From positions 1-49,130 of IMG/VR virus record IMGVR_UViG_3300036719_003116: a stretch of DNA of 49,130 bases; one strand, written 5' to 3'. This DNA is from a virus. Made by a program: the position numbers and the translations under genes. Below the pieces are notes generated by a model. It was not told where the DNA came from. It did not search any database and worked only from the letters and a program-made list of their open reading frames with translations. Below are positions 1-49,130 of this stretch, piece by piece; the first letter of the stretch is position 1, and every line of letters starts with the position of its first letter.

Positions 1-1
1 G

Positions 2-37
2 AACTTTGCTGAACTGGATGCGAAGCGTAAGAAGTAA
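2..37 (+). CDS. C-terminal end of an upstream gene (partial)
   Basis: One frame is open from base 2 to a TAA at 35-37 and encodes a short lysine-rich tail (ending AKRKK). It stops directly against the stop codon of the minus-strand gene at 38, in the tight tail-to-tail style seen elsewhere in this window. The fragment is too short to identify a product, so it is called only from position and the clean stop. Confidence 0.35.
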   Translation, partial: NFAELDAKRKK

Positions 38-712
38 TCACTTTGAGTGAAACTTCTTATATTGTTCTTTCTTTTGATTCTTCTGTTCTTTCTTCAGTAA
101 TTTATTGACTTTCTTAAGAGACTGACTTTTCTCAAAGGCAAAATAAACCTGAAGTTCATATGGGGTAAGATCTCTACTCAAGAGTTTCTTACCCCTTACA
201 AATATTTGTTGAACAATAGGTTTCATCTTACCTACCATCCATTCCACCAAAGATTTGCCAATAAGAGCCGCAGCAACAGAGGCAGTAGCAGTAGTCCCAG
301 CAAGAATAACCTGCTCTTTAGGTGGGATAGGGACTTCTCCGACGATTGGTACTTCAATAACGGGTACTCCTAGATTAGTTTTAGGGGCATCATCGGAAAT
401 AATCCGATTATCTTGGGGAGTTTGAACAACTGGAGGCAATTGAGGGGTAGGGGTAGCATCAGGAAGTCCCCTTGTCTTTTCCTGCTTCTCTTCTTCTTGC
501 TTTTTTTGTTCTGCTTTTACTGCAGCGTCAAATTCTTCTTGAGTTGGTACATCAATGATTGGATACTTTATTGCTGGATTTGGATAATTTATAATTGGTA
601 CTTCTAATCCTCTTATTAATGGTCTTTCTGCCCCTTGTGTAACAGGAACATCAATAGTTGAAATAATCTCAGGAGAATTAATTCTTACTGATTCTATTGG
701 TCTTATTTCCAT
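38..712 (-). CDS. proline-rich hypothetical protein with one hydrophobic segment
   Basis: This 224-aa protein was not recognised. The first half is rich in repeated Pro-Ile-Ile and Val-Pro type motifs, followed by a Lys/Glu/Gln stretch near residues 65-85 and a Pro/Gln linker. Around residues 136-160 lies an Ala/Gly/Val-rich segment that could be a membrane anchor, and the C-terminus is strongly basic. It is the last gene of a four-gene minus-strand operon and overlaps the 3' end of the gene before it by 35 nt. Its partners carry signal peptides and the operon has a late promoter, so a late envelope or virion role is possible; that is inference. Confidence 0.7.
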   Translation of the reverse strand: MEIRPIESVRINSPEIISTIDVPVTQGAERPLIRGLEVPIINYPNPAIKYPIIDVPTQEEFDAAVKAEQKKQEEEKQEKTRGLPDATPTPQLPPVVQTPQDNRIISDDAPKTNLGVPVIEVPIVGEVPIPPKEQVILAGTTATASVAAALIGKSLVEWMVGKMKPIVQQIFVRGKKLLSRDLTPYELQVYFAFEKSQSLKKVNKLLKKEQKNQKKEQYKKFHSK

Positions 713-1271
713 TTACAACATCCTGTACTTTGGGATACTTTACTACTATGTCAGAACATATTTTTGCATATGGACTTTCTGGATGGAAATATATCCCCGA
801 TTTAATTGCTTCACCACATTTTAGTAGACGTACTAATTCAAAATCTAATCTTGCTTTATCTGCCTCTGCTTGTTGTCTTGCAATTTCAACTCTTGCTCTT
901 GCTTTACAGAGTTCAGTCAAACCTCCATCAAGAGGAAAATTAACTCCCATACTAATACCAGCATTGCCACTATGAGTTTGATATGTTGTCGGATCATTGC
1001 CACCATTAAAATTGCCTAAAGCAAATGGTGCGACACTTAATGTCGGCCCTTGACAACTAACCCCTGCTCCGTATGTATTAACTGCGTATGGCCCCTGTAA
1101 GACTTGAACCGCTTGGTTTGTAACGTTTCCAGTAGCAGAAGCACTAGGCCCAGCAATATTAGTATTACTAGGAGCTGTTTGAGCCAACACAGGCGATACA
1201 TATAAACCTACTGCGTAAAGACAGATATAGAATTTGTTGTAGATTTTTGCTCTGTAGTTCGATCTATCCAT
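678..1271 (-). CDS. secreted hypothetical protein with conserved-looking cysteines
   Basis: This is a 197-aa protein. Its N-terminus has a basic start, a hydrophobic core and a plausible cleavage after VLA, so export is likely. The mature part is Gly/Asn/Thr-rich, then a helical region near residues 118-150 rich in Ala, Arg and Glu follows. Four cysteines occur in the mature part and could form disulfides in the periplasm. The start lies 64 nt inside the upstream gene. No family was recognised. Its place in a late operon fits either lysis-related or virion export roles, with no direct evidence for either. Confidence 0.7.
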   Translation of the reverse strand: MDRSNYRAKIYNKFYICLYAVGLYVSPVLAQTAPSNTNIAGPSASATGNVTNQAVQVLQGPYAVNTYGAGVSCQGPTLSVAPFALGNFNGGNDPTTYQTHSGNAGISMGVNFPLDGGLTELCKARARVEIARQQAEADKARLDFELVRLLKCGEAIKSGIYFHPESPYAKICSDIVVKYPKVQDVVNGNKTNRISKN

Positions 1272-1573
1272 GTTTCTTTAGCCACTCCAGGTCCAAGATA
1301 GGTTTCACTAAACTGGAAAGGAGCACCTTGATTTATGATGGTATAATTTGCTCCAGGAGTCGGAGTAGCAGGAATGTTAATGTTTGTTCCAGTTACAGTG
1401 TATGATGTGCCAGTTGTATATTCAACTTGACGTATAGCTTCTACAATCTTTGTAGTTGTTTCTGTTGTTGCAGTAATCGTACCTCTGGTAAAATTAGGCA
1501 CAACACTTTCAGCATATGCAGGAGTACAAATGACTCCCGCTGCTAAAAACAAAGCGGGAGTTATAAGTCTCAT
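1208..1573 (-). CDS. small secreted protein, paralogue of the next upstream gene
   Basis: This 121-aa protein has a textbook signal peptide, with Arg at position 2, a hydrophobic core and a cleavage site after AYA near residue 21. The mature domain contains the pattern Y-[ST]-V-[ST]-GTNI, then a short linker, then Y-x-I-x(4)-G-x-[PA]-F-x-FSE. The same order of motifs is present in the protein encoded at 1570-2016, so the two look like tandem paralogues. Its start codon overlaps the stop of that gene by 4 nt, suggesting coupled translation. Function is unknown. Confidence 0.72.
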   Translation of the reverse strand: MRLITPALFLAAGVICTPAYAESVVPNFTRGTITATTETTTKIVEAIRQVEYTTGTSYTVTGTNINIPATPTPGANYTIINQGAPFQFSETYLGPGVAKETWIDRTTEQKSTTNSISVFTQ

Positions 1574-2016
1574 TTGAATACGCTTAATTCAATCGATCTT
1601 TGACCAGTAGCAGTAGTACCAGCACCACCAGCAGTTACTGTAGGAACTGATGTGCCTGAAAGAGTACCAGCGAGACTTCCAGCAGCACCAGCAGCAGTAG
1701 AGGTAATATTTCCATAAGGTGCAATTGCTCCAGTCGATACAGATGCGGGAGTGGTATCAGCATCGATTAAACTTTCTGAGAAAGTAAATGCTTGACCAGC
1801 GGTATTAATTGAATACGTTCCAGCACCACCTACACCACCAAATGTAGATGATTGAATATTTGTTCCTGATACGGAGTATTGTGCTCCGACTCTAATTGCT
1901 TGTGAAGCAGCAGCGTCAACCTTAAGTTGTACAGAGTCAGTTATCTTTGATGTAATTTCAGCGGCACTTACGGGAGTAATTAAAAATAACGAAAAGATAA
2001 AAGCTAATCTTTTCAT
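1570..2016 (-). CDS. small secreted protein, first gene of the minus-strand late operon
   Basis: This 148-aa protein has a signal peptide (Lys-Arg start, hydrophobic core, cleavage after SAA near residue 19). The mature part shares YSVSGTNI and a GQAFTFSES block with the downstream paralogue, then ends in a low-complexity Ala/Gly/Thr/Ser tail. It is the first gene of a divergent operon whose late octamer lies at 2043-2050. The gene is separated from psbA by about 240 nt holding both promoters and the psbA leader. No function was recognised. Confidence 0.72.
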   Translation of the reverse strand: MKRLAFIFSLFLITPVSAAEITSKITDSVQLKVDAAASQAIRVGAQYSVSGTNIQSSTFGGVGGAGTYSINTAGQAFTFSESLIDADTTPASVSTGAIAPYGNITSTAAGAAGSLAGTLSGTSVPTVTAGGAGTTATGQRSIELSVFK

Positions 2017-2042
2017 TTTTTTATACCAATAGAGGCTAAAGA

Positions 2043-2050
2043 TATTTATT
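2043..2050 (-). promoter_or_regulatory. late promoter AATAAATA for the minus-strand operon
   Basis: On the minus strand the bases read AATAAATA, matching the NATAAATA form of the T4 late promoter reported in cyanophages. It lies 27 nt upstream of the start codon at 2016, a normal distance. It implies that the secreted-protein operon is a late one, opposite to the sigma70-driven psbA. Confidence 0.6.
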
Positions 2051-2062
2051 CTATGGAGACCC

Positions 2063-2096
2063 TTGACAAGAAAAATGATTGCTGCTATACTAAATA
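2063..2096 (+). promoter_or_regulatory. psbA promoter, sigma70 type with overlapping late-like motif
   Basis: TTGACA at 2063-2068 and TATACT at 2086-2091 are separated by exactly 17 nt, a near-consensus sigma70 promoter. The -10 hexamer runs directly into ACTAAATA (2089-2096), the same CTAAATA core found before several other genes here, so early and late RNA polymerase forms may use overlapping sites. The expected start near 2098 gives a leader of about 158 nt before psbA. The leader also contains two copies of TGTAACAC. Confidence 0.75.
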
Positions 2097-2186
2097 GGTC
2101 ATTACGTTAAAGAATGTAACACTTCTTTAATGTTTGTAACACCCGTTAACCGAGACCTATGGGTGTATAAATTACGTCTCTCATAT

Positions 2187-2205
2187 CCCGCCTGAGGGTG
2201 GCGGG
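2187..2205 (+). promoter_or_regulatory. GC-rich hairpin in the psbA leader
   Basis: CCCGCC (2187-2192) and GGCGGG (2200-2205) form a perfect 6-bp stem with a 7-nt loop, in an otherwise AT-rich leader about 50 nt upstream of psbA. No T-run follows, so it is not a terminator. It may stabilise the mRNA or control translation. No Shine-Dalgarno sequence is visible before the psbA ATG. Confidence 0.5.
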
Positions 2206-2255
2206 AGCATAGTATCACCACCATTTCCCTGATGGTCTTACTACTTTTTTAACAA

Positions 2256-3335
2256 ATGACTGCTACAATCGCTAGACAACAACAATCGAATACTTGGGAA
2301 CAGTTTTGCCAGTGGGTTACATCAACCGATAACCGTCTTTATGTTGGTTGGTTTGGAGTCCTCATGATTCCTTGCCTGCTTGCTGCTACTATCTGCTTCA
2401 TCGTTGCCTTCATCGCTGCTCCTCCTGTGGACATCGACGGCATTCGTGAACCCGTTGCTGGTTCACTCATGTATGGAAACAACATCATTTCTGGTGCTGT
2501 TGTTCCTTCGTCCAATGCAATTGGACTTCACTTCTATCCTATTTGGGAAGCTGCTTCTCTTGATGAGTGGCTATATAACGGTGGGCCATTCCAATTGGTC
2601 GTCTTCCACTTCCTGATTGGTATCTATGCTTACATGGGTCGTGAATGGGAACTTTCCTACCGTCTTGGTATGCGTCCTTGGATCTGTGTTGCTTACTCTG
2701 CTCCTGTTGCCGCTGCTTCTGCAGTGTTCCTTGTCTATCCTTTCGGTCAAGGTTCCTTCAGTGATGCAATGCCTCTCGGAATCTCGGGCACGTTTAACTA
2801 CATGCTCGTCTTCCAAGCAGAACACAATATCCTTATGCATCCTTTCCATATGCTTGGCGTGGCTGGGGTATTTGGTGGCAGCCTCTTTAGTGCTATGCAC
2901 GGAAGTCTGGTTACGTCTTCACTCGTTCGTGAGACTACTGAAAACGAATCCCAAAACTACGGATATAAGTTTGGACAAGAAGAAGAGACCTACAACATCG
3001 TAGCTGCTCACGGTTACTTTGGACGATTGATCTTCCAGTATGCATCGTTCAATAACTCACGTTCGCTGCACTTCTTCCTTGCCGCTTGGCCCGTCGTTGG
3101 TATTTGGTTTGCTGCTCTTGGTGTTAGCACCATGGCATTTAACCTCAATGGTTTCAACTTCAACCAGTCGCTGCTTGACAACAATGGTCGTGTCATCAAC
3201 ACTTGGGCTGACATTCTGAACCGTGCTAACCTTGGCTTTGAGGTAATGCACGAGCGTAACGCCCACAACTTCCCTCTTGATCTTGCTGCTGCTGATATGA
3301 CACCTGTTGCTCTGACTGCACCTGCAATTGGATGA
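2256..3335 (+). CDS. psbA: photosystem II D1 protein
   Basis: This is full-length D1 (359 aa), the reaction-centre subunit that binds P680 chlorophyll, pheophytin and QB in the host thylakoid. All key residues are in place: Tyr161 (YZ), His118, His190, His198, His215, Ser264, His272, and the manganese-cluster ligands Asp170, His332, Glu333, His337, Asp342 and Ala344, followed by a 15-residue tail that host CtpA would remove. Position 130 is Glu, the variant tied to high-light D1 forms in cyanobacteria. Phage D1 keeps photosynthesis running while host D1 turns over during infection. There is no intron. The gene is visibly more GC-rich than its neighbours, in line with host origin. Confidence 0.98.
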
Positions 3336-3448
3336 TTAGTTCGGAAACTGCTTATAAACTTGCAGAGATCATAAGAGATACATTTCCAAATTTGTATCGA
3401 CCTCCAAAAGATTATAAGCCACCGTCTAAAAGACCACTTGACAAATAA
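3332..3448 (+). CDS. 38-aa ORF translationally coupled to psbA
   Basis: The start ATG overlaps the psbA stop codon in an ATGA arrangement, and the frame runs 38 codons to a TAA at 3446-3448, just before the terminator stem. The peptide starts with an amphipathic stretch and ends in a Pro/Lys-rich tail with three PP or KPP motifs. It fills almost the whole space between psbA and the terminator, which argues for a real coupled gene. No homologue was recognised, and it is too short to assign function. A chance ORF cannot be excluded. Confidence 0.5.
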
Positions 3449-3466
3449 TCTCAAACCACCTAGAAT
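3438..3466 (+). promoter_or_regulatory. sigma70 promoter overlapping the psbA terminator
   Basis: TTGACA (3438-3443), a 17-nt spacer and TAGAAT (3461-3466) form a sigma70-type promoter. The -10 lies in the top of the terminator hairpin at 3453-3482. The expected start near 3473 falls in the 3' arm of the stem, so transcripts from this promoter would lack the hairpin and escape termination. The leader before the ATG at 3490 would be only about 15 nt. Confidence 0.6.
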
Positions 3467-3482
3467 GTCTAGGTGGTTTTTT
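3453..3482 (+). terminator. rho-independent terminator after psbA
   Basis: Bases 3453-3464 and 3468-3479 are perfectly complementary over 12 bp with a 3-nt loop. The stem ends in the T-run that continues to 3482. It ends the psbA transcript and insulates the gene at 3490, which has its own overlapping promoter. Confidence 0.85.
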
Positions 3483-3489
3483 ATTACCT

Positions 3490-4149
3490 ATGACTGAATA
3501 CACTATTTGGGTTGGTGGTGAGCATCCTTGGGCACGTACCTATCTTGGAGAAATTGGAGCTGTAGAACTTACTGAAGAGCAGGTTGAAAATTATTTTACC
3601 TTTAATGAAGAAGGTGAAATTGATTTTGACCATGATGTTCTAGCAGAAAAAAGTGATTGTTGGAGTGGAGAGGATACTGATCTTCCTACTTGGGATACGA
3701 TTACAGATGGCTGTATGGGTTGGGGAGCTTATACGGATCAGTATGTGGGGGTTTGCAAAACTGAAGATGATGAAGAATCAATTTTTCTTGCCGAAGTTGA
3801 ATCACTTGGATATTACACCAATGAAGAAATTCTTGAAGGTGTTCACATTGAAGACGAGCAAGATTCTGCGATTGTTGAATATGATGATGAACTTTGTTCA
3901 CCATCTGGAGTTTGGATGCTTTATCATTCAGTAGAGAAAGGAAGTTATCAAGGAACATTTAGTCTTCCTGATGATGAAGAATTTGATCCTAAAAAATTAG
4001 TAGTTGAAATTCAACAGATTGCTGATGCATTTACCATTGTTACTGGCGCTAGATACAATGGAGAAAATATTGAAATGTCTGGTGATAGTGATGGTAAAGG
4101 TATTGATTGGTACATCTGCTATGGTGAACAATTGATTAAATTTAAATAA
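3490..4149 (+). CDS. acidic hypothetical protein
   Basis: This 219-aa protein is very acidic (many Asp/Glu in runs such as DDEE), with several Trp and Cys in the first third. No signal peptide, membrane segment or known catalytic motif was seen. It follows the psbA terminator and has its own sigma70-type promoter, so it is probably expressed early, separately from psbA. There is no Shine-Dalgarno sequence in the short leader. High net negative charge is common among small phage host-takeover or DNA-mimic proteins, but nothing here shows that role; it remains a protein of unknown function. Confidence 0.75.
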   Translation: MTEYTIWVGGEHPWARTYLGEIGAVELTEEQVENYFTFNEEGEIDFDHDVLAEKSDCWSGEDTDLPTWDTITDGCMGWGAYTDQYVGVCKTEDDEESIFLAEVESLGYYTNEEILEGVHIEDEQDSAIVEYDDELCSPSGVWMLYHSVEKGSYQGTFSLPDDEEFDPKKLVVEIQQIADAFTIVTGARYNGENIEMSGDSDGKGIDWYICYGEQLIKFK

Positions 4150-4169
4150 AATTTACCTCTTTTTTTAAT

Positions 4170-4177
4170 TCTAAATA
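4170..4177 (+). promoter_or_regulatory. late-like motif TCTAAATA before speD
   Basis: TCTAAATA lies 23 nt upstream of the TTG start of speD. It differs from the T4 late octamer at the second position but recurs at 26326 and, on the minus strand, at 34991. It is the only promoter-like element in the gap between the two genes. Confidence 0.4.
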
Positions 4178-4200
4178 CCACAGATATTTCGTTAAAAAAA

Positions 4201-4548
4201 TTGGAACAACATCTTGGAACACATTATATCCTTGAAGCTTGTAATGCACATGCAGAGTTGTTAAATGATAAGGATTATATAATGGAATCTTTAAGAAGAG
4301 CCATTACAATATCAAATGCAACTTTAATGGATGAAATATCTGTGGAGTTTACGCCACAAGGAATTACTGCAGTTTGTTTATTATCAGAATCACATCTATC
4401 AATTCATACATGGCCCGAAAAAAATTATGCAGCTATTGATATTTTTACATGTGGAGATCATTGCAATCCTTTAAAAGCATGTAACTATCTCGTAGAAGCA
4501 TTTAAATCTGAACAGCCTAGGATACAGGTTATTAATAGAGGTTATTGA
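4201..4548 (+). CDS. speD: S-adenosylmethionine decarboxylase proenzyme
   Basis: SpeD makes decarboxylated S-adenosylmethionine, the aminopropyl donor for spermidine synthesis. The 115-aa protein matches the short bacterial class. The sequence SESHLSIHTWPE contains the self-cleavage site Glu63-Ser64, where Ser64 becomes the pyruvoyl cofactor, and His69 and Cys84 match the processing and proton-donor residues of the Thermotoga enzyme. There is no in-frame ATG before the conserved core. The TTG at 4201 is the best start, though ATT codons further upstream are open. speD is common in cyanophages, where polyamines may help DNA packaging or host translation (inference). Confidence 0.93.
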   Translation: MEQHLGTHYILEACNAHAELLNDKDYIMESLRRAITISNATLMDEISVEFTPQGITAVCLLSESHLSIHTWPEKNYAAIDIFTCGDHCNPLKACNYLVEAFKSEQPRIQVINRGY

Positions 4549-4573
4549 CAAACAGCACTATTTTTACTATAAT
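4545..4573 (+). promoter_or_regulatory. consensus sigma70 promoter for the glutaredoxin gene
   Basis: TTGACA (4545-4550), exactly 17 nt, then TATAAT (4568-4573): a perfect consensus promoter. It starts inside the speD stop region, and the expected start near 4580 excludes a longer glutaredoxin reading frame beginning at 4545. Confidence 0.88.
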
Positions 4574-4589
4574 TGTTAGAGAAAGAATT

Positions 4590-4838
4590 ATGAAAATGAA
4601 TTTTACTGTATACTCAAAAGATGGTTGTCCTTATTGCAATAAGATTGTTCAGTTTCTTGAGCAAGCAAATTTAAGTCATGTCGTCTATAAACTGAACGAC
4701 CACTTTACTAAGGAGCAATTCTATCATCAGTTTGGTGAGGGTTCTACATTTCCACAAGTTCTTTTAAATGATCAGCTTCTTGGTGGTTGTGCAGATACAA
4801 TTGCTCACCTTTTAAATGAAGGTTATGTAAAAATTTAA
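4590..4838 (+). CDS. glutaredoxin
   Basis: This is an 82-aa glutaredoxin, a thiol-disulfide oxidoreductase that supplies electrons to ribonucleotide reductase and other targets in the cytoplasm. The redox motif Cys13-Pro-Tyr-Cys16 is followed by the cis-proline motif TFPQV and a GGC turn typical of the glutathione-binding face. The frame is open back to 4545, but the consensus promoter at 4545-4573 puts the transcript start near 4580, so the ATG at 4590 is chosen. A GAGAAAG sequence just upstream may serve as ribosome binding site. T4 nrdC encodes the functional counterpart. Confidence 0.9.
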   Translation: MKMNFTVYSKDGCPYCNKIVQFLEQANLSHVVYKLNDHFTKEQFYHQFGEGSTFPQVLLNDQLLGGCADTIAHLLNEGYVKI

Positions 4839-4848
4839 TGTTGTCAAT

Positions 4849-5013
4849 ATGACTACAATAAATAAAGGTGTTGAATTGATGCTTCGTCGTAAAAGGAGGA
4901 AAGAACCCAAACCCAAAAATTTTTTTATTAAGTTTGGTAAGATGGTGACTTTCTTCCGAAAAGAAATAACCATCTACTTTGAATTATCCTTCGATGTAAA
5001 GGACATAAAGTAG
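4849..5013 (+). CDS. small basic conserved cyanophage protein
   Basis: This 54-aa ORF fills the gap between the glutaredoxin and the next gene. The first half is strongly basic (RRKRRKEPKPK). The second half alternates charged and aromatic residues and ends in a stretch that looks familiar from small conserved proteins of T4-like cyanophages. An AATAAATA late octamer (4857-4864) lies inside the first codons. If active, it would favour an alternative start at the ATG at 4879, giving a 44-aa form. Function is unknown. Confidence 0.6.
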   Translation: MTTINKGVELMLRRKRRKEPKPKNFFIKFGKMVTFFRKEITIYFELSFDVKDIK

Positions 5014-5025
5014 AGGAGAACACAA

Positions 5026-5241
5026 ATGGAATTATTAGCTTTTTCGATAACATTCACCGTTTTATTTTCATTAATGTTTCTGATTGTGGGTGGATTAGTT
5101 GGTTGGGTAGCCAAAGATTATTTTAAGAAAAAGCGAATCCATCCAGAAATGTTTGATGAAAATGGTACGTTGATTCCAGACGAAGTAATTGCATTTAGAT
5201 TTGATGCAATGGAAGAATATGATGAAGATGAAGATGAGTAA
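5026..5241 (+). CDS. small single-span membrane protein
   Basis: This 71-aa protein has one strong N-terminal transmembrane helix (residues 3-28, ending GGLVGWVAKDY), a short basic stop-transfer segment KKKR, and a very acidic cytoplasmic tail of Glu/Asp. A good ribosome binding site (AGAGGAG) precedes the ATG. It sits in a run of small same-strand genes with the 54-aa and DUF6433-like genes. Proteins of this shape are common in cyanophage genomes, with unknown function. Confidence 0.75.
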   Translation: MELLAFSITFTVLFSLMFLIVGGLVGWVAKDYFKKKRIHPEMFDENGTLIPDEVIAFRFDAMEEYDEDEDE

Positions 5242-5259
5242 TTAATTTAAGGAGTTGAA

Positions 5260-5706
5260 ATGAAATTACCTAATAATCCGTTGATGTCGGAAATTCTACA
5301 AAAAGTATCTAACGCAAAAACAAAAGAAGAAAAATCTGCTATCCTACAGCAGTATGAAAGTCCAGCATTAAAATCTCTTTTAATTTGGAATTTTGATCCT
5401 TCACTTAAAAGCTGTTTACCTGAAGGTGAAGTTCCATATACACCTAATGATGCTCCAGCTGGAACAGAACATACAAGAATTCAAAATGAATATAGAAAGT
5501 TCTACCACTTTATTGAGGGTGGAGACTATGAAATGTCGAAATCAAAAAAAGAAGTTCTCTTCATTCAATTGATCGAGGCTTTGCATCAAGATGAGGCTGA
5601 AATTGTATGCTTAGTAAAGGATAAAAATCTTGGAAAAAAATATCGAATCACTCACAATGTCGTCAAAGAAGCCTATCCCACAATTCAATGGGGAAATAGA
5701 TCGTAG
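5260..5706 (+). CDS. DUF6433-like conserved phage protein
   Basis: This 148-aa protein resembles the DUF6433 family of T4-like cyanophages, from the N-terminal EIL-x-KVSNAKTKEEK helix, the PALKSLLIWNFDPS block and LPEGEVPYTPND near residues 54-66. It has no membrane segment or known catalytic motif. An AAGGAG site precedes the ATG. The final 50 nt overlap the next gene, which suggests co-translation. The family assignment is from memory of conserved blocks and was not searched. The function of the family is unknown. Confidence 0.75.
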   Translation: MKLPNNPLMSEILQKVSNAKTKEEKSAILQQYESPALKSLLIWNFDPSLKSCLPEGEVPYTPNDAPAGTEHTRIQNEYRKFYHFIEGGDYEMSKSKKEVLFIQLIEALHQDEAEIVCLVKDKNLGKKYRITHNVVKEAYPTIQWGNRS

Positions 5707-6022
5707 TATCGATACTGTTTGGACAAAACAGGAAAAAGAAGAAATCAAAAAAACTGGTGTAAAAATCTTACATGAGAAATGTGATAAACTTCTTGCAGAA
5801 TCTAAACAACTTCCTTTAGATTCTTACTTGGTAGCATATGAAGTAAATGGTGTTACCTTATATGATATTGTTCAATGCTCTGCTAAAGTAAAAATTTTTG
5901 ATGCTTACTATGATAAGTTTGGAGCAGGAGCATTGAAATCTATGAAGTGGACAGATGGTACAGTTAATCCAAAATTATACGGTGCAACTAAACCAGAACA
6001 ACCTAAGAAGCGTGGCAGATAA
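5657..6022 (+). CDS. conserved cyanophage hypothetical protein
   Basis: This 121-aa protein is read from ATG 5657, which overlaps the previous gene by 50 nt. An in-frame start at 5630 would add nine residues, but the peptide from 5657 begins with a more natural MSSKK end. The centre has a compact alpha/beta pattern (YLVAYEVNGVTLYDIVQC), and the end is a basic Pro/Lys/Arg tail. The TAA stop forms part of the late promoter of the next gene. No function was recognised. Confidence 0.7.
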   Translation: MSSKKPIPQFNGEIDRSIDTVWTKQEKEEIKKTGVKILHEKCDKLLAESKQLPLDSYLVAYEVNGVTLYDIVQCSAKVKIFDAYYDKFGAGALKSMKWTDGTVNPKLYGATKPEQPKKRGR

Positions 6023-6025
6023 ATA
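6018..6025 (+). promoter_or_regulatory. late promoter GATAAATA
   Basis: GATAAATA overlaps the stop codon of the preceding gene and lies 20 nt upstream of the ATG at 6046. It fits the NATAAATA late consensus and marks the downstream gene as late and probably structural. Confidence 0.65.
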
Positions 6026-6045
6026 AAAAAAAGGTTTTAATATAG

Positions 6046-7101
6046 ATGAAAACGTTTTCTAATTTTATTGTGGAAGCTGCTGGAACTGGATTTGCTCAGA
6101 TGAGTGATGCAGACTTTGAGAGATGGGTCACCGCAAATCCAGCTGCTGCCGCAAAGGCAAGAGAAATTAGAAATAAATTTAAACAAACATATAATCAAGC
6201 ACAAAACGCTGCAAAAAATAGTGGAGGAGCAACTCCTCCACCAGAACCTCCAAAGACACAAACACCAAATCAATCTGGTGCGTTAGGGAGATTGGGTCGA
6301 GGAGCAATGGGTGCTCTAACTGTGGGTGCTACTGGGTATGATATTTACGCAGGCACAAAAGAGAGGCAAGCAAAAGGAGAACCATTAGCAACAGCTCTTC
6401 CAAAAGCATCTGCCGAAGCTGGTGGTGGACTTGCAGGCATGACCGCAGCATCAACTGCTGCATCTAGAATTCTTCCTAAAAATCCTTGGATTAATATTCC
6501 TGGAAGTGTTGTTGCTGGCGCACTTGGATACACTGCAGGACAATCCGCAGCATCAAGTGTGATTAAAAAGTTAGAAGATCCTTTTGGTGGTAAAGAAAGA
6601 ATGAAACAAATTGATGCTGCTCGTGCAAAACAATCTGATAGATTAAGCAATCAACGTGTTCAAGCAGCTGTTCAATCTTCTAGACAGCAGGCATCAAAAG
6701 CTAATGTTTATGGTGCTACTAAAGGGTCTGGGATTGTAGGAACTGGAAGACCAACTACTTTCAATCAAAAAGCCAACACAGTTACCACTGGTGGAAAGAC
6801 GGTACAACTTCCCAAAACACAGATTCTCCCTGGTGGTAGAGTAGGAGATCTGGCATACCGTGGTGGTAAAGCAACATATCTTGCAAGAGCTTCTGTAGCA
6901 TCTAGAGATACTGTTGATAAGAGCGGAATTGGCGCTTATGCCCTTAGACAGTTATCACGAACTACGGGAATTGGTGGTCAAAGAGAAAGAGATATTGCTG
7001 CTGCCAATAGAGAACGTCAGCAAGCAATGCAAAATACTTTAAGATATAGAAAGCAACTTGGCATCACTGGAACTGGAGTTTCAAAGCCACCCAAAAAATA
7101 A
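6046..7101 (+). CDS. Gly/Ala-rich probable virion protein
   Basis: This 351-aa protein opens with MKTFSNFIVEA, a start often seen in structural proteins of cyanomyoviruses. A helical region near residues 20-60 is followed by a Pro/Thr linker and a Gly/Ala-rich part (residues about 85-170) with two weakly hydrophobic stretches that could be membrane-active. The C-terminal half is basic, with many Gln, Arg and Lys. It is transcribed from a late promoter, yet lies between early genes. These features suggest a capsid-internal or ejected protein, but that is inference, since no domain was recognised. Confidence 0.72.
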   Translation: MKTFSNFIVEAAGTGFAQMSDADFERWVTANPAAAAKAREIRNKFKQTYNQAQNAAKNSGGATPPPEPPKTQTPNQSGALGRLGRGAMGALTVGATGYDIYAGTKERQAKGEPLATALPKASAEAGGGLAGMTAASTAASRILPKNPWINIPGSVVAGALGYTAGQSAASSVIKKLEDPFGGKERMKQIDAARAKQSDRLSNQRVQAAVQSSRQQASKANVYGATKGSGIVGTGRPTTFNQKANTVTTGGKTVQLPKTQILPGGRVGDLAYRGGKATYLARASVASRDTVDKSGIGAYALRQLSRTTGIGGQRERDIAAANRERQQAMQNTLRYRKQLGITGTGVSKPPKK

Positions 7102-7102
7102 C

Positions 7103-7131
7103 TTGACTTTCTCAAAACAATACTGTATAAT
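7103..7131 (+). promoter_or_regulatory. sigma70 promoter for thyX
   Basis: TTGACT (7103-7108), 17 nt, TATAAT (7126-7131). The expected start near 7138 leaves a leader of about 16 nt with no Shine-Dalgarno sequence before the thyX ATG. Confidence 0.82.
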
Positions 7132-7153
7132 ACTGTAGTCTATTTTCATTTCT

Positions 7154-7849
7154 ATGAATAATGTAAAATTGATTGCCATCACTCAAGGTGCTGGTGAATT
7201 GATCAATAAAAATGCACAAGAAGTAATTTCATATATTGCTAGAGTCAGTAATCCAAATAATCAACTTAACTTTGATACTGCAGCAGGACTTCTCAAATAC
7301 TGCATCAAACATGAGCATTGGAGTATCTTTGAGCAAGCTTACATGACTCTAGAAATTAATACGACTAGAGGAATTGCTGCTCAAATTTTACGTCATAGAA
7401 GTTTTACATTCCAAGAATTTTCGCAGCGTTATGCAGATACTAATCTGCTTGCTGACCAAATTGAAATTCCAGATCTGCGCCGTCAAGATACAAAAAATCG
7501 TCAGAATTCAATTGATGATTTGAATCCTCGTGACAAAGCATACATGGAGGGGATGATTGAGATGCACTTTAAAGAATCTCAAGATCTTTATAATAAACTT
7601 CTTGAGAATGGTGTGGCAAAGGAATGTGCTAGATTTGTACTTCCAATTGCAACTCCAACCAAAATTTATATGACAGGCAGTGCTAGATCTTGGATTCATT
7701 ATATCAATCTTAGATCTGCACATGGCACACAAAAAGAACATATGATGATTGCAGAGCAATGTCGCTGTGTATTTGTCAGTAAGTTTCCAACAATTGCTGA
7801 AGCACTTGATTGGACATGTAACGATCAATCAGCAATTTTAATTGAATAG
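7154..7849 (+). CDS. thyX: flavin-dependent thymidylate synthase
   Basis: ThyX methylates dUMP to dTMP using methylenetetrahydrofolate and reduced FAD. The 231-aa protein has the family signature RHR-x7-S-x-R at residues 80-92, the HEHWSIFEQ block before it, and a C-terminal stretch with paired Arg/His residues (SARSWIHYINLRS) typical of the FAD and dUMP sites. Length is normal for the family. It is transcribed from its own near-consensus promoter and heads a nucleotide and DNA replication cluster. Cyanophages often carry thyX in place of the T4 td enzyme. Confidence 0.96.
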   Translation: MNNVKLIAITQGAGELINKNAQEVISYIARVSNPNNQLNFDTAAGLLKYCIKHEHWSIFEQAYMTLEINTTRGIAAQILRHRSFTFQEFSQRYADTNLLADQIEIPDLRRQDTKNRQNSIDDLNPRDKAYMEGMIEMHFKESQDLYNKLLENGVAKECARFVLPIATPTKIYMTGSARSWIHYINLRSAHGTQKEHMMIAEQCRCVFVSKFPTIAEALDWTCNDQSAILIE

Positions 7850-7857
7850 GAGGTCTT

Positions 7858-8097
7858 ATGCCAACATATCCTGTGTTTAATAAAGTAACTGGAGAAAAAC
7901 AAGAACTCTACATGTCTATGGTAGAGTATGATAAATGGAGAAAAGAAAATCCAGACTGGGATAAAGACTGGTCTGCTGGAACTGCAAGCGCCGTTAGTGG
8001 TGTTGGCGACTTCCAAAATAAAACCGATGGTGGATGGAATGAAGTTCTTCATCGTGTTTCAAAAATTCCTGGTTCTGTAGTAAAACCCTATAAGTAA
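7858..8097 (+). CDS. small conserved protein, FmdB-like N-terminus without zinc ribbon
   Basis: This 79-aa protein begins MPTYPVFNKVTGE, resembling the start of FmdB-type regulatory proteins of phages, followed by a YDKWRKENPDWDKDW segment. The CxxC pairs that form the FmdB zinc ribbon are absent, as there are no cysteines. A perfect AGGAGG site lies 7 nt before the ATG. It sits between thyX and phoH with 5-8 nt gaps, so all three are probably one operon. Function is unknown. Confidence 0.7.
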   Translation: MPTYPVFNKVTGEKQELYMSMVEYDKWRKENPDWDKDWSAGTASAVSGVGDFQNKTDGGWNEVLHRVSKIPGSVVKPYK

Positions 8098-8102
8098 ATT
8101 AC

Positions 8103-8852
8103 ATGGCAAGAAAAAAACAAATCTCTCAAGTTGGCATCGGCATGAGTGCCAAACAGCTTCGTCGTAAGAAGCCAATCAATGACGATTTTCTAATTGACAT
8201 TGAACCCCTTACAGATAATCAAAAAGTTCTTTTTGATGCTTATGAAAAGGGACAAAATCTTTTTGCCTATGGTGCTGCTGGAACAGGTAAAACATTCATC
8301 ACCATGTATCTCGCATTGCGTGATGTTCTGGATTCCACCACTCCATATGAAAAACTTTATATTGTACGATCACTAGTTGCAACCAGAGAGATTGGTTTTC
8401 TTCCTGGAGACCATGAAGATAAATCTTCACTTTATCAGATTCCTTATAAGAATATGGTAAAATATATGTTTGAGATGCCTGATGATCCTTCCTTTGAGAT
8501 GCTCTATGGCAATCTTAAAACGCAAGAAACTATCTCATTCTGGTCAACCTCATTCATCCGTGGTACTACGTTTGATAATTCAATTCTTCTAATTGATGAA
8601 TGTCAAAACTTGAATTTCCATGAACTTGATTCTATCATCACTCGTGTTGGTGAAAATTGTAAGATCATGTTCTGTGGTGATGCAACTCAATCCGATTTGA
8701 TCAAAACCAATGAACGCAATGGTATCATCGATTTCACCAAAATTCTTATGGCTATGCCTGAGTTTGACTGTATTGAATTTGGGGTTGAAGATATTGTCAG
8801 ATCTGGTTTAGTAAAATCCTACATCGTTAATAAATTGGCACTGGGGTTCTAA
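8103..8852 (+). CDS. phoH: PhoH-like ATPase
   Basis: This 249-aa P-loop ATPase is of the PhoH family, widespread in marine phages. Walker A is GAAGTGKT (residues 57-64), Walker B is ILLIDECQN with Asp165-Glu166, and a GDATQSD block follows as sensor motif. The N-terminus is basic. Host PhoH belongs to the phosphate-starvation response, but the phage protein's substrate is unknown; an RNA or nucleotide metabolism role is plausible. The TAA of this gene overlaps the ATG of the exonuclease gene by 1 nt (TAATG). Confidence 0.95.
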   Translation: MARKKQISQVGIGMSAKQLRRKKPINDDFLIDIEPLTDNQKVLFDAYEKGQNLFAYGAAGTGKTFITMYLALRDVLDSTTPYEKLYIVRSLVATREIGFLPGDHEDKSSLYQIPYKNMVKYMFEMPDDPSFEMLYGNLKTQETISFWSTSFIRGTTFDNSILLIDECQNLNFHELDSIITRVGENCKIMFCGDATQSDLIKTNERNGIIDFTKILMAMPEFDCIEFGVEDIVRSGLVKSYIVNKLALGF

Positions 8853-9529
8853 TGTTTACTCACCTTGATATTGAGTTTCCTGAAATGGAAACAACCTATG
8901 TGGATGGAAACCGATACTATCCTTCTCCATCCACAGGGAATTTGTATCCATCTATCACTTCGATTACGTCACATTACAATCGTCAAGTTTTTAAAGATTG
9001 GCGAGCAAAAGTTGGTGATAAAGAAGCTGATCGAGTTATCAAAGAGTCTACTACACGAGGAACTTCTTTTCACAAATCCGCACAAGATTATCTAGAAAAT
9101 AAAGTTGTTGAACATGAATCTCCAGAAATTGAATTCATGTTTGATGCCACTAAACCGTTTCTAGATAAGATAAATAATATTCATGCTATTGAGAAATGTT
9201 TGTATAGCGATGTGTTAGGTATCGCTGGACGAGTAGATTGCATCGCTGAATATGAAGGTGAGCTTGCAATTATTGACTTTAAAACTTCTAAAAAAATAAA
9301 ACCAGAAGCGTGGATCCAACAGTATTTCGTACAAGAAGTTGCCTACGCTTGTATGTATTATGAGATGACTCAAAAAGTTGTTAAAAAACTTATTACTATC
9401 ATGGTAACTCCTGATGGTGAGGTTAAAGTATTTGACAAAAGAGATAAGAAGGAGTATATTGTATTATTGAAGAAGTACATTAACCAATTCGTACAGGACA
9501 AATTAACAGAATATGGAAGTAGTAAATGA
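8852..9529 (+). CDS. PD-(D/E)XK exonuclease
   Basis: This 225-aa nuclease resembles the MGME1/Cas4-like exonucleases annotated in T4-like cyanophages. A GIAGRVDCI strand ends in Asp129, followed by IIDFKTSKK with Asp142 and Lys144, the core PD-(D/E)XK catalytic layout. RGTSFHKSAQDYL near residues 68-80 is the usual helix-forming motif before it, and a Gln/Tyr helix (QQYFVQEVAYACMYY) follows. It probably degrades host DNA or processes ends in recombination. It is co-translated with phoH. The sigma70-like promoter for the next genes lies in its 3' end. Confidence 0.88.
   Translation: MFTHLDIEFPEMETTYVDGNRYYPSPSTGNLYPSITSITSHYNRQVFKDWRAKVGDKEADRVIKESTTRGTSFHKSAQDYLENKVVEHESPEIEFMFDATKPFLDKINNIHAIEKCLYSDVLGIAGRVDCIAEYEGELAIIDFKTSKKIKPEAWIQQYFVQEVAYACMYYEMTQKVVKKLITIMVTPDGEVKVFDKRDKKEYIVLLKKYINQFVQDKLTEYGSSK
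9432..9460 (+). promoter_or_regulatory. sigma70-like promoter before gp33 and gp59
   Basis: TTGACA (9432-9437), 17 nt, TATATT (9455-9460), inside the exonuclease gene and 52 nt before the gp33 ATG. The match and spacing equal those of the other sigma70 promoters here, although the coding location makes chance more likely. Confidence 0.5.
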
Positions 9530-9779
9530 ACGAGAACTGGAACAAGAGTTAAAAAGTAAATTTTTAAATCAAGCAAAATTTTCAACTGATATTGAAAATT
9601 TTGTTAAGTCTGGTAACATCAATTACATAGAAGCAATTGTTCAATACTGTGAACAGTATAGTATTGAATTAGAAAACGTTCCAAAACTTTTATCTAAACC
9701 TTTGAAAGAAAGAATTAGATGCGAAGCAATGGAACTAAATTATTTGCGTCGTTCGTCAAAGGCAAAACTTGCAATTTAA
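9513..9779 (+). CDS. 33: late-promoter transcription accessory protein (gp33 homologue)
   Basis: In T4, gp33 bridges RNA polymerase and the sliding clamp to activate late transcription from TATAAATA promoters. This 88-aa protein is shorter than T4 gp33 (112 aa) but matches its C-terminal half. The pattern [MN]-x-Y-[IL]-EA, then a helix with CE-x(2)-SI, then a block ending EAM-E-x-N-x-LRRS lines up with the T4 protein. The position just before gp59 and gp32 repeats the T4 order 33-59-32. It overlaps the exonuclease gene by 17 nt. The many late octamers in this window are its likely targets. Confidence 0.85.
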   Translation: MEVVNERELEQELKSKFLNQAKFSTDIENFVKSGNINYIEAIVQYCEQYSIELENVPKLLSKPLKERIRCEAMELNYLRRSSKAKLAI

Positions 9780-9780
9780 A

Positions 9781-10383
9781 ATGACTCCTATTGATTGCTA
9801 TAGGACATATCTGGCATTCAAGAATCATTTCTCAAAACCATCTTTTGATTATTTTAAATACAACGGCAAAACAAAAGCAACACCAGATTCTTTTCATAAA
9901 AGAAAGGATCGATACTTTTTTGAAAAAATGTCGAGACAAAAAAGTGATCAAGAGATCAAGGAATATTTTCTAGCAAATTTTATTGAATGTGATAATCCAC
10001 AAAAACTTTGGATTGGTGAAATCATTAATTCGGGAAATGATTATTACACTCAATGGAAGACACGATCTGAAAAATTAACCTATCAGTTTAGAGAAGAGAT
10101 CTCTCATTTATTTGATGATCAAACTATTGATGATGTAATTAAATGCAAGATCGGTAATCACTCCAAGTTGCTTAAAGAGCATATGATAAATAAGGTGTCT
10201 ATTGAGACACTTGTGATTTTAGATATGATCTTGCATTTTGTGGATGATTATGATAAAATGTTGGACGATCCTATTTGGCAATTTTATAGCTTTAAAATTA
10301 AAAAGTATCGACCATTTTTAAATATCGATTCGACAAACTTTAAAAAAATTCTAAAGGAGAAATTAATTCATGGAACTGACTGA
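9781..10383 (+). CDS. 59: loader of the replicative helicase (gp59 homologue)
   Basis: In T4, gp59 binds replication forks and gp32-coated DNA and loads the gp41 helicase. This 200-aa protein matches T4 gp59 along its length: the N-terminal Y-x-x-[YF]-x-[IK]-KYN region, KRKDRYFFEKMS, IGEII, SIETLVILDMIL and a C-terminal KKYRPFLNIDS block. The frame is open to a TTG at 9769, but the ATG at 9781, just after the gp33 stop, is the natural start. It lies directly downstream of gp33, as in T4. Confidence 0.92.
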   Translation: MTPIDCYRTYLAFKNHFSKPSFDYFKYNGKTKATPDSFHKRKDRYFFEKMSRQKSDQEIKEYFLANFIECDNPQKLWIGEIINSGNDYYTQWKTRSEKLTYQFREEISHLFDDQTIDDVIKCKIGNHSKLLKEHMINKVSIETLVILDMILHFVDDYDKMLDDPIWQFYSFKIKKYRPFLNIDSTNFKKILKEKLIHGTD

Positions 10384-10591
10384 TCAACAACAACATCTGA
10401 AAGCTTGCATTGAGCAACAAAAAGAATTGCTTGATGACATGCAAAAGCTTCAAGGGCAAGTAGCTGAAAAGCGTGATCTTGCTGTGAAGCTTCAAGGTAT
10501 TATTGAATACCTGCAGGGACAGGGAGTTGAACTTCCAAAGGAAGAAGCACCTGCACCTGAAGTAGCTGAAGAAGCCAAAGCAGATGAGTGA
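10370..10591 (+). CDS. small coiled-coil protein of the replication cluster
   Basis: This 73-aa protein is mostly one predicted amphipathic helix or coiled coil (Leu/Gln/Glu/Lys pattern, residues 3-52), followed by a Pro/Ala/Glu tail. An AAAGGAG site lies upstream of the ATG, and the gene overlaps gp59 by 14 nt and the next gene by 8 nt. Such proteins recur between gp59 and gp32 in cyanophages. Function is unknown, but the place suggests an accessory role in replication or an interaction with its neighbours. Confidence 0.7.
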   Translation: MELTDQQQHLKACIEQQKELLDDMQKLQGQVAEKRDLAVKLQGIIEYLQGQGVELPKEEAPAPEVAEEAKADE

Positions 10592-10925
10592 TTTCTTTGA
10601 CTCCGAAATAGTCAAAGAAGAAGTAGCTGCAATAAGTGCTTTGCAACAAAGAGTTATGCAAAGCACTCTGGGCTTTGCAACAACATTTGATTATGAAGAG
10701 AAAAAACATTACATGCAATTGCTGAAGGATTTATTTGAAAAGCAGAAAATTCTCTACATGAGATTTTCTCTTTCCGATGATCCAGATGCTAGAGCTATGA
10801 TTGATAGAATGAAAATTGTAGCTACACGGATGGGAATACCATCAAATTTAAGCATGTTAGAAATTTTTGATTATCTTGACCAGAAAATTAAAAACATGGA
10901 AAAGGCACTTGACACTCGCAAGTGA
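10584..10925 (+). CDS. DUF1825 family protein
   Basis: This 113-aa protein starts MSDFFDSEIVKEEV and contains EKQKILYMRFSLSDDPDAR near residues 51-70, hallmarks of DUF1825, a helical family found in cyanobacteria and their phages. It ends inside a sigma70 promoter for gp32. No enzymatic motif is seen. Because cyanobacteria encode the same family, a host-derived origin is likely, but the function is not known. Confidence 0.85.
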   Translation: MSDFFDSEIVKEEVAAISALQQRVMQSTLGFATTFDYEEKKHYMQLLKDLFEKQKILYMRFSLSDDPDARAMIDRMKIVATRMGIPSNLSMLEIFDYLDQKIKNMEKALDTRK

Positions 10926-10937
10926 TCCTGCTATACT
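10909..10937 (+). promoter_or_regulatory. sigma70 promoter for gp32
   Basis: TTGACA (10909-10914), 17 nt, TATACT (10932-10937). It begins within the last codons of the DUF1825 gene. The leader of about 29 nt to the gp32 ATG has no clear Shine-Dalgarno sequence. Confidence 0.85.
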
Positions 10938-10972
10938 AACAAAGACCACATCCAACGTATCCAATTAATCCA

Positions 10973-11893
10973 ATGTCGTTTTCTAATCTTAAGAAACAAT
11001 CCTCTCTCGGCAGCTTGACTGCCAAACTTCAAAAAGAAGTTGAAAAACTGAATAGCAGTGCTTCCAATACTGATGATCGCATTTGGAAGCCTGAAGTAGA
11101 TAAAACTGGTAATGGCTATGCAGTTATTCGTTTTCTTCCTGCCCCTGAAGATGAAGGTATTATTCCTTGGGTGAAAATGTATAATCATGCTTTCCAAGGA
11201 ACTGGTGGTTGGTTGATTGACAACTGCCTCACTACCACTGGTGGTAAATGTCCTATTTGCGAAGCAAATACTCTTCTGTGGAATAGTGGCTCTGATGCTA
11301 ACAAAGAAATTGCTCGTGGTCGCAAACGCAAGATGTCTTATTACAGCAACATTTATGTAATCAAGGATCCTGCAAATCCTGGCAATGAGGGTAAAGTATT
11401 CCTCTTTAAATACGGTAAGAAAATCTTTGATAAGATTCAAGCTGCCATGAATCCTGAATTTGAAGATGAAGAAGCACTCAATCCTTTTGACTTTTGGCAA
11501 GGTGCTGATTTTAAACTGAAGATCAAAAAGGTTGCTGGTTATTGGAACTATGATAGTTCTGAATTTGCACGTCCTTCTGCTTTGCTTGATGGTGATGATG
11601 ATGCACTGGAAGCTCTGTGGAAGAAAGAATATTCTCTGAATGAGATTATTGCTGCAGACAAGTTTAAATCTTATGAACAGCTCAAGGATCGTCTTGAAGT
11701 TGTTCTTGGCAAATCATCCTCTGCTCCTAAAGATGAGTCTTTTGAAGATGAAGATGATGGTCGTATGCCAACTCCCTCTGTTGAAGAGATTCGTGAGGGA
11801 AAGTCTGGTGGAATGAAAGCTCAAAGTGTTTCATCCTCTTTTGATGATGAAGATGATGACTTGAGTTATTTCCAAAGACTCGCTGAGTCGTGA
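10973..11893 (+). CDS. 32: single-stranded DNA-binding protein (gp32 homologue)
   Basis: gp32 coats single-stranded DNA during replication, recombination and repair. The 306-aa protein has the basic N-terminal cooperativity region (LKKQSSLGSL), the core with a zinc site formed by His72, Cys85, Cys93 and Cys96 (T4 His64, Cys77, Cys87, Cys90), and a very acidic C-terminal tail ending near DDEDDDLSYF that recruits partners such as gp59. It is a monocistronic gene with its own promoter and a strong terminator. Confidence 0.97.
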   Translation: MSFSNLKKQSSLGSLTAKLQKEVEKLNSSASNTDDRIWKPEVDKTGNGYAVIRFLPAPEDEGIIPWVKMYNHAFQGTGGWLIDNCLTTTGGKCPICEANTLLWNSGSDANKEIARGRKRKMSYYSNIYVIKDPANPGNEGKVFLFKYGKKIFDKIQAAMNPEFEDEEALNPFDFWQGADFKLKIKKVAGYWNYDSSEFARPSALLDGDDDALEALWKKEYSLNEIIAADKFKSYEQLKDRLEVVLGKSSSAPKDESFEDEDDGRMPTPSVEEIREGKSGGMKAQSVSSSFDDEDDDLSYFQRLAES

Positions 11894-11899
11894 TAGATT

Positions 11900-11921
11900 G
11901 GGGGCGCAAGCCCCCTCTTTT
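11900..11921 (+). terminator. rho-independent terminator after gp32
   Basis: GGGGGC (11900-11905) and GCCCCC (11910-11915) pair around a GCAA tetraloop, followed by TCTTTT. It starts 6 nt after the gp32 stop and ends just before the next gene. Confidence 0.92.
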
Positions 11922-11924
11922 AAT

Positions 11925-12947
11925 ATGAATAAGAAGACTAAATTTATTTTTGATAAGACCAAAAATGTTCAACATGGAAATAAAACTTTTTTTGAACATT
12001 TACAGAACACATCTAAAATAATAGAACAATATTTCCCAGAACAACAACATCTAATTGATGCTGGTTTATTTCATGCAATATATGATACTTGTTATTTTAA
12101 ATTTGATTCTGACGCTGATAGAGAATCTGTAAATAAATTAATTGGTGAACGTGCAGAAGAACTTGTTTATCTTTATGCAACTTTAGATAATAGAATAGAA
12201 AAAATCTTAGAACATAAGTTTGATTCCGATTTGCAGAAGGAGTTATATATCTTAGAGTATGCAAATTTGTTGGATCAGATTATTGAATTAGATGACAATA
12301 CTTTTGAACAATTTAAAAAGATTCAAAAGAGACTCGTAACTTATTACAATATTAATATGACTAATAATTTTTATAAAGATCAGTTGTTTGTTTATGATGA
12401 TAAACTTACTAGGGCTCAATTAAATCATTTACATCGGTATTGTATACAATCAAATTATAAGTTTGAACATACCAGTGATCCATTGTTTCCTTCTAGAGAC
12501 CTTAGATTTACATGTCATTTATCTCCTAAAGAACTTGAAGATTCTGGAGTGTTGCCCTCGGTACAAAAAATTGTAAACGAATTAAAGCAAACATTGTACT
12601 TGTATGATTTTTATATCAATCATTATCCACAAGTATCTTATGTCAATAGACATATAGATGCAGCATTTCCTGGTTGTTTAACAATTATATTTTTTTGCAA
12701 TAAGTATTGGGATGAAACTTGGGGCGGAGAGTTGAAAATATATGAAGAAAATTCTACTGTACATCGAGTAGTAGATTTTGTTCCAGGTAGAATTGTTGTA
12801 TTTGATTCACAAATTGAACACAAAGTTATGCCTCTAACTCCTTTTGCACAGACGGATAGATTTACCTTAGCAATAAAAGTTTTTAATGATCCACAGAACG
12901 TAAGTAAAATGGATCGAAGTTTAATGATTGAATTAAATCCTCAATAA
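11925..12947 (+). CDS. DUF6817-like / 2OG-Fe(II) oxygenase fusion
   Basis: This is a 340-aa two-domain protein. Residues about 15-95 resemble DUF6817, an HD-like helical domain, with His17, FEH25L, GLFH50AIYDT and an IGERAEELVYLY helix. Residues about 210-325 form a prolyl-hydroxylase-like 2-oxoglutarate/Fe(II) oxygenase: His243-x-Asp245 and distal His299 as iron ligands, GGEL, and Arg312 for 2-oxoglutarate. The frame is open back to 11898, but that would place the start in the gp32 terminator, so ATG 11925 is used. The substrate is unknown. Cyanophages carry many such oxygenases, often thought to modify proteins or nucleic acids. It ends flush against the minus-strand gp53 gene. Confidence 0.85.
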   Translation: MNKKTKFIFDKTKNVQHGNKTFFEHLQNTSKIIEQYFPEQQHLIDAGLFHAIYDTCYFKFDSDADRESVNKLIGERAEELVYLYATLDNRIEKILEHKFDSDLQKELYILEYANLLDQIIELDDNTFEQFKKIQKRLVTYYNINMTNNFYKDQLFVYDDKLTRAQLNHLHRYCIQSNYKFEHTSDPLFPSRDLRFTCHLSPKELEDSGVLPSVQKIVNELKQTLYLYDFYINHYPQVSYVNRHIDAAFPGCLTIIFFCNKYWDETWGGELKIYEENSTVHRVVDFVPGRIVVFDSQIEHKVMPLTPFAQTDRFTLAIKVFNDPQNVSKMDRSLMIELNPQ

Positions 12948-13598
12948 TTATGATCGTCTAGGATTGGATGTTTTTAAAGTCCTTATGTCAACGTACTCAG
13001 AGGATGGTTCGTTAGCAAACGCAAGTCTTAAATCTTCTTCTACCAAACTAATATATTCCTGTCTCAATGCATAGATGTTTCTCTTGTCATCATTTTTTCT
13101 AAGTTCATATTCATAATTTGAAACTGAAATTATGCAATTATTATCTTCAATTAATTGTGATCCATCTGAATAACTGATAGTAAAGTCTTCACCAACTACA
13201 AGACCTGCTGGAAGTATGATACTATAGTCAGATGCTTTAACTTCTTTAGTTTCATAATGATGTATTTGAGATAATTCTTCTGGAGTATATTTTTGATTCA
13301 AATATAAATTTAAATCTGCTTGACTTAGGGGCCAATCTTCTCTAATGTTTTGAATATTATTTGTGATTAGAATGATCCAATCTAAGTTTGGATCACCATA
13401 TAAAAGTTCAGCTACATTATCTGGTCGATCATCACCTACAATCGAATACTTTTCAAACGCAGTAAAAATGTTTATAAAGTCTTCACGTATTTTTGCTCTT
13501 TTAAAAATATTCTTAATCAGCGTGTAGTCATTGGAAGATGATCTCTCATTTCTGAGAGATGGGTAATATAAATTTGGTAAGTATCTGAAATAAGCCAT
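12948..13598 (-). CDS. 53: baseplate wedge subunit (gp53 homologue)
   Basis: gp53 links neighbouring wedges of the T4 baseplate. This 216-aa protein shows the family core: an N-terminal Y-[FL] region, a KRAKIRED helix, the RPDNVAELLYGDPNLDWIILITNNI block (residues about 58-80), WPLS, and the HHYET segment. Its ATG overlaps the stop of gp48 (TAATG), pointing to coupled translation within the minus-strand baseplate and head-completion operon. Confidence 0.88.
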   Translation of the reverse strand: MAYFRYLPNLYYPSLRNERSSSNDYTLIKNIFKRAKIREDFINIFTAFEKYSIVGDDRPDNVAELLYGDPNLDWIILITNNIQNIREDWPLSQADLNLYLNQKYTPEELSQIHHYETKEVKASDYSIILPAGLVVGEDFTISYSDGSQLIEDNNCIISVSNYEYELRKNDDKRNIYALRQEYISLVEEDLRLAFANEPSSEYVDIRTLKTSNPRRS

Positions 13599-15004
13599 TA
13601 GAATCCTACGCTATCTTCTGCAATGTTTGCATATTCATTAGCAAAGAGAGGAGTCAATTCATGAAAAACTAAACTAATAACACTAGTTACTGGTTGAGAA
13701 TCATCACCATAAGCTGCCCAACCTACACCATCGGGTGTATAATCAACACGGAAATCTAATAAGGCACAAATCTTTGGCTGAGGCAATGCTTCATTACGTT
13801 CGTTATTTGCTTTTGTGTATTGAACTACAAAAACATTAGGTGTCTCCATAAAAATTGCACCAGTTTCACTGATGTATGGTAAACTATTTACCTTAAACCA
13901 TCTTATCATTTTTCTAATTCTTGCAGAATCATCTGGATTTCTTGGAGATAATTTCCAAGTAAAATCAAAAGATCTTAATTTAGGTCCTTTAAATAATAAT
14001 TCTGCATTATTATTTACAACGCTTCCTGTAGATCTTGCTAAAACTTGTAAAGGATCTACTTGAATTCCAAGAGAGCCTACGATATCTTTAGTAACATCAT
14101 TTACAATTTGTTCCCTTAATGCACCATTTCCTGCTGCAGCATAAGCATCTGCTAATGCTACCCATGCCTCAAGAGATTGAAATCCTTTAAAACCAGTGCG
14201 TAATAAACCAGCAGCGCCACCAAGACTGCCTTCATACTTATCACGAACTGCACTGAATAGTCCAAGAGCTAAAGTATTTATAGCACCAACACCCCATTCA
14301 GCTCCAACAGCATCTCTTACTGAAAGTGGCATTGGGAGTATAACTTCTCCACGATAATCATAATCTTTAGATTCATAATTATATCCTTTAAAAACTTGAT
14401 TCTTACTTATAATACCACTTTTATAAATCCCTGCATTTCTTTGACCTTTTAAAAAGTCTTTTTGCGGTGGAACATATTTTAATGCTTTAATTCTTATGGT
14501 ATCTTGTGAATATTCTATACCACCACCATTTGATTGTACTAAAAGATCTGATGGAAATACAATTACACCAGAAGTTTTTGGAGGTGTTGCTTGAGTTAAT
14601 TCTTGAACAAGAGCCTCATTCGTTACTCTAAAATTAAATGAAGCTGCATCTGTATTATCTAGATACTTTCCAACTCTTTCAGATTGTTTATCAAACAATA
14701 CTTCATTTGCAACTGCTGCGGATCCTGATGCAAATGAATTTCCCTTTAACTCAACGTTAACTTTTTTATTAATCTCTGTTAAGTTTGAATTAATAAAATC
14801 AATTGTTTCTTCTCTACTAAGAACTTTTCTTCTAATATCTGCAGAACCTAAACTTATTGGAACACCATTTACTTGTGCCGCACTAACAACTTTTCCAGAA
14901 TCATCAACGTAAATATACGTGTCTTGACTTCCTTGAACCTCATTGTTATATTGTTGTATTTGAATTGCCTTCAATCCTTTTAATTTGGATAGGGTATCCG
15001 CCAT
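13598..15004 (-). CDS. 48: baseplate tail-tube cap protein (gp48-like)
   Basis: This 468-aa protein has a C-terminal domain (residues about 335-460) with the LFKGPKLRSFDFTWKLSPR block, then RIRKMIRWFK and a HELTPLF end, matching the T4 gp48/gp54 tube-initiator family. The N-terminal 130 residues are an extra domain with no recognised match. In T4, gp48 caps the hub and starts tail-tube polymerisation. The related gp54 cannot be excluded, but the neighbourhood with gp53 and another tube-like gene at 15980 favours gp48. A GATAAATA late octamer lies 40 nt upstream. Confidence 0.78.
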   Translation of the reverse strand: MADTLSKLKGLKAIQIQQYNNEVQGSQDTYIYVDDSGKVVSAAQVNGVPISLGSADIRRKVLSREETIDFINSNLTEINKKVNVELKGNSFASGSAAVANEVLFDKQSERVGKYLDNTDAASFNFRVTNEALVQELTQATPPKTSGVIVFPSDLLVQSNGGGIEYSQDTIRIKALKYVPPQKDFLKGQRNAGIYKSGIISKNQVFKGYNYESKDYDYRGEVILPMPLSVRDAVGAEWGVGAINTLALGLFSAVRDKYEGSLGGAAGLLRTGFKGFQSLEAWVALADAYAAAGNGALREQIVNDVTKDIVGSLGIQVDPLQVLARSTGSVVNNNAELLFKGPKLRSFDFTWKLSPRNPDDSARIRKMIRWFKVNSLPYISETGAIFMETPNVFVVQYTKANNERNEALPQPKICALLDFRVDYTPDGVGWAAYGDDSQPVTSVISLVFHELTPLFANEYANIAEDSVGF

Positions 15005-15507
15005 TAGCTAGACCACACTGTATTAGGTTTTACTCGTTGATTGTATTTATCGACAAATAAGTCAGTTACAAATTGACCACATCCTCTAACATCTTCATCA
15101 GGAACTCGATAAATCATATCAATTCCTTGTGGATAATATGAGTGGAAACATTTGTCAGGAACTGGTACGATTGAATCCACAGAACCTTCTGCTATAAACC
15201 CACGAATGCTTGGATCTAAGTAATGAAAATTTATTCCATATATTAAACCTTGTTTCCCAATGTGTGTAATTTTTGCAAAAGGAAATCGATCATAGTAAGG
15301 ATAACGATCTGGAAATGATGCTGTGTAATTAAAATAATATATTTTTCCTAACTCTAATCCATAAGTATCGTTAAAATCACTATCTCTATATTGGTTATTT
15401 ACTTTTTCAAGTTCTTCAAATAGACGATTTCTATACCAGTCTTGAGATTGAAATCTTCCTCCAAGTTCTTGTTTAATTTGATTCTTAATAACCTCGGATG
15501 GTTTCAT
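15004..15507 (-). CDS. hypothetical baseplate-operon protein
   Basis: This 167-aa protein is rich in Tyr, Phe and Asp, with a predicted beta-strand core (KIYYFNYTASFP, then FAKITHIGKQGLIYGINFHYL). No signal peptide or catalytic motif is seen. It overlaps gp4 by 4 nt (ATGA) and gp48 by 1 nt (TAATG), so it is produced together with head-completion and baseplate proteins. A structural or assembly role is likely from the context, but the family was not recognised. Confidence 0.75.
   Translation of the reverse strand: MKPSEVIKNQIKQELGGRFQSQDWYRNRLFEELEKVNNQYRDSDFNDTYGLELGKIYYFNYTASFPDRYPYYDRFPFAKITHIGKQGLIYGINFHYLDPSIRGFIAEGSVDSIVPVPDKCFHSYYPQGIDMIYRVPDEDVRGCGQFVTDLFVDKYNQRVKPNTVWSS
15044..15051 (-). 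promoter_or_regulatory. late promoter GATAAATA upstream of gp48
   Basis: The minus strand reads GATAAATA inside the 3' end of the preceding gene, 40 nt before the gp48 start at 15004. It would give gp48 and gp53 a transcript of their own. Confidence 0.45.
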
Positions 15508-15947
15508 AATCCCAAATCTTCTTCTGTTAAAATTTTAAATGTCATTGATCTGTCACTACACCAATCTTTAGCAGCATCCCATTTGGCAGTATTTTTTACA
15601 TACTCAAACACACTTTGCTTCCAATACTTTGTTTTTCTTTTGGGATTTTTTTCTGGTTCCTTAAGCTGTTTCTTTGGTTTTATTTCAATTAAATATTTTT
15701 TTACTTCTCCAGTCTTTTCTTTTACCTTAATATAAAAGTCTACAAAATAACGGTGATAGCGATTATCAATTGGTGATCGATATGGTATTACTATTTCCTC
15801 ACTACCCCACTCTAAGATATTTGGATTCTCATCACAGTATTTCATGAAAATTAATTCCCATGATGATCTGTAAACTATATTTGTAGGATCGCCTTTATAC
15901 TTCAGATAATTTTTGGGAGAAAATTTCCCTTGATAATACATATACAT
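15504..15947 (-). CDS. 4: head completion protein (gp4 homologue)
   Basis: T4 gp4 (also called gp50/65) finishes filled heads before tail joining and has a TnsA-like nuclease fold. This 147-aa protein matches closely: YQGKFSPKNYLKYKGDPT, IVYRSSWELIFMKYCD, SEEIVIPYRSPID with RYFVDFYIKVK, then IEIKPKKQ, where Glu, Asp and Lys sit as in the nuclease core. A longer open frame reaches 16037, but the conserved start MYYQG (or MYMYYQG from 15947) and a late-like motif at 15965-15972 place the start at 15947 or 15941. Confidence 0.92.
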   Translation of the reverse strand: MYMYYQGKFSPKNYLKYKGDPTNIVYRSSWELIFMKYCDENPNILEWGSEEIVIPYRSPIDNRYHRYFVDFYIKVKEKTGEVKKYLIEIKPKKQLKEPEKNPKRKTKYWKQSVFEYVKNTAKWDAAKDWCSDRSMTFKILTEEDLGL

Positions 15948-15949
15948 AG

Positions 15950-15957
15950 TATAAATA
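15950..15957 (+). promoter_or_regulatory. late promoter TATAAATA for the 15980 gene
   Basis: A perfect T4 late octamer 22 nt upstream of the ATG at 15980. It directs the rightward tail genes and lies face to face with the leftward motif at 15965-15972. Confidence 0.82.
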
Positions 15958-15964
15958 CCCGAAA

Positions 15965-15972
15965 TATTTAGC
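15965..15972 (-). promoter_or_regulatory. late-like motif GCTAAATA for gp4
   Basis: The minus strand reads GCTAAATA, 18-24 nt upstream of the two possible gp4 starts. It shares the CTAAATA core seen before speD and other genes. Confidence 0.45.
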
Positions 15973-15979
15973 TTGCTAG

Positions 15980-16888
15980 ATGTCAAGTAACACCAGGCTT
16001 TATTATCCAATAGAACAAATAAGAAATACTTTTTCAAAAGTATCTCTTAATACATTTTATAAAGTTGCATTTCCATTGAGCAACAGATCTGCTGGGAATG
16101 CAGGACTTGTTAGTTGGCTTAAAACTGCTGGAATATATGATACAATAGATAGTGAAGGATTGGATCCAATTGAAGCGATTGAATTGCTATGTTCAGGAAC
16201 GGTTCTTCCAGGTCCAAACTTTAAGACTACAGATACAATTGGTAATAGACAAGGAGTTATAGAAAAGTATCCAATTTTACGTCAGTATCCTGAACTGACA
16301 ATGACGTTTTATGTGGATCATAATCATAAGATCATAAGATTTTTTGAAGAATGGATTAACTTTATTAACCCATTATATTCTGGCAATGGTGTGGTTACTT
16401 CTTCAGATCAGGGGCAAGATTATCCTCTTGCTGGCAATGAAAATAATTTTATGAAATTTAGATATCCAAATGATTATTGCCAACGTATTTTAGTAACTAA
16501 ATTTGAAAAAGATCTAAATACATCGACGAGAATAAATTCACAACAAGTTAGAACTTTTAATAGTAGCTATTTAACCTATGAATTTATTCAAGCATACCCA
16601 TCTAATATTATTGTTTCACCAGTTAGCTATCAAGCTAGTGAAATATTAACGTTCACAGTTAACTTTAATTATTCTCGTTATATTATTAGGAGAAATTTGG
16701 CTGCGGCAAAAATATATGAGTCTGCAATAACTGTTCCAGATTCGGCGGTAAGAGATGCACTGCAACCTAACGAACAAACTTTTAATACTAATAGTTTGGG
16801 AAACGTTCTTACAAATGAATACTATAATAATTTTGGTGATCGAAGACAAGATGCTACGAATACGGCAAACTTCTTTGGAGCTGCCTAA
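15980..16888 (+). CDS. tail-tube-fold baseplate protein (gp54-like)
   Basis: This 302-aa protein has a pattern like phage tail-tube proteins: an N-terminal amphipathic region (NTFYKVAFPLS), a long loop with GTVLPGPNF, then YPELTMTFYVD and IIRFFEEWINFI, and late beta strands TYEFIQAYPSNI and EILTFTVNFNYSRY. T4 gp54 and gp19 share this order. With gp48 encoded next door on the other strand, a gp54-type tube initiator is the likeliest identity. It is a late gene, from TATAAATA at 15950. The family was inferred by pattern, not search. Confidence 0.6.
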   Translation: MSSNTRLYYPIEQIRNTFSKVSLNTFYKVAFPLSNRSAGNAGLVSWLKTAGIYDTIDSEGLDPIEAIELLCSGTVLPGPNFKTTDTIGNRQGVIEKYPILRQYPELTMTFYVDHNHKIIRFFEEWINFINPLYSGNGVVTSSDQGQDYPLAGNENNFMKFRYPNDYCQRILVTKFEKDLNTSTRINSQQVRTFNSSYLTYEFIQAYPSNIIVSPVSYQASEILTFTVNFNYSRYIIRRNLAAAKIYESAITVPDSAVRDALQPNEQTFNTNSLGNVLTNEYYNNFGDRRQDATNTANFFGAA

Positions 16889-16894
16889 TAAATA
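16887..16894 (+). promoter_or_regulatory. late promoter AATAAATA before gp26
   Basis: AATAAATA overlaps the stop of the preceding gene and lies 20 nt before the ATG of the gp26 homologue. Confidence 0.65.
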
Positions 16895-16914
16895 AATTTA
16901 CCTGACTCTATACT

Positions 16915-17640
16915 ATGCCTTTACCAGAAATTACTGTACCCCAGTTTGAGCTTGTTCTTCCTTCAAATAAAAAGAAGATTAAGTTTAGACCATTTATTGT
17001 AAGAGAAGAAAAACTTTTAATCATTGCTTTAGAATCTAGAGATCCTCAACAAGTTACAAATACAATTAAACAAGTTTTATCTAATTGTATTTTGACAAAA
17101 GGAATTAAGATTGATGAGTTGCCTTCTTTTGATATTGAATATTTGTTCTTAAATATTCGTGCTAAGGCAATTGGTGAAGCGATTGAACTCAATATTACCT
17201 GTATAGATGATCCTGAAATCAAAATTCCAGTAACCTTATTTGTGGATGAAATTCAGGTTCAATATCCTGAGGGACATACTGATAAAATTAATATGGAAAA
17301 TGGATATTATTGGAAGATGAAATATCCATCTTTAAATCAATTTATTGAAAACAACTTTGACGTTTCAGAAAAATCTTCTGAGAATGTTGAGAGATCTGTA
17401 AAACTCATTGCATCATGTATTGAAAGTGTTTATAACGATGAAGATTGTTGGATGGCATCTGATTGTACTGATACTGAATTAATTTCTTATGTTGAAAAAT
17501 TAACTCCAAAACAATACAAAAAAATTGAGGAGTTTTTTAAAACAATGCCTAAATTATCTCATACAATTACAGTTGTTAATCCAAATACAAATAAAGAAAC
17601 TAGTGTCGTTTTGGAGGGCTTATCCGATTTTTTCGGCTAG
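16915..17640 (+). CDS. 26: baseplate hub assembly protein (gp26 homologue)
   Basis: This 241-aa protein resembles the T4 base plate family represented by gp26: MPLPEITVPQFELVLPS, KIKFRPFIVREEKLLIIALES, an acidic middle, a YWKMKYPSLNQFI block and LTPKQYKKIEEFFKTMP near residues 201-217. In T4 the gene is followed by 51 and 27, and a gp27-like gene follows here after two hydrolases. Its last codons contain the slippery heptamer TTTTTTC (17628-17634), where a -1 shift would skip the TAG and add 60 residues, as in phage tail-assembly chaperones. Confidence 0.82.
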   Translation: MPLPEITVPQFELVLPSNKKKIKFRPFIVREEKLLIIALESRDPQQVTNTIKQVLSNCILTKGIKIDELPSFDIEYLFLNIRAKAIGEAIELNITCIDDPEIKIPVTLFVDEIQVQYPEGHTDKINMENGYYWKMKYPSLNQFIENNFDVSEKSSENVERSVKLIASCIESVYNDEDCWMASDCTDTELISYVEKLTPKQYKKIEEFFKTMPKLSHTITVVNPNTNKETSVVLEGLSDFFG

Positions 17641-17816
17641 CCCTAGCCAAAGAAGATCTTGAAACTTATTACAGGATCAACTTTGCGCTAATGCATGTAC
17701 ACAAATATTCATTAACTGAAATTGAAAACATGATGCCATGGGAGAGAGAGATATATCTTGAACTTCTAAAACAGTACATAGAAGAAAAGGAAGCAGAGAA
17801 ACAAAAAAATGGATGA
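17634..17816 (+). CDS. C-terminal extension of gp26 by -1 ribosomal frameshift (probable)
   Basis: The -1 frame is open from 17604 to the TGA at 17814-17816. The zero frame reads GAT TTT TTC GGC TAG, so T TTT TTC (17628-17634) is a canonical X-XXY-YYZ slip site. After a -1 slip, translation continues with CGG at 17634 for 60 codons, giving a 300-aa fusion. The extension has a Y-x-x-N-x-A-L segment, KYSLTEIENMMPWERE and a charged helix rich in Glu and Lys, like the ends of lambda GT-type chaperones. An internal ATG at 17691 could instead give a free 41-aa protein. It occupies the T4 gene 51 position and overlaps the next gene by 8 nt. Confidence 0.7.
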   Translation, partial: RLALAKEDLETYYRINFALMHVHKYSLTEIENMMPWEREIYLELLKQYIEEKEAEKQKNG

Positions 17817-19116
17817 AGAATCGCCAAAACCATTAAACATCAGTAAATTTTTTGGTAGAGGAGAGGAGTCTCTTGTGGAAGCTGCTGCTCCACAACCTGC
17901 AGTTAAGACCCCCATATTATCTGGAGGATTTGATTTATCTAATCTATTGAATATTATCAATACTCAAATAGATTTGAAATCTGAAAGTGATGATTTAAAA
18001 GAAGATGTTGAAAATATAAGATTGCAAAGTTTGGTTGATAGTTTAACAGGTAGAGTAAACAAATTAACATCAGAATTGTCTGGATTGTTTTCATTAATTA
18101 TCGGAGACATAAAGGAAAGAGATTCACAAAAAAGAGCAGAATTAAAATTAGCAATACAGCAACAGTCTGAAATTTCAAAGGCAGTTGCATTGCAAGCTTT
18201 GCAACAAGGTGCTGGACAAATAGCAGAAACTTCAGAAGCATCTAAAGAAGAAGTTGTAGGAACAATGGAATCCAATCGACAAATGGATTTATTAACTGCT
18301 TCTTTAGGGTTGGGTGCAGGATTTTTAACAGAAAGACTTAATAACCAAGATAATCAAGATAAATTTGATTATCCTGGTGGAACTCTTTCTATGAAAGACT
18401 TAGTTAATCTTGCTGAGCAAGTAGGGTTCAAAGGAGACAACATACCTCTTGCTGCAGCAATTGCTATGGGGGAATCTCGTGGAGACCCTGCAATTGATAC
18501 TGTGAAATCTGGTACAGATCCAGATATGAAAAATGAATATTCAATTGGACTGTGGCAAATCAACTGGTTAGCACATAAAGGTGGAGCTGCTCTTACACAA
18601 TTAGGCGTAACCAATCCAGATCAATTGCGTGATCCTATGACAAATGCTAAAGCAGCCTTAGCAATTTCTGGAGGATCTAATTTTTCACCATGGACTGTAT
18701 ACACTGGAGGAACTTATAAGGCATATCTGGATAGTGCTAAAAAGGAATATGAAGGATCGACAAATAATAATGAACAAGCATCAGCAACTCCAGCAGCTCA
18801 AACTCAACCAATAGCAAGTGCAAGTCTTAATAAACCTGCAGCAACTGGAGATCCATCTTCTGTAGCAAAAATATCAACTCCAGGAGCTATGGTTTCTGCT
18901 GCACAAGTTGAATTGAATACAAAAACATTGATGCAAGATACTGCTGAATCACAGAACATGATTGCAATTTTACCTCCAGCAGCACAACAACAAAGTGCTC
19001 CAGCATCTTCAGTATCGGATACATCTGCAGATGCAACGAACCCAATTTTCTCTGCAGTAAATAGGAACGATCCATATCCAGCATCGATAGCTTTACAAAC
19101 TAATGTTGTTGTTTAA
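17809..19116 (+). CDS. tail protein with lytic transglycosylase-like domain
   Basis: This is a 435-aa protein. After a flexible N-terminus comes a long helical/coiled-coil region (residues about 40-190) ending in a short Gly/Leu-rich stretch. Residues about 198-325 look like a soluble lytic transglycosylase fold: an AAAIAMGESRGDP block with Glu222 as likely catalytic acid, EYSIGLWQINW, and an FSPWTVY end. The last 110 residues are a low-complexity Ala/Gln/Ser/Thr tail. Cleavage of peptidoglycan glycan strands during infection is the probable role. The start overlaps the frameshift extension. Confidence 0.82.
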   Translation: MDEESPKPLNISKFFGRGEESLVEAAAPQPAVKTPILSGGFDLSNLLNIINTQIDLKSESDDLKEDVENIRLQSLVDSLTGRVNKLTSELSGLFSLIIGDIKERDSQKRAELKLAIQQQSEISKAVALQALQQGAGQIAETSEASKEEVVGTMESNRQMDLLTASLGLGAGFLTERLNNQDNQDKFDYPGGTLSMKDLVNLAEQVGFKGDNIPLAAAIAMGESRGDPAIDTVKSGTDPDMKNEYSIGLWQINWLAHKGGAALTQLGVTNPDQLRDPMTNAKAALAISGGSNFSPWTVYTGGTYKAYLDSAKKEYEGSTNNNEQASATPAAQTQPIASASLNKPAATGDPSSVAKISTPGAMVSAAQVELNTKTLMQDTAESQNMIAILPPAAQQQSAPASSVSDTSADATNPIFSAVNRNDPYPASIALQTNVVV

Positions 19117-19121
19117 GTATC

Positions 19122-20075
19122 ATGGCTAAAATAACAGCAGCTGATGTTGAAAAGGACATACAAAATGTTAATATTAGATTGCAAGGATTAGATTATCTTA
19201 TTAATAAAAATGAGAATGAATATCTAACAAAAAAAAGTTTACTTAAAACTAATGAAGGCATTTTAAAAACAATCAAAAAAAGTATTCAAAGAGAAGAAGA
19301 TGAATACAATAATCAAATACAAGATAACGAAGAAACTGCAGTACAGAAAGTAAATAGAAAACGTATAGAAGAAAATAGAAAAGAACAGCAACGAAATGTT
19401 GATTCAAAAGTAGATAGACTTATTCTACAATCAATGATGGGAGTTGGTGCTGGTGGTTTATTGGCATCTCAAATTCAAGAAACAGTAACAGGTTCTAAAC
19501 CAGATGGAACAAATGGAAGATTAAAAGCAGATCAATTAAAAGATGTTGGTGATGGTTTTAAATTATGGACACCAGCTGCAGATGCATATCTTGAAATGAA
19601 AGCAGCAGCTGCAAAAGATAAAGTGTATTTTAAATTGAGTAGTGCTTATAGAACTGTAGAAGAACAGCAGGCTCTTGTGGATGAATTGGGAACATGGAGT
19701 CCAACAAATCCAGGTGCAGCACCACCAGGAACATCAGCACATGGTTGGGGCATTGCAATTGACATTAGTTCTCCAGGAGCACAGCAATGGATTAACAGAT
19801 ATGGTGCAAAGTATGGGTGGGTTCCAACAGTTTCAAATGAACCATGGCACTTTGAATGGAGAGGTGGACAACCTAAAGCGGAACCAGTATCAAATACAAA
19901 CGTACAAAAAATAAGTCAAACTCCAACAAAAACAAGTGCAGGTCTTATATCATTCAATACTCCTCAAGCACCAGAACCATCGTATCCATTACTTCAACCA
20001 GAAATTGCTTCTGCTGCGAGTAAGCCAATAAATAAACCTAGACCCAATCCGTTCTTTATTGTACCTACTGGTTAA
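19122..20075 (+). CDS. tail protein with M15 (VanY/D-Ala-D-Ala) peptidase domain
   Basis: This 317-aa protein has an N-terminal coiled coil (residues about 5-100, rich in Asn, Lys and Glu), then an M15 zinc peptidase domain near residues 140-250: S205-A-H207-G-W-G-x-A-x-D214 is the SxHxxGxAxD motif, and EPWH243FEW supplies the third zinc ligand. A Pro/Thr-rich tail follows. It would cut peptide cross-links of peptidoglycan, complementing the transglycosylase just upstream. The 5-nt gap and similar coiled-coil start suggest joint assembly in the hub or tail. Confidence 0.87.
   Translation: MAKITAADVEKDIQNVNIRLQGLDYLINKNENEYLTKKSLLKTNEGILKTIKKSIQREEDEYNNQIQDNEETAVQKVNRKRIEENRKEQQRNVDSKVDRLILQSMMGVGAGGLLASQIQETVTGSKPDGTNGRLKADQLKDVGDGFKLWTPAADAYLEMKAAAAKDKVYFKLSSAYRTVEEQQALVDELGTWSPTNPGAAPPGTSAHGWGIAIDISSPGAQQWINRYGAKYGWVPTVSNEPWHFEWRGGQPKAEPVSNTNVQKISQTPTKTSAGLISFNTPQAPEPSYPLLQPEIASAASKPINKPRPNPFFIVPTG
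20027..20034 (+). promoter_or_regulatory. possible late promoter AATAAATA before the hub gene
   Basis: AATAAATA inside the 3' end of the M15 gene, 40 nt before the hub start at 20075. The octamer and distance fit a late promoter, but the coding location makes chance possible. Confidence 0.42.
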
Positions 20076-21343
20076 TGTCTGCAGAAAATAGTTTTGAATA
20101 TGGTCAGTTTAAATTAAAACTTCTCAAATCAAGTTCCAATCTTACGGAAATTAATTTGGGATCAAATTCTATTTCCAGTTTTTCATTATATGAAAATGTG
20201 ATGTCTCCTGGAATGACTGCTAACATTGTGTTTGGGGCAGTAGATATTCTTGGTTCAAATGGTCTTGAATTATATGGTGGGGAAGAGTTAACTGGTTCTA
20301 TAAGAGTTCCTGAATTTCCTGAAACAGAAATCAGAATTTCTTTTAGAGTCAGAAGTATGCAAGTCATAAAGCAATCAAACAAAAGTGTTTATAATTTAGA
20401 ATTAGTCTCATTTGAAACACTTAAGAATGAAGTTGTTAGAATACCAAATAGATTTGATGGTAATATAGCCACTAGTGTAGAAAAAATATTCAAAGCTCTT
20501 GGTAGTAATAAAAATATAAAAACAGAAGCAACATCGAACAAATATTCTTTTATAGGAAATAACAAAAGACCATTTGATTTGTTTACATTTTTAATGCCAA
20601 AGGCAGTATCATCTGGTGAGAAAAAATCACCAGGATATTTTTTCTTTGAAACCCAAGATGGATTTGTTTTTAAAAGTATTAACACGCTTTTAAAGGGATC
20701 TAATGATACATTAATTTACACTCAAGATGAAGCAAAGGTTGAAAAAAATGCTGGAGAAAAATATAGAATTTTGACTTCTTATGTTCAAAAAAACAATGAC
20801 ATCTTGAATTCATTAAGACTTGGAATGTATTCAAACAATAACTTCTTTTACAATTTGTATACTAATGAGCCAAAATTTGTTGACTATAAACTACAACAGA
20901 AGTATAATAAAGAGATAGAAACCTCAGCACAAAAACTAACAGAAACATATCCACCATTACCAGGAAACATACAAGAATTTCCCTCTAGATATTATGTTAG
21001 AACTTTAGATGTTGGGAATCTAGATAAAACTGGCAAGCTGAGTACGGATACAATGTATCCAGATCTACCTAAATATCAATCAGAAGCTGTGGTAAGATAC
21101 AATCTTCTATTTTCACAAGTGTTGAAAATTACTATTCCATGTAATCCATCTTTAAGAGTTGGTCAAGTAATAGAATGTAGAATTCCAGAATCAGCTTCCA
21201 CTTTGAAAAACAAAAGTTATGAGTCTCAAAATACAGGTCGTTATATGATATCTGCTTTATGTCATGCATTCGCTGGTAAACAATGTTATACTAGTCTTGA
21301 ATTAATTAGAGATTCTTACGAAATTAAAACTCAGATAGCATAA
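20075..21343 (+). CDS. 27: baseplate hub subunit (gp27-like)
   Basis: This 422-aa protein sits immediately before a gp5-like gene, as expected for the gp27 ring that carries the central spike. The first 150 residues have beta-rich stretches (FKLKLLKSS, SFSLYENVMSPGMTANIVF, VYNLELVSFE), and the C-terminal part has LFSQVLKITIPCNPSLRVGQVIECRIPE, typical of the OB-like second domain in hub proteins. Length is close to T4 gp27 (391 aa). Identity rests on fold-like patterns and gene order rather than strong motifs. It has a 1-nt overlap with the M15 gene (TAATG). Confidence 0.72.
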   Translation: MSAENSFEYGQFKLKLLKSSSNLTEINLGSNSISSFSLYENVMSPGMTANIVFGAVDILGSNGLELYGGEELTGSIRVPEFPETEIRISFRVRSMQVIKQSNKSVYNLELVSFETLKNEVVRIPNRFDGNIATSVEKIFKALGSNKNIKTEATSNKYSFIGNNKRPFDLFTFLMPKAVSSGEKKSPGYFFFETQDGFVFKSINTLLKGSNDTLIYTQDEAKVEKNAGEKYRILTSYVQKNNDILNSLRLGMYSNNNFFYNLYTNEPKFVDYKLQQKYNKEIETSAQKLTETYPPLPGNIQEFPSRYYVRTLDVGNLDKTGKLSTDTMYPDLPKYQSEAVVRYNLLFSQVLKITIPCNPSLRVGQVIECRIPESASTLKNKSYESQNTGRYMISALCHAFAGKQCYTSLELIRDSYEIKTQIA

Positions 21344-21344
21344 A

Positions 21345-21557
21345 ATGGAAAACATCGAAGCACACATCAAAAAAGATAAAGAGATACTTGAAGATCCCAC
21401 GGTATCTCCACAAATGCGTCGTCACATTGAGGGTGAACTTGAAGAATTAAAATCCTATCAAGAACGTCATCCTGAAGATACGCATGATCCAACTCCACTT
21501 GAACTTTATTGTGATACAAATCCAAACGCTCCCGAATGTAAAATTTTTGAAGACTAA
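21345..21557 (+). CDS. CP12-like protein
   Basis: This 70-aa protein ends in a motif very like the C-terminus of CP12, the redox-controlled inhibitor of GAPDH and phosphoribulokinase in the Calvin cycle: LELYC56-x8-C65-KIFED matches the CP12 pattern of a Cys pair spaced by eight residues and a [VI]-[YF]-ED end that enters the GAPDH site. The N-terminal Cys pair and the AWD-x-VEEL core are missing, although a charged helix with ELEELKSY lies at the equivalent place. Length is normal for CP12. The gene is squeezed between hub genes with 1-nt spacing and a TAATG overlap, an unexpected site for a metabolic regulator. Confidence 0.65.
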   Translation: MENIEAHIKKDKEILEDPTVSPQMRRHIEGELEELKSYQERHPEDTHDPTPLELYCDTNPNAPECKIFED

Positions 21558-23668
21558 TGTTTCTTGATCAATCTTCCAATCAATTAGTTAAAACACACTA
21601 TCTTGGAAGAGATGGTTTTGTATGGTGGCTTGGAGCTGTTTCAGTTCCTGCATCTTCCAAATCAAGCACATCAAATCTTCCTGCAAAGAAAGACAAAGAA
21701 CCTCTATATTACAATAGAGTAAAGGTAAGAATTTTTGGTTACCACACTAAAGATGGTGGTAAATTACCAGACACTGATTTGCCATGGGCACATATTTTAG
21801 TTCCACCTGGAACTGCAAATGGTGTACTTTCGCAAGGACAGGCACATCAATACAAAGGTGGAGAAACTGTATTTGGATTTTTCTTAGATGGTGATGATGG
21901 GCAGCAACCTGTCATTGTTGGATCTTTGTATAAAGGATCTGACATTAGAGATAAAATTAGCACCACACAAGTTGTTCAGCAACAAAGTTCTGAATTTTTA
22001 TCAGTAAGCCCTGGTGAATTGGGGCAGCATCAAATACCTGTAGGAAATAATACTCCAGGTGGACAAAATGTTATAACGGGTGTAGGTAGTTCTACTAATG
22101 CTGGAATATCTACGGCACAATCCAAGAGTGGAATCGAAGATAAAGCAAGACAGAAACCACAGTTTTGTACATTAGCTGATAAAAAGTTTGCAGCTACCAG
22201 TGATATAAAATCTAATCCACCAAACATATGTAAAACTGATAAAGTTTCTAAGATTGAAGATTTCTTAGAAGATTTTATTAATAGGATGGAAGGATATCAA
22301 GCTTACGCTAATTTATATGTTGGAGGAATTTCTAATAAAATTGGAAACATAGAAAGTGAAATAAGAGAATCTGCAATGTTAATATCTAGTGTCTTTACTG
22401 ACATGGTTAAGTGGGGAATGAAATGGTTATTTGATTACATATCCAAAAAGATGGATAATTTAATTGCAGACTTGTTTCCAAAACCAAAACAAAATGCTGC
22501 AGGTCAAGTTGTAAGAACTTATCTGTCAACCATCTATTGTTTGTTTAAAAAATTCATTAAAAAAATTCTTACATATGTTATCAATCAATTAAAAGCTTTA
22601 GTTGGTCAAGTGTTAGGAACTAGTGTTTGTTTGATTGAAAACTTTGTCGGGCAAATGCTATCCAGTATGTTTAACTCATTGTCTGATGCAATCGGTCCAA
22701 CGTTACAGCAGTTAAGTAATTTCTTAGGTGGAGCTTTGGGAAATGCAAGTGATATTCTTACTCAAGCAATGAATGCAGTTGGCTTTATTAAAGGCTTGCT
22801 TAATTGTGAAGAAAGAAACTGTAAACCTCCTCAAAAATTTACTACAAGATATGGCCCTTCGCAAAAAGAAATTGATAACTTTAATAAGATTTTAAAGAAA
22901 GCTGGTTCTGGAGGACTAAAAAATCTTAGAGATGATCTTTATAGAGATCTTGGATTGGAAGGAGTTGATCTTCAATTTGGAAGTTGTACACCTGAAGTTT
23001 TACGTTGTGGCCCTCCATCAATTGCTATTCTTGGCGGCGGAGGAAATGGAGCATCTGCCCTAGCAATTGTTAACAATGTTGGTCAAATGATTGGGGCATC
23101 TATTTTGAGTGGCGGGTCTGGATATTTTGCGCCACCTTATATTTCTATCATAGATTCTTGTAACAATGGTGAAGGTGCAAAAGCAACTGCAGTTGTTGAA
23201 AATGGTCAGGTATCTAGAATATTAATTACTGAACCTGGATCTGGGTATTTAAATGGACAAACATATCAAGAGATAGGTTCTGAACCAGTTGAAATTTCAT
23301 CTGATAATAATAATGATACAAATTCAAATTCATATGTAACACAATTAACAAACGTTGATGTCGATAATATTGGATTGGGTTACGGAGATGGCACATCTGT
23401 TCTTGTAATTCCAGGAGATAACGATATTGGTCAAGTAACTTTACCTGAATTTGATTTATCTTTTGGTCCAAATGGATCTGTCACAGGAGTAACAATTACT
23501 AAACCTGGATATGGATTCACACAGATACCAGAAATTTTATTAATTAGTTTGTCTGGTGCAGGAGCTACCTTAAAACCAAGCTTTAAATTTATTCAGGTAA
23601 ATAAAGAAGAAGAAGGAGAACTTGGAGTCGGTAGAGTGGTTAAAGTCGTCGATTGTGTACAAAAATGA
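21557..23668 (+). CDS. gp5-like baseplate hub protein
   Basis: This 703-aa protein has an N-terminal gp5/VgrG-like OB fold (residues about 15-125): GRDGFVWWLGAV, VKVRIFGYHTKDGGKLPD, LPWAHILVPP and FFLDGDDGQQPVIVGSL. The centre (about 230-420) has several amphipathic or hydrophobic helices. The lysozyme domain of T4 gp5 is absent; peptidoglycan cleavage seems to be delegated to the two hydrolases upstream. Residues about 490-690 hold two or more beta repeats with GSGY and PP-x-I-x-I patterns, also seen in the giant fibres. Its stop overlaps the spike gene by ATGA. Confidence 0.8.
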   Translation: MFLDQSSNQLVKTHYLGRDGFVWWLGAVSVPASSKSSTSNLPAKKDKEPLYYNRVKVRIFGYHTKDGGKLPDTDLPWAHILVPPGTANGVLSQGQAHQYKGGETVFGFFLDGDDGQQPVIVGSLYKGSDIRDKISTTQVVQQQSSEFLSVSPGELGQHQIPVGNNTPGGQNVITGVGSSTNAGISTAQSKSGIEDKARQKPQFCTLADKKFAATSDIKSNPPNICKTDKVSKIEDFLEDFINRMEGYQAYANLYVGGISNKIGNIESEIRESAMLISSVFTDMVKWGMKWLFDYISKKMDNLIADLFPKPKQNAAGQVVRTYLSTIYCLFKKFIKKILTYVINQLKALVGQVLGTSVCLIENFVGQMLSSMFNSLSDAIGPTLQQLSNFLGGALGNASDILTQAMNAVGFIKGLLNCEERNCKPPQKFTTRYGPSQKEIDNFNKILKKAGSGGLKNLRDDLYRDLGLEGVDLQFGSCTPEVLRCGPPSIAILGGGGNGASALAIVNNVGQMIGASILSGGSGYFAPPYISIIDSCNNGEGAKATAVVENGQVSRILITEPGSGYLNGQTYQEIGSEPVEISSDNNNDTNSNSYVTQLTNVDVDNIGLGYGDGTSVLVIPGDNDIGQVTLPEFDLSFGPNGSVTGVTITKPGYGFTQIPEILLISLSGAGATLKPSFKFIQVNKEEEGELGVGRVVKVVDCVQK

Positions 23669-24240
23669 GCATAGATCTAGACATAAAAAATAATTATAGA
23701 ATAGATGGTGGAAATACTTTACCCATTCATGGTAAAGTAAATTATTCTATGATCTGTAAAAATGGTGATGGTGAAATTTATGGAGAGAATGATGGTCGAA
23801 ATGTAAAAGTTGTTAGTGGATTTTCTTGTGAAGTTGTTGGAACAGAGCTTCCACCAAACTCTGATGCAAATCAACCATACGTTCCTGCAAAATGGATTCG
23901 TGCCGCAAAAGGCGATATTATGATTGAAGCTCCTTCTGGAACTTTATATTTAAACGCAAGAAATGTAGTCATAAATGCTTCAGGTCCTGAAACTGATAAT
24001 GAATCTAATGGAAATGTTGATATCATCGCAACAAATGATATTAATTTGACATCATCTGATACCGTTAAAGTTGCAGCTACAAATATAAGTATGAGTGCAA
24101 GTTTGGCTATGGATTTGGCAGGAAAATCCTTCTTAAATATTGCTGGTAGTATGTCAACTGGTGGGTCAACGATAGATTTGTCCAGAGGCATTCTTGGTGC
24201 AACAAATAGTATTTTAAAATCATTAACTGGCATAGGATAA
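23665..24240 (+). CDS. central spike beta-helix protein
   Basis: This 191-aa protein is read from the ATG at 23665, which overlaps the hub stop. After an N-terminal domain of about 75 residues it shows short repeats of alternating hydrophobic residues (GDIMIEAPSGTLYLNARNVVI, then DIIATNDINLTSSDTVKVAA), like the C-terminal intertwined beta-helix of T4 gp5 and phage membrane-piercing spikes. The end is Gly/Ser/Leu-rich. Gene order makes it the natural needle partner of the gp5-like hub. No Cys/His iron site of the classic spike tip was found. Confidence 0.72.
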   Translation: MSIDLDIKNNYRIDGGNTLPIHGKVNYSMICKNGDGEIYGENDGRNVKVVSGFSCEVVGTELPPNSDANQPYVPAKWIRAAKGDIMIEAPSGTLYLNARNVVINASGPETDNESNGNVDIIATNDINLTSSDTVKVAATNISMSASLAMDLAGKSFLNIAGSMSTGGSTIDLSRGILGATNSILKSLTGIG

Positions 24241-24244
24241 TATT

Positions 24245-25189
24245 ATGAATTTTCCATCTTTAGGTGTAGAAAACAATTTTCATGTTGGATTGTCAGATCC
24301 AACATTCATTCCCAAAAATCCATTAGCACTTCCAGGTCTTGCAACAATTAACGGGCCTTTAATTGTTGGTGGGACATTGGTTGATGGTATTATGGGGCCT
24401 GCTTTCCCCAAAACATCAGTAGTAAATATTATTCCATCTCTTAACGCTGTTGGAACAGCGTTAAAAATCAGTGCGTTAGGTGATGGGATTGCCCCGTTTC
24501 CTGGAATTGGTTTGCAAGTCAGTGCTACAAGTCATAATATTATTGCAAGTAGCATCACAACATTGACAAGTCCAACGACAACAATTAAAGGATCATTGGT
24601 TGATGTTCTTGCACCAACTTTTGTAAAAACATTATTAAATGTTAATGGTGTATTTTTTGTTGAGAAAATCGCAACATTTAAAAATGCAGTTTTTACGGGA
24701 ACCGTTACTGCAAATGCAAGAATTACTGCTAATGCTGGCATAACTGTAACTGGTTTGGGTGATGTTACAACGGAAGTTAATCTTGCCAAAGCGTTGCCTG
24801 CTAAACCATTTGATATTCCACATCCTTCAAAATCAAATCATAGACTGAGACATGTTGCAATTGAAGGTCCAGAAATTGCTGTTTTTTATAGAGGAAAATT
24901 GGACGGAGAACATATCATTAAACTTCCAGAGTATTGGAAAGATCTTGTTGATGAAGATAGTATTACAGTACAATTAACTGCATGGAAAAATTCTGATTCA
25001 ACTTTGTATGTAAAAAATATTAATGCACACGAAATTGTTATTGGATCTGAAAAGTTAACCAAAGTTTACTGTCATTATACTGTGTTTGCTGAAAGAAAAG
25101 ATTTAGATAAATTAGTAGTAGAATACGAAGGAACTTCGGTAAAAGATTATCCTGGTCAAGATTTTATAGGTATTAATAATGGCAACTGA
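24245..25189 (+). CDS. virion structural protein with FDIPHP domain
   Basis: This 314-aa late structural protein has a beta-rich N-terminal two thirds with Gly/Thr/Val repeats (TSPTTTIKGSL, TGTVTANARITANAGITVTG). Residues about 186-300 form a separate domain opening with FDIPHPSK, then LRHVAIEGPE, a block known from tail-associated proteins of cyanomyoviruses and often near fibre ends. It overlaps the next gene by 11 nt. A role as baseplate-attached fibre or spike accessory is inferred from position after the spike gene. Confidence 0.72.
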   Translation: MNFPSLGVENNFHVGLSDPTFIPKNPLALPGLATINGPLIVGGTLVDGIMGPAFPKTSVVNIIPSLNAVGTALKISALGDGIAPFPGIGLQVSATSHNIIASSITTLTSPTTTIKGSLVDVLAPTFVKTLLNVNGVFFVEKIATFKNAVFTGTVTANARITANAGITVTGLGDVTTEVNLAKALPAKPFDIPHPSKSNHRLRHVAIEGPEIAVFYRGKLDGEHIIKLPEYWKDLVDEDSITVQLTAWKNSDSTLYVKNINAHEIVIGSEKLTKVYCHYTVFAERKDLDKLVVEYEGTSVKDYPGQDFIGINNGN

Positions 25190-25916
25190 ACAATCAAAAA
25201 GAACAATCAGCTCACTAAACGATAAAATTAGTGAAAACAATTTAGCTATTGATTCTATTACTCCATTAATTCCTCCAGTTGAAGATAAGATCAATGATTT
25301 TCTTCCTTCAATCCAGGCGTTTGACAATCAAATTATTGCAATTAATGCACAAATACAAACAAAACAAGCCCAGATCGTTAGTATAGGTGCAACAGCTCAA
25401 TCTGTGGTTGGTTGTGGAACAACAACAACGACAACAGTTAATCGTGATCTATTGCAGGCAAATACTTGGAACATAAACACGTCATCTTATAATGGCGACC
25501 AGCCATATGGAAATATTACTGCAACTACGTTGACGACAAATAATAGCGGCATAGGATCTTTTAATGTTTATACTAACAGTGGTGGAGCATCTCTTGGCAC
25601 ATATTATTCCTTAACTGGGCCTGGTTATTTGACAGGAACTAATGGGATCGCCACAGTAACACCAACAGCATCAGATAACGCTACATGTACTGCATGTAAA
25701 ACTGCTATTGCAACATTGGAAAGTGAAATAAATTCATTAAGATCACAAGCATCTGCATTGATAACAACTGCAAATACTTTGAAGGGAGAAAGAACTGAAT
25801 CTGAAATCAGACGTTATGGTTTGAGAAAAGGCATTGAGCAACTTCAAGCAGATACTGCAAGAGTAGGTTCAGTTCTAACCATCTTGACAGATCCAAGCAA
25901 TGATGCTATAATTTAA
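25179..25916 (+). CDS. coiled-coil structural protein with central beta domain
   Basis: This 245-aa protein has coiled-coil helices at both ends (residues about 3-70 and 168-235), with a Thr/Asn/Gly-rich domain between them containing runs of Thr and three Cys (one near residue 79, then C-T-x-C near the second helix). This is a fibrous-protein layout. It ends the hub and spike series. The last codons contain a consensus sigma70 promoter for the tRNA region. No family was recognised; virion assignment is from context. Confidence 0.68.
   Translation: MATEQSKRTISSLNDKISENNLAIDSITPLIPPVEDKINDFLPSIQAFDNQIIAINAQIQTKQAQIVSIGATAQSVVGCGTTTTTTVNRDLLQANTWNINTSSYNGDQPYGNITATTLTTNNSGIGSFNVYTNSGGASLGTYYSLTGPGYLTGTNGIATVTPTASDNATCTACKTAIATLESEINSLRSQASALITTANTLKGERTESEIRRYGLRKGIEQLQADTARVGSVLTILTDPSNDAII
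25884..25912 (+). promoter_or_regulatory. consensus sigma70 promoter for the 56-aa gene and tRNA region
   Basis: TTGACA (25884-25889), 17 nt, TATAAT (25907-25912): perfect consensus. It lies in the end of the structural gene, so early transcription of the tRNA cluster begins inside a late operon. Confidence 0.88.
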
Positions 25917-25939
25917 GAGTCCGTGTGAAGGAATGCGTT

Positions 25940-25957
25940 GGGGGAAGAAATTCCCCC
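25940..25957 (+). promoter_or_regulatory. leader hairpin GGGGGAA-GAAA-TTCCCCC
   Basis: A perfect 7-bp stem (25940-25946 with 25951-25957) and GAAA tetraloop in the leader of the 56-aa gene, about 20 nt upstream of its start. No T-run follows, so it is more likely a stabilising or regulatory element than a terminator. Flanking bases (TTGGGG and CCCCAA) allow alternative pairing. Confidence 0.5.
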
Positions 25958-25976
25958 TCCCCAATCATTGAATCTT

Positions 25977-26147
25977 ATGAGACCAGAAACTAGAAAATCA
26001 ATGGAAATGCTGTTTAATGCAAAATGGAACTTGCCAAAAGCAGCGGAACATGCTAGACTTACCAACAAGGAAATGAAAATTACTTTTAACGAGTATTGCA
26101 ATTTCCATCCCCCGATTTATGGGGTTGACAACCAAGAGAATACCTGA
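25977..26147 (+). CDS. small conserved cyanophage protein, possible HTH
   Basis: This 56-aa protein is read from ATG 25977. An upstream TTG at 25938 is rejected because it lies in the hairpin. The segment WNLPKAAEHARLTNKEMKI resembles a helix-turn-helix with a conserved Ala-Ala-x-His core, and the protein looks like a recurring small cyanophage protein. It could be an early DNA-binding regulator. The stop codon lies inside the tRNA promoter. Confidence 0.65.
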   Translation: MRPETRKSMEMLFNAKWNLPKAAEHARLTNKEMKITFNEYCNFHPPIYGVDNQENT

Positions 26148-26153
26148 TAGAAT
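26125..26153 (+). promoter_or_regulatory. sigma70 promoter for tRNA-Leu
   Basis: TTGACA (26125-26130), 17 nt, TAGAAT (26148-26153). The expected start is within a few bases of the tRNA at 26166. The -10 sits at the loop edge of a hairpin, repeating the layout found after psbA. Confidence 0.65.
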
Positions 26154-26160
26154 TCTCTTG
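26133..26160 (+). terminator. possible terminator hairpin overlapping the tRNA promoter
   Basis: CAAGAGAA (26133-26140) pairs with TTCTCTTG (26153-26160), an 8-bp stem with a 12-nt loop followed by only two T. It would end or process the transcript of the 56-aa gene. The T-run is weak, so the call is uncertain. Confidence 0.4.
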
Positions 26161-26165
26161 TTCAC

Positions 26166-26248
26166 GGGCGTATGGTGAAATTGGTAAACACAACTGACTT
26201 AAAATCAGTCGGGAGTCTCCCTTGTCGGTTCAAGTCCGACTATGCCCA
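26166..26248 (+). tRNA. tRNA-Leu (TAA)
   Basis: An 83-nt tRNA with acceptor stem GGGCGTA/TATGCCC (one G-U pair), anticodon stem ACTGA/TCAGT, loop CTTAAAA with anticodon TAA at 26200-26202, a variable arm as expected for leucine, and T-loop GGTTCAAGTCC. No CCA is encoded. It decodes TTA, frequent in AT-rich phage genes but rarer in GC-richer Synechococcus hosts. Confidence 0.97.
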
Positions 26249-26325
26249 TTACCAAAATTGACTTTTGGTTTCAAAAATGGGCGGAAAAAAATCCCGCCAA
26301 AAAAATGCCAAAAAGGTTTTTGGTA

Positions 26326-26333
26326 TCTAAATA
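26326..26333 (+). promoter_or_regulatory. late-like motif TCTAAATA
   Basis: TCTAAATA lies 17 nt upstream of the ATG at 26351. It is the same 8-mer as before speD and the gene at 34068. The preceding 100 nt between tRNA-Leu and this site hold only AT-rich inverted repeats around 26251-26323. Confidence 0.4.
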
Positions 26334-26350
26334 ACAAAAAGAATAAAGTT

Positions 26351-26620
26351 ATGAAATACCGTATTGATGCTGCATATTGCTGGTACAATAAGGGAACTCA
26401 AATAGTTCTAATGTATTTCATAAATCATGTTCCTTTTACATTTGATGAACTTCCAGATGAATCAATTTATGATCTGGATCTTATAGAAGTAGCAGACAAA
26501 GAAAGACGTTACGAACCAGAGGATTTGTATAAAACATCATTCTATTTGATTGATGAACAATGCCATCCAATGTTATTTGAACTTGAACTGGAAAATCCAG
26601 AATGTCTGCCACAAGATTGA
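26351..26620 (+). CDS. hypothetical acidic protein within the tRNA cluster
   Basis: This 89-aa protein is read from ATG 26351; an open frame reaching 26222 overlaps tRNA-Leu and is rejected. It starts with a Tyr-rich beta segment (CWYNKGTQIVLMYFINH) and ends acidic. Its TGA stop at 26618-26620 is separated from tRNA-Thr by a single base, so the mRNA end is probably made by tRNA processing. No family was recognised. Confidence 0.65.
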   Translation: MKYRIDAAYCWYNKGTQIVLMYFINHVPFTFDELPDESIYDLDLIEVADKERRYEPEDLYKTSFYLIDEQCHPMLFELELENPECLPQD

Positions 26621-26621
26621 T

Positions 26622-26695
26622 GCCTGAGTAGCTCAGCTGGATAGAGCAACGGTTTTGTAAACCGTAGGTCGTCGGTTCAAGTCCGACCTTGGGCT
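26622..26695 (+). tRNA. tRNA-Thr (TGT)
   Basis: A 74-nt tRNA with acceptor stem GCCTGAG/CTTGGGC containing two wobble pairs, D-arm AGCTCAGCTGGATAGAGC, anticodon stem ACGGT/ACCGT, loop TTTGTAA with anticodon TGT at 26656-26658, and T-arm GTCGGTTCAAGTCCGAC. The CCA end is not encoded. It reads ACA and related threonine codons, abundant in the fibre genes downstream. Confidence 0.97.
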
Positions 26696-26820
26696 TTAGT
26701 AGTCGCTAGGCACATAGCCTAGAAAGACGCTAAAGGGTACAACAAGGAACGTTGTATTAAACAAAGAGTCCCCTATGCCACATCGTAGATTATCGTCGGT
26801 GGATACTCTTGCCCTCCTCT
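26696..26820 (+). other. structured spacer between tRNA-Thr and tRNA-Ala
   Basis: These 125 nt carry no ORF and no tRNA T-loop. Three hairpins are visible: CTAGGC/GCCTAG (26706-26722), extended by GTC/GAC outside; TACAAC/GTTGTA (26738-26756); and a longer arm AAGAGT/ACTCTT (26764-26810) enclosing CCAC/GTGG. It may be a small structured RNA released by processing of the flanking tRNAs, or only spacer. Confidence 0.4.
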
Positions 26821-26893
26821 GGGGAATTAGCTCAGTTGGTAGAGCATCGCCTTTGCAAGGCGGGTGTCAGGAGTTCAAGTCTCCTATTCTCCA
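26821..26893 (+). tRNA. tRNA-Ala (TGC)
   Basis: A 73-nt tRNA with acceptor stem GGGGAAT/ATTCTCC (one G-U pair), discriminator A, D-arm AGCTCAGTTGGTAGAGC, anticodon stem TCGCC/GGCGG, loop TTTGCAA with anticodon TGC at 26854-26856, and T-loop AGTTCAAGTCT. CCA is not encoded. It ends 4 nt before the late promoter of the giant fibre gene. Confidence 0.97.
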
Positions 26894-26896
26894 TGA

Positions 26897-26904
26897 TATA
26901 AATA
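26897..26904 (+). promoter_or_regulatory. late promoter TATAAATA of the first giant fibre gene
   Basis: A perfect T4 late octamer 32 nt upstream of the ATG at 26937. Confidence 0.83.
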
Positions 26905-26928
26905 AACCATAATAGCTCCTTTATGGTT
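26905..26928 (+). promoter_or_regulatory. leader hairpin before the giant fibre start
   Basis: AACCATAA (26905-26912) pairs with TTATGGTT (26921-26928) around an 8-nt loop that contains GCTCCT. The ATG follows 8 nt later, and no Shine-Dalgarno sequence is visible, so the hairpin could tune initiation. Confidence 0.4.
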
Positions 26929-26936
26929 ATATTTCC

Positions 26937-29900
26937 ATGCCTTTAAGCAGATTAGAGAATTTCTTAAAGAACACTGATGGTAACATTCTATACGTCAATC
27001 CATCAGATTTAGATGCCACAGATAGTATTGAAAACCAGGGTAATTCTTTAACCAGACCCTTTAAAACAATTCAGAGAGCTTTACTTGAAGCGGCAAGATT
27101 TTCATATAATATTGGTCAAAATAACGATAAATTTGATAAGACCACAGTTTTAATTTATCCTGGAACTTATACAATTGATAATAGACCAGGATTATCAGCA
27201 GCAAGTGTTGGTGGAAATGCACAATATAGAGACATCAATGGCAATCTAGGCACTTTAACAGAACTTACAAATACTTCTAATTATGACATTGAAGATCCTT
27301 CTAATGTCTTATACAAATTTAACTCAACTACAGGTGGTGTAATTGTTCCTAGAGGAACATCAATTGTTGGATTAGATCTTCGTAAAACTAAAATTCGTCC
27401 AAAATTTGTTCCTGATCCCACAAACGCAGGAATTACTAGCACATCAATCTTTAAAATTACTGGTGGTTGTTACTTTTGGCAATTTTCTGTATTTGATGGT
27501 GATCTGAATAATTCAGTTTATTATGATTATGTTGGAAATACAAAAACTCCAACATTCTCTCACCACAAACTTTCAGTATTTGAATATGCTGATGGTGTAA
27601 ATGGTGTTGGTGTTGGAACATCATCTGCATATAGTGATTTGCAGATGTATTATTATAAAGTTGCTCAAGCTTATGGTGATAGCTCTGGTAGAGCAATTAA
27701 TGATTTCCCATCAAATCTTGACTTTGAACCAAATACTCCAGAATTTAAAATCGTTGGTGCTTTAACTGCAAATGATATTGGTATTTCCAGCGCAACTTAT
27801 GCTGGCAACTTAATCACAGTTGACACATCAACAGCTCATGGATTAAACATTGATGATCCAATAAGAATTAGTGGCTTTACTTCTACATCTTATAATGGTT
27901 CTTATACTGTAGTTGGTGTTGCAAGTGCGTCCAGATTCCAATATAGATCAAGTGCTACACCCACAGGAACAGGTGTTTTACTAAATGGTGGTGAAAAACT
28001 TGTAGTTGAAGCTGATAATGTAAGCGGAGCATCTCCATACATTTTCAACTGCAGCATGAGATCTGTTTTTGGTATGAGCGGATTAAATGCCGATGGTGCA
28101 AATGCAACAGGATTTAAGTCAGTTGTTGTTGCACAATTTACTGGCATTAGCCTTCAAAAAGATGATAATGCTTTCGTAATTTATGACAAAACTTCGGGAA
28201 CTTATCAAGACGAAAATACAACTGCAGAATCAAATAGACCTTTACATTTAAATTCAAGAGCAATTTATAAGCCAGAATATGCAAATTATCATGTTCGTGC
28301 TGCTAATGGTGCATTTATTCAGTGCGTTTCTATCTTTGCTATTGGTTATGCACAGCATTTCTTAGCAGAATCTGGTGGTGACCTATCAATTACCAACTCT
28401 AACTCTAACTTTGGTGCAAAATCTTTAGTATCTAGAGGATATAGAGCAGAATCATTTGATCGTGATGATGTAGGTTACATTACTCACGTTATTCCTCCTA
28501 AAGATAATGATTTAGTAATCGATCCCGTTTCTTGGGTTTCATTAGACGTTGGTTTATCAACATCAACCGCAGGTGTTGGAACAACTGCAAGAATGTATTG
28601 CTATGATTTTACAGATCCTGACAATGCACCACCATACGTTTTAAGTTCTTATAGAATTGGTGCTAAAAATGATGAACTCTTAAATGTACTTGTTTCTACA
28701 GGATCTTCTGAAGTAGCTGTAACTGCTCCAGTGTTGATGCCAACTCCCGATTCTACTGACGGGCCTTCTGGTGAAAAGAGCTATAGAATTATTCGTGTTG
28801 GTGCTGCTAATAGCATTACTTCTAATAATACTTTAAATCTAGAATCAAATCATCAACTATTCACTGGAGAATCTGTAAGGGTATTCACTGACAATGGTGC
28901 AATGCCAGATGGTCTTGAAGCTGATACGTTATATTATGCAATTACTGGAGGGCTGTCTGCAAACCAAGTTCAATTGGCAAAGAGTTTCAACGATTCTATT
29001 ACTGGAACTCCTATTCCAATTACAATTAGCAATAATAAAGGTGGTTTATTAACTCTTGTAAGTAGAGTATCTGATAAGACACCTGGAGATTTTGGTCACC
29101 CAATTCAATATGATACAACTAGAAAAAATTGGTATATTACATCTTCAAATAATCCAACAAGAAACAGAATTCACACCAACTTCATAACATATAGACAATT
29201 TTTAACAGATTCAAGTTCCAAAACATATATCGAAAGAAGACCAGATACCAGAAATGTTCAAGACAGAATCTATAGATTTAGATATGTAATTCCAAGAGAA
29301 TATGGTACAACAGCAGCAAATGCTAAACCACCTTCAATTGGTTACATCATCCAAGAGTCTAAGACTGTTGGTGTCAATAATGCATCAGAATTCTCTTCAG
29401 TAACGAATTCAATTCAAAAGAGAAATACTAGAATTATTCATAGTGTATCGCATGACCAATCTGCAGGAATTTGTACTGTTGTAACTGAAAATCCTCATAA
29501 ATTTAATATTGGTGATAAAATTAAAATTAATAAAGTAAAGAGTGCTAATAATCCAGTTGGAGCTGCTAACTCTGGATTTAATGGTGTATTCCCTGTCGTT
29601 GGGATTACAAGTGATAAAGGATTCACAATTAATCTTTCTTCAACTCCAGGTGCTTATATCAATGTATCTTCAACAAGAAATGAAAATCTGCCAACAGTAT
29701 CAAGAGATGCATTTAGAAATACCTATACAATTTATACAATAGATACCATTCAAGAACAAGTCTTTAATAAAGCTGATGGTGTTTATCATATAACATGTAT
29801 CGCTAATAACGTTTCACCAACGGATTCATATTTTGCAGGGGATAATTATTCTCAAAACACTGGAAATCTTTATCCAACAAGAGATAGGGATAATTATGAA

Positions 29901-32900
29901 GATGATCCTGAAGCAGCAGTAAGTTATTCATCAAATGAAAAGTTAGGTAAAGTTGTTGTTGGAAATAGAAAGCATAGTTTAACTAGAGAAACTGTAGAAA
30001 CTTTCTTAAGAGATACTAGAATTGGTGTTGCAATTACAAATGCACAACATACATCTGGAGTTACTACTTATTATACGGATATCCAGCATAACTTAAATTC
30101 AATTAGAAGACTTTCTATCACTGGATTTGGAACTAATTACGGTTATTCTGGTATTGCAACTGTTCTCTATAATGCGTCTTTAATTGGTATTGGAATTACT
30201 GGACAAGGTGCAACTGTTAATATTTCAGTAAGTGCTGCTGGTACTATTAATGGAGTAACTCTTGTAGATGGTGGATCTGCATATGGTGTTGGTCAAACTA
30301 TGACCGTTGTTGGTGTTACCACCAGAGCAAGTTGGCGAGCAGCCGTTGTAAGAGTAGAAGAACTTAATAATAATGTTGGAGATACTTTAACTGTTGTTGG
30401 TGTTGGAACAACAGGAAATCGTTACTATAGTGCTTACAATGGATTATTCAGAATTTCTGGTATTTCAAGTTCTAGATCTGTTACTGTAACTTCTTCAGTT
30501 AATCCTGGAATTTATACTTCATCTTCTGGTTTCCTTTATTTAAATGATGAGACTAAAGATATTACCAATATTCAATATACCAATTCAACTTCAGGAATTG
30601 TAACTGTAACAACATCTTTTGCACATGGTCTTTCGGTTGGAAATAGATTTACAATCGTAGGATCTGCACAAACTGTATTCAATGGTAACTACACTGTTGA
30701 CGAAAGATTGGGAGTTACAAGTTTTACTTTCTATAGAGGTGCTGGATTTAATACTGCATCATTTACTGGTGGTAGTGTGTTCTTACTCAGAGATTCTGTT
30801 GGATCTCAAAATGCAACAAGTAATGCTGTCGATGAGCATCTTGCAAGCAGAATGATTCCATTCTATTCTGGAATTGGAACTGTTTCTTCTTCAGGAATTA
30901 CGACTACTGCAAGCACAATTACTTTACAAAATATTGTTGGTGTTAATACTGGCGATTATTTACAAGTAGATAACGAAATTATTAGAATTTCAGGTGGAAT
31001 TAATACTTCAACAAATACTGCTTCTATTCTTAGAGGTTTATTTGGAACGAAGGCAGAATCACATGATGCTGCATCAATTGTTAGAATTGTTGACGTAGTT
31101 CCAACAGAACTCAGAAGACATAGTATTATCCGTGCTTCTGGACATACTTTTGAATACGTTGGTTTTGGTCATGGTAATTATTCAGTATCCTTCCCACAAA
31201 GACAAGATAGAAATCTTACCAGAGAAGATCAATTATTAACACAATCAAGTAATCAAGATGGAGGTACATCTGCTTATACTGGAACAAATGATGCTGGTGA
31301 ATTTTATATCGGCAACAAGATTATTGATCCTGTAAGTGGTAAAGAAGTTTCGATTAATATTCCAACTGAAACTTATATTGGAGAAACGGATTCTAGCCTA
31401 TCAGTAAGTTTTGATGATGTAACGATTGCAAATACATTACAAGTTAATGGTGGCGCTGGAAACTTCCAGTCATCGGAATTTAGAGGTCCTATAAACATCT
31501 ATAAGAAGGTAACTTCTAACTCCTCTGATGGCATTGAAGCAATTCAATTCTTAATGAAAGGAAATGCTTCTCAAACAAGATCAATCACAGTTGGTATTTC
31601 AACACCAACAAATGCTGGAACTCAAGGCGACGCTGTTTTTTCTACGGGAACGATTGCTGGAGGATATGCTGGTTGGGTTAACATTGGATCAAATAACTGG
31701 AGAAGATTTGGTTTAGTAAGCAGAAGTGCTAATTCCAATTTAGTCACACCAGATCAAATTGGTATCAATACCATCACGCCAAGAGATTTGGTTGACATTA
31801 GAAATGGTGGTATTGTTGTTCAGCAACTTAGAGTAACTGGTATTGTTACATTTGATAACGGTGGTCTATTCAATGATATTACATTTGGTACAATTGATTG
31901 TTTGGGTGTTTCAACATTCCGTGGAAATATTGAACAGACTGTAGGAGTTGCAACATTCCCCAATTTAAGAACTGCGGGAATTGGAATAACTAATTTGAGT
32001 GTAACTGGAATTGCTACGTTTAGTGGTAGTGCTAATAATATTCAGCAAACTGCAGGAACAGCAGAACTTAATAGATTGAGAGTTTCTGGTGTCACCACAT
32101 TTGTTCAAAATGTTGTTGCTGATACTTTAAATCCAACTACATTAAATGTAAGTGGCATTTCTACATTACCATTCCTGAATAATACTAACACTGTTCATAC
32201 AGGAATCACCACATTTAATAATAGTGGCAACAATATTGTACAGAGTGCAGGTACTGCGGCACTTAATCGTCTTACAGTCGCTGGTGTCTCCACATTTACT
32301 GGTCAGTTAAATGCTGGTACAGTTAGTGCAACACAATATAACGGAGCACTTCAATACAGCATTGGTGTTTCTGGTGCATTAACAATCACAAATAGCACTG
32401 CATTTAATAATAGTGAAAGTAAGACAATCAATCTCAATGCAACGTCAGCTAATACTGCAAACTTTGTTGTTCAACGTGACGCTTCTGGAAACTTTAGTGC
32501 TGGAACTATTACTGCAACAACTTTTAGCGGTTCATTAACAGGCAACGTTACTGGTAATGTAACTGGAAATGTAAATGGAAATTCTACAACTGCAACAACA
32601 GCAACAAATGTGGTTGGTACAGCAAATAGAATTCTCTATAATAACGGAACAAATACAACAACTACAACATCAAATCTGACTTTCGATGGAACAAATCTAA
32701 GTTGTGCTGGCGATATTACGGCATTTGCCTCTGACATTAGACTGAAAACAAATATTAAACCAATTGAAAATTCTCTTGATAAAGTTTGTAAGTTGCATGG
32801 ATTTACTTATAATTTCAATGATCTTGCATATAGCTTAGGACTTACTTCAACTCAAAGAATCGCTGGTGTGTCTGCACAAGATGTTTATGCAGTTCTTCCT

Positions 32901-33029
32901 GAGGCTGTTAAACCAGCACCTGCAAATCCTGATTACATGACGGTTCAATATGAAAAACTCGTTCCACTTCTTATTGAAGCAATTAAAGAATTGTCCGATA
33001 GATTAGAGAAATTAGAAACCAGAGGTTAA
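26937..33029 (+). CDS. giant tail fibre protein with C-terminal S74 chaperone domain
   Basis: This is a 2030-aa fibre. The N-terminal region (about 1-180) contains ILYVNPSDLDATD, RPFKTIQRALLEAARF and a VLIYPGTYTI strand, a pectate-lyase-like beta-helix start. The middle carries many repeats such as IVTVTTSFAHGLSVGN-type cassettes, then from about 1620 short G-[IV]-[AST]-T-F repeats (TGIATFSGSANNIQQTAG, VAGVSTFTGQLN). The C-terminal 99 residues are a peptidase S74 intramolecular chaperone: S1932-DIRLK1937 with the Ser/Lys dyad, GFTYNF, AGVSAQDV and a final coiled coil. It should trimerise the fibre and self-cleave. It is a late gene, with a gp38-like adhesin next. Confidence 0.88.
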   Translation: MPLSRLENFLKNTDGNILYVNPSDLDATDSIENQGNSLTRPFKTIQRALLEAARFSYNIGQNNDKFDKTTVLIYPGTYTIDNRPGLSAASVGGNAQYRDINGNLGTLTELTNTSNYDIEDPSNVLYKFNSTTGGVIVPRGTSIVGLDLRKTKIRPKFVPDPTNAGITSTSIFKITGGCYFWQFSVFDGDLNNSVYYDYVGNTKTPTFSHHKLSVFEYADGVNGVGVGTSSAYSDLQMYYYKVAQAYGDSSGRAINDFPSNLDFEPNTPEFKIVGALTANDIGISSATYAGNLITVDTSTAHGLNIDDPIRISGFTSTSYNGSYTVVGVASASRFQYRSSATPTGTGVLLNGGEKLVVEADNVSGASPYIFNCSMRSVFGMSGLNADGANATGFKSVVVAQFTGISLQKDDNAFVIYDKTSGTYQDENTTAESNRPLHLNSRAIYKPEYANYHVRAANGAFIQCVSIFAIGYAQHFLAESGGDLSITNSNSNFGAKSLVSRGYRAESFDRDDVGYITHVIPPKDNDLVIDPVSWVSLDVGLSTSTAGVGTTARMYCYDFTDPDNAPPYVLSSYRIGAKNDELLNVLVSTGSSEVAVTAPVLMPTPDSTDGPSGEKSYRIIRVGAANSITSNNTLNLESNHQLFTGESVRVFTDNGAMPDGLEADTLYYAITGGLSANQVQLAKSFNDSITGTPIPITISNNKGGLLTLVSRVSDKTPGDFGHPIQYDTTRKNWYITSSNNPTRNRIHTNFITYRQFLTDSSSKTYIERRPDTRNVQDRIYRFRYVIPREYGTTAANAKPPSIGYIIQESKTVGVNNASEFSSVTNSIQKRNTRIIHSVSHDQSAGICTVVTENPHKFNIGDKIKINKVKSANNPVGAANSGFNGVFPVVGITSDKGFTINLSSTPGAYINVSSTRNENLPTVSRDAFRNTYTIYTIDTIQEQVFNKADGVYHITCIANNVSPTDSYFAGDNYSQNTGNLYPTRDRDNYEDDPEAAVSYSSNEKLGKVVVGNRKHSLTRETVETFLRDTRIGVAITNAQHTSGVTTYYTDIQHNLNSIRRLSITGFGTNYGYSGIATVLYNASLIGIGITGQGATVNISVSAAGTINGVTLVDGGSAYGVGQTMTVVGVTTRASWRAAVVRVEELNNNVGDTLTVVGVGTTGNRYYSAYNGLFRISGISSSRSVTVTSSVNPGIYTSSSGFLYLNDETKDITNIQYTNSTSGIVTVTTSFAHGLSVGNRFTIVGSAQTVFNGNYTVDERLGVTSFTFYRGAGFNTASFTGGSVFLLRDSVGSQNATSNAVDEHLASRMIPFYSGIGTVSSSGITTTASTITLQNIVGVNTGDYLQVDNEIIRISGGINTSTNTASILRGLFGTKAESHDAASIVRIVDVVPTELRRHSIIRASGHTFEYVGFGHGNYSVSFPQRQDRNLTREDQLLTQSSNQDGGTSAYTGTNDAGEFYIGNKIIDPVSGKEVSINIPTETYIGETDSSLSVSFDDVTIANTLQVNGGAGNFQSSEFRGPINIYKKVTSNSSDGIEAIQFLMKGNASQTRSITVGISTPTNAGTQGDAVFSTGTIAGGYAGWVNIGSNNWRRFGLVSRSANSNLVTPDQIGINTITPRDLVDIRNGGIVVQQLRVTGIVTFDNGGLFNDITFGTIDCLGVSTFRGNIEQTVGVATFPNLRTAGIGITNLSVTGIATFSGSANNIQQTAGTAELNRLRVSGVTTFVQNVVADTLNPTTLNVSGISTLPFLNNTNTVHTGITTFNNSGNNIVQSAGTAALNRLTVAGVSTFTGQLNAGTVSATQYNGALQYSIGVSGALTITNSTAFNNSESKTINLNATSANTANFVVQRDASGNFSAGTITATTFSGSLTGNVTGNVTGNVNGNSTTATTATNVVGTANRILYNNGTNTTTTTSNLTFDGTNLSCAGDITAFASDIRLKTNIKPIENSLDKVCKLHGFTYNFNDLAYSLGLTSTQRIAGVSAQDVYAVLPEAVKPAPANPDYMTVQYEKLVPLLIEAIKELSDRLEKLETRG

Positions 33030-33033
33030 AAAA

Positions 33034-34071
33034 ATGACCGTACAACTTGTTACTAATCCAGTAACTTCATCAGGATCTATTTCTTTTAGTGAATTGAGAA
33101 CTAAAATTAAAGAAACTGGTTCTGGATCTGTTTCTTTAAGTGAATTGTATAGAAATGGAACATATGTACCAACTGCGTCAACTAATGGAGCTGTTCCTAC
33201 AAGTGGGACTATCTCTGCGAGCAAATTTTATGGTGTGAATGTTTCTATAACTGCCAATGTTACGAATGTGGAAGAAAATTTAGATCCATCTTCCGCAAGT
33301 GTTTTTTCTACAGATTATACGACTGCAATTAGAAAAACAATTAATGTAAATGGTTCTATTATTTCACAAAATACTAATCCAGCATTAAATATACCATCTG
33401 GCGCTGGTTCTACCATTAGAATACAATTAACTAGTGGTGGGATTTTTGGTCATCGTGCTACATCTGTTGGTGCTGGAGGCGGCGGAAATGGTGGAACTGG
33501 CGGTGCTGGTTCTGCTGGACAATTAGCATTGAGAACCCTTTCAAACATTCAAATTACAGGAACTGGAGCTTCTATTGCTGGTGGTGGTGGATCAGGAGGA
33601 GGAGGCGGCGGCGGCGGTCAAGAGGGCGGCGGCGGCAGAAATAAAAGAGGATTTTCGTGTGACTTTGCTGGTTGGCAATATTGTGAATCTTGTGATAGTG
33701 GTGTAGGAGGTGGTAGTGATAGTGGAGGATCTGGTGGAAATGGAGGAGCTGGACAAGGATATTCTTGGAATGGTTCTACTTTAACTCTCAACACTGCTGG
33801 TGCTGGAGCTGCTGGATTTAATCCTGGAAATGGCGGTGGCGCTGGAGGAACTGGCGGCTCAGGCGGCGGTTGGGGAACTGCAGGAGCTGCAGGTGCTAAT
33901 GGTAGTGCTGGCGGTCAAGGTCCTGGCGGAAACTGCCAAGGAGGTGGTGGAGGATCTGGCGGCGGAGCTGGAGGTTCTGGAGGTTCTTCTGGAGGTTCTA
34001 TTGAAGGATATAATCGTGTTGTTTCTATAGAAAGCACAGCTGTATTAGCTGGAGCAACATCAAATAATTAA
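33034..34071 (+). CDS. glycine-rich gp38-like adhesin
   Basis: This is a 345-aa protein. Residues about 1-70 contain two SxSxSEL-type motifs and SGTISASKFYG, probably an attachment domain. From about 145 onward it is dominated by runs of Gly (GGGGNGGTGG and similar), interrupted by more variable loops, including a Cys cluster FSCDFAGWQYCESCDSG. The design matches polyglycine-II sandwich adhesins such as T-even gp38, which bind the receptor, and the gene follows a long fibre gene just as gp38 follows gp37. The DNA is locally GC-rich through GGC/GGA codons. The convergent next gene overlaps by 4 nt. Confidence 0.72.
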   Translation: MTVQLVTNPVTSSGSISFSELRTKIKETGSGSVSLSELYRNGTYVPTASTNGAVPTSGTISASKFYGVNVSITANVTNVEENLDPSSASVFSTDYTTAIRKTINVNGSIISQNTNPALNIPSGAGSTIRIQLTSGGIFGHRATSVGAGGGGNGGTGGAGSAGQLALRTLSNIQITGTGASIAGGGGSGGGGGGGGQEGGGGRNKRGFSCDFAGWQYCESCDSGVGGGSDSGGSGGNGGAGQGYSWNGSTLTLNTAGAGAAGFNPGNGGGAGGTGGSGGGWGTAGAAGANGSAGGQGPGGNCQGGGGGSGGGAGGSGGSSGGSIEGYNRVVSIESTAVLAGATSNN

Positions 34072-34967
34072 ATTACTCCATAAGAAGCTATAACTTCCAA
34101 TCTAACACGATCAGTTTTATTAATTTTTAATTTAATATAACCTTTTCTTCTTTCAAAAGATTCCCAAGAAAGGAATTCCTGTGCTGTCGTTTGGTCTAAT
34201 AAATTTTCATTTATTAGTACATTACAAGTAAAGTTGAATATATCATCTTTAGCATCATGAACTATTGGATAGATGACAATTTCAAATTCTTTAAAATCTA
34301 CTTTTGATTGTGTTAATTTAAAATTTAATTTTAAGTTTTCTTTTGATAAGATTGGCTTTAATTTGTAAATAATTTCATTTAAATCAAATTTATCTTGATT
34401 TGTTTCTGTAATAGTATACAATTCGCATAAATTTTCAATAATGTGTTTATCCCTATCAAATTCTGCTGTTGGATATTCATGACAAAGTAAATGATTATAT
34501 AATTTATTTGTATGAAATCCTAATCCATTTAAATAATTATCACTTTCTCCATCAAAACAATTGAGACAAGAATTTAAAAATCTTTTATAATATGGATTCC
34601 ATTCATCAAATACACTTTTTATTTCATTTCTAGTATCTAAACTTTCATCATAACTATTCTCTAATAGAGTAGTATTGAAACTATAAGATTTTTCTACAAA
34701 TGTACAATTTTCATAAAAATCATAAATTCCTTGTGATCTTTCTTTAAATCTTTCACTCATTAATTTAGAGTTGTCAAAATGACCATTATCAAGAAAAGTT
34801 ACAGATACAATTTTATGAGTGTTGGTAGTAAAATTTTTTTCAATTAAAACTCCAGATGGTGGATTAATAATTTCCTCCAAAGCCTTAACTTCTTCTACAA
34901 TATCATTGCTTAGTAATGTATTATATTGATTTGTGTTTAAAGATGATATTAATTTATCTGCAAACAT
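34068..34967 (-). CDS. hypothetical protein among fibre genes
   Basis: This 299-aa protein is rich in Asn, Phe, Leu and Glu, with no signal peptide or clear catalytic motif. A short segment near residues 140-165 has four Cys or His residues (NSCLNCFDGES, GFHTNKLYNHLLCHE) that could bind metal. Late beta strands (FEIVIYPIV, FNFTCNVLI, RVRLEVIA) suggest a globular C-terminal domain. It is convergent with the adhesin and has a TCTAAATA motif upstream. With the oxygenase gene next to it on the same strand, a modification pair is possible, but this is speculative. Confidence 0.7.
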   Translation of the reverse strand: MFADKLISSLNTNQYNTLLSNDIVEEVKALEEIINPPSGVLIEKNFTTNTHKIVSVTFLDNGHFDNSKLMSERFKERSQGIYDFYENCTFVEKSYSFNTTLLENSYDESLDTRNEIKSVFDEWNPYYKRFLNSCLNCFDGESDNYLNGLGFHTNKLYNHLLCHEYPTAEFDRDKHIIENLCELYTITETNQDKFDLNEIIYKLKPILSKENLKLNFKLTQSKVDFKEFEIVIYPIVHDAKDDIFNFTCNVLINENLLDQTTAQEFLSWESFERRKGYIKLKINKTDRVRLEVIASYGVI

Positions 34968-34990
34968 TTTTCAACTATGTGATTGTAAAG

Positions 34991-34998
34991 TATTTAGA
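34991..34998 (-). promoter_or_regulatory. late-like motif TCTAAATA (minus strand)
   Basis: The minus strand reads TCTAAATA, 24 nt upstream of the start at 34967, matching the 8-mer before speD and the 89-aa gene. Confidence 0.4.
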
Positions 34999-35721
34999 TT
35001 AATTCAGGAAACCAACCAAGCCAATTCTTTTTGTATCCTGATACCATTCTTTTTCAATATAGGCACTGTGAAAAATATACGATGGATACATTACAAACCT
35101 ATTATATTTCATTTCAATATGCTGTATTAATTCCCAGATTGAGGGATCAATTTGCCTAGAATCTAAAATTGTGCTATAATTATTTTGAGAAGTTTCTTTT
35201 ACATAATTATCAAATTTGTGATAAGATTCTGTTTTCTTAAAATCTGAATCCAAATACTCTACATTCACATCAGATTCAGATTCAATGTGTTTATAAAAAT
35301 TTGTTCCTCCATAACAATCTTCAGGATTGTTGAGATAGATTTGAAATGCCGATAAAGATTGATCGACATGAGGTAAGATGGAAGTATATTTGCAAGGCAT
35401 ACCTCCTTCAAATAAATTAAATTGGAAACTTACTTTATTATTGTGAAATGTATCAAAATAATTATCGCTTAGATATTTTGATGTAGTTGTGATTTGATCA
35501 AACTTTAAATTTGTAATTGAAGTCCAACCAGGACTTCCATTTTTATTTGCTGGTGTTTTTTCAAATAATTGTTTACTGGCAATTTGCTGCAGATCTTCAG
35601 GATTTTTTAGAAAATTGTCAATAATTAAAATCTTATGATTGGTGTTTGGTATAGTAATTATTTGCAGCTCTAAGTTATCATTTATACAAATCAAATCAGT
35701 ATCAACAAAATTAAAATTCAT
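34999..35721 (-). CDS. DUF6445-like 2OG-Fe(II) oxygenase family protein
   Basis: This 240-aa protein has the layout of phage DUF6445 proteins, related to 2-oxoglutarate/Fe(II) oxygenases: an N-terminal ILIIDNFLKNPE segment, iron ligands His118-x-Asp120 in LPHVDQ, GGTNFYKH, the distal His218 in YPSYIFHSAY, and Arg232 in KRIGLVGFLN for the co-substrate. Length fits the family. A second oxygenase lies at 11925. The substrate is unknown; modification of a virion or host protein is one possibility given the fibre-gene context. Confidence 0.82.
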   Translation of the reverse strand: MNFNFVDTDLICINDNLELQIITIPNTNHKILIIDNFLKNPEDLQQIASKQLFEKTPANKNGSPGWTSITNLKFDQITTTSKYLSDNYFDTFHNNKVSFQFNLFEGGMPCKYTSILPHVDQSLSAFQIYLNNPEDCYGGTNFYKHIESESDVNVEYLDSDFKKTESYHKFDNYVKETSQNNYSTILDSRQIDPSIWELIQHIEMKYNRFVMYPSYIFHSAYIEKEWYQDTKRIGLVGFLN

Positions 35722-35765
35722 GTTAAAATGCTCGTTTAACTATATAGAGCTTAATTTTTCTCCCA

Positions 35766-35773
35766 GATAAATA
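35766..35773 (+). promoter_or_regulatory. late promoter GATAAATA of the second giant fibre gene
   Basis: GATAAATA lies 61 nt before the ATG at 35835. The leader contains a short imperfect hairpin (GGCAGTA with TACTGTC, near 35788-35803) and a GGAG ribosome site. Confidence 0.65.
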
Positions 35774-35834
35774 AGTCATAGTATAGTGGCAGTACATACT
35801 GTCCTAAGGTTTATACCACGGAGAAATAAGGCAC

Positions 35835-38800
35835 ATGTCCACGCCAATCAGAATTAAAAGATCTGCAGTTCCTGGTAAAGTCCCAACAACTACAGATTTA
35901 CAGCTAGGCGAGTTAGCTATTAATACTTATGATGGTAAAGCTTATTTAAAAAAAGATGTAAGTGGAACAGAATCAATTGTTAACGTTGGTGGTGGGTATC
36001 CTGGAAAAACATACTACGTTTCGGAAACTGGTTTAGATACAAACGACGGGGAAAATATTTCAAGTGCCTTTCTTACAATTAAGAAGGCTTTATCTGTATC
36101 AACTATTGGCGATACAATCGAGATTTCTTCTGGTACTTTTACTGAGATATTTCCTTTAACTGTACCCGCTGGTGTCATTGTACGTGGTAAAGGATTACGT
36201 TCAACAATCATTCAACCAACAGCAGGAACAGAAAGACTTGACTGTTTCTTACTGAATGGTGAAACAACAGTTGAAGAATTAACAGTTACTAATTTCTACT
36301 ACAACTCATCAACTGATACTGGTTATGCATTTAGATTTGCTCCTGGAATGGTTACTACCACCAGGAGTCCTTATGTTCAGAGAGTCACTGTACTCACACG
36401 AGGTTCGGTAACAACTGCATCAGATCCTTATGGATTTGATACTCCAGATAATTATCCCACCACAAAAGTTGCTGGTCGTGGTGCATTAATTGATGGTAGT
36501 GTAGTTTCTTCAGCTACTTTAGAACCAGCAATTCTTTTCAATGAAGCTACATTCATTACTCCAAACCAAACTGGTCTTAAGATGACCAATGGTGCAAGAG
36601 CTGAATGGGTTAACTGTTTTACTTATTTTTCCAGTGTTTCCATTGATGGTGTTTCTGGATCAGTTGGTGTTGGCAGTACAGCAGGTGCAACTCTAAAATT
36701 TGCTGGTCTCACCACATCAATTTCACCAAACTATGTTATTAAATATTATCAAGGTGGCCCAGCAGTAGCCATTGGTACTGTTACTTCGGTTGATGGTGCT
36801 TATGTAACCATTAGTGGAAAGGGTTCTGGCATCTTCAATGCGGTTGGAATTGGATCAACACAAGATGTTAGAATTTTCCAATCAAATGGAACTACTCAGG
36901 TTGGTACTGCTAGCACAATTCTTTGGGCAGACTATCAAAAATTTGGTGCAGATTTAAGAGCAATCGGTGCTGCTGCTAATTTTGGTACGATTGGTGTTCG
37001 TGGTGATGGAGCTGGTGTACAGCTAAGATTATTTGGTTATAACTTTGGTTGTGTTGGTTCTGGAAAAACATTTACACAAGATCCAACATTAACAGTTAGA
37101 TCTAATGAAGCTGTACAATTGAATGGTGGTCGTGTATTTTTCCAGTCTGTAGACCAGTTAGGCAACTTTAGAGTTGGTAATATTTTTGAAATTAGTCAAG
37201 AGACTGGGGCTGTTTCTCTTGCAAGTACAAGTGATATCAATATTGCAGGCACTGCAACGATTCAAAATCTTAATGTAATTGGTGTATCTACTTTTGGTAG
37301 CACCATTTTACATACTAATTCAAATTATACTACAAATCAGACTACTTATAACTTAATCAATAGTGCTGCTGGTGCTGTTAACTTTGCGGGTGCTGGTACG
37401 AGTATTGTTATTGGTGCAACTACAGGCATCACTACAATTAGAAATTATAGAGTTAATTTAAGTGGTGGTCAAGATTCTTTTACCACAACAGATGGAACAT
37501 TAGTTGTTGCTGGTGGTGTTGGAATTAGTAGCAATTTAAATGTTGGCAAAGATTTTAGAGTAACTGGTGTTTCAACGTTTGTATCTCCAGTTAGATTAGA
37601 TTCTTCACTAAGAGTTGCTGGCGTTTCTACATTTGTTGATGATGTAGAATTTATTGATCATATTAGAGTTACGGGTGTCTCTACATTCAGTAATCCTGTG
37701 ATGATTAACAGTAACTTAAATGTTACTGGAATTACTACTACTGGAAACTTTAGAGTTACAGGCATCTCCACATTAACTGGAAATGTTCAACTTTCAAATA
37801 ATCTTCAAGTAACTGGAATTGCTACATTCTCCAATACTATTAGTCATAACTCACAATTATTCATCACCAATCAATCAACATATAGATTTATTGATACGAC
37901 AACCACTACAGTTACTGCATTTGGTAATGCAACAAGCATTGGTATCGGTTCTACTAATGCTACATTAACCTTAAGACCTTCAACCGTAGTTGGTACTAAT
38001 GCTACTCAAACTTTATACAATACGGTAGCAACGACTGTCAATGCTTTTGGTGAAGCAACTACTCTTGGTATCGGTTCAACTAATGCCACATTAACTTCAA
38101 GACCTTCAACCGTAGTTGGTACTAATGCTACTCAAACTTTATACAATACAGTAGCAACGACTGTCAATGCTTTTGGTGCTGCTACATCAGTGAATATTGG
38201 TGCTAATAGTGGCACATTTACATTAGGCAATCCAACACTTGTTGGTACTCAAGCAACTCAAAATGTTTATAACACTGTAGCAACTACAGTAAATGCTTTT
38301 GGTGCTGCAACATCACTTAATCTTGGTGCTGCCACAGGAACTTTAACGGTTGCTAATCCAACAGCAACGTTTAGCAATGCAACAACCGTTAATATTAATG
38401 GTGCTAATCCAACAATTGCAGGATCAAGCGTAGGTACTTTATCTCTATTCAATGGCAATTTAACAACAGTTAATGCTTTTGGTGCTGCTACTAATATTCT
38501 TTTAGGTGCAACAACTGGTGTTACCACAATTAGAAATGTAACATTTGCACTTCCAAATGCAACTACTTTATCGATGGATGGGGCAAACCCAACCATTTCT
38601 GGCACAAGCACTGGCACACTCACATTATTCAATACAAATTTAACTAAAGTTAATGCTTTCCAGGCAGCAACAGACAACGTATTATTTGCAACCACAGGTG
38701 TTACAACAGTAAGAAATAATCTTTCTGTTACTGGTACGCTTACTGCAGGTAATTTTACAACTGCTGGTATTGCAACATTTAGTGGAAGTGCAAACAATAT

Positions 38801-41800
38801 TAATCAAACTGCTGGCACTGCTGCTCTCAATAGATTAACTGTTGCTGGAGTATCAACATTTACTGGGCAATTAAATTATGGAACAGCTTCTGGCACAACT
38901 TTAAACAATACTGGAACTGCAACATTTAATAATGTTAGTGTAACTGGAGTTCTAACTGCACCAACAGTTATTTCCTCTGCTGCAGGTAGCTTTACTCAAG
39001 TAAATGTAACTGGCATTGCAACAATTGCTAATTTTACAATTAGTAGTGGCATCATTACAGGACCTTCTGCAATTGTTATTGATCCTGCTGGTGTTGGTGA
39101 TAATACTGGTTCTGTTAGAATCAAAGGTGATTTATTTGTAGATGGCACACAAACAGTTATCAACTCAACAGTAGTTGAAACAGGTGATAAACTTGTTGGA
39201 TTGGGAACAACAGCAATTGAAGTCATAGTATTAAAAACAAATGTTAATTCATCAATCGGTTCTAGCATAATAACTGGAATATCTACAAGTTTTATACAAG
39301 TTGGATATGCAGTAAGTACTAATTCTACAGTTGGTGGCGGAAGTTCAGTCGTTAGTATTGGTTCTAGTGTAGTAACTTTAAGTTCAAATGTTAGTGCAAA
39401 TACTGATTTAACATTATCAAATGTTACAATTGGAATTTCAACTAACTTATTAAGTGGAATATCTACGTCTGGTATTATTGTAGGAGCAGCTTTATCAGCA
39501 ATTGAATTTTCTGCAAATACTTTTGTTTCTTCTATTGGAGTTGGTACAGTTTATTTTGCACCAAATTCTACAAACGTTGGAGTTGCAACAACAAGTGTTA
39601 CATTTACTAATAATGGTGTAATATATTTTACGGATTTATTCAGTGGTGATTATATCTCAGATGGCGGAGGTATTCTATTATATGGAAAAACAAATAAAAC
39701 ATTCACTTGGATTGATAATACAGATTCTTGGACTTCAAGTGAACATATAGATTTAGCATCTGGAAAAGTTTATAAGATTGGTGGAACTCAAGTTTTATCC
39801 TCTACAACTTTAGATATTAATACTGTAAATGCAACAACTGGAAACATTACAAATATCAATGGAACCAATGCAACATATACCAACGTAAATGCAACTGAAT
39901 TAAGAACTACTAATTTCAATACTTCAGGAATTGGTACAATTGTTACATTTACTGCAACTGATATAAATGCAGTTGGCATATCAACATTGCCTACTTTAAA
40001 TTCTAGTAACGCTACAATACTGGTGGCGGGAATTACAACAGCAAATATTCAAATTGGTATAGTTACTACTGGAACAATACAAACACTCAATGTTCCTACA
40101 GAAGCAACATTTAAAGTAATTAATAATGCAAATATTTCTGGTATAACTTCAATTAATTCTGGTATCGTTACAGACTTAATTGTTGGAGTTTCAAGTGTTA
40201 CAACATTACGTGCAAATTCTGGTATTATTACAGGATTAACTGTTGAAAACTCAAATACCACTGGTATTGCAACAGTAAATTATTTTGTAGCTAGCAATTC
40301 CACAATCACAGGAATTGCAACAATTAATACTGGCATTATTACAACATTAACAGCATCAAGAGCAGAATTAACTCAATCCAATGTTGGAATATTAACTGCA
40401 AATGTTGGATTTATTACGCAATTTAGTGCGTTAAGTGGAATTATTACCTCTTTATACACAACTGGTGTTGGCACAATATCTACTCTTTATGTTAATTCTG
40501 GAATAACAACAAGATCTACAATTACTGATTTAGATGTTACTGGCGTTGGATCTTTCGGGGTAATTGCAAATGTTAATACCCCCACAGGTCTTTCAACAAT
40601 TGGACATTTAACTGGTACAAATATTAATTATAGCGGTATTGCTACAATTGGAACTTTAATCGCTGGATTAACAACAATCACAACTTTAAATGTTACTGAC
40701 ATTTCATCACTTCCAAATCTTTATGGTTCTGATATTCAATACACTGGAGTTAGTACATTAACTAATGTAAGAGGAACCAATCTTTATTATAGTGGATTAT
40801 CAACTGCAGTAAACTTTAATAGCACTGATACGATTGTTTCAGGTGCAGCTTCTATTACTACATTACGTGCTAATGTTGGAATCATAACAAACTCTGTTTG
40901 GACTGATGGTTATTCTGCAGGTATTACGTCAGTTGCAACATTTAGAGCAAATAGTGGAATTATTACAACATTAACAGTAGCCAATTCAACACAAGGATAT
41001 CTTATTGGTACTGACATTTATTATAGTGGAATTGGTAGCATCAGTACGTTTAGAACCAATGTCGGATTTGCCACGTTCTTAAGTGGAACTAATTTAAGTT
41101 ATACTGGAGTATCAACTGTAGTTTCATTTAATGCAACTGATGTAAATGTATCGGGCACTACTACAATTTCTACATTATTAATTTCACCAAATAATCAATT
41201 AACGTATTTGAGTAATGGTGTAAATCTAGCATTTAGCGGAATTGGTACTATTAATACCTTAAGATCTAATGTTGGTTTTATTACAACATTATCTGGAACT
41301 AATTTAAATTATAGTGGCGTTGGCACTGTTGGATTTGTTAATGCTACAAATATTAACAGTTCAGGTGTTACAACTACTGTTAACTTTAGAGCTACCAATA
41401 TTAATGCTAGTGGTATAACAACAACATTAACATTACTTGTAAACCAAGTAACATCAAACGCAACCTTTAGCCGTTATACTTCAACTGCTGCGATTGTAAG
41501 TGGAGTATCATCCATTACAACGTTACGTGCCAATGTTGGAATTATAACAAATTCTACAGCAACAAATTTAAACGTTACTGGAATTGGAACAATTGTTACA
41601 CTGGTGGCAACCAACTTACAAGTAACGGGTGTTGGTACGATTGTTACATTAAATGGTACTAATTCTAACTTCACTGGTGTATCCACATTTAATGAATTAA
41701 GAGCAACATCAATTATTACTGATGCGTTAGATTTGAGTGGAACTGCAATTAACTTTACTGGTATTGCAACATTCAACACATTGTTCTCAACAAATGGAAC

Positions 41801-42368
41801 AATTGAATTTTTAAGAGGTACTAGCACAAACTTTACTGGCATTAATACTTTAGGCACAATTTACAATGTTGATATTAATAGCACTGGATTTACTACAACT
41901 AGAGGATTGCATGTTGGTGTTGGCGGAACTATATTAACTGCAACTAATGTAAGTGGAATTGGTTCTGTTGGCATTAATACCACTTCAGCAAAACATGCAT
42001 TGCAAGTTTGGGGTGAGTTTGGAATTAATGGAAATACCATTGTTGGAACAATTTCAACAACAAGAAACAATAATTCGGCTGTAAAAGTTCATACTTCTTT
42101 AGGTAGAGATGAATTTAGAACAGTAGAATATACAGTTCAAGCTTCGATTGGAAATACCCATCAAGTTACTAAAATTCTTTCTATTCATGATGGAGTAACT
42201 GCTTACAATTCTGAATATTCTAATATTTCTACTGGGGTTGATGTTGCAACTTATGATGTTCAAATTGATAACACAGTTCCACCAGGATTTATTGCTCTTG
42301 TTGTAACCCCAGTTTCTAACGTTGGAGTAACCACAATCGTTGTTAATTATACCGCCACCAGAATATAA
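35835..42368 (+). CDS. giant repeat-rich tail fibre or virion protein
   Basis: This is a 2177-aa protein. The start IRIKRSAVPGKVP with LQLGELAINTYDGKAY is the common N-terminus of phage fibre proteins. Next comes a beta-helix module (KTYYVSETGLDTNDG, AFLTIKKALSVS, IEISSGTFTE). From about residue 470 it is almost wholly short beta repeats of the G-[IV]-[AS]-TF type, including a run of about 42-residue units with TTVNAFGAAT (about 690-960) and many 15-residue units such as SITTLRANVGIIT (about 1320-2010). The end is a small domain without S74 motifs. It is probably a long trimeric fibre from a late promoter. Confidence 0.83.
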   Translation: MSTPIRIKRSAVPGKVPTTTDLQLGELAINTYDGKAYLKKDVSGTESIVNVGGGYPGKTYYVSETGLDTNDGENISSAFLTIKKALSVSTIGDTIEISSGTFTEIFPLTVPAGVIVRGKGLRSTIIQPTAGTERLDCFLLNGETTVEELTVTNFYYNSSTDTGYAFRFAPGMVTTTRSPYVQRVTVLTRGSVTTASDPYGFDTPDNYPTTKVAGRGALIDGSVVSSATLEPAILFNEATFITPNQTGLKMTNGARAEWVNCFTYFSSVSIDGVSGSVGVGSTAGATLKFAGLTTSISPNYVIKYYQGGPAVAIGTVTSVDGAYVTISGKGSGIFNAVGIGSTQDVRIFQSNGTTQVGTASTILWADYQKFGADLRAIGAAANFGTIGVRGDGAGVQLRLFGYNFGCVGSGKTFTQDPTLTVRSNEAVQLNGGRVFFQSVDQLGNFRVGNIFEISQETGAVSLASTSDINIAGTATIQNLNVIGVSTFGSTILHTNSNYTTNQTTYNLINSAAGAVNFAGAGTSIVIGATTGITTIRNYRVNLSGGQDSFTTTDGTLVVAGGVGISSNLNVGKDFRVTGVSTFVSPVRLDSSLRVAGVSTFVDDVEFIDHIRVTGVSTFSNPVMINSNLNVTGITTTGNFRVTGISTLTGNVQLSNNLQVTGIATFSNTISHNSQLFITNQSTYRFIDTTTTTVTAFGNATSIGIGSTNATLTLRPSTVVGTNATQTLYNTVATTVNAFGEATTLGIGSTNATLTSRPSTVVGTNATQTLYNTVATTVNAFGAATSVNIGANSGTFTLGNPTLVGTQATQNVYNTVATTVNAFGAATSLNLGAATGTLTVANPTATFSNATTVNINGANPTIAGSSVGTLSLFNGNLTTVNAFGAATNILLGATTGVTTIRNVTFALPNATTLSMDGANPTISGTSTGTLTLFNTNLTKVNAFQAATDNVLFATTGVTTVRNNLSVTGTLTAGNFTTAGIATFSGSANNINQTAGTAALNRLTVAGVSTFTGQLNYGTASGTTLNNTGTATFNNVSVTGVLTAPTVISSAAGSFTQVNVTGIATIANFTISSGIITGPSAIVIDPAGVGDNTGSVRIKGDLFVDGTQTVINSTVVETGDKLVGLGTTAIEVIVLKTNVNSSIGSSIITGISTSFIQVGYAVSTNSTVGGGSSVVSIGSSVVTLSSNVSANTDLTLSNVTIGISTNLLSGISTSGIIVGAALSAIEFSANTFVSSIGVGTVYFAPNSTNVGVATTSVTFTNNGVIYFTDLFSGDYISDGGGILLYGKTNKTFTWIDNTDSWTSSEHIDLASGKVYKIGGTQVLSSTTLDINTVNATTGNITNINGTNATYTNVNATELRTTNFNTSGIGTIVTFTATDINAVGISTLPTLNSSNATILVAGITTANIQIGIVTTGTIQTLNVPTEATFKVINNANISGITSINSGIVTDLIVGVSSVTTLRANSGIITGLTVENSNTTGIATVNYFVASNSTITGIATINTGIITTLTASRAELTQSNVGILTANVGFITQFSALSGIITSLYTTGVGTISTLYVNSGITTRSTITDLDVTGVGSFGVIANVNTPTGLSTIGHLTGTNINYSGIATIGTLIAGLTTITTLNVTDISSLPNLYGSDIQYTGVSTLTNVRGTNLYYSGLSTAVNFNSTDTIVSGAASITTLRANVGIITNSVWTDGYSAGITSVATFRANSGIITTLTVANSTQGYLIGTDIYYSGIGSISTFRTNVGFATFLSGTNLSYTGVSTVVSFNATDVNVSGTTTISTLLISPNNQLTYLSNGVNLAFSGIGTINTLRSNVGFITTLSGTNLNYSGVGTVGFVNATNINSSGVTTTVNFRATNINASGITTTLTLLVNQVTSNATFSRYTSTAAIVSGVSSITTLRANVGIITNSTATNLNVTGIGTIVTLVATNLQVTGVGTIVTLNGTNSNFTGVSTFNELRATSIITDALDLSGTAINFTGIATFNTLFSTNGTIEFLRGTSTNFTGINTLGTIYNVDINSTGFTTTRGLHVGVGGTILTATNVSGIGSVGINTTSAKHALQVWGEFGINGNTIVGTISTTRNNNSAVKVHTSLGRDEFRTVEYTVQASIGNTHQVTKILSIHDGVTAYNSEYSNISTGVDVATYDVQIDNTVPPGFIALVVTPVSNVGVTTIVVNYTATRI
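37941..38192 (+). repeat. tandem 126-bp repeat inside the fibre gene
   Basis: Two adjacent copies (37941-38066 and 38067-38192) encode 42 residues each and are nearly identical at the DNA level through the stretch from GGTATCGGTT to GTCAATGCTTTTGG. More diverged copies follow to about 38700. The preserved silent positions in copies 1 and 2 suggest a recent in-frame duplication. Confidence 0.8.
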
Positions 42369-42371
42369 ATA
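42364..42371 (+). promoter_or_regulatory. late promoter TATAAATA of the third giant fibre gene
   Basis: A perfect octamer overlapping the stop codon of the previous fibre gene, 35 nt before the TTG start at 42407. Confidence 0.82.
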
Positions 42372-42406
42372 ACTGAAGCAAATTAACGCAAAGGGGATAG
42401 TGAACC

Positions 42407-45400
42407 TTGGCTGATCAGAACTTTAGAGTTAAGCATGGTATCTCTATTGATACCAACAGATTAGTAGACGTAAACAGGAATATTAATGCTGGTGTAACCA
42501 CATTTGCACACACTAAAGTAACAGGAATTGCCACTGTTGGTATTATTTCTGCTACTAATGGCGCTGGCGGAATGGGAATTGTTACATTCCAGTCACAAGT
42601 TGCAATTGAAAGTGGTGCTCAAAGAATTACAATCGCTCCACCAAGTCAAGCAGCAGGATTTGTTTCTTCTTATAATTTAACTCTTCCAGCTAAAGCTGGT
42701 ACTGATGGTCAAGTTTTAACATACGGACCAAATGGTATTTTGGGATTTAATACCAATGGTCTTTATGAAAACCGCTATTATGTTTCATCTGCAAATGGTA
42801 GTGATAGTTTTGATGGTAGATCAAAACCATTTGCATCGATTAAAAAAGCAGCACAGGCAGCATCATTTAGGTCATTCCAATTGCCTGGAGGTCGTTATTT
42901 AGATGCTGGTAATTTACTTGCTTTAAACAAAGAATTTATTAAACAAGAAGTAGTAGGATTTATTACTGCAACTTATCCCGCTCTTATTGGTGATCCTCAA
43001 TTTGGTGATGGAACTAAATGTAGACGAGATACTGGATATATTGTTGATGCAATTGTTTATGACTTGTCTTATGGAGGTAACTCAAAATCAGTAGAGGCAG
43101 GTCTTGCATATTGGAATGCTGGAACTTCTTATGTTGTAGGAGAAACACAAGAAACTATCGCAGCATATCGTTATATTAATACTCTTGCCAGATATGTTGT
43201 TAATAATGTAGCAATTTCAACTTCATATCAACTACCAACTTTTGCAACTTCACAATCATTTGATCTTACAATTGCATATGATGCAACTTGTGGAACTGGT
43301 GTTTCTTATAGTGCTGATTGTTGTGCAGACGTATTATCCGCAATTGGATCTTATGTTGGCATTGTGACCAGCATCATTGGTATTGGTACAACAGCTGCTC
43401 CTGCCGTAACATTACCATCTACACTTTCAAAACCAATTGCAATTATTGTTGAAGCGGGTGAATATGTTGAAGACAACCCAATTCTTCTTTATGAAGACGT
43501 TGCCGTTTTGGGTGATAACCTTAGAAACACTATTATTCGTCCTCAAAACGCAGGAAAAGATTTATTCAGAGTAAGGAATGGTTGTTATGTAACCAACTTT
43601 GCCATGAAGGACAATGTTGACGCTGCAGGTGTTCCTTTATTTACATTTGATAATGCCGTCGCATATGATGATCCTTCAGATGCATTAACTAGCAGAACTG
43701 GATATGCAGTAAAGACCACACCAACTAGAATTACCAGATCGCCATATATTCAAAACTGTTCTATCCTTTCTTTCTTAGGCGCAAACGGCATTCTTGTTGA
43801 TGGATCTAAAGTTACGTCACCAAACGTTGCCATTGTTCCTGAAGAAGGAGAAAATCCAGTAGCAGGAGCACAACCAGAATTTGGTAAATCGATGGTTGCT
43901 GCTGCGTTTACCATGGTTTCTTTTGGTGGTATTGGTTGGCGTGTTATTAATGATGGCTATTCTCAGGTAGTTTCTTGTTTCCAAATTTTCTGTAAATATG
44001 GTTCATTTGCACAGTCTGGTGGATATCTATCGATTACTAACTCGGCAACCAACTTTGGATTATTTGCTCTAAGATCGACTGGATTTAGTCAAAATTCATT
44101 TACATTTGACCGTGGTAGAATTGCTGCAACAGGTACTTCTGGTGGATTACAAACACTTAGAGTTGTTGGTTTGGGTAGAACTGATCAGGATCTCTATGTT
44201 ACGAGATTTTTCAATAATGCATTATCTGATTTAACATCTAATTTTAAACCAGTTGTTACACAAGCTACATTAAACCCTGCCGTTGGTGTTAACACAGTAA
44301 CAGAACGTATTACTATTGCTGGGCATCCTTTCATACAGGGAGATACTGTTCTGTATATTGGTGATGAAAATGCAGCACCAAGAGTTGTTATTGAAGGTCT
44401 CGTAAGTGGAACACAATATTACTTAAATTATATTGATGCAAATACATTTACTTTATATGAAGATAACAGTTTTACAAGATTAGTTGATTTAAAATCATCT
44501 CCAACAGGAATTAATACTTTCCAAAAAGGTAATATAGAATTTTTTGCCTCAGAAATTGTTGACGCTCATAATTCTTATCAGGTCATTGGTATTGCCACTA
44601 CTGGCGGCGCAGCACAATTTGTTTCTGGTAGACAAGTATCTCAAACAGTTACTGGAGGAACTGCTGTAGGTTATGCTGTTACTTACAATAGCACTACAAG
44701 ACAACTTTTAGTCTCTGTTGAATCTTCTGGCGGAATAAGACGATTCTTTGGTGTTTCTGGTGGAGCAAATGGTCAAATAGCAGACCATAAAGGATCTCCA
44801 ACCAGTTATTACACAACATCAGTTGCTGGGGTAACAACGTACTATACAATTGAAACAAAAATTGCCTCTACTCCAGATGGAACAGTAATTAGTGGTGTTG
44901 CTAATCTTCCAGAAACTTATTATTGCCATTTCCACAGACCTTCTATTGTAAACTCATCTGGTCATACTTGGGAATATTCTGGTTCTGGAACAGATTATAA
45001 TGCGTTACCACAAAACGGTGGAAGAACTGATGTTGCTACTGAACAGGTATTTTCATTGGGTGGTCGAGTTTACTCTTCTGGAACCAATGAACTTGGTGAC
45101 TTTAAAGTTGGTAATTTTATTACAGCATTCAACAGAACTGGTAACATTATCTTCAACAACAAAGTTACAATTGGTCAGTTAGATTCTCTTAGATTGAGTC
45201 TTTCTGGTGGTGTTGCAATTGAACAATTCTCTACTGATATTGGATTAGGAGATAATGAAGTTGGTGGAGCCGCAAACAGTAAAGTTTCAACACAATTAGC
45301 TGTTAGAACATTCTTAAACAATAGACTAGGAAATGTTATTGATAAGACAGTTTCTACCAATGCAATTCCTAGTGCAATTGTTCAATTAAATGCTACTGGA

Positions 45401-48400
45401 CAAATTAACGCAGATCTAATTCCACCAAAAGTTGTTAATTACTACAGAGCTAATGCTGGTGGTGGTAGAACAGAACTTGTTGATCAAATTCCAGCCATTA
45501 ATGTTTTACAGGGTGATACTGTTCTTGAGCCTGGGCAGGGTTATGTTCTAATTAGTGATGTTTATGGTCAATATTTAAAACTTTCAAGCAATACTGCAAA
45601 TTATAAGTATACCAATGGCGACACAGTAATCAGTGCAGGAAGTGCTGGTGGCGCAATTGGTATTGTAACAGCACCAACTTCTGTAGGCTATGGTACAACA
45701 GGTCTTGTTAAAGGTGTTCTCTTAAATGTCTCCATTACTAATGGAGGTTCTGGCTATACAAATCCAGGTCTTTATACTTGTGTTCTTGATGCCAGCACAG
45801 GAATTGGTACAAGTGCAAGAGCCGCAATCACTGTTGGAGGAGCTGGAACAGTCACATCTGTTGATATTGAATATGGTGGAAGATATTATGCTAACGGTGA
45901 TATTGTTACAATTAATAATGCAAGTTTACTTGGGGGAAGAAGTGGAGGTGCAAACTTCTCTGCAACAGTCGGCAGCAGTAGCATTGAAACCCGCCTATAC
46001 TTAAGATTGACCAATAACCAAAAATTCACAGGATCCTCAGCGTTCCCAGATTATATTCAAGATGGAAATGCGGTTGGAGTAGGAACAAGCTTAAACTTAT
46101 ATTATCAAGTTAATTTTAATCCTACTGATGTAACCACTGGCGGTGACATTGATTTCGTAAACGATAGAATTATTGTTGGCGTGACCACGTTAACAGATGG
46201 AGATCCTGTCATTTATTATGCAAATGGTGGAAATGTTATCAATGATTTGACATCTGGAGTTTCATATTTTATTAAACGTGTTGGTGTTTCTTCTGTAGAA
46301 CTTTATACAACTTATGCACTATCCACAAAATTAGATTTAAACACTAGTGGAACTGGAACACATAGTTTAGTTAGAGCTGGAGTTAATACTTCTAAGGATG
46401 CAATTATATTTGAAAAGCATACATTTAATACTGGCGATGCTGTTAAAGTTAGTGGATCTGCACCAACTGGTGTAACAACAGGCAACTTCTACTATATTGG
46501 CTCTAAGACAACCAATTCATTTACTCTACATGATTCTAGAGCTGATGCAGTCGCTTCAATTAATGGAGCAACATTTAGTGCCGTAGGACTTACTTCAAGT
46601 TCTGTTGGAATTATGACGTTTACTTATCAAAACGTCACTTATAATGGTACAGTAAACACTTCATCAAACCTTGCAGATAATTATACAATTCTTGCTTCTG
46701 GTCTCATTGATGCATCTAACATTTCATCAGGAACAATTTCGCCATCAAGACTTGGAAGTGGAACTGCAAACTCTGATACTTTCTTAAGAGGTGATTCTGT
46801 TTTTGAAAAGGTAGTTAAATCTGTCGGAATTGCAACCACTGAACCAATTTCGGCAACAGGATCTTCTTTTGATGCAGCTCCTGGTGGGGTTGGAGTTAAT
46901 ACTTATTATGGTAAAGTTAATCTATCTTTAAACCGTGTTGCTGCAACATTAGATACTTATTCAACCCTGGGTGTTGCTAAATTTAAAAACTCTACATTTG
47001 GTATAACGGCAAATGGAGAAGTAACAATTAAGAGTTCTGCCACTGGAGATGTTGATGCCGCAACTCTTGGTGGTCAGGCAGGGGCATATTATCTGGATCC
47101 GAATAACTTTACTGCATCGATCCCAGTATCTAAGGGTGGAACTGGACTATCAGCTCTTCCACCAGTAGGTTCTATTCTTCAAGGTAATGGAACCTCTTAT
47201 GATCTTGTAACTTCTCCAACATTATCTGGAACATTAACCTTAACTGGAGCTGGTAATTTTGTTGCTGTTGGTGCTGCTATTACAAACGCCAATATTACAG
47301 GATTTGGTACTGTTGCTAACCTAGGCTCTACAAATGCTACAATTAGTGGCATTGCAACATTTAGTGGAAGTGCGAGGAGTATTAATCAAACTGCAGGTAC
47401 TGCAGCACTTAACAGATTAACTGTTACTGGTGTCAGCACATTTACAGGACAGGCAAATTATGGTGTACTTTCTGGAACTACTATAACAAATACTGGTACG
47501 GCTGCACTCACAAATCAAACTGTTTCAGGAGTTTCGACATTCAGTGGTTCTGGTAATAATATTAACTGCACCAATGGCACACAAGTATTCAACAGAGCCG
47601 TATTTGCTGGTATTACAACTTTCCTTGATCAGGTTAACGTTGGTGTTGCCAACTACACAACGGCAACAGTTGGTGGAACTTTAACAACACAAAACTTTGT
47701 TGTTACTGGAGTGAGCACTGTTGGTAGATTGCAAGCTAGTGATGGTGTAACTGCTGCTAGTGTTAATGTTTCTGGTGCAACTACAATTGGCACATATTTA
47801 CAAGTTGGTTCTGGATTAAATGTCACTGGTGTTGCTACGTTCTTAAGCAATGTAAGATTGTTAGACAATGATATCTTATCGTTTGGTAATGGTAATGATC
47901 TTTCAATTTATCATGATGCATCGAATTCTTATATTGATGACTCTGGAACGGGTGATCTGTATATTAGATCTAATGCAATTAGGTTGCAAAAATATACTGG
48001 TGAAACTTTTGCAACATTCCTTGCTGATGGAGCTGCAACTCTTTATTATGATAATGGAATTAGATTTGCCACCACAATTGATGGCACACAAACAACAGGT
48101 ACAGATGTATCAGATAACCTAAGAGTTACAGGTGTTGGTACTTTCAGTGGTTCTGATAATAGCATCCAACAATCTGCAGGCACTGCAGCACTCAACAGAT
48201 TAACTGTTGCTGGAGTTACTACGTTCTCAGATAATGTAAATATTAGTAATGGTAATTTAATTTTATCAGATCCAGATAATAATTTACAACAGACACAAGG
48301 TACTGCAGCATTAAACAATCTAACAGTTGCGGGTGTTACTACTGTAGGATCTCTGTTCTTTACCTCTCTGGGTGGTAGTGCTGGAGCAACTTTACCATCA

Positions 48401-49130
48401 ATTATTAACACAGATATTACAGTTTCTGGTGTTGCAACATTTAGTGGTTCTGATAATAATATTCAACAAACTGCTGGCACTGCTGCATTAAACAGACTTA
48501 CTGTTACTGGAATATCTACATTTTCAAATGCAATTAGTGTTACAGGAACAATTACAGGCACAACTCTTGCTGGTAATTTAAATAATGCTCTAACAATTTC
48601 TTCTCCTCTTACAGGAACTTCTTACAATAACTCTGCCGCTGTTACCTTAGGTATCAATGCTACCAGTGCCAATACAGCAAACTATGTTGTTCAGCGTGGT
48701 GCATCTGGTGAATTTACCGCTGGAGCAATCACAGCAACTGGATTAACACTCAATGGCGGTGGTTCAACAACTTCTGCACAATTAACATTCAGTGGGACAA
48801 CAAATAATTGGATTACATTTGGCGCTACTGGTGTTGCTGCTCCTGCATTTACAACAAGAAGTCTTGGTACAAAAGTCGTTTATTTCACTGGTCTCAGCGG
48901 ATCTAGTGCAGACTATGCAGCAGGTATTGAAAGTAGTACATTATGGTATTCAGTTCCAACTACCTCCCAACAATTTAGATGGTACGGAGGAACAACTCTT
49001 GCTGCTACCTTAACAGGTGCTGGCGTATTCACTGCAGTTGGAACAGTTCAAGGTACAAGATTAATTTCCACGATTGCAACAGGTACTGCTCCATTAACAG
49101 TTACTTCAACCACTCAAGTTTCCAATCTTA
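42407..49130 (+). CDS. third giant fibre protein (3' end outside window)
   Basis: The open frame runs over 2240 codons to the window edge without a stop. The start is a TTG, preceded by an AAGGGGA ribosome site and a late promoter; no ATG is near, and the protein then begins MADQNFRVKHGISIDT, a normal fibre start. A beta-helix module follows (YYVSSANGSDSFDGRSKPF, KPIAIIVEAGEYVEDNP). There is a Cys-containing insert near residue 300, cassettes with GGSGYTNPG near 1110, and from about 1640 the same TGIATFSGSA and AALNRLTV repeats as in the other two fibres. The C-terminal domain is not visible. Confidence 0.85.
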   Translation, partial: MADQNFRVKHGISIDTNRLVDVNRNINAGVTTFAHTKVTGIATVGIISATNGAGGMGIVTFQSQVAIESGAQRITIAPPSQAAGFVSSYNLTLPAKAGTDGQVLTYGPNGILGFNTNGLYENRYYVSSANGSDSFDGRSKPFASIKKAAQAASFRSFQLPGGRYLDAGNLLALNKEFIKQEVVGFITATYPALIGDPQFGDGTKCRRDTGYIVDAIVYDLSYGGNSKSVEAGLAYWNAGTSYVVGETQETIAAYRYINTLARYVVNNVAISTSYQLPTFATSQSFDLTIAYDATCGTGVSYSADCCADVLSAIGSYVGIVTSIIGIGTTAAPAVTLPSTLSKPIAIIVEAGEYVEDNPILLYEDVAVLGDNLRNTIIRPQNAGKDLFRVRNGCYVTNFAMKDNVDAAGVPLFTFDNAVAYDDPSDALTSRTGYAVKTTPTRITRSPYIQNCSILSFLGANGILVDGSKVTSPNVAIVPEEGENPVAGAQPEFGKSMVAAAFTMVSFGGIGWRVINDGYSQVVSCFQIFCKYGSFAQSGGYLSITNSATNFGLFALRSTGFSQNSFTFDRGRIAATGTSGGLQTLRVVGLGRTDQDLYVTRFFNNALSDLTSNFKPVVTQATLNPAVGVNTVTERITIAGHPFIQGDTVLYIGDENAAPRVVIEGLVSGTQYYLNYIDANTFTLYEDNSFTRLVDLKSSPTGINTFQKGNIEFFASEIVDAHNSYQVIGIATTGGAAQFVSGRQVSQTVTGGTAVGYAVTYNSTTRQLLVSVESSGGIRRFFGVSGGANGQIADHKGSPTSYYTTSVAGVTTYYTIETKIASTPDGTVISGVANLPETYYCHFHRPSIVNSSGHTWEYSGSGTDYNALPQNGGRTDVATEQVFSLGGRVYSSGTNELGDFKVGNFITAFNRTGNIIFNNKVTIGQLDSLRLSLSGGVAIEQFSTDIGLGDNEVGGAANSKVSTQLAVRTFLNNRLGNVIDKTVSTNAIPSAIVQLNATGQINADLIPPKVVNYYRANAGGGRTELVDQIPAINVLQGDTVLEPGQGYVLISDVYGQYLKLSSNTANYKYTNGDTVISAGSAGGAIGIVTAPTSVGYGTTGLVKGVLLNVSITNGGSGYTNPGLYTCVLDASTGIGTSARAAITVGGAGTVTSVDIEYGGRYYANGDIVTINNASLLGGRSGGANFSATVGSSSIETRLYLRLTNNQKFTGSSAFPDYIQDGNAVGVGTSLNLYYQVNFNPTDVTTGGDIDFVNDRIIVGVTTLTDGDPVIYYANGGNVINDLTSGVSYFIKRVGVSSVELYTTYALSTKLDLNTSGTGTHSLVRAGVNTSKDAIIFEKHTFNTGDAVKVSGSAPTGVTTGNFYYIGSKTTNSFTLHDSRADAVASINGATFSAVGLTSSSVGIMTFTYQNVTYNGTVNTSSNLADNYTILASGLIDASNISSGTISPSRLGSGTANSDTFLRGDSVFEKVVKSVGIATTEPISATGSSFDAAPGGVGVNTYYGKVNLSLNRVAATLDTYSTLGVAKFKNSTFGITANGEVTIKSSATGDVDAATLGGQAGAYYLDPNNFTASIPVSKGGTGLSALPPVGSILQGNGTSYDLVTSPTLSGTLTLTGAGNFVAVGAAITNANITGFGTVANLGSTNATISGIATFSGSARSINQTAGTAALNRLTVTGVSTFTGQANYGVLSGTTITNTGTAALTNQTVSGVSTFSGSGNNINCTNGTQVFNRAVFAGITTFLDQVNVGVANYTTATVGGTLTTQNFVVTGVSTVGRLQASDGVTAASVNVSGATTIGTYLQVGSGLNVTGVATFLSNVRLLDNDILSFGNGNDLSIYHDASNSYIDDSGTGDLYIRSNAIRLQKYTGETFATFLADGAATLYYDNGIRFATTIDGTQTTGTDVSDNLRVTGVGTFSGSDNSIQQSAGTAALNRLTVAGVTTFSDNVNISNGNLILSDPDNNLQQTQGTAALNNLTVAGVTTVGSLFFTSLGGSAGATLPSIINTDITVSGVATFSGSDNNIQQTAGTAALNRLTVTGISTFSNAISVTGTITGTTLAGNLNNALTISSPLTGTSYNNSAAVTLGINATSANTANYVVQRGASGEFTAGAITATGLTLNGGGSTTSAQLTFSGTTNNWITFGATGVAAPAFTTRSLGTKVVYFTGLSGSSADYAAGIESSTLWYSVPTTSQQFRWYGGTTLAATLTGAGVFTAVGTVQGTRLISTIATGTAPLTVTSTTQVSNL

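Follow-up and report, generated by a model that had tools for sequence, protein, structure and literature searches.

A probable programmed -1 frameshift extends the gp26-type tail assembly chaperone of an uncultured cyanophage

The gp26 homologue of an uncultured cyanophage ends with the codons GAT TTT TTC GGC TAG (17626-17640), in which a run of thymines lies one codon before the stop codon. This raises the question whether translation of the gene always ends at the TAG or whether part of the ribosomes changes frame on the thymine run and produces a second, longer protein. The DNA analyzed, hereafter the window, is the whole stretch of 49,130 nt of the IMG/VR record IMGVR_UViG_3300036719_003116, and all features described from the gp26 homologue to the gene behind it lie on its plus strand. 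The gp26 homologue (16915-17640, 241 aa) matches PF12322 (T4_baseplate, E 8.4e-66) and phrog_150 (E 8.2e-69) and is preceded by a gene for a tail-tube-like protein (PF23849, E 1.1e-13; phrog_45, E 7.9e-28). Elsewhere in the window an ORF of 359 aa (2256-3335) was recognized by eye as photosystem II D1 (psbA), which marks the window as cyanophage. Two ORFs at 26937-33029 (2030 aa) and 35835-42368 (2177 aa) show many 'TGVSTF'-like repeats by eye and perhaps encode tail fibre or other virion proteins.

The slippery heptamer T_TTT_TTC is located at 17628-17634 and the zero-frame stop TAG (17638-17640) follows one codon 3' of it. The first-pass annotation had proposed a probable -1 frameshift at this position; the zero-frame ending and the heptamer were exact to the base when the sequence was read again, and the open -1 frame from 17604 to 17816, the 60 added residues and the 8 nt overlap with the next gene were all re-derived. 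The extension (17634-17816), here called TAC-C, is the 'gp51' of annotated cyanophages and consists of 60 codons (17634-17813) followed by a TGA (17814-17816). The ATG of the next gene, which encodes a lysozyme-like (SLT) protein (17809-19116; PF18896, E 6.8e-21), is located at 17809. The locus shows the layout of a canonical bacterial -1 site, an X_XXY_YYZ sequence in phase before the zero-frame stop and an open -1 frame, and judged from its sequence it has the coding capacity for a short and a long form with a common N-terminal part.

We consider it very probable that a programmed -1 frameshift at T_TTT_TTC extends this gp26-type tail assembly chaperone (TAC) by 60 residues past the TAG. The heptamer, its phase, its conservation, the coding selection on the extension, the absence from the window of another start that could serve it, the TAC-like fold of gp26 and the fused equivalent in T4 all support this proposal. 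In the mechanism envisaged, part of the ribosomes would slip by -1 at T_TTT_TTC, pass the TAG and add the 60 residues, with the two tRNA-Phe in the P and A sites re-pairing on UUU UUU one base back. The major product would be the short TAC-N (241 aa) and the minor product the long TAC-NC (300 aa). If the analogy with lambda gpG/gpGT holds, the common part may coat the tape measure and the extension may recruit the tail tube subunits. A GGAGGG element upstream and an RNA structure downstream probably raise the slip frequency, in roles like those in E. coli dnaX. For the window, it is the occurrence and frequency of slippage, the roles of the stimulators and the division of labour between the two proteins that we infer.

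The bare string TTTTTTY is not rare in the window (51 matches, about 84 expected) and the evidence therefore lies in phase, position and conservation rather than in the string. Both strands together hold 48 mechanical ORFs of 100 aa or more (14,600 codons), and T_TTT_TTY occurs in frame three times among them, with a -1 frame of 61 codons behind the site at the end of gp26 and of 1-2 codons behind the other two.

Conservation was followed in two sets of relatives. The search seeded with gp26 gave 56 IMG/VR loci, of which four partial matches (L046, L050, L051, L056) were excluded before counting; the slip site is present in all 52 remaining loci and a complete -1 extension in 51 of them. The search seeded with the extension, a query that does not include the heptamer, gave at least 600 loci, and in each of the best 80, ordered by their match to the window's extension, TTTTTTC is separated by a single codon from a stop in the other frame (80/80). 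Combined with annotated phages, the set contains 154 loci in 84 clusters at 80% gp26 identity; outside it stand the duplicated T4-type genes (L064, L065, L068) and two loci fetched later (L162-L163). At the aligned columns NNT TTT TTN is found in 152/154 loci and 82/84 clusters, two or three codons before the stop, so that the check on relatives suggested by the first-pass annotation speaks for the frameshift. The codon preceding the slip ends in T in 82/84 clusters, with about 50 expected for the 82 from codon usage, and the first slip codon is TTT in 82/84 clusters, at a background of 70% TTT among the Phe codons elsewhere in gp26. The second slip codon is mostly TTC (78 of the 84 clusters), with TTT in four and TTG and TTA in one each. 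Clusters and pairs have common ancestry, and the P values in this work carry no phylogeny correction. By these comparisons, chance as the cause of the slip-site arrangement at the end of gp26 is ruled out.

The junction also decides on the idea that one gene was split in two, either by erroneous sequencing or by a recent frameshift mutation. Its only point is the fusion of both parts in T4 gp51, and it is refuted by the identical junction in 152/154 loci from many samples and isolates, which leaves it practically no probability.

Beyond the cyanophages, the heptamer pattern is found in Caulobacter phage Cr30, in Straboviridae of Vibrio, Aeromonas and Cronobacter, in Stenotrophomonas phage Moby, Acidovorax phage ACP17 and Desulfovibrio phage 7757. 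Variant heptamers occur in Rhizobium phage RHph_I1_9 (L067, T_TTT_TTG) and Pseudoalteromonas phage XG4 (T_TTT_TTA). Two of the 84 clusters, Salmonella phage Vi01 and Vibrio phage K448, have a -1 extension without the canonical heptamer, and Erwinia phage Bue1, which is outside the 84, resembles Vi01 in this respect. The heptamer-less junctions are located at L069:2200-2399 (Vi01), L080:2100-2312 (K448) and L162:1420-1602 (Bue1). Vi01 and Bue1, both Ackermannviridae, have the junction ATT TTC ATT TAA in common, which holds no T_TTT_TTN, and K448 is unclassified in its record. The extensions of Vi01 and K448 match phrog_9633 and, weakly, phrog_634.

If the frameshift is used, the extension should be read as protein, and several observations agree with this. 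The -1 stretch 17604-17816 matches phrog_634 (E 3.9e-29), which is annotated as 'baseplate hub assembly catalyst' (gp51), and the C-terminus of phrog_150 (E 5e-10); the latter match suggests that fused versions exist. The -1 frame is unbroken in 151 of the 152 loci with a slip site, the sole non-complete one being L016, whose extension ends at the contig end; the stops between slip site and extension that would have spoken against the first-pass reading were thus not encountered. In pairwise comparisons, which are not independent, the median dN/dS is 0.065 for the extension (322/429 pairs; 107 dropped because they were too short, less than 45% identical or saturated or because they lacked synonymous changes) and 0.127 for gp26 (417/429 pairs; 12 dropped). 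Differences in the extension fall on -1-frame codon positions 1, 2 and 3 in the ratio 2552/961/6672. From this substitution pattern we conclude that the -1 extension is under purifying selection.

Alternatively, the extension could be an independent gene 51 whose translation begins at a start codon of its own, through re-initiation or coupling behind gp26. A separate gp51 is annotated in P-SSM2, S-SSM7 and S-PM2, the first -1 start codon within 20 nt past the stop is an ATG in 43/84 clusters (TTG in 10, GTG in seven), and a -1 ATG overlaps the stop in Vibrio phage CZ01 and four others. However, 24/84 clusters lack any ATG, GTG or TTG of the -1 frame as far as 20 nt beyond the stop, and the window is one of them: none of these codons precedes the -1 ATG at 17691, and initiation there would lose about one third of the extension. 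A separate gene would moreover leave the codon choice in NNT TTT TTC unexplained, and in T4 the extension is fused in frame to a gp26-like part. The question of an own start, raised already in the first-pass annotation, is thus answered in two ways: the window has no start for the whole extension, but 43/84 clusters have a nearby ATG. Judged by the reading frames, many relatives could start gp51 separately, but this cannot be the mechanism common to all; as the explanation of the extension we regard it as unlikely. In five non-cyanophage relatives (L062, L063, L067, L071, L079) the -1 ATG overlaps the zero-frame stop as TAATG or TGATG. In these five, coupled re-initiation could take place alongside the frameshift, and free gp51 could arise as well.

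For a frameshift, sequences that stimulate slippage are of interest on both sides of the heptamer. The Shine-Dalgarno-like GGAGGG, a possible stimulator, is located at 17613-17618, 9 nt 5' of the heptamer. At this site the Glu codon is GAG in 55 of the 66 clusters that have Glu, at a background of 30% (P 3e-19, uncorrected for phylogeny). The mean pairing energy with the 16S tail is -7.76 kcal/mol, while the same protein recoded with resampled codons gives -5.21 kcal/mol (sd of set means 0.18), and pairing reaches -6 in 73% at the SD-like site vs 5% of gene-body 15-mers. The count of 4-nt SD-like matches shows no separation between real (73/82) and codon-resampled sequences (mean 73.1) and is uninformative, because the conserved Leu-Glu-Gly-Leu residues yield such matches regardless. 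When the relatives are grouped at 60% identity (24 clusters), strong pairing is seen in the window, most cyanophages, Caulobacter phage Cr30, L048, L066, Aeromonas phage 65 and Melnitz-2; seven distant lineages (L052, L055, L063, L067, L071, L078, L079) pair weakly. By these energies and codon choices, the SD-like GGAGGG in most cyanophage relatives is stronger than the encoded protein would demand.

Downstream of the slip site, folding was compared in 81 clusters (L016, L069 and L080 were left out), divided by a hand-made list into 64 cyanophage-type and 17 other clusters. The diverged L047, L055, L073 (Melnitz-2) and L078 (S-CREM2) were put among the others, although their records assign L073 and L078 to the Kyanoviridae. 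In the 45 nt after the slip, the 64 cyanophage-type clusters have a mean z of -2.94 against synonymous-codon controls, compared to -0.20 to -0.64 in six control regions, and 70% of them reach a folding p below 0.05 vs 11-22% in the control regions. The mean folding z of the 17 other clusters is -1.00. Selection for downstream folding in the cyanophage-type relatives is well supported by these predictions.

The predicted structures differ between lineages. The commonest stem, exemplified by L017, has up to 10 pairs and begins 6 nt behind the heptamer. Of these 10 pairs, 8 or more are formed in 32/64 cyanophage-type clusters and one in the window, which together with its near relatives has a different, irregular stem. 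In the window this predicted stem-loop spans 17644-17690, with 17644-17652 pairing with 17681-17690 and an inner helix of 17655-17661 with 17672-17678. The fold of 17635-17700 has an MFE of -19.9 and a z of -3.43 (2/200 shuffles were as good), and the 45 nt from 17634 give z -6.6 against the synonymous-codon control. The closest isolate, DSL-LC03 (L059), shows no folding signal (z 0.69). For L085 a z of -5.1 on 80 nt with a crude shuffle stands against 0.25 on 53 nt, and single-locus folds are therefore not to be trusted. The register of the stem shifts between clades (L021 vs L017), and RNAalifold on the 64 cyanophage-type sequences returned no consensus structure (0 pairs). When the commonest stem was imposed on the 64 sequences, 67.7% of the cells pair vs 27-42% in slid versions. 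Percent paired, double-changed cells and score beat 500/500 shuffles; for double-changed cells the values are 26 vs 14.0 in shuffles (0/500), but slid versions gave 14-41. The number of pairs with a double change and the pair types were not above the 500 shuffles. A single structure common to all relatives is not well supported by these alignments.

Both flanking elements bear on the possibility that the polymerase, rather than the ribosome, slips on the T run and produces a mixture of mRNAs. The window has a T6 run and a few relatives have T7-T8, which would favour such slippage, but T6 followed by C is kept in 76/82 heptamer clusters and T6 is shorter than the runs usually needed for transcriptional slippage. 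In addition, neither the anti-SD match upstream nor the folding downstream would be selected for if the polymerase slipped. We therefore regard it as very improbable, and ribosomal frameshifting remains the preferred explanation.

What the frameshift would extend is indicated by the fold of gp26. An AlphaFold2 model of the window gp26 was obtained with pLDDT 85.9 (21 sequences). Among 871 aligned chains the top two were the HK97 TAC (2ob9, Z 8.0) and YqbN (3klu, Z 7.5), which we take to be TAC-related, followed by matches with Z 5.0 and 4.2; the aligner itself cautions that Z 7-8 can reflect a common arrangement. The alignment with 2ob9 covers 84 residues (rmsd 3.5, gp26 residues 1-86), and both top matches lie within residues 1-88. 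TACs were ranked first by the second structural aligner only, as Foldseek alone gave no significant match for the model and placed 2ob9 at rank 39 (E 4.9). A gp26 profile against PDB sequences gave nothing up to E 1. The third fold match, 5ir0 (Z 5.0), is ORF19 of a PICI-like element of Vibrio cholerae; by its model match this protein may be TAC-like as well. The TAC-type architecture claimed in the first-pass annotation for gp26 and its extension gains support from the TAC-like fold and the family profiles. Its label 'T4-like hub protein' for gp26 is better replaced by TAC-N, in view of the HK97 TAC/YqbN fold matches and the profile comparisons. Most likely, the window gp26 is a TAC-N that the extension turns into a TAC-NC.

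TAC genes usually sit before the tape measure gene, with the tail tube gene on their other side. No tape-measure match was found for the ORF 17809-19116 in the profile search of the window, and the downstream gene of relatives gave weak tape-measure matches in S-PM2 and S-CREM2 and none in five others. The ORF at 19122-20075 carries a VanY-like domain and also matches the tape-measure family phrog_16823, but across the VanY stretch.

In the phage collection, the record nearest to the window gp26 shares 65% identity with it, and the family of the protein leads to T4. In T4, an ORF of 249 aa between gp26 and gp27 is unannotated in the record used and sits in the place of gp51; from the T4 map we take it to be gp51. 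This gp51 is a single in-frame ORF with PF12322 at residues 1-201 and phrog_634 at its end. T4 gp26 (208 aa) is a short form without slip site and lies on the opposite strand. Profiles of the relatives' parts match T4 gp26 (E 2e-22), gp51 residues 6-185 (E 1e-9) and, with the extension, gp51 residues 200-244 (E 8e-6). An in-frame T_TTT_TTN was found in none of the three T4-type gp26 genes compared (T4 strain 147, Krischvirus GoldenSnicker, Aeromonas phage Aes508), and none of the three has an extension after gp26. The first-pass remark that the extension sits at the T4 gene 51 position agrees with its match to the T4 gp51 C-terminus and phrog_634. The 'gp51' of cyanophages is then probably the C-terminal part of a frameshifted TAC and not a free 'hub assembly catalyst'. 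Annotations across a large group of phages would then need correcting, and T4 gp26 and gp51 would be connected with the TAC system known from lambda, HK97 and P2.

We lean slightly towards a wider interpretation, in which the T4-like cyanophages as a group set their TAC ratio by a dnaX-like three-part signal and the T4 lineage swapped this device for a gene duplication (short gp26 and fused gp51). If this is true, the signal consists of GGAGGG, T_TTT_TTC and a stem-loop that drifts in sequence and register between clades, each part being kept beyond the needs of the protein. The frameshift signal itself is compact and well conserved, and a frameshift in this gene is as a phenomenon expected rather than surprising.

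The work of Vladimirov, Gautam and Davidson (2022, Virology 566:9-15) reportedly concerns genes 26 and 51 of T4-like phages. According to excerpts of later papers that cite it, TAC-N genes of T4-like phages are known to carry poly-T slip sequences (PMC12846349), and some T4-like phages do without the frameshift and possess a short TAC gene beside a fused long one (PMC10885494). The first-pass annotation was not aware of a description of such a frameshift for the T4-like hub protein; by PMC12846349 the principle is already in print. A frameshift of a T4-like TAC is ordinary in kind. No report on the cyanophage form of the signal was found in the partly accessible literature surveyed, which did not extend to Vladimirov et al. 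(2022), and the three-part signal in cyanophages is possibly undescribed so far.

Among the known systems, the T4-like gp26/gp51 TACs have the protein family and the extension in common with the window, as seen from the PF12322 match of the N-terminal part and the phrog_634 match of the extension; the difference is that the window comes from an uncultured cyanophage. HK97 gp13 (2ob9) is the best solved fold match for gp26 residues 1-86, but identity is 7% and the window gp26 has about 150 further residues. Phage P2 E/E', in a contractile tail, uses a T run as slip site. It resembles the window in this T run and in the contractile tail, and recalls the T_TTT_TTG of the Rhizobium relative (L067). 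Lambda gpG/gpGT is likened to the window by mechanism, and its slip sequence is different. PMC5009743 describes the -1 frameshifted tail chaperone as established in lambda and many dsDNA phages. For E. coli dnaX, an upstream internal SD, a slippery heptamer and a downstream structure are described in PMC5600365. The window may have the same three-part layout, with GGAGGG, the heptamer and a predicted downstream fold.

The two differ in that the heptamer of the window is T_TTT_TTC and in the outcome, as the slip truncates the protein in dnaX whereas in the window it would lengthen it.
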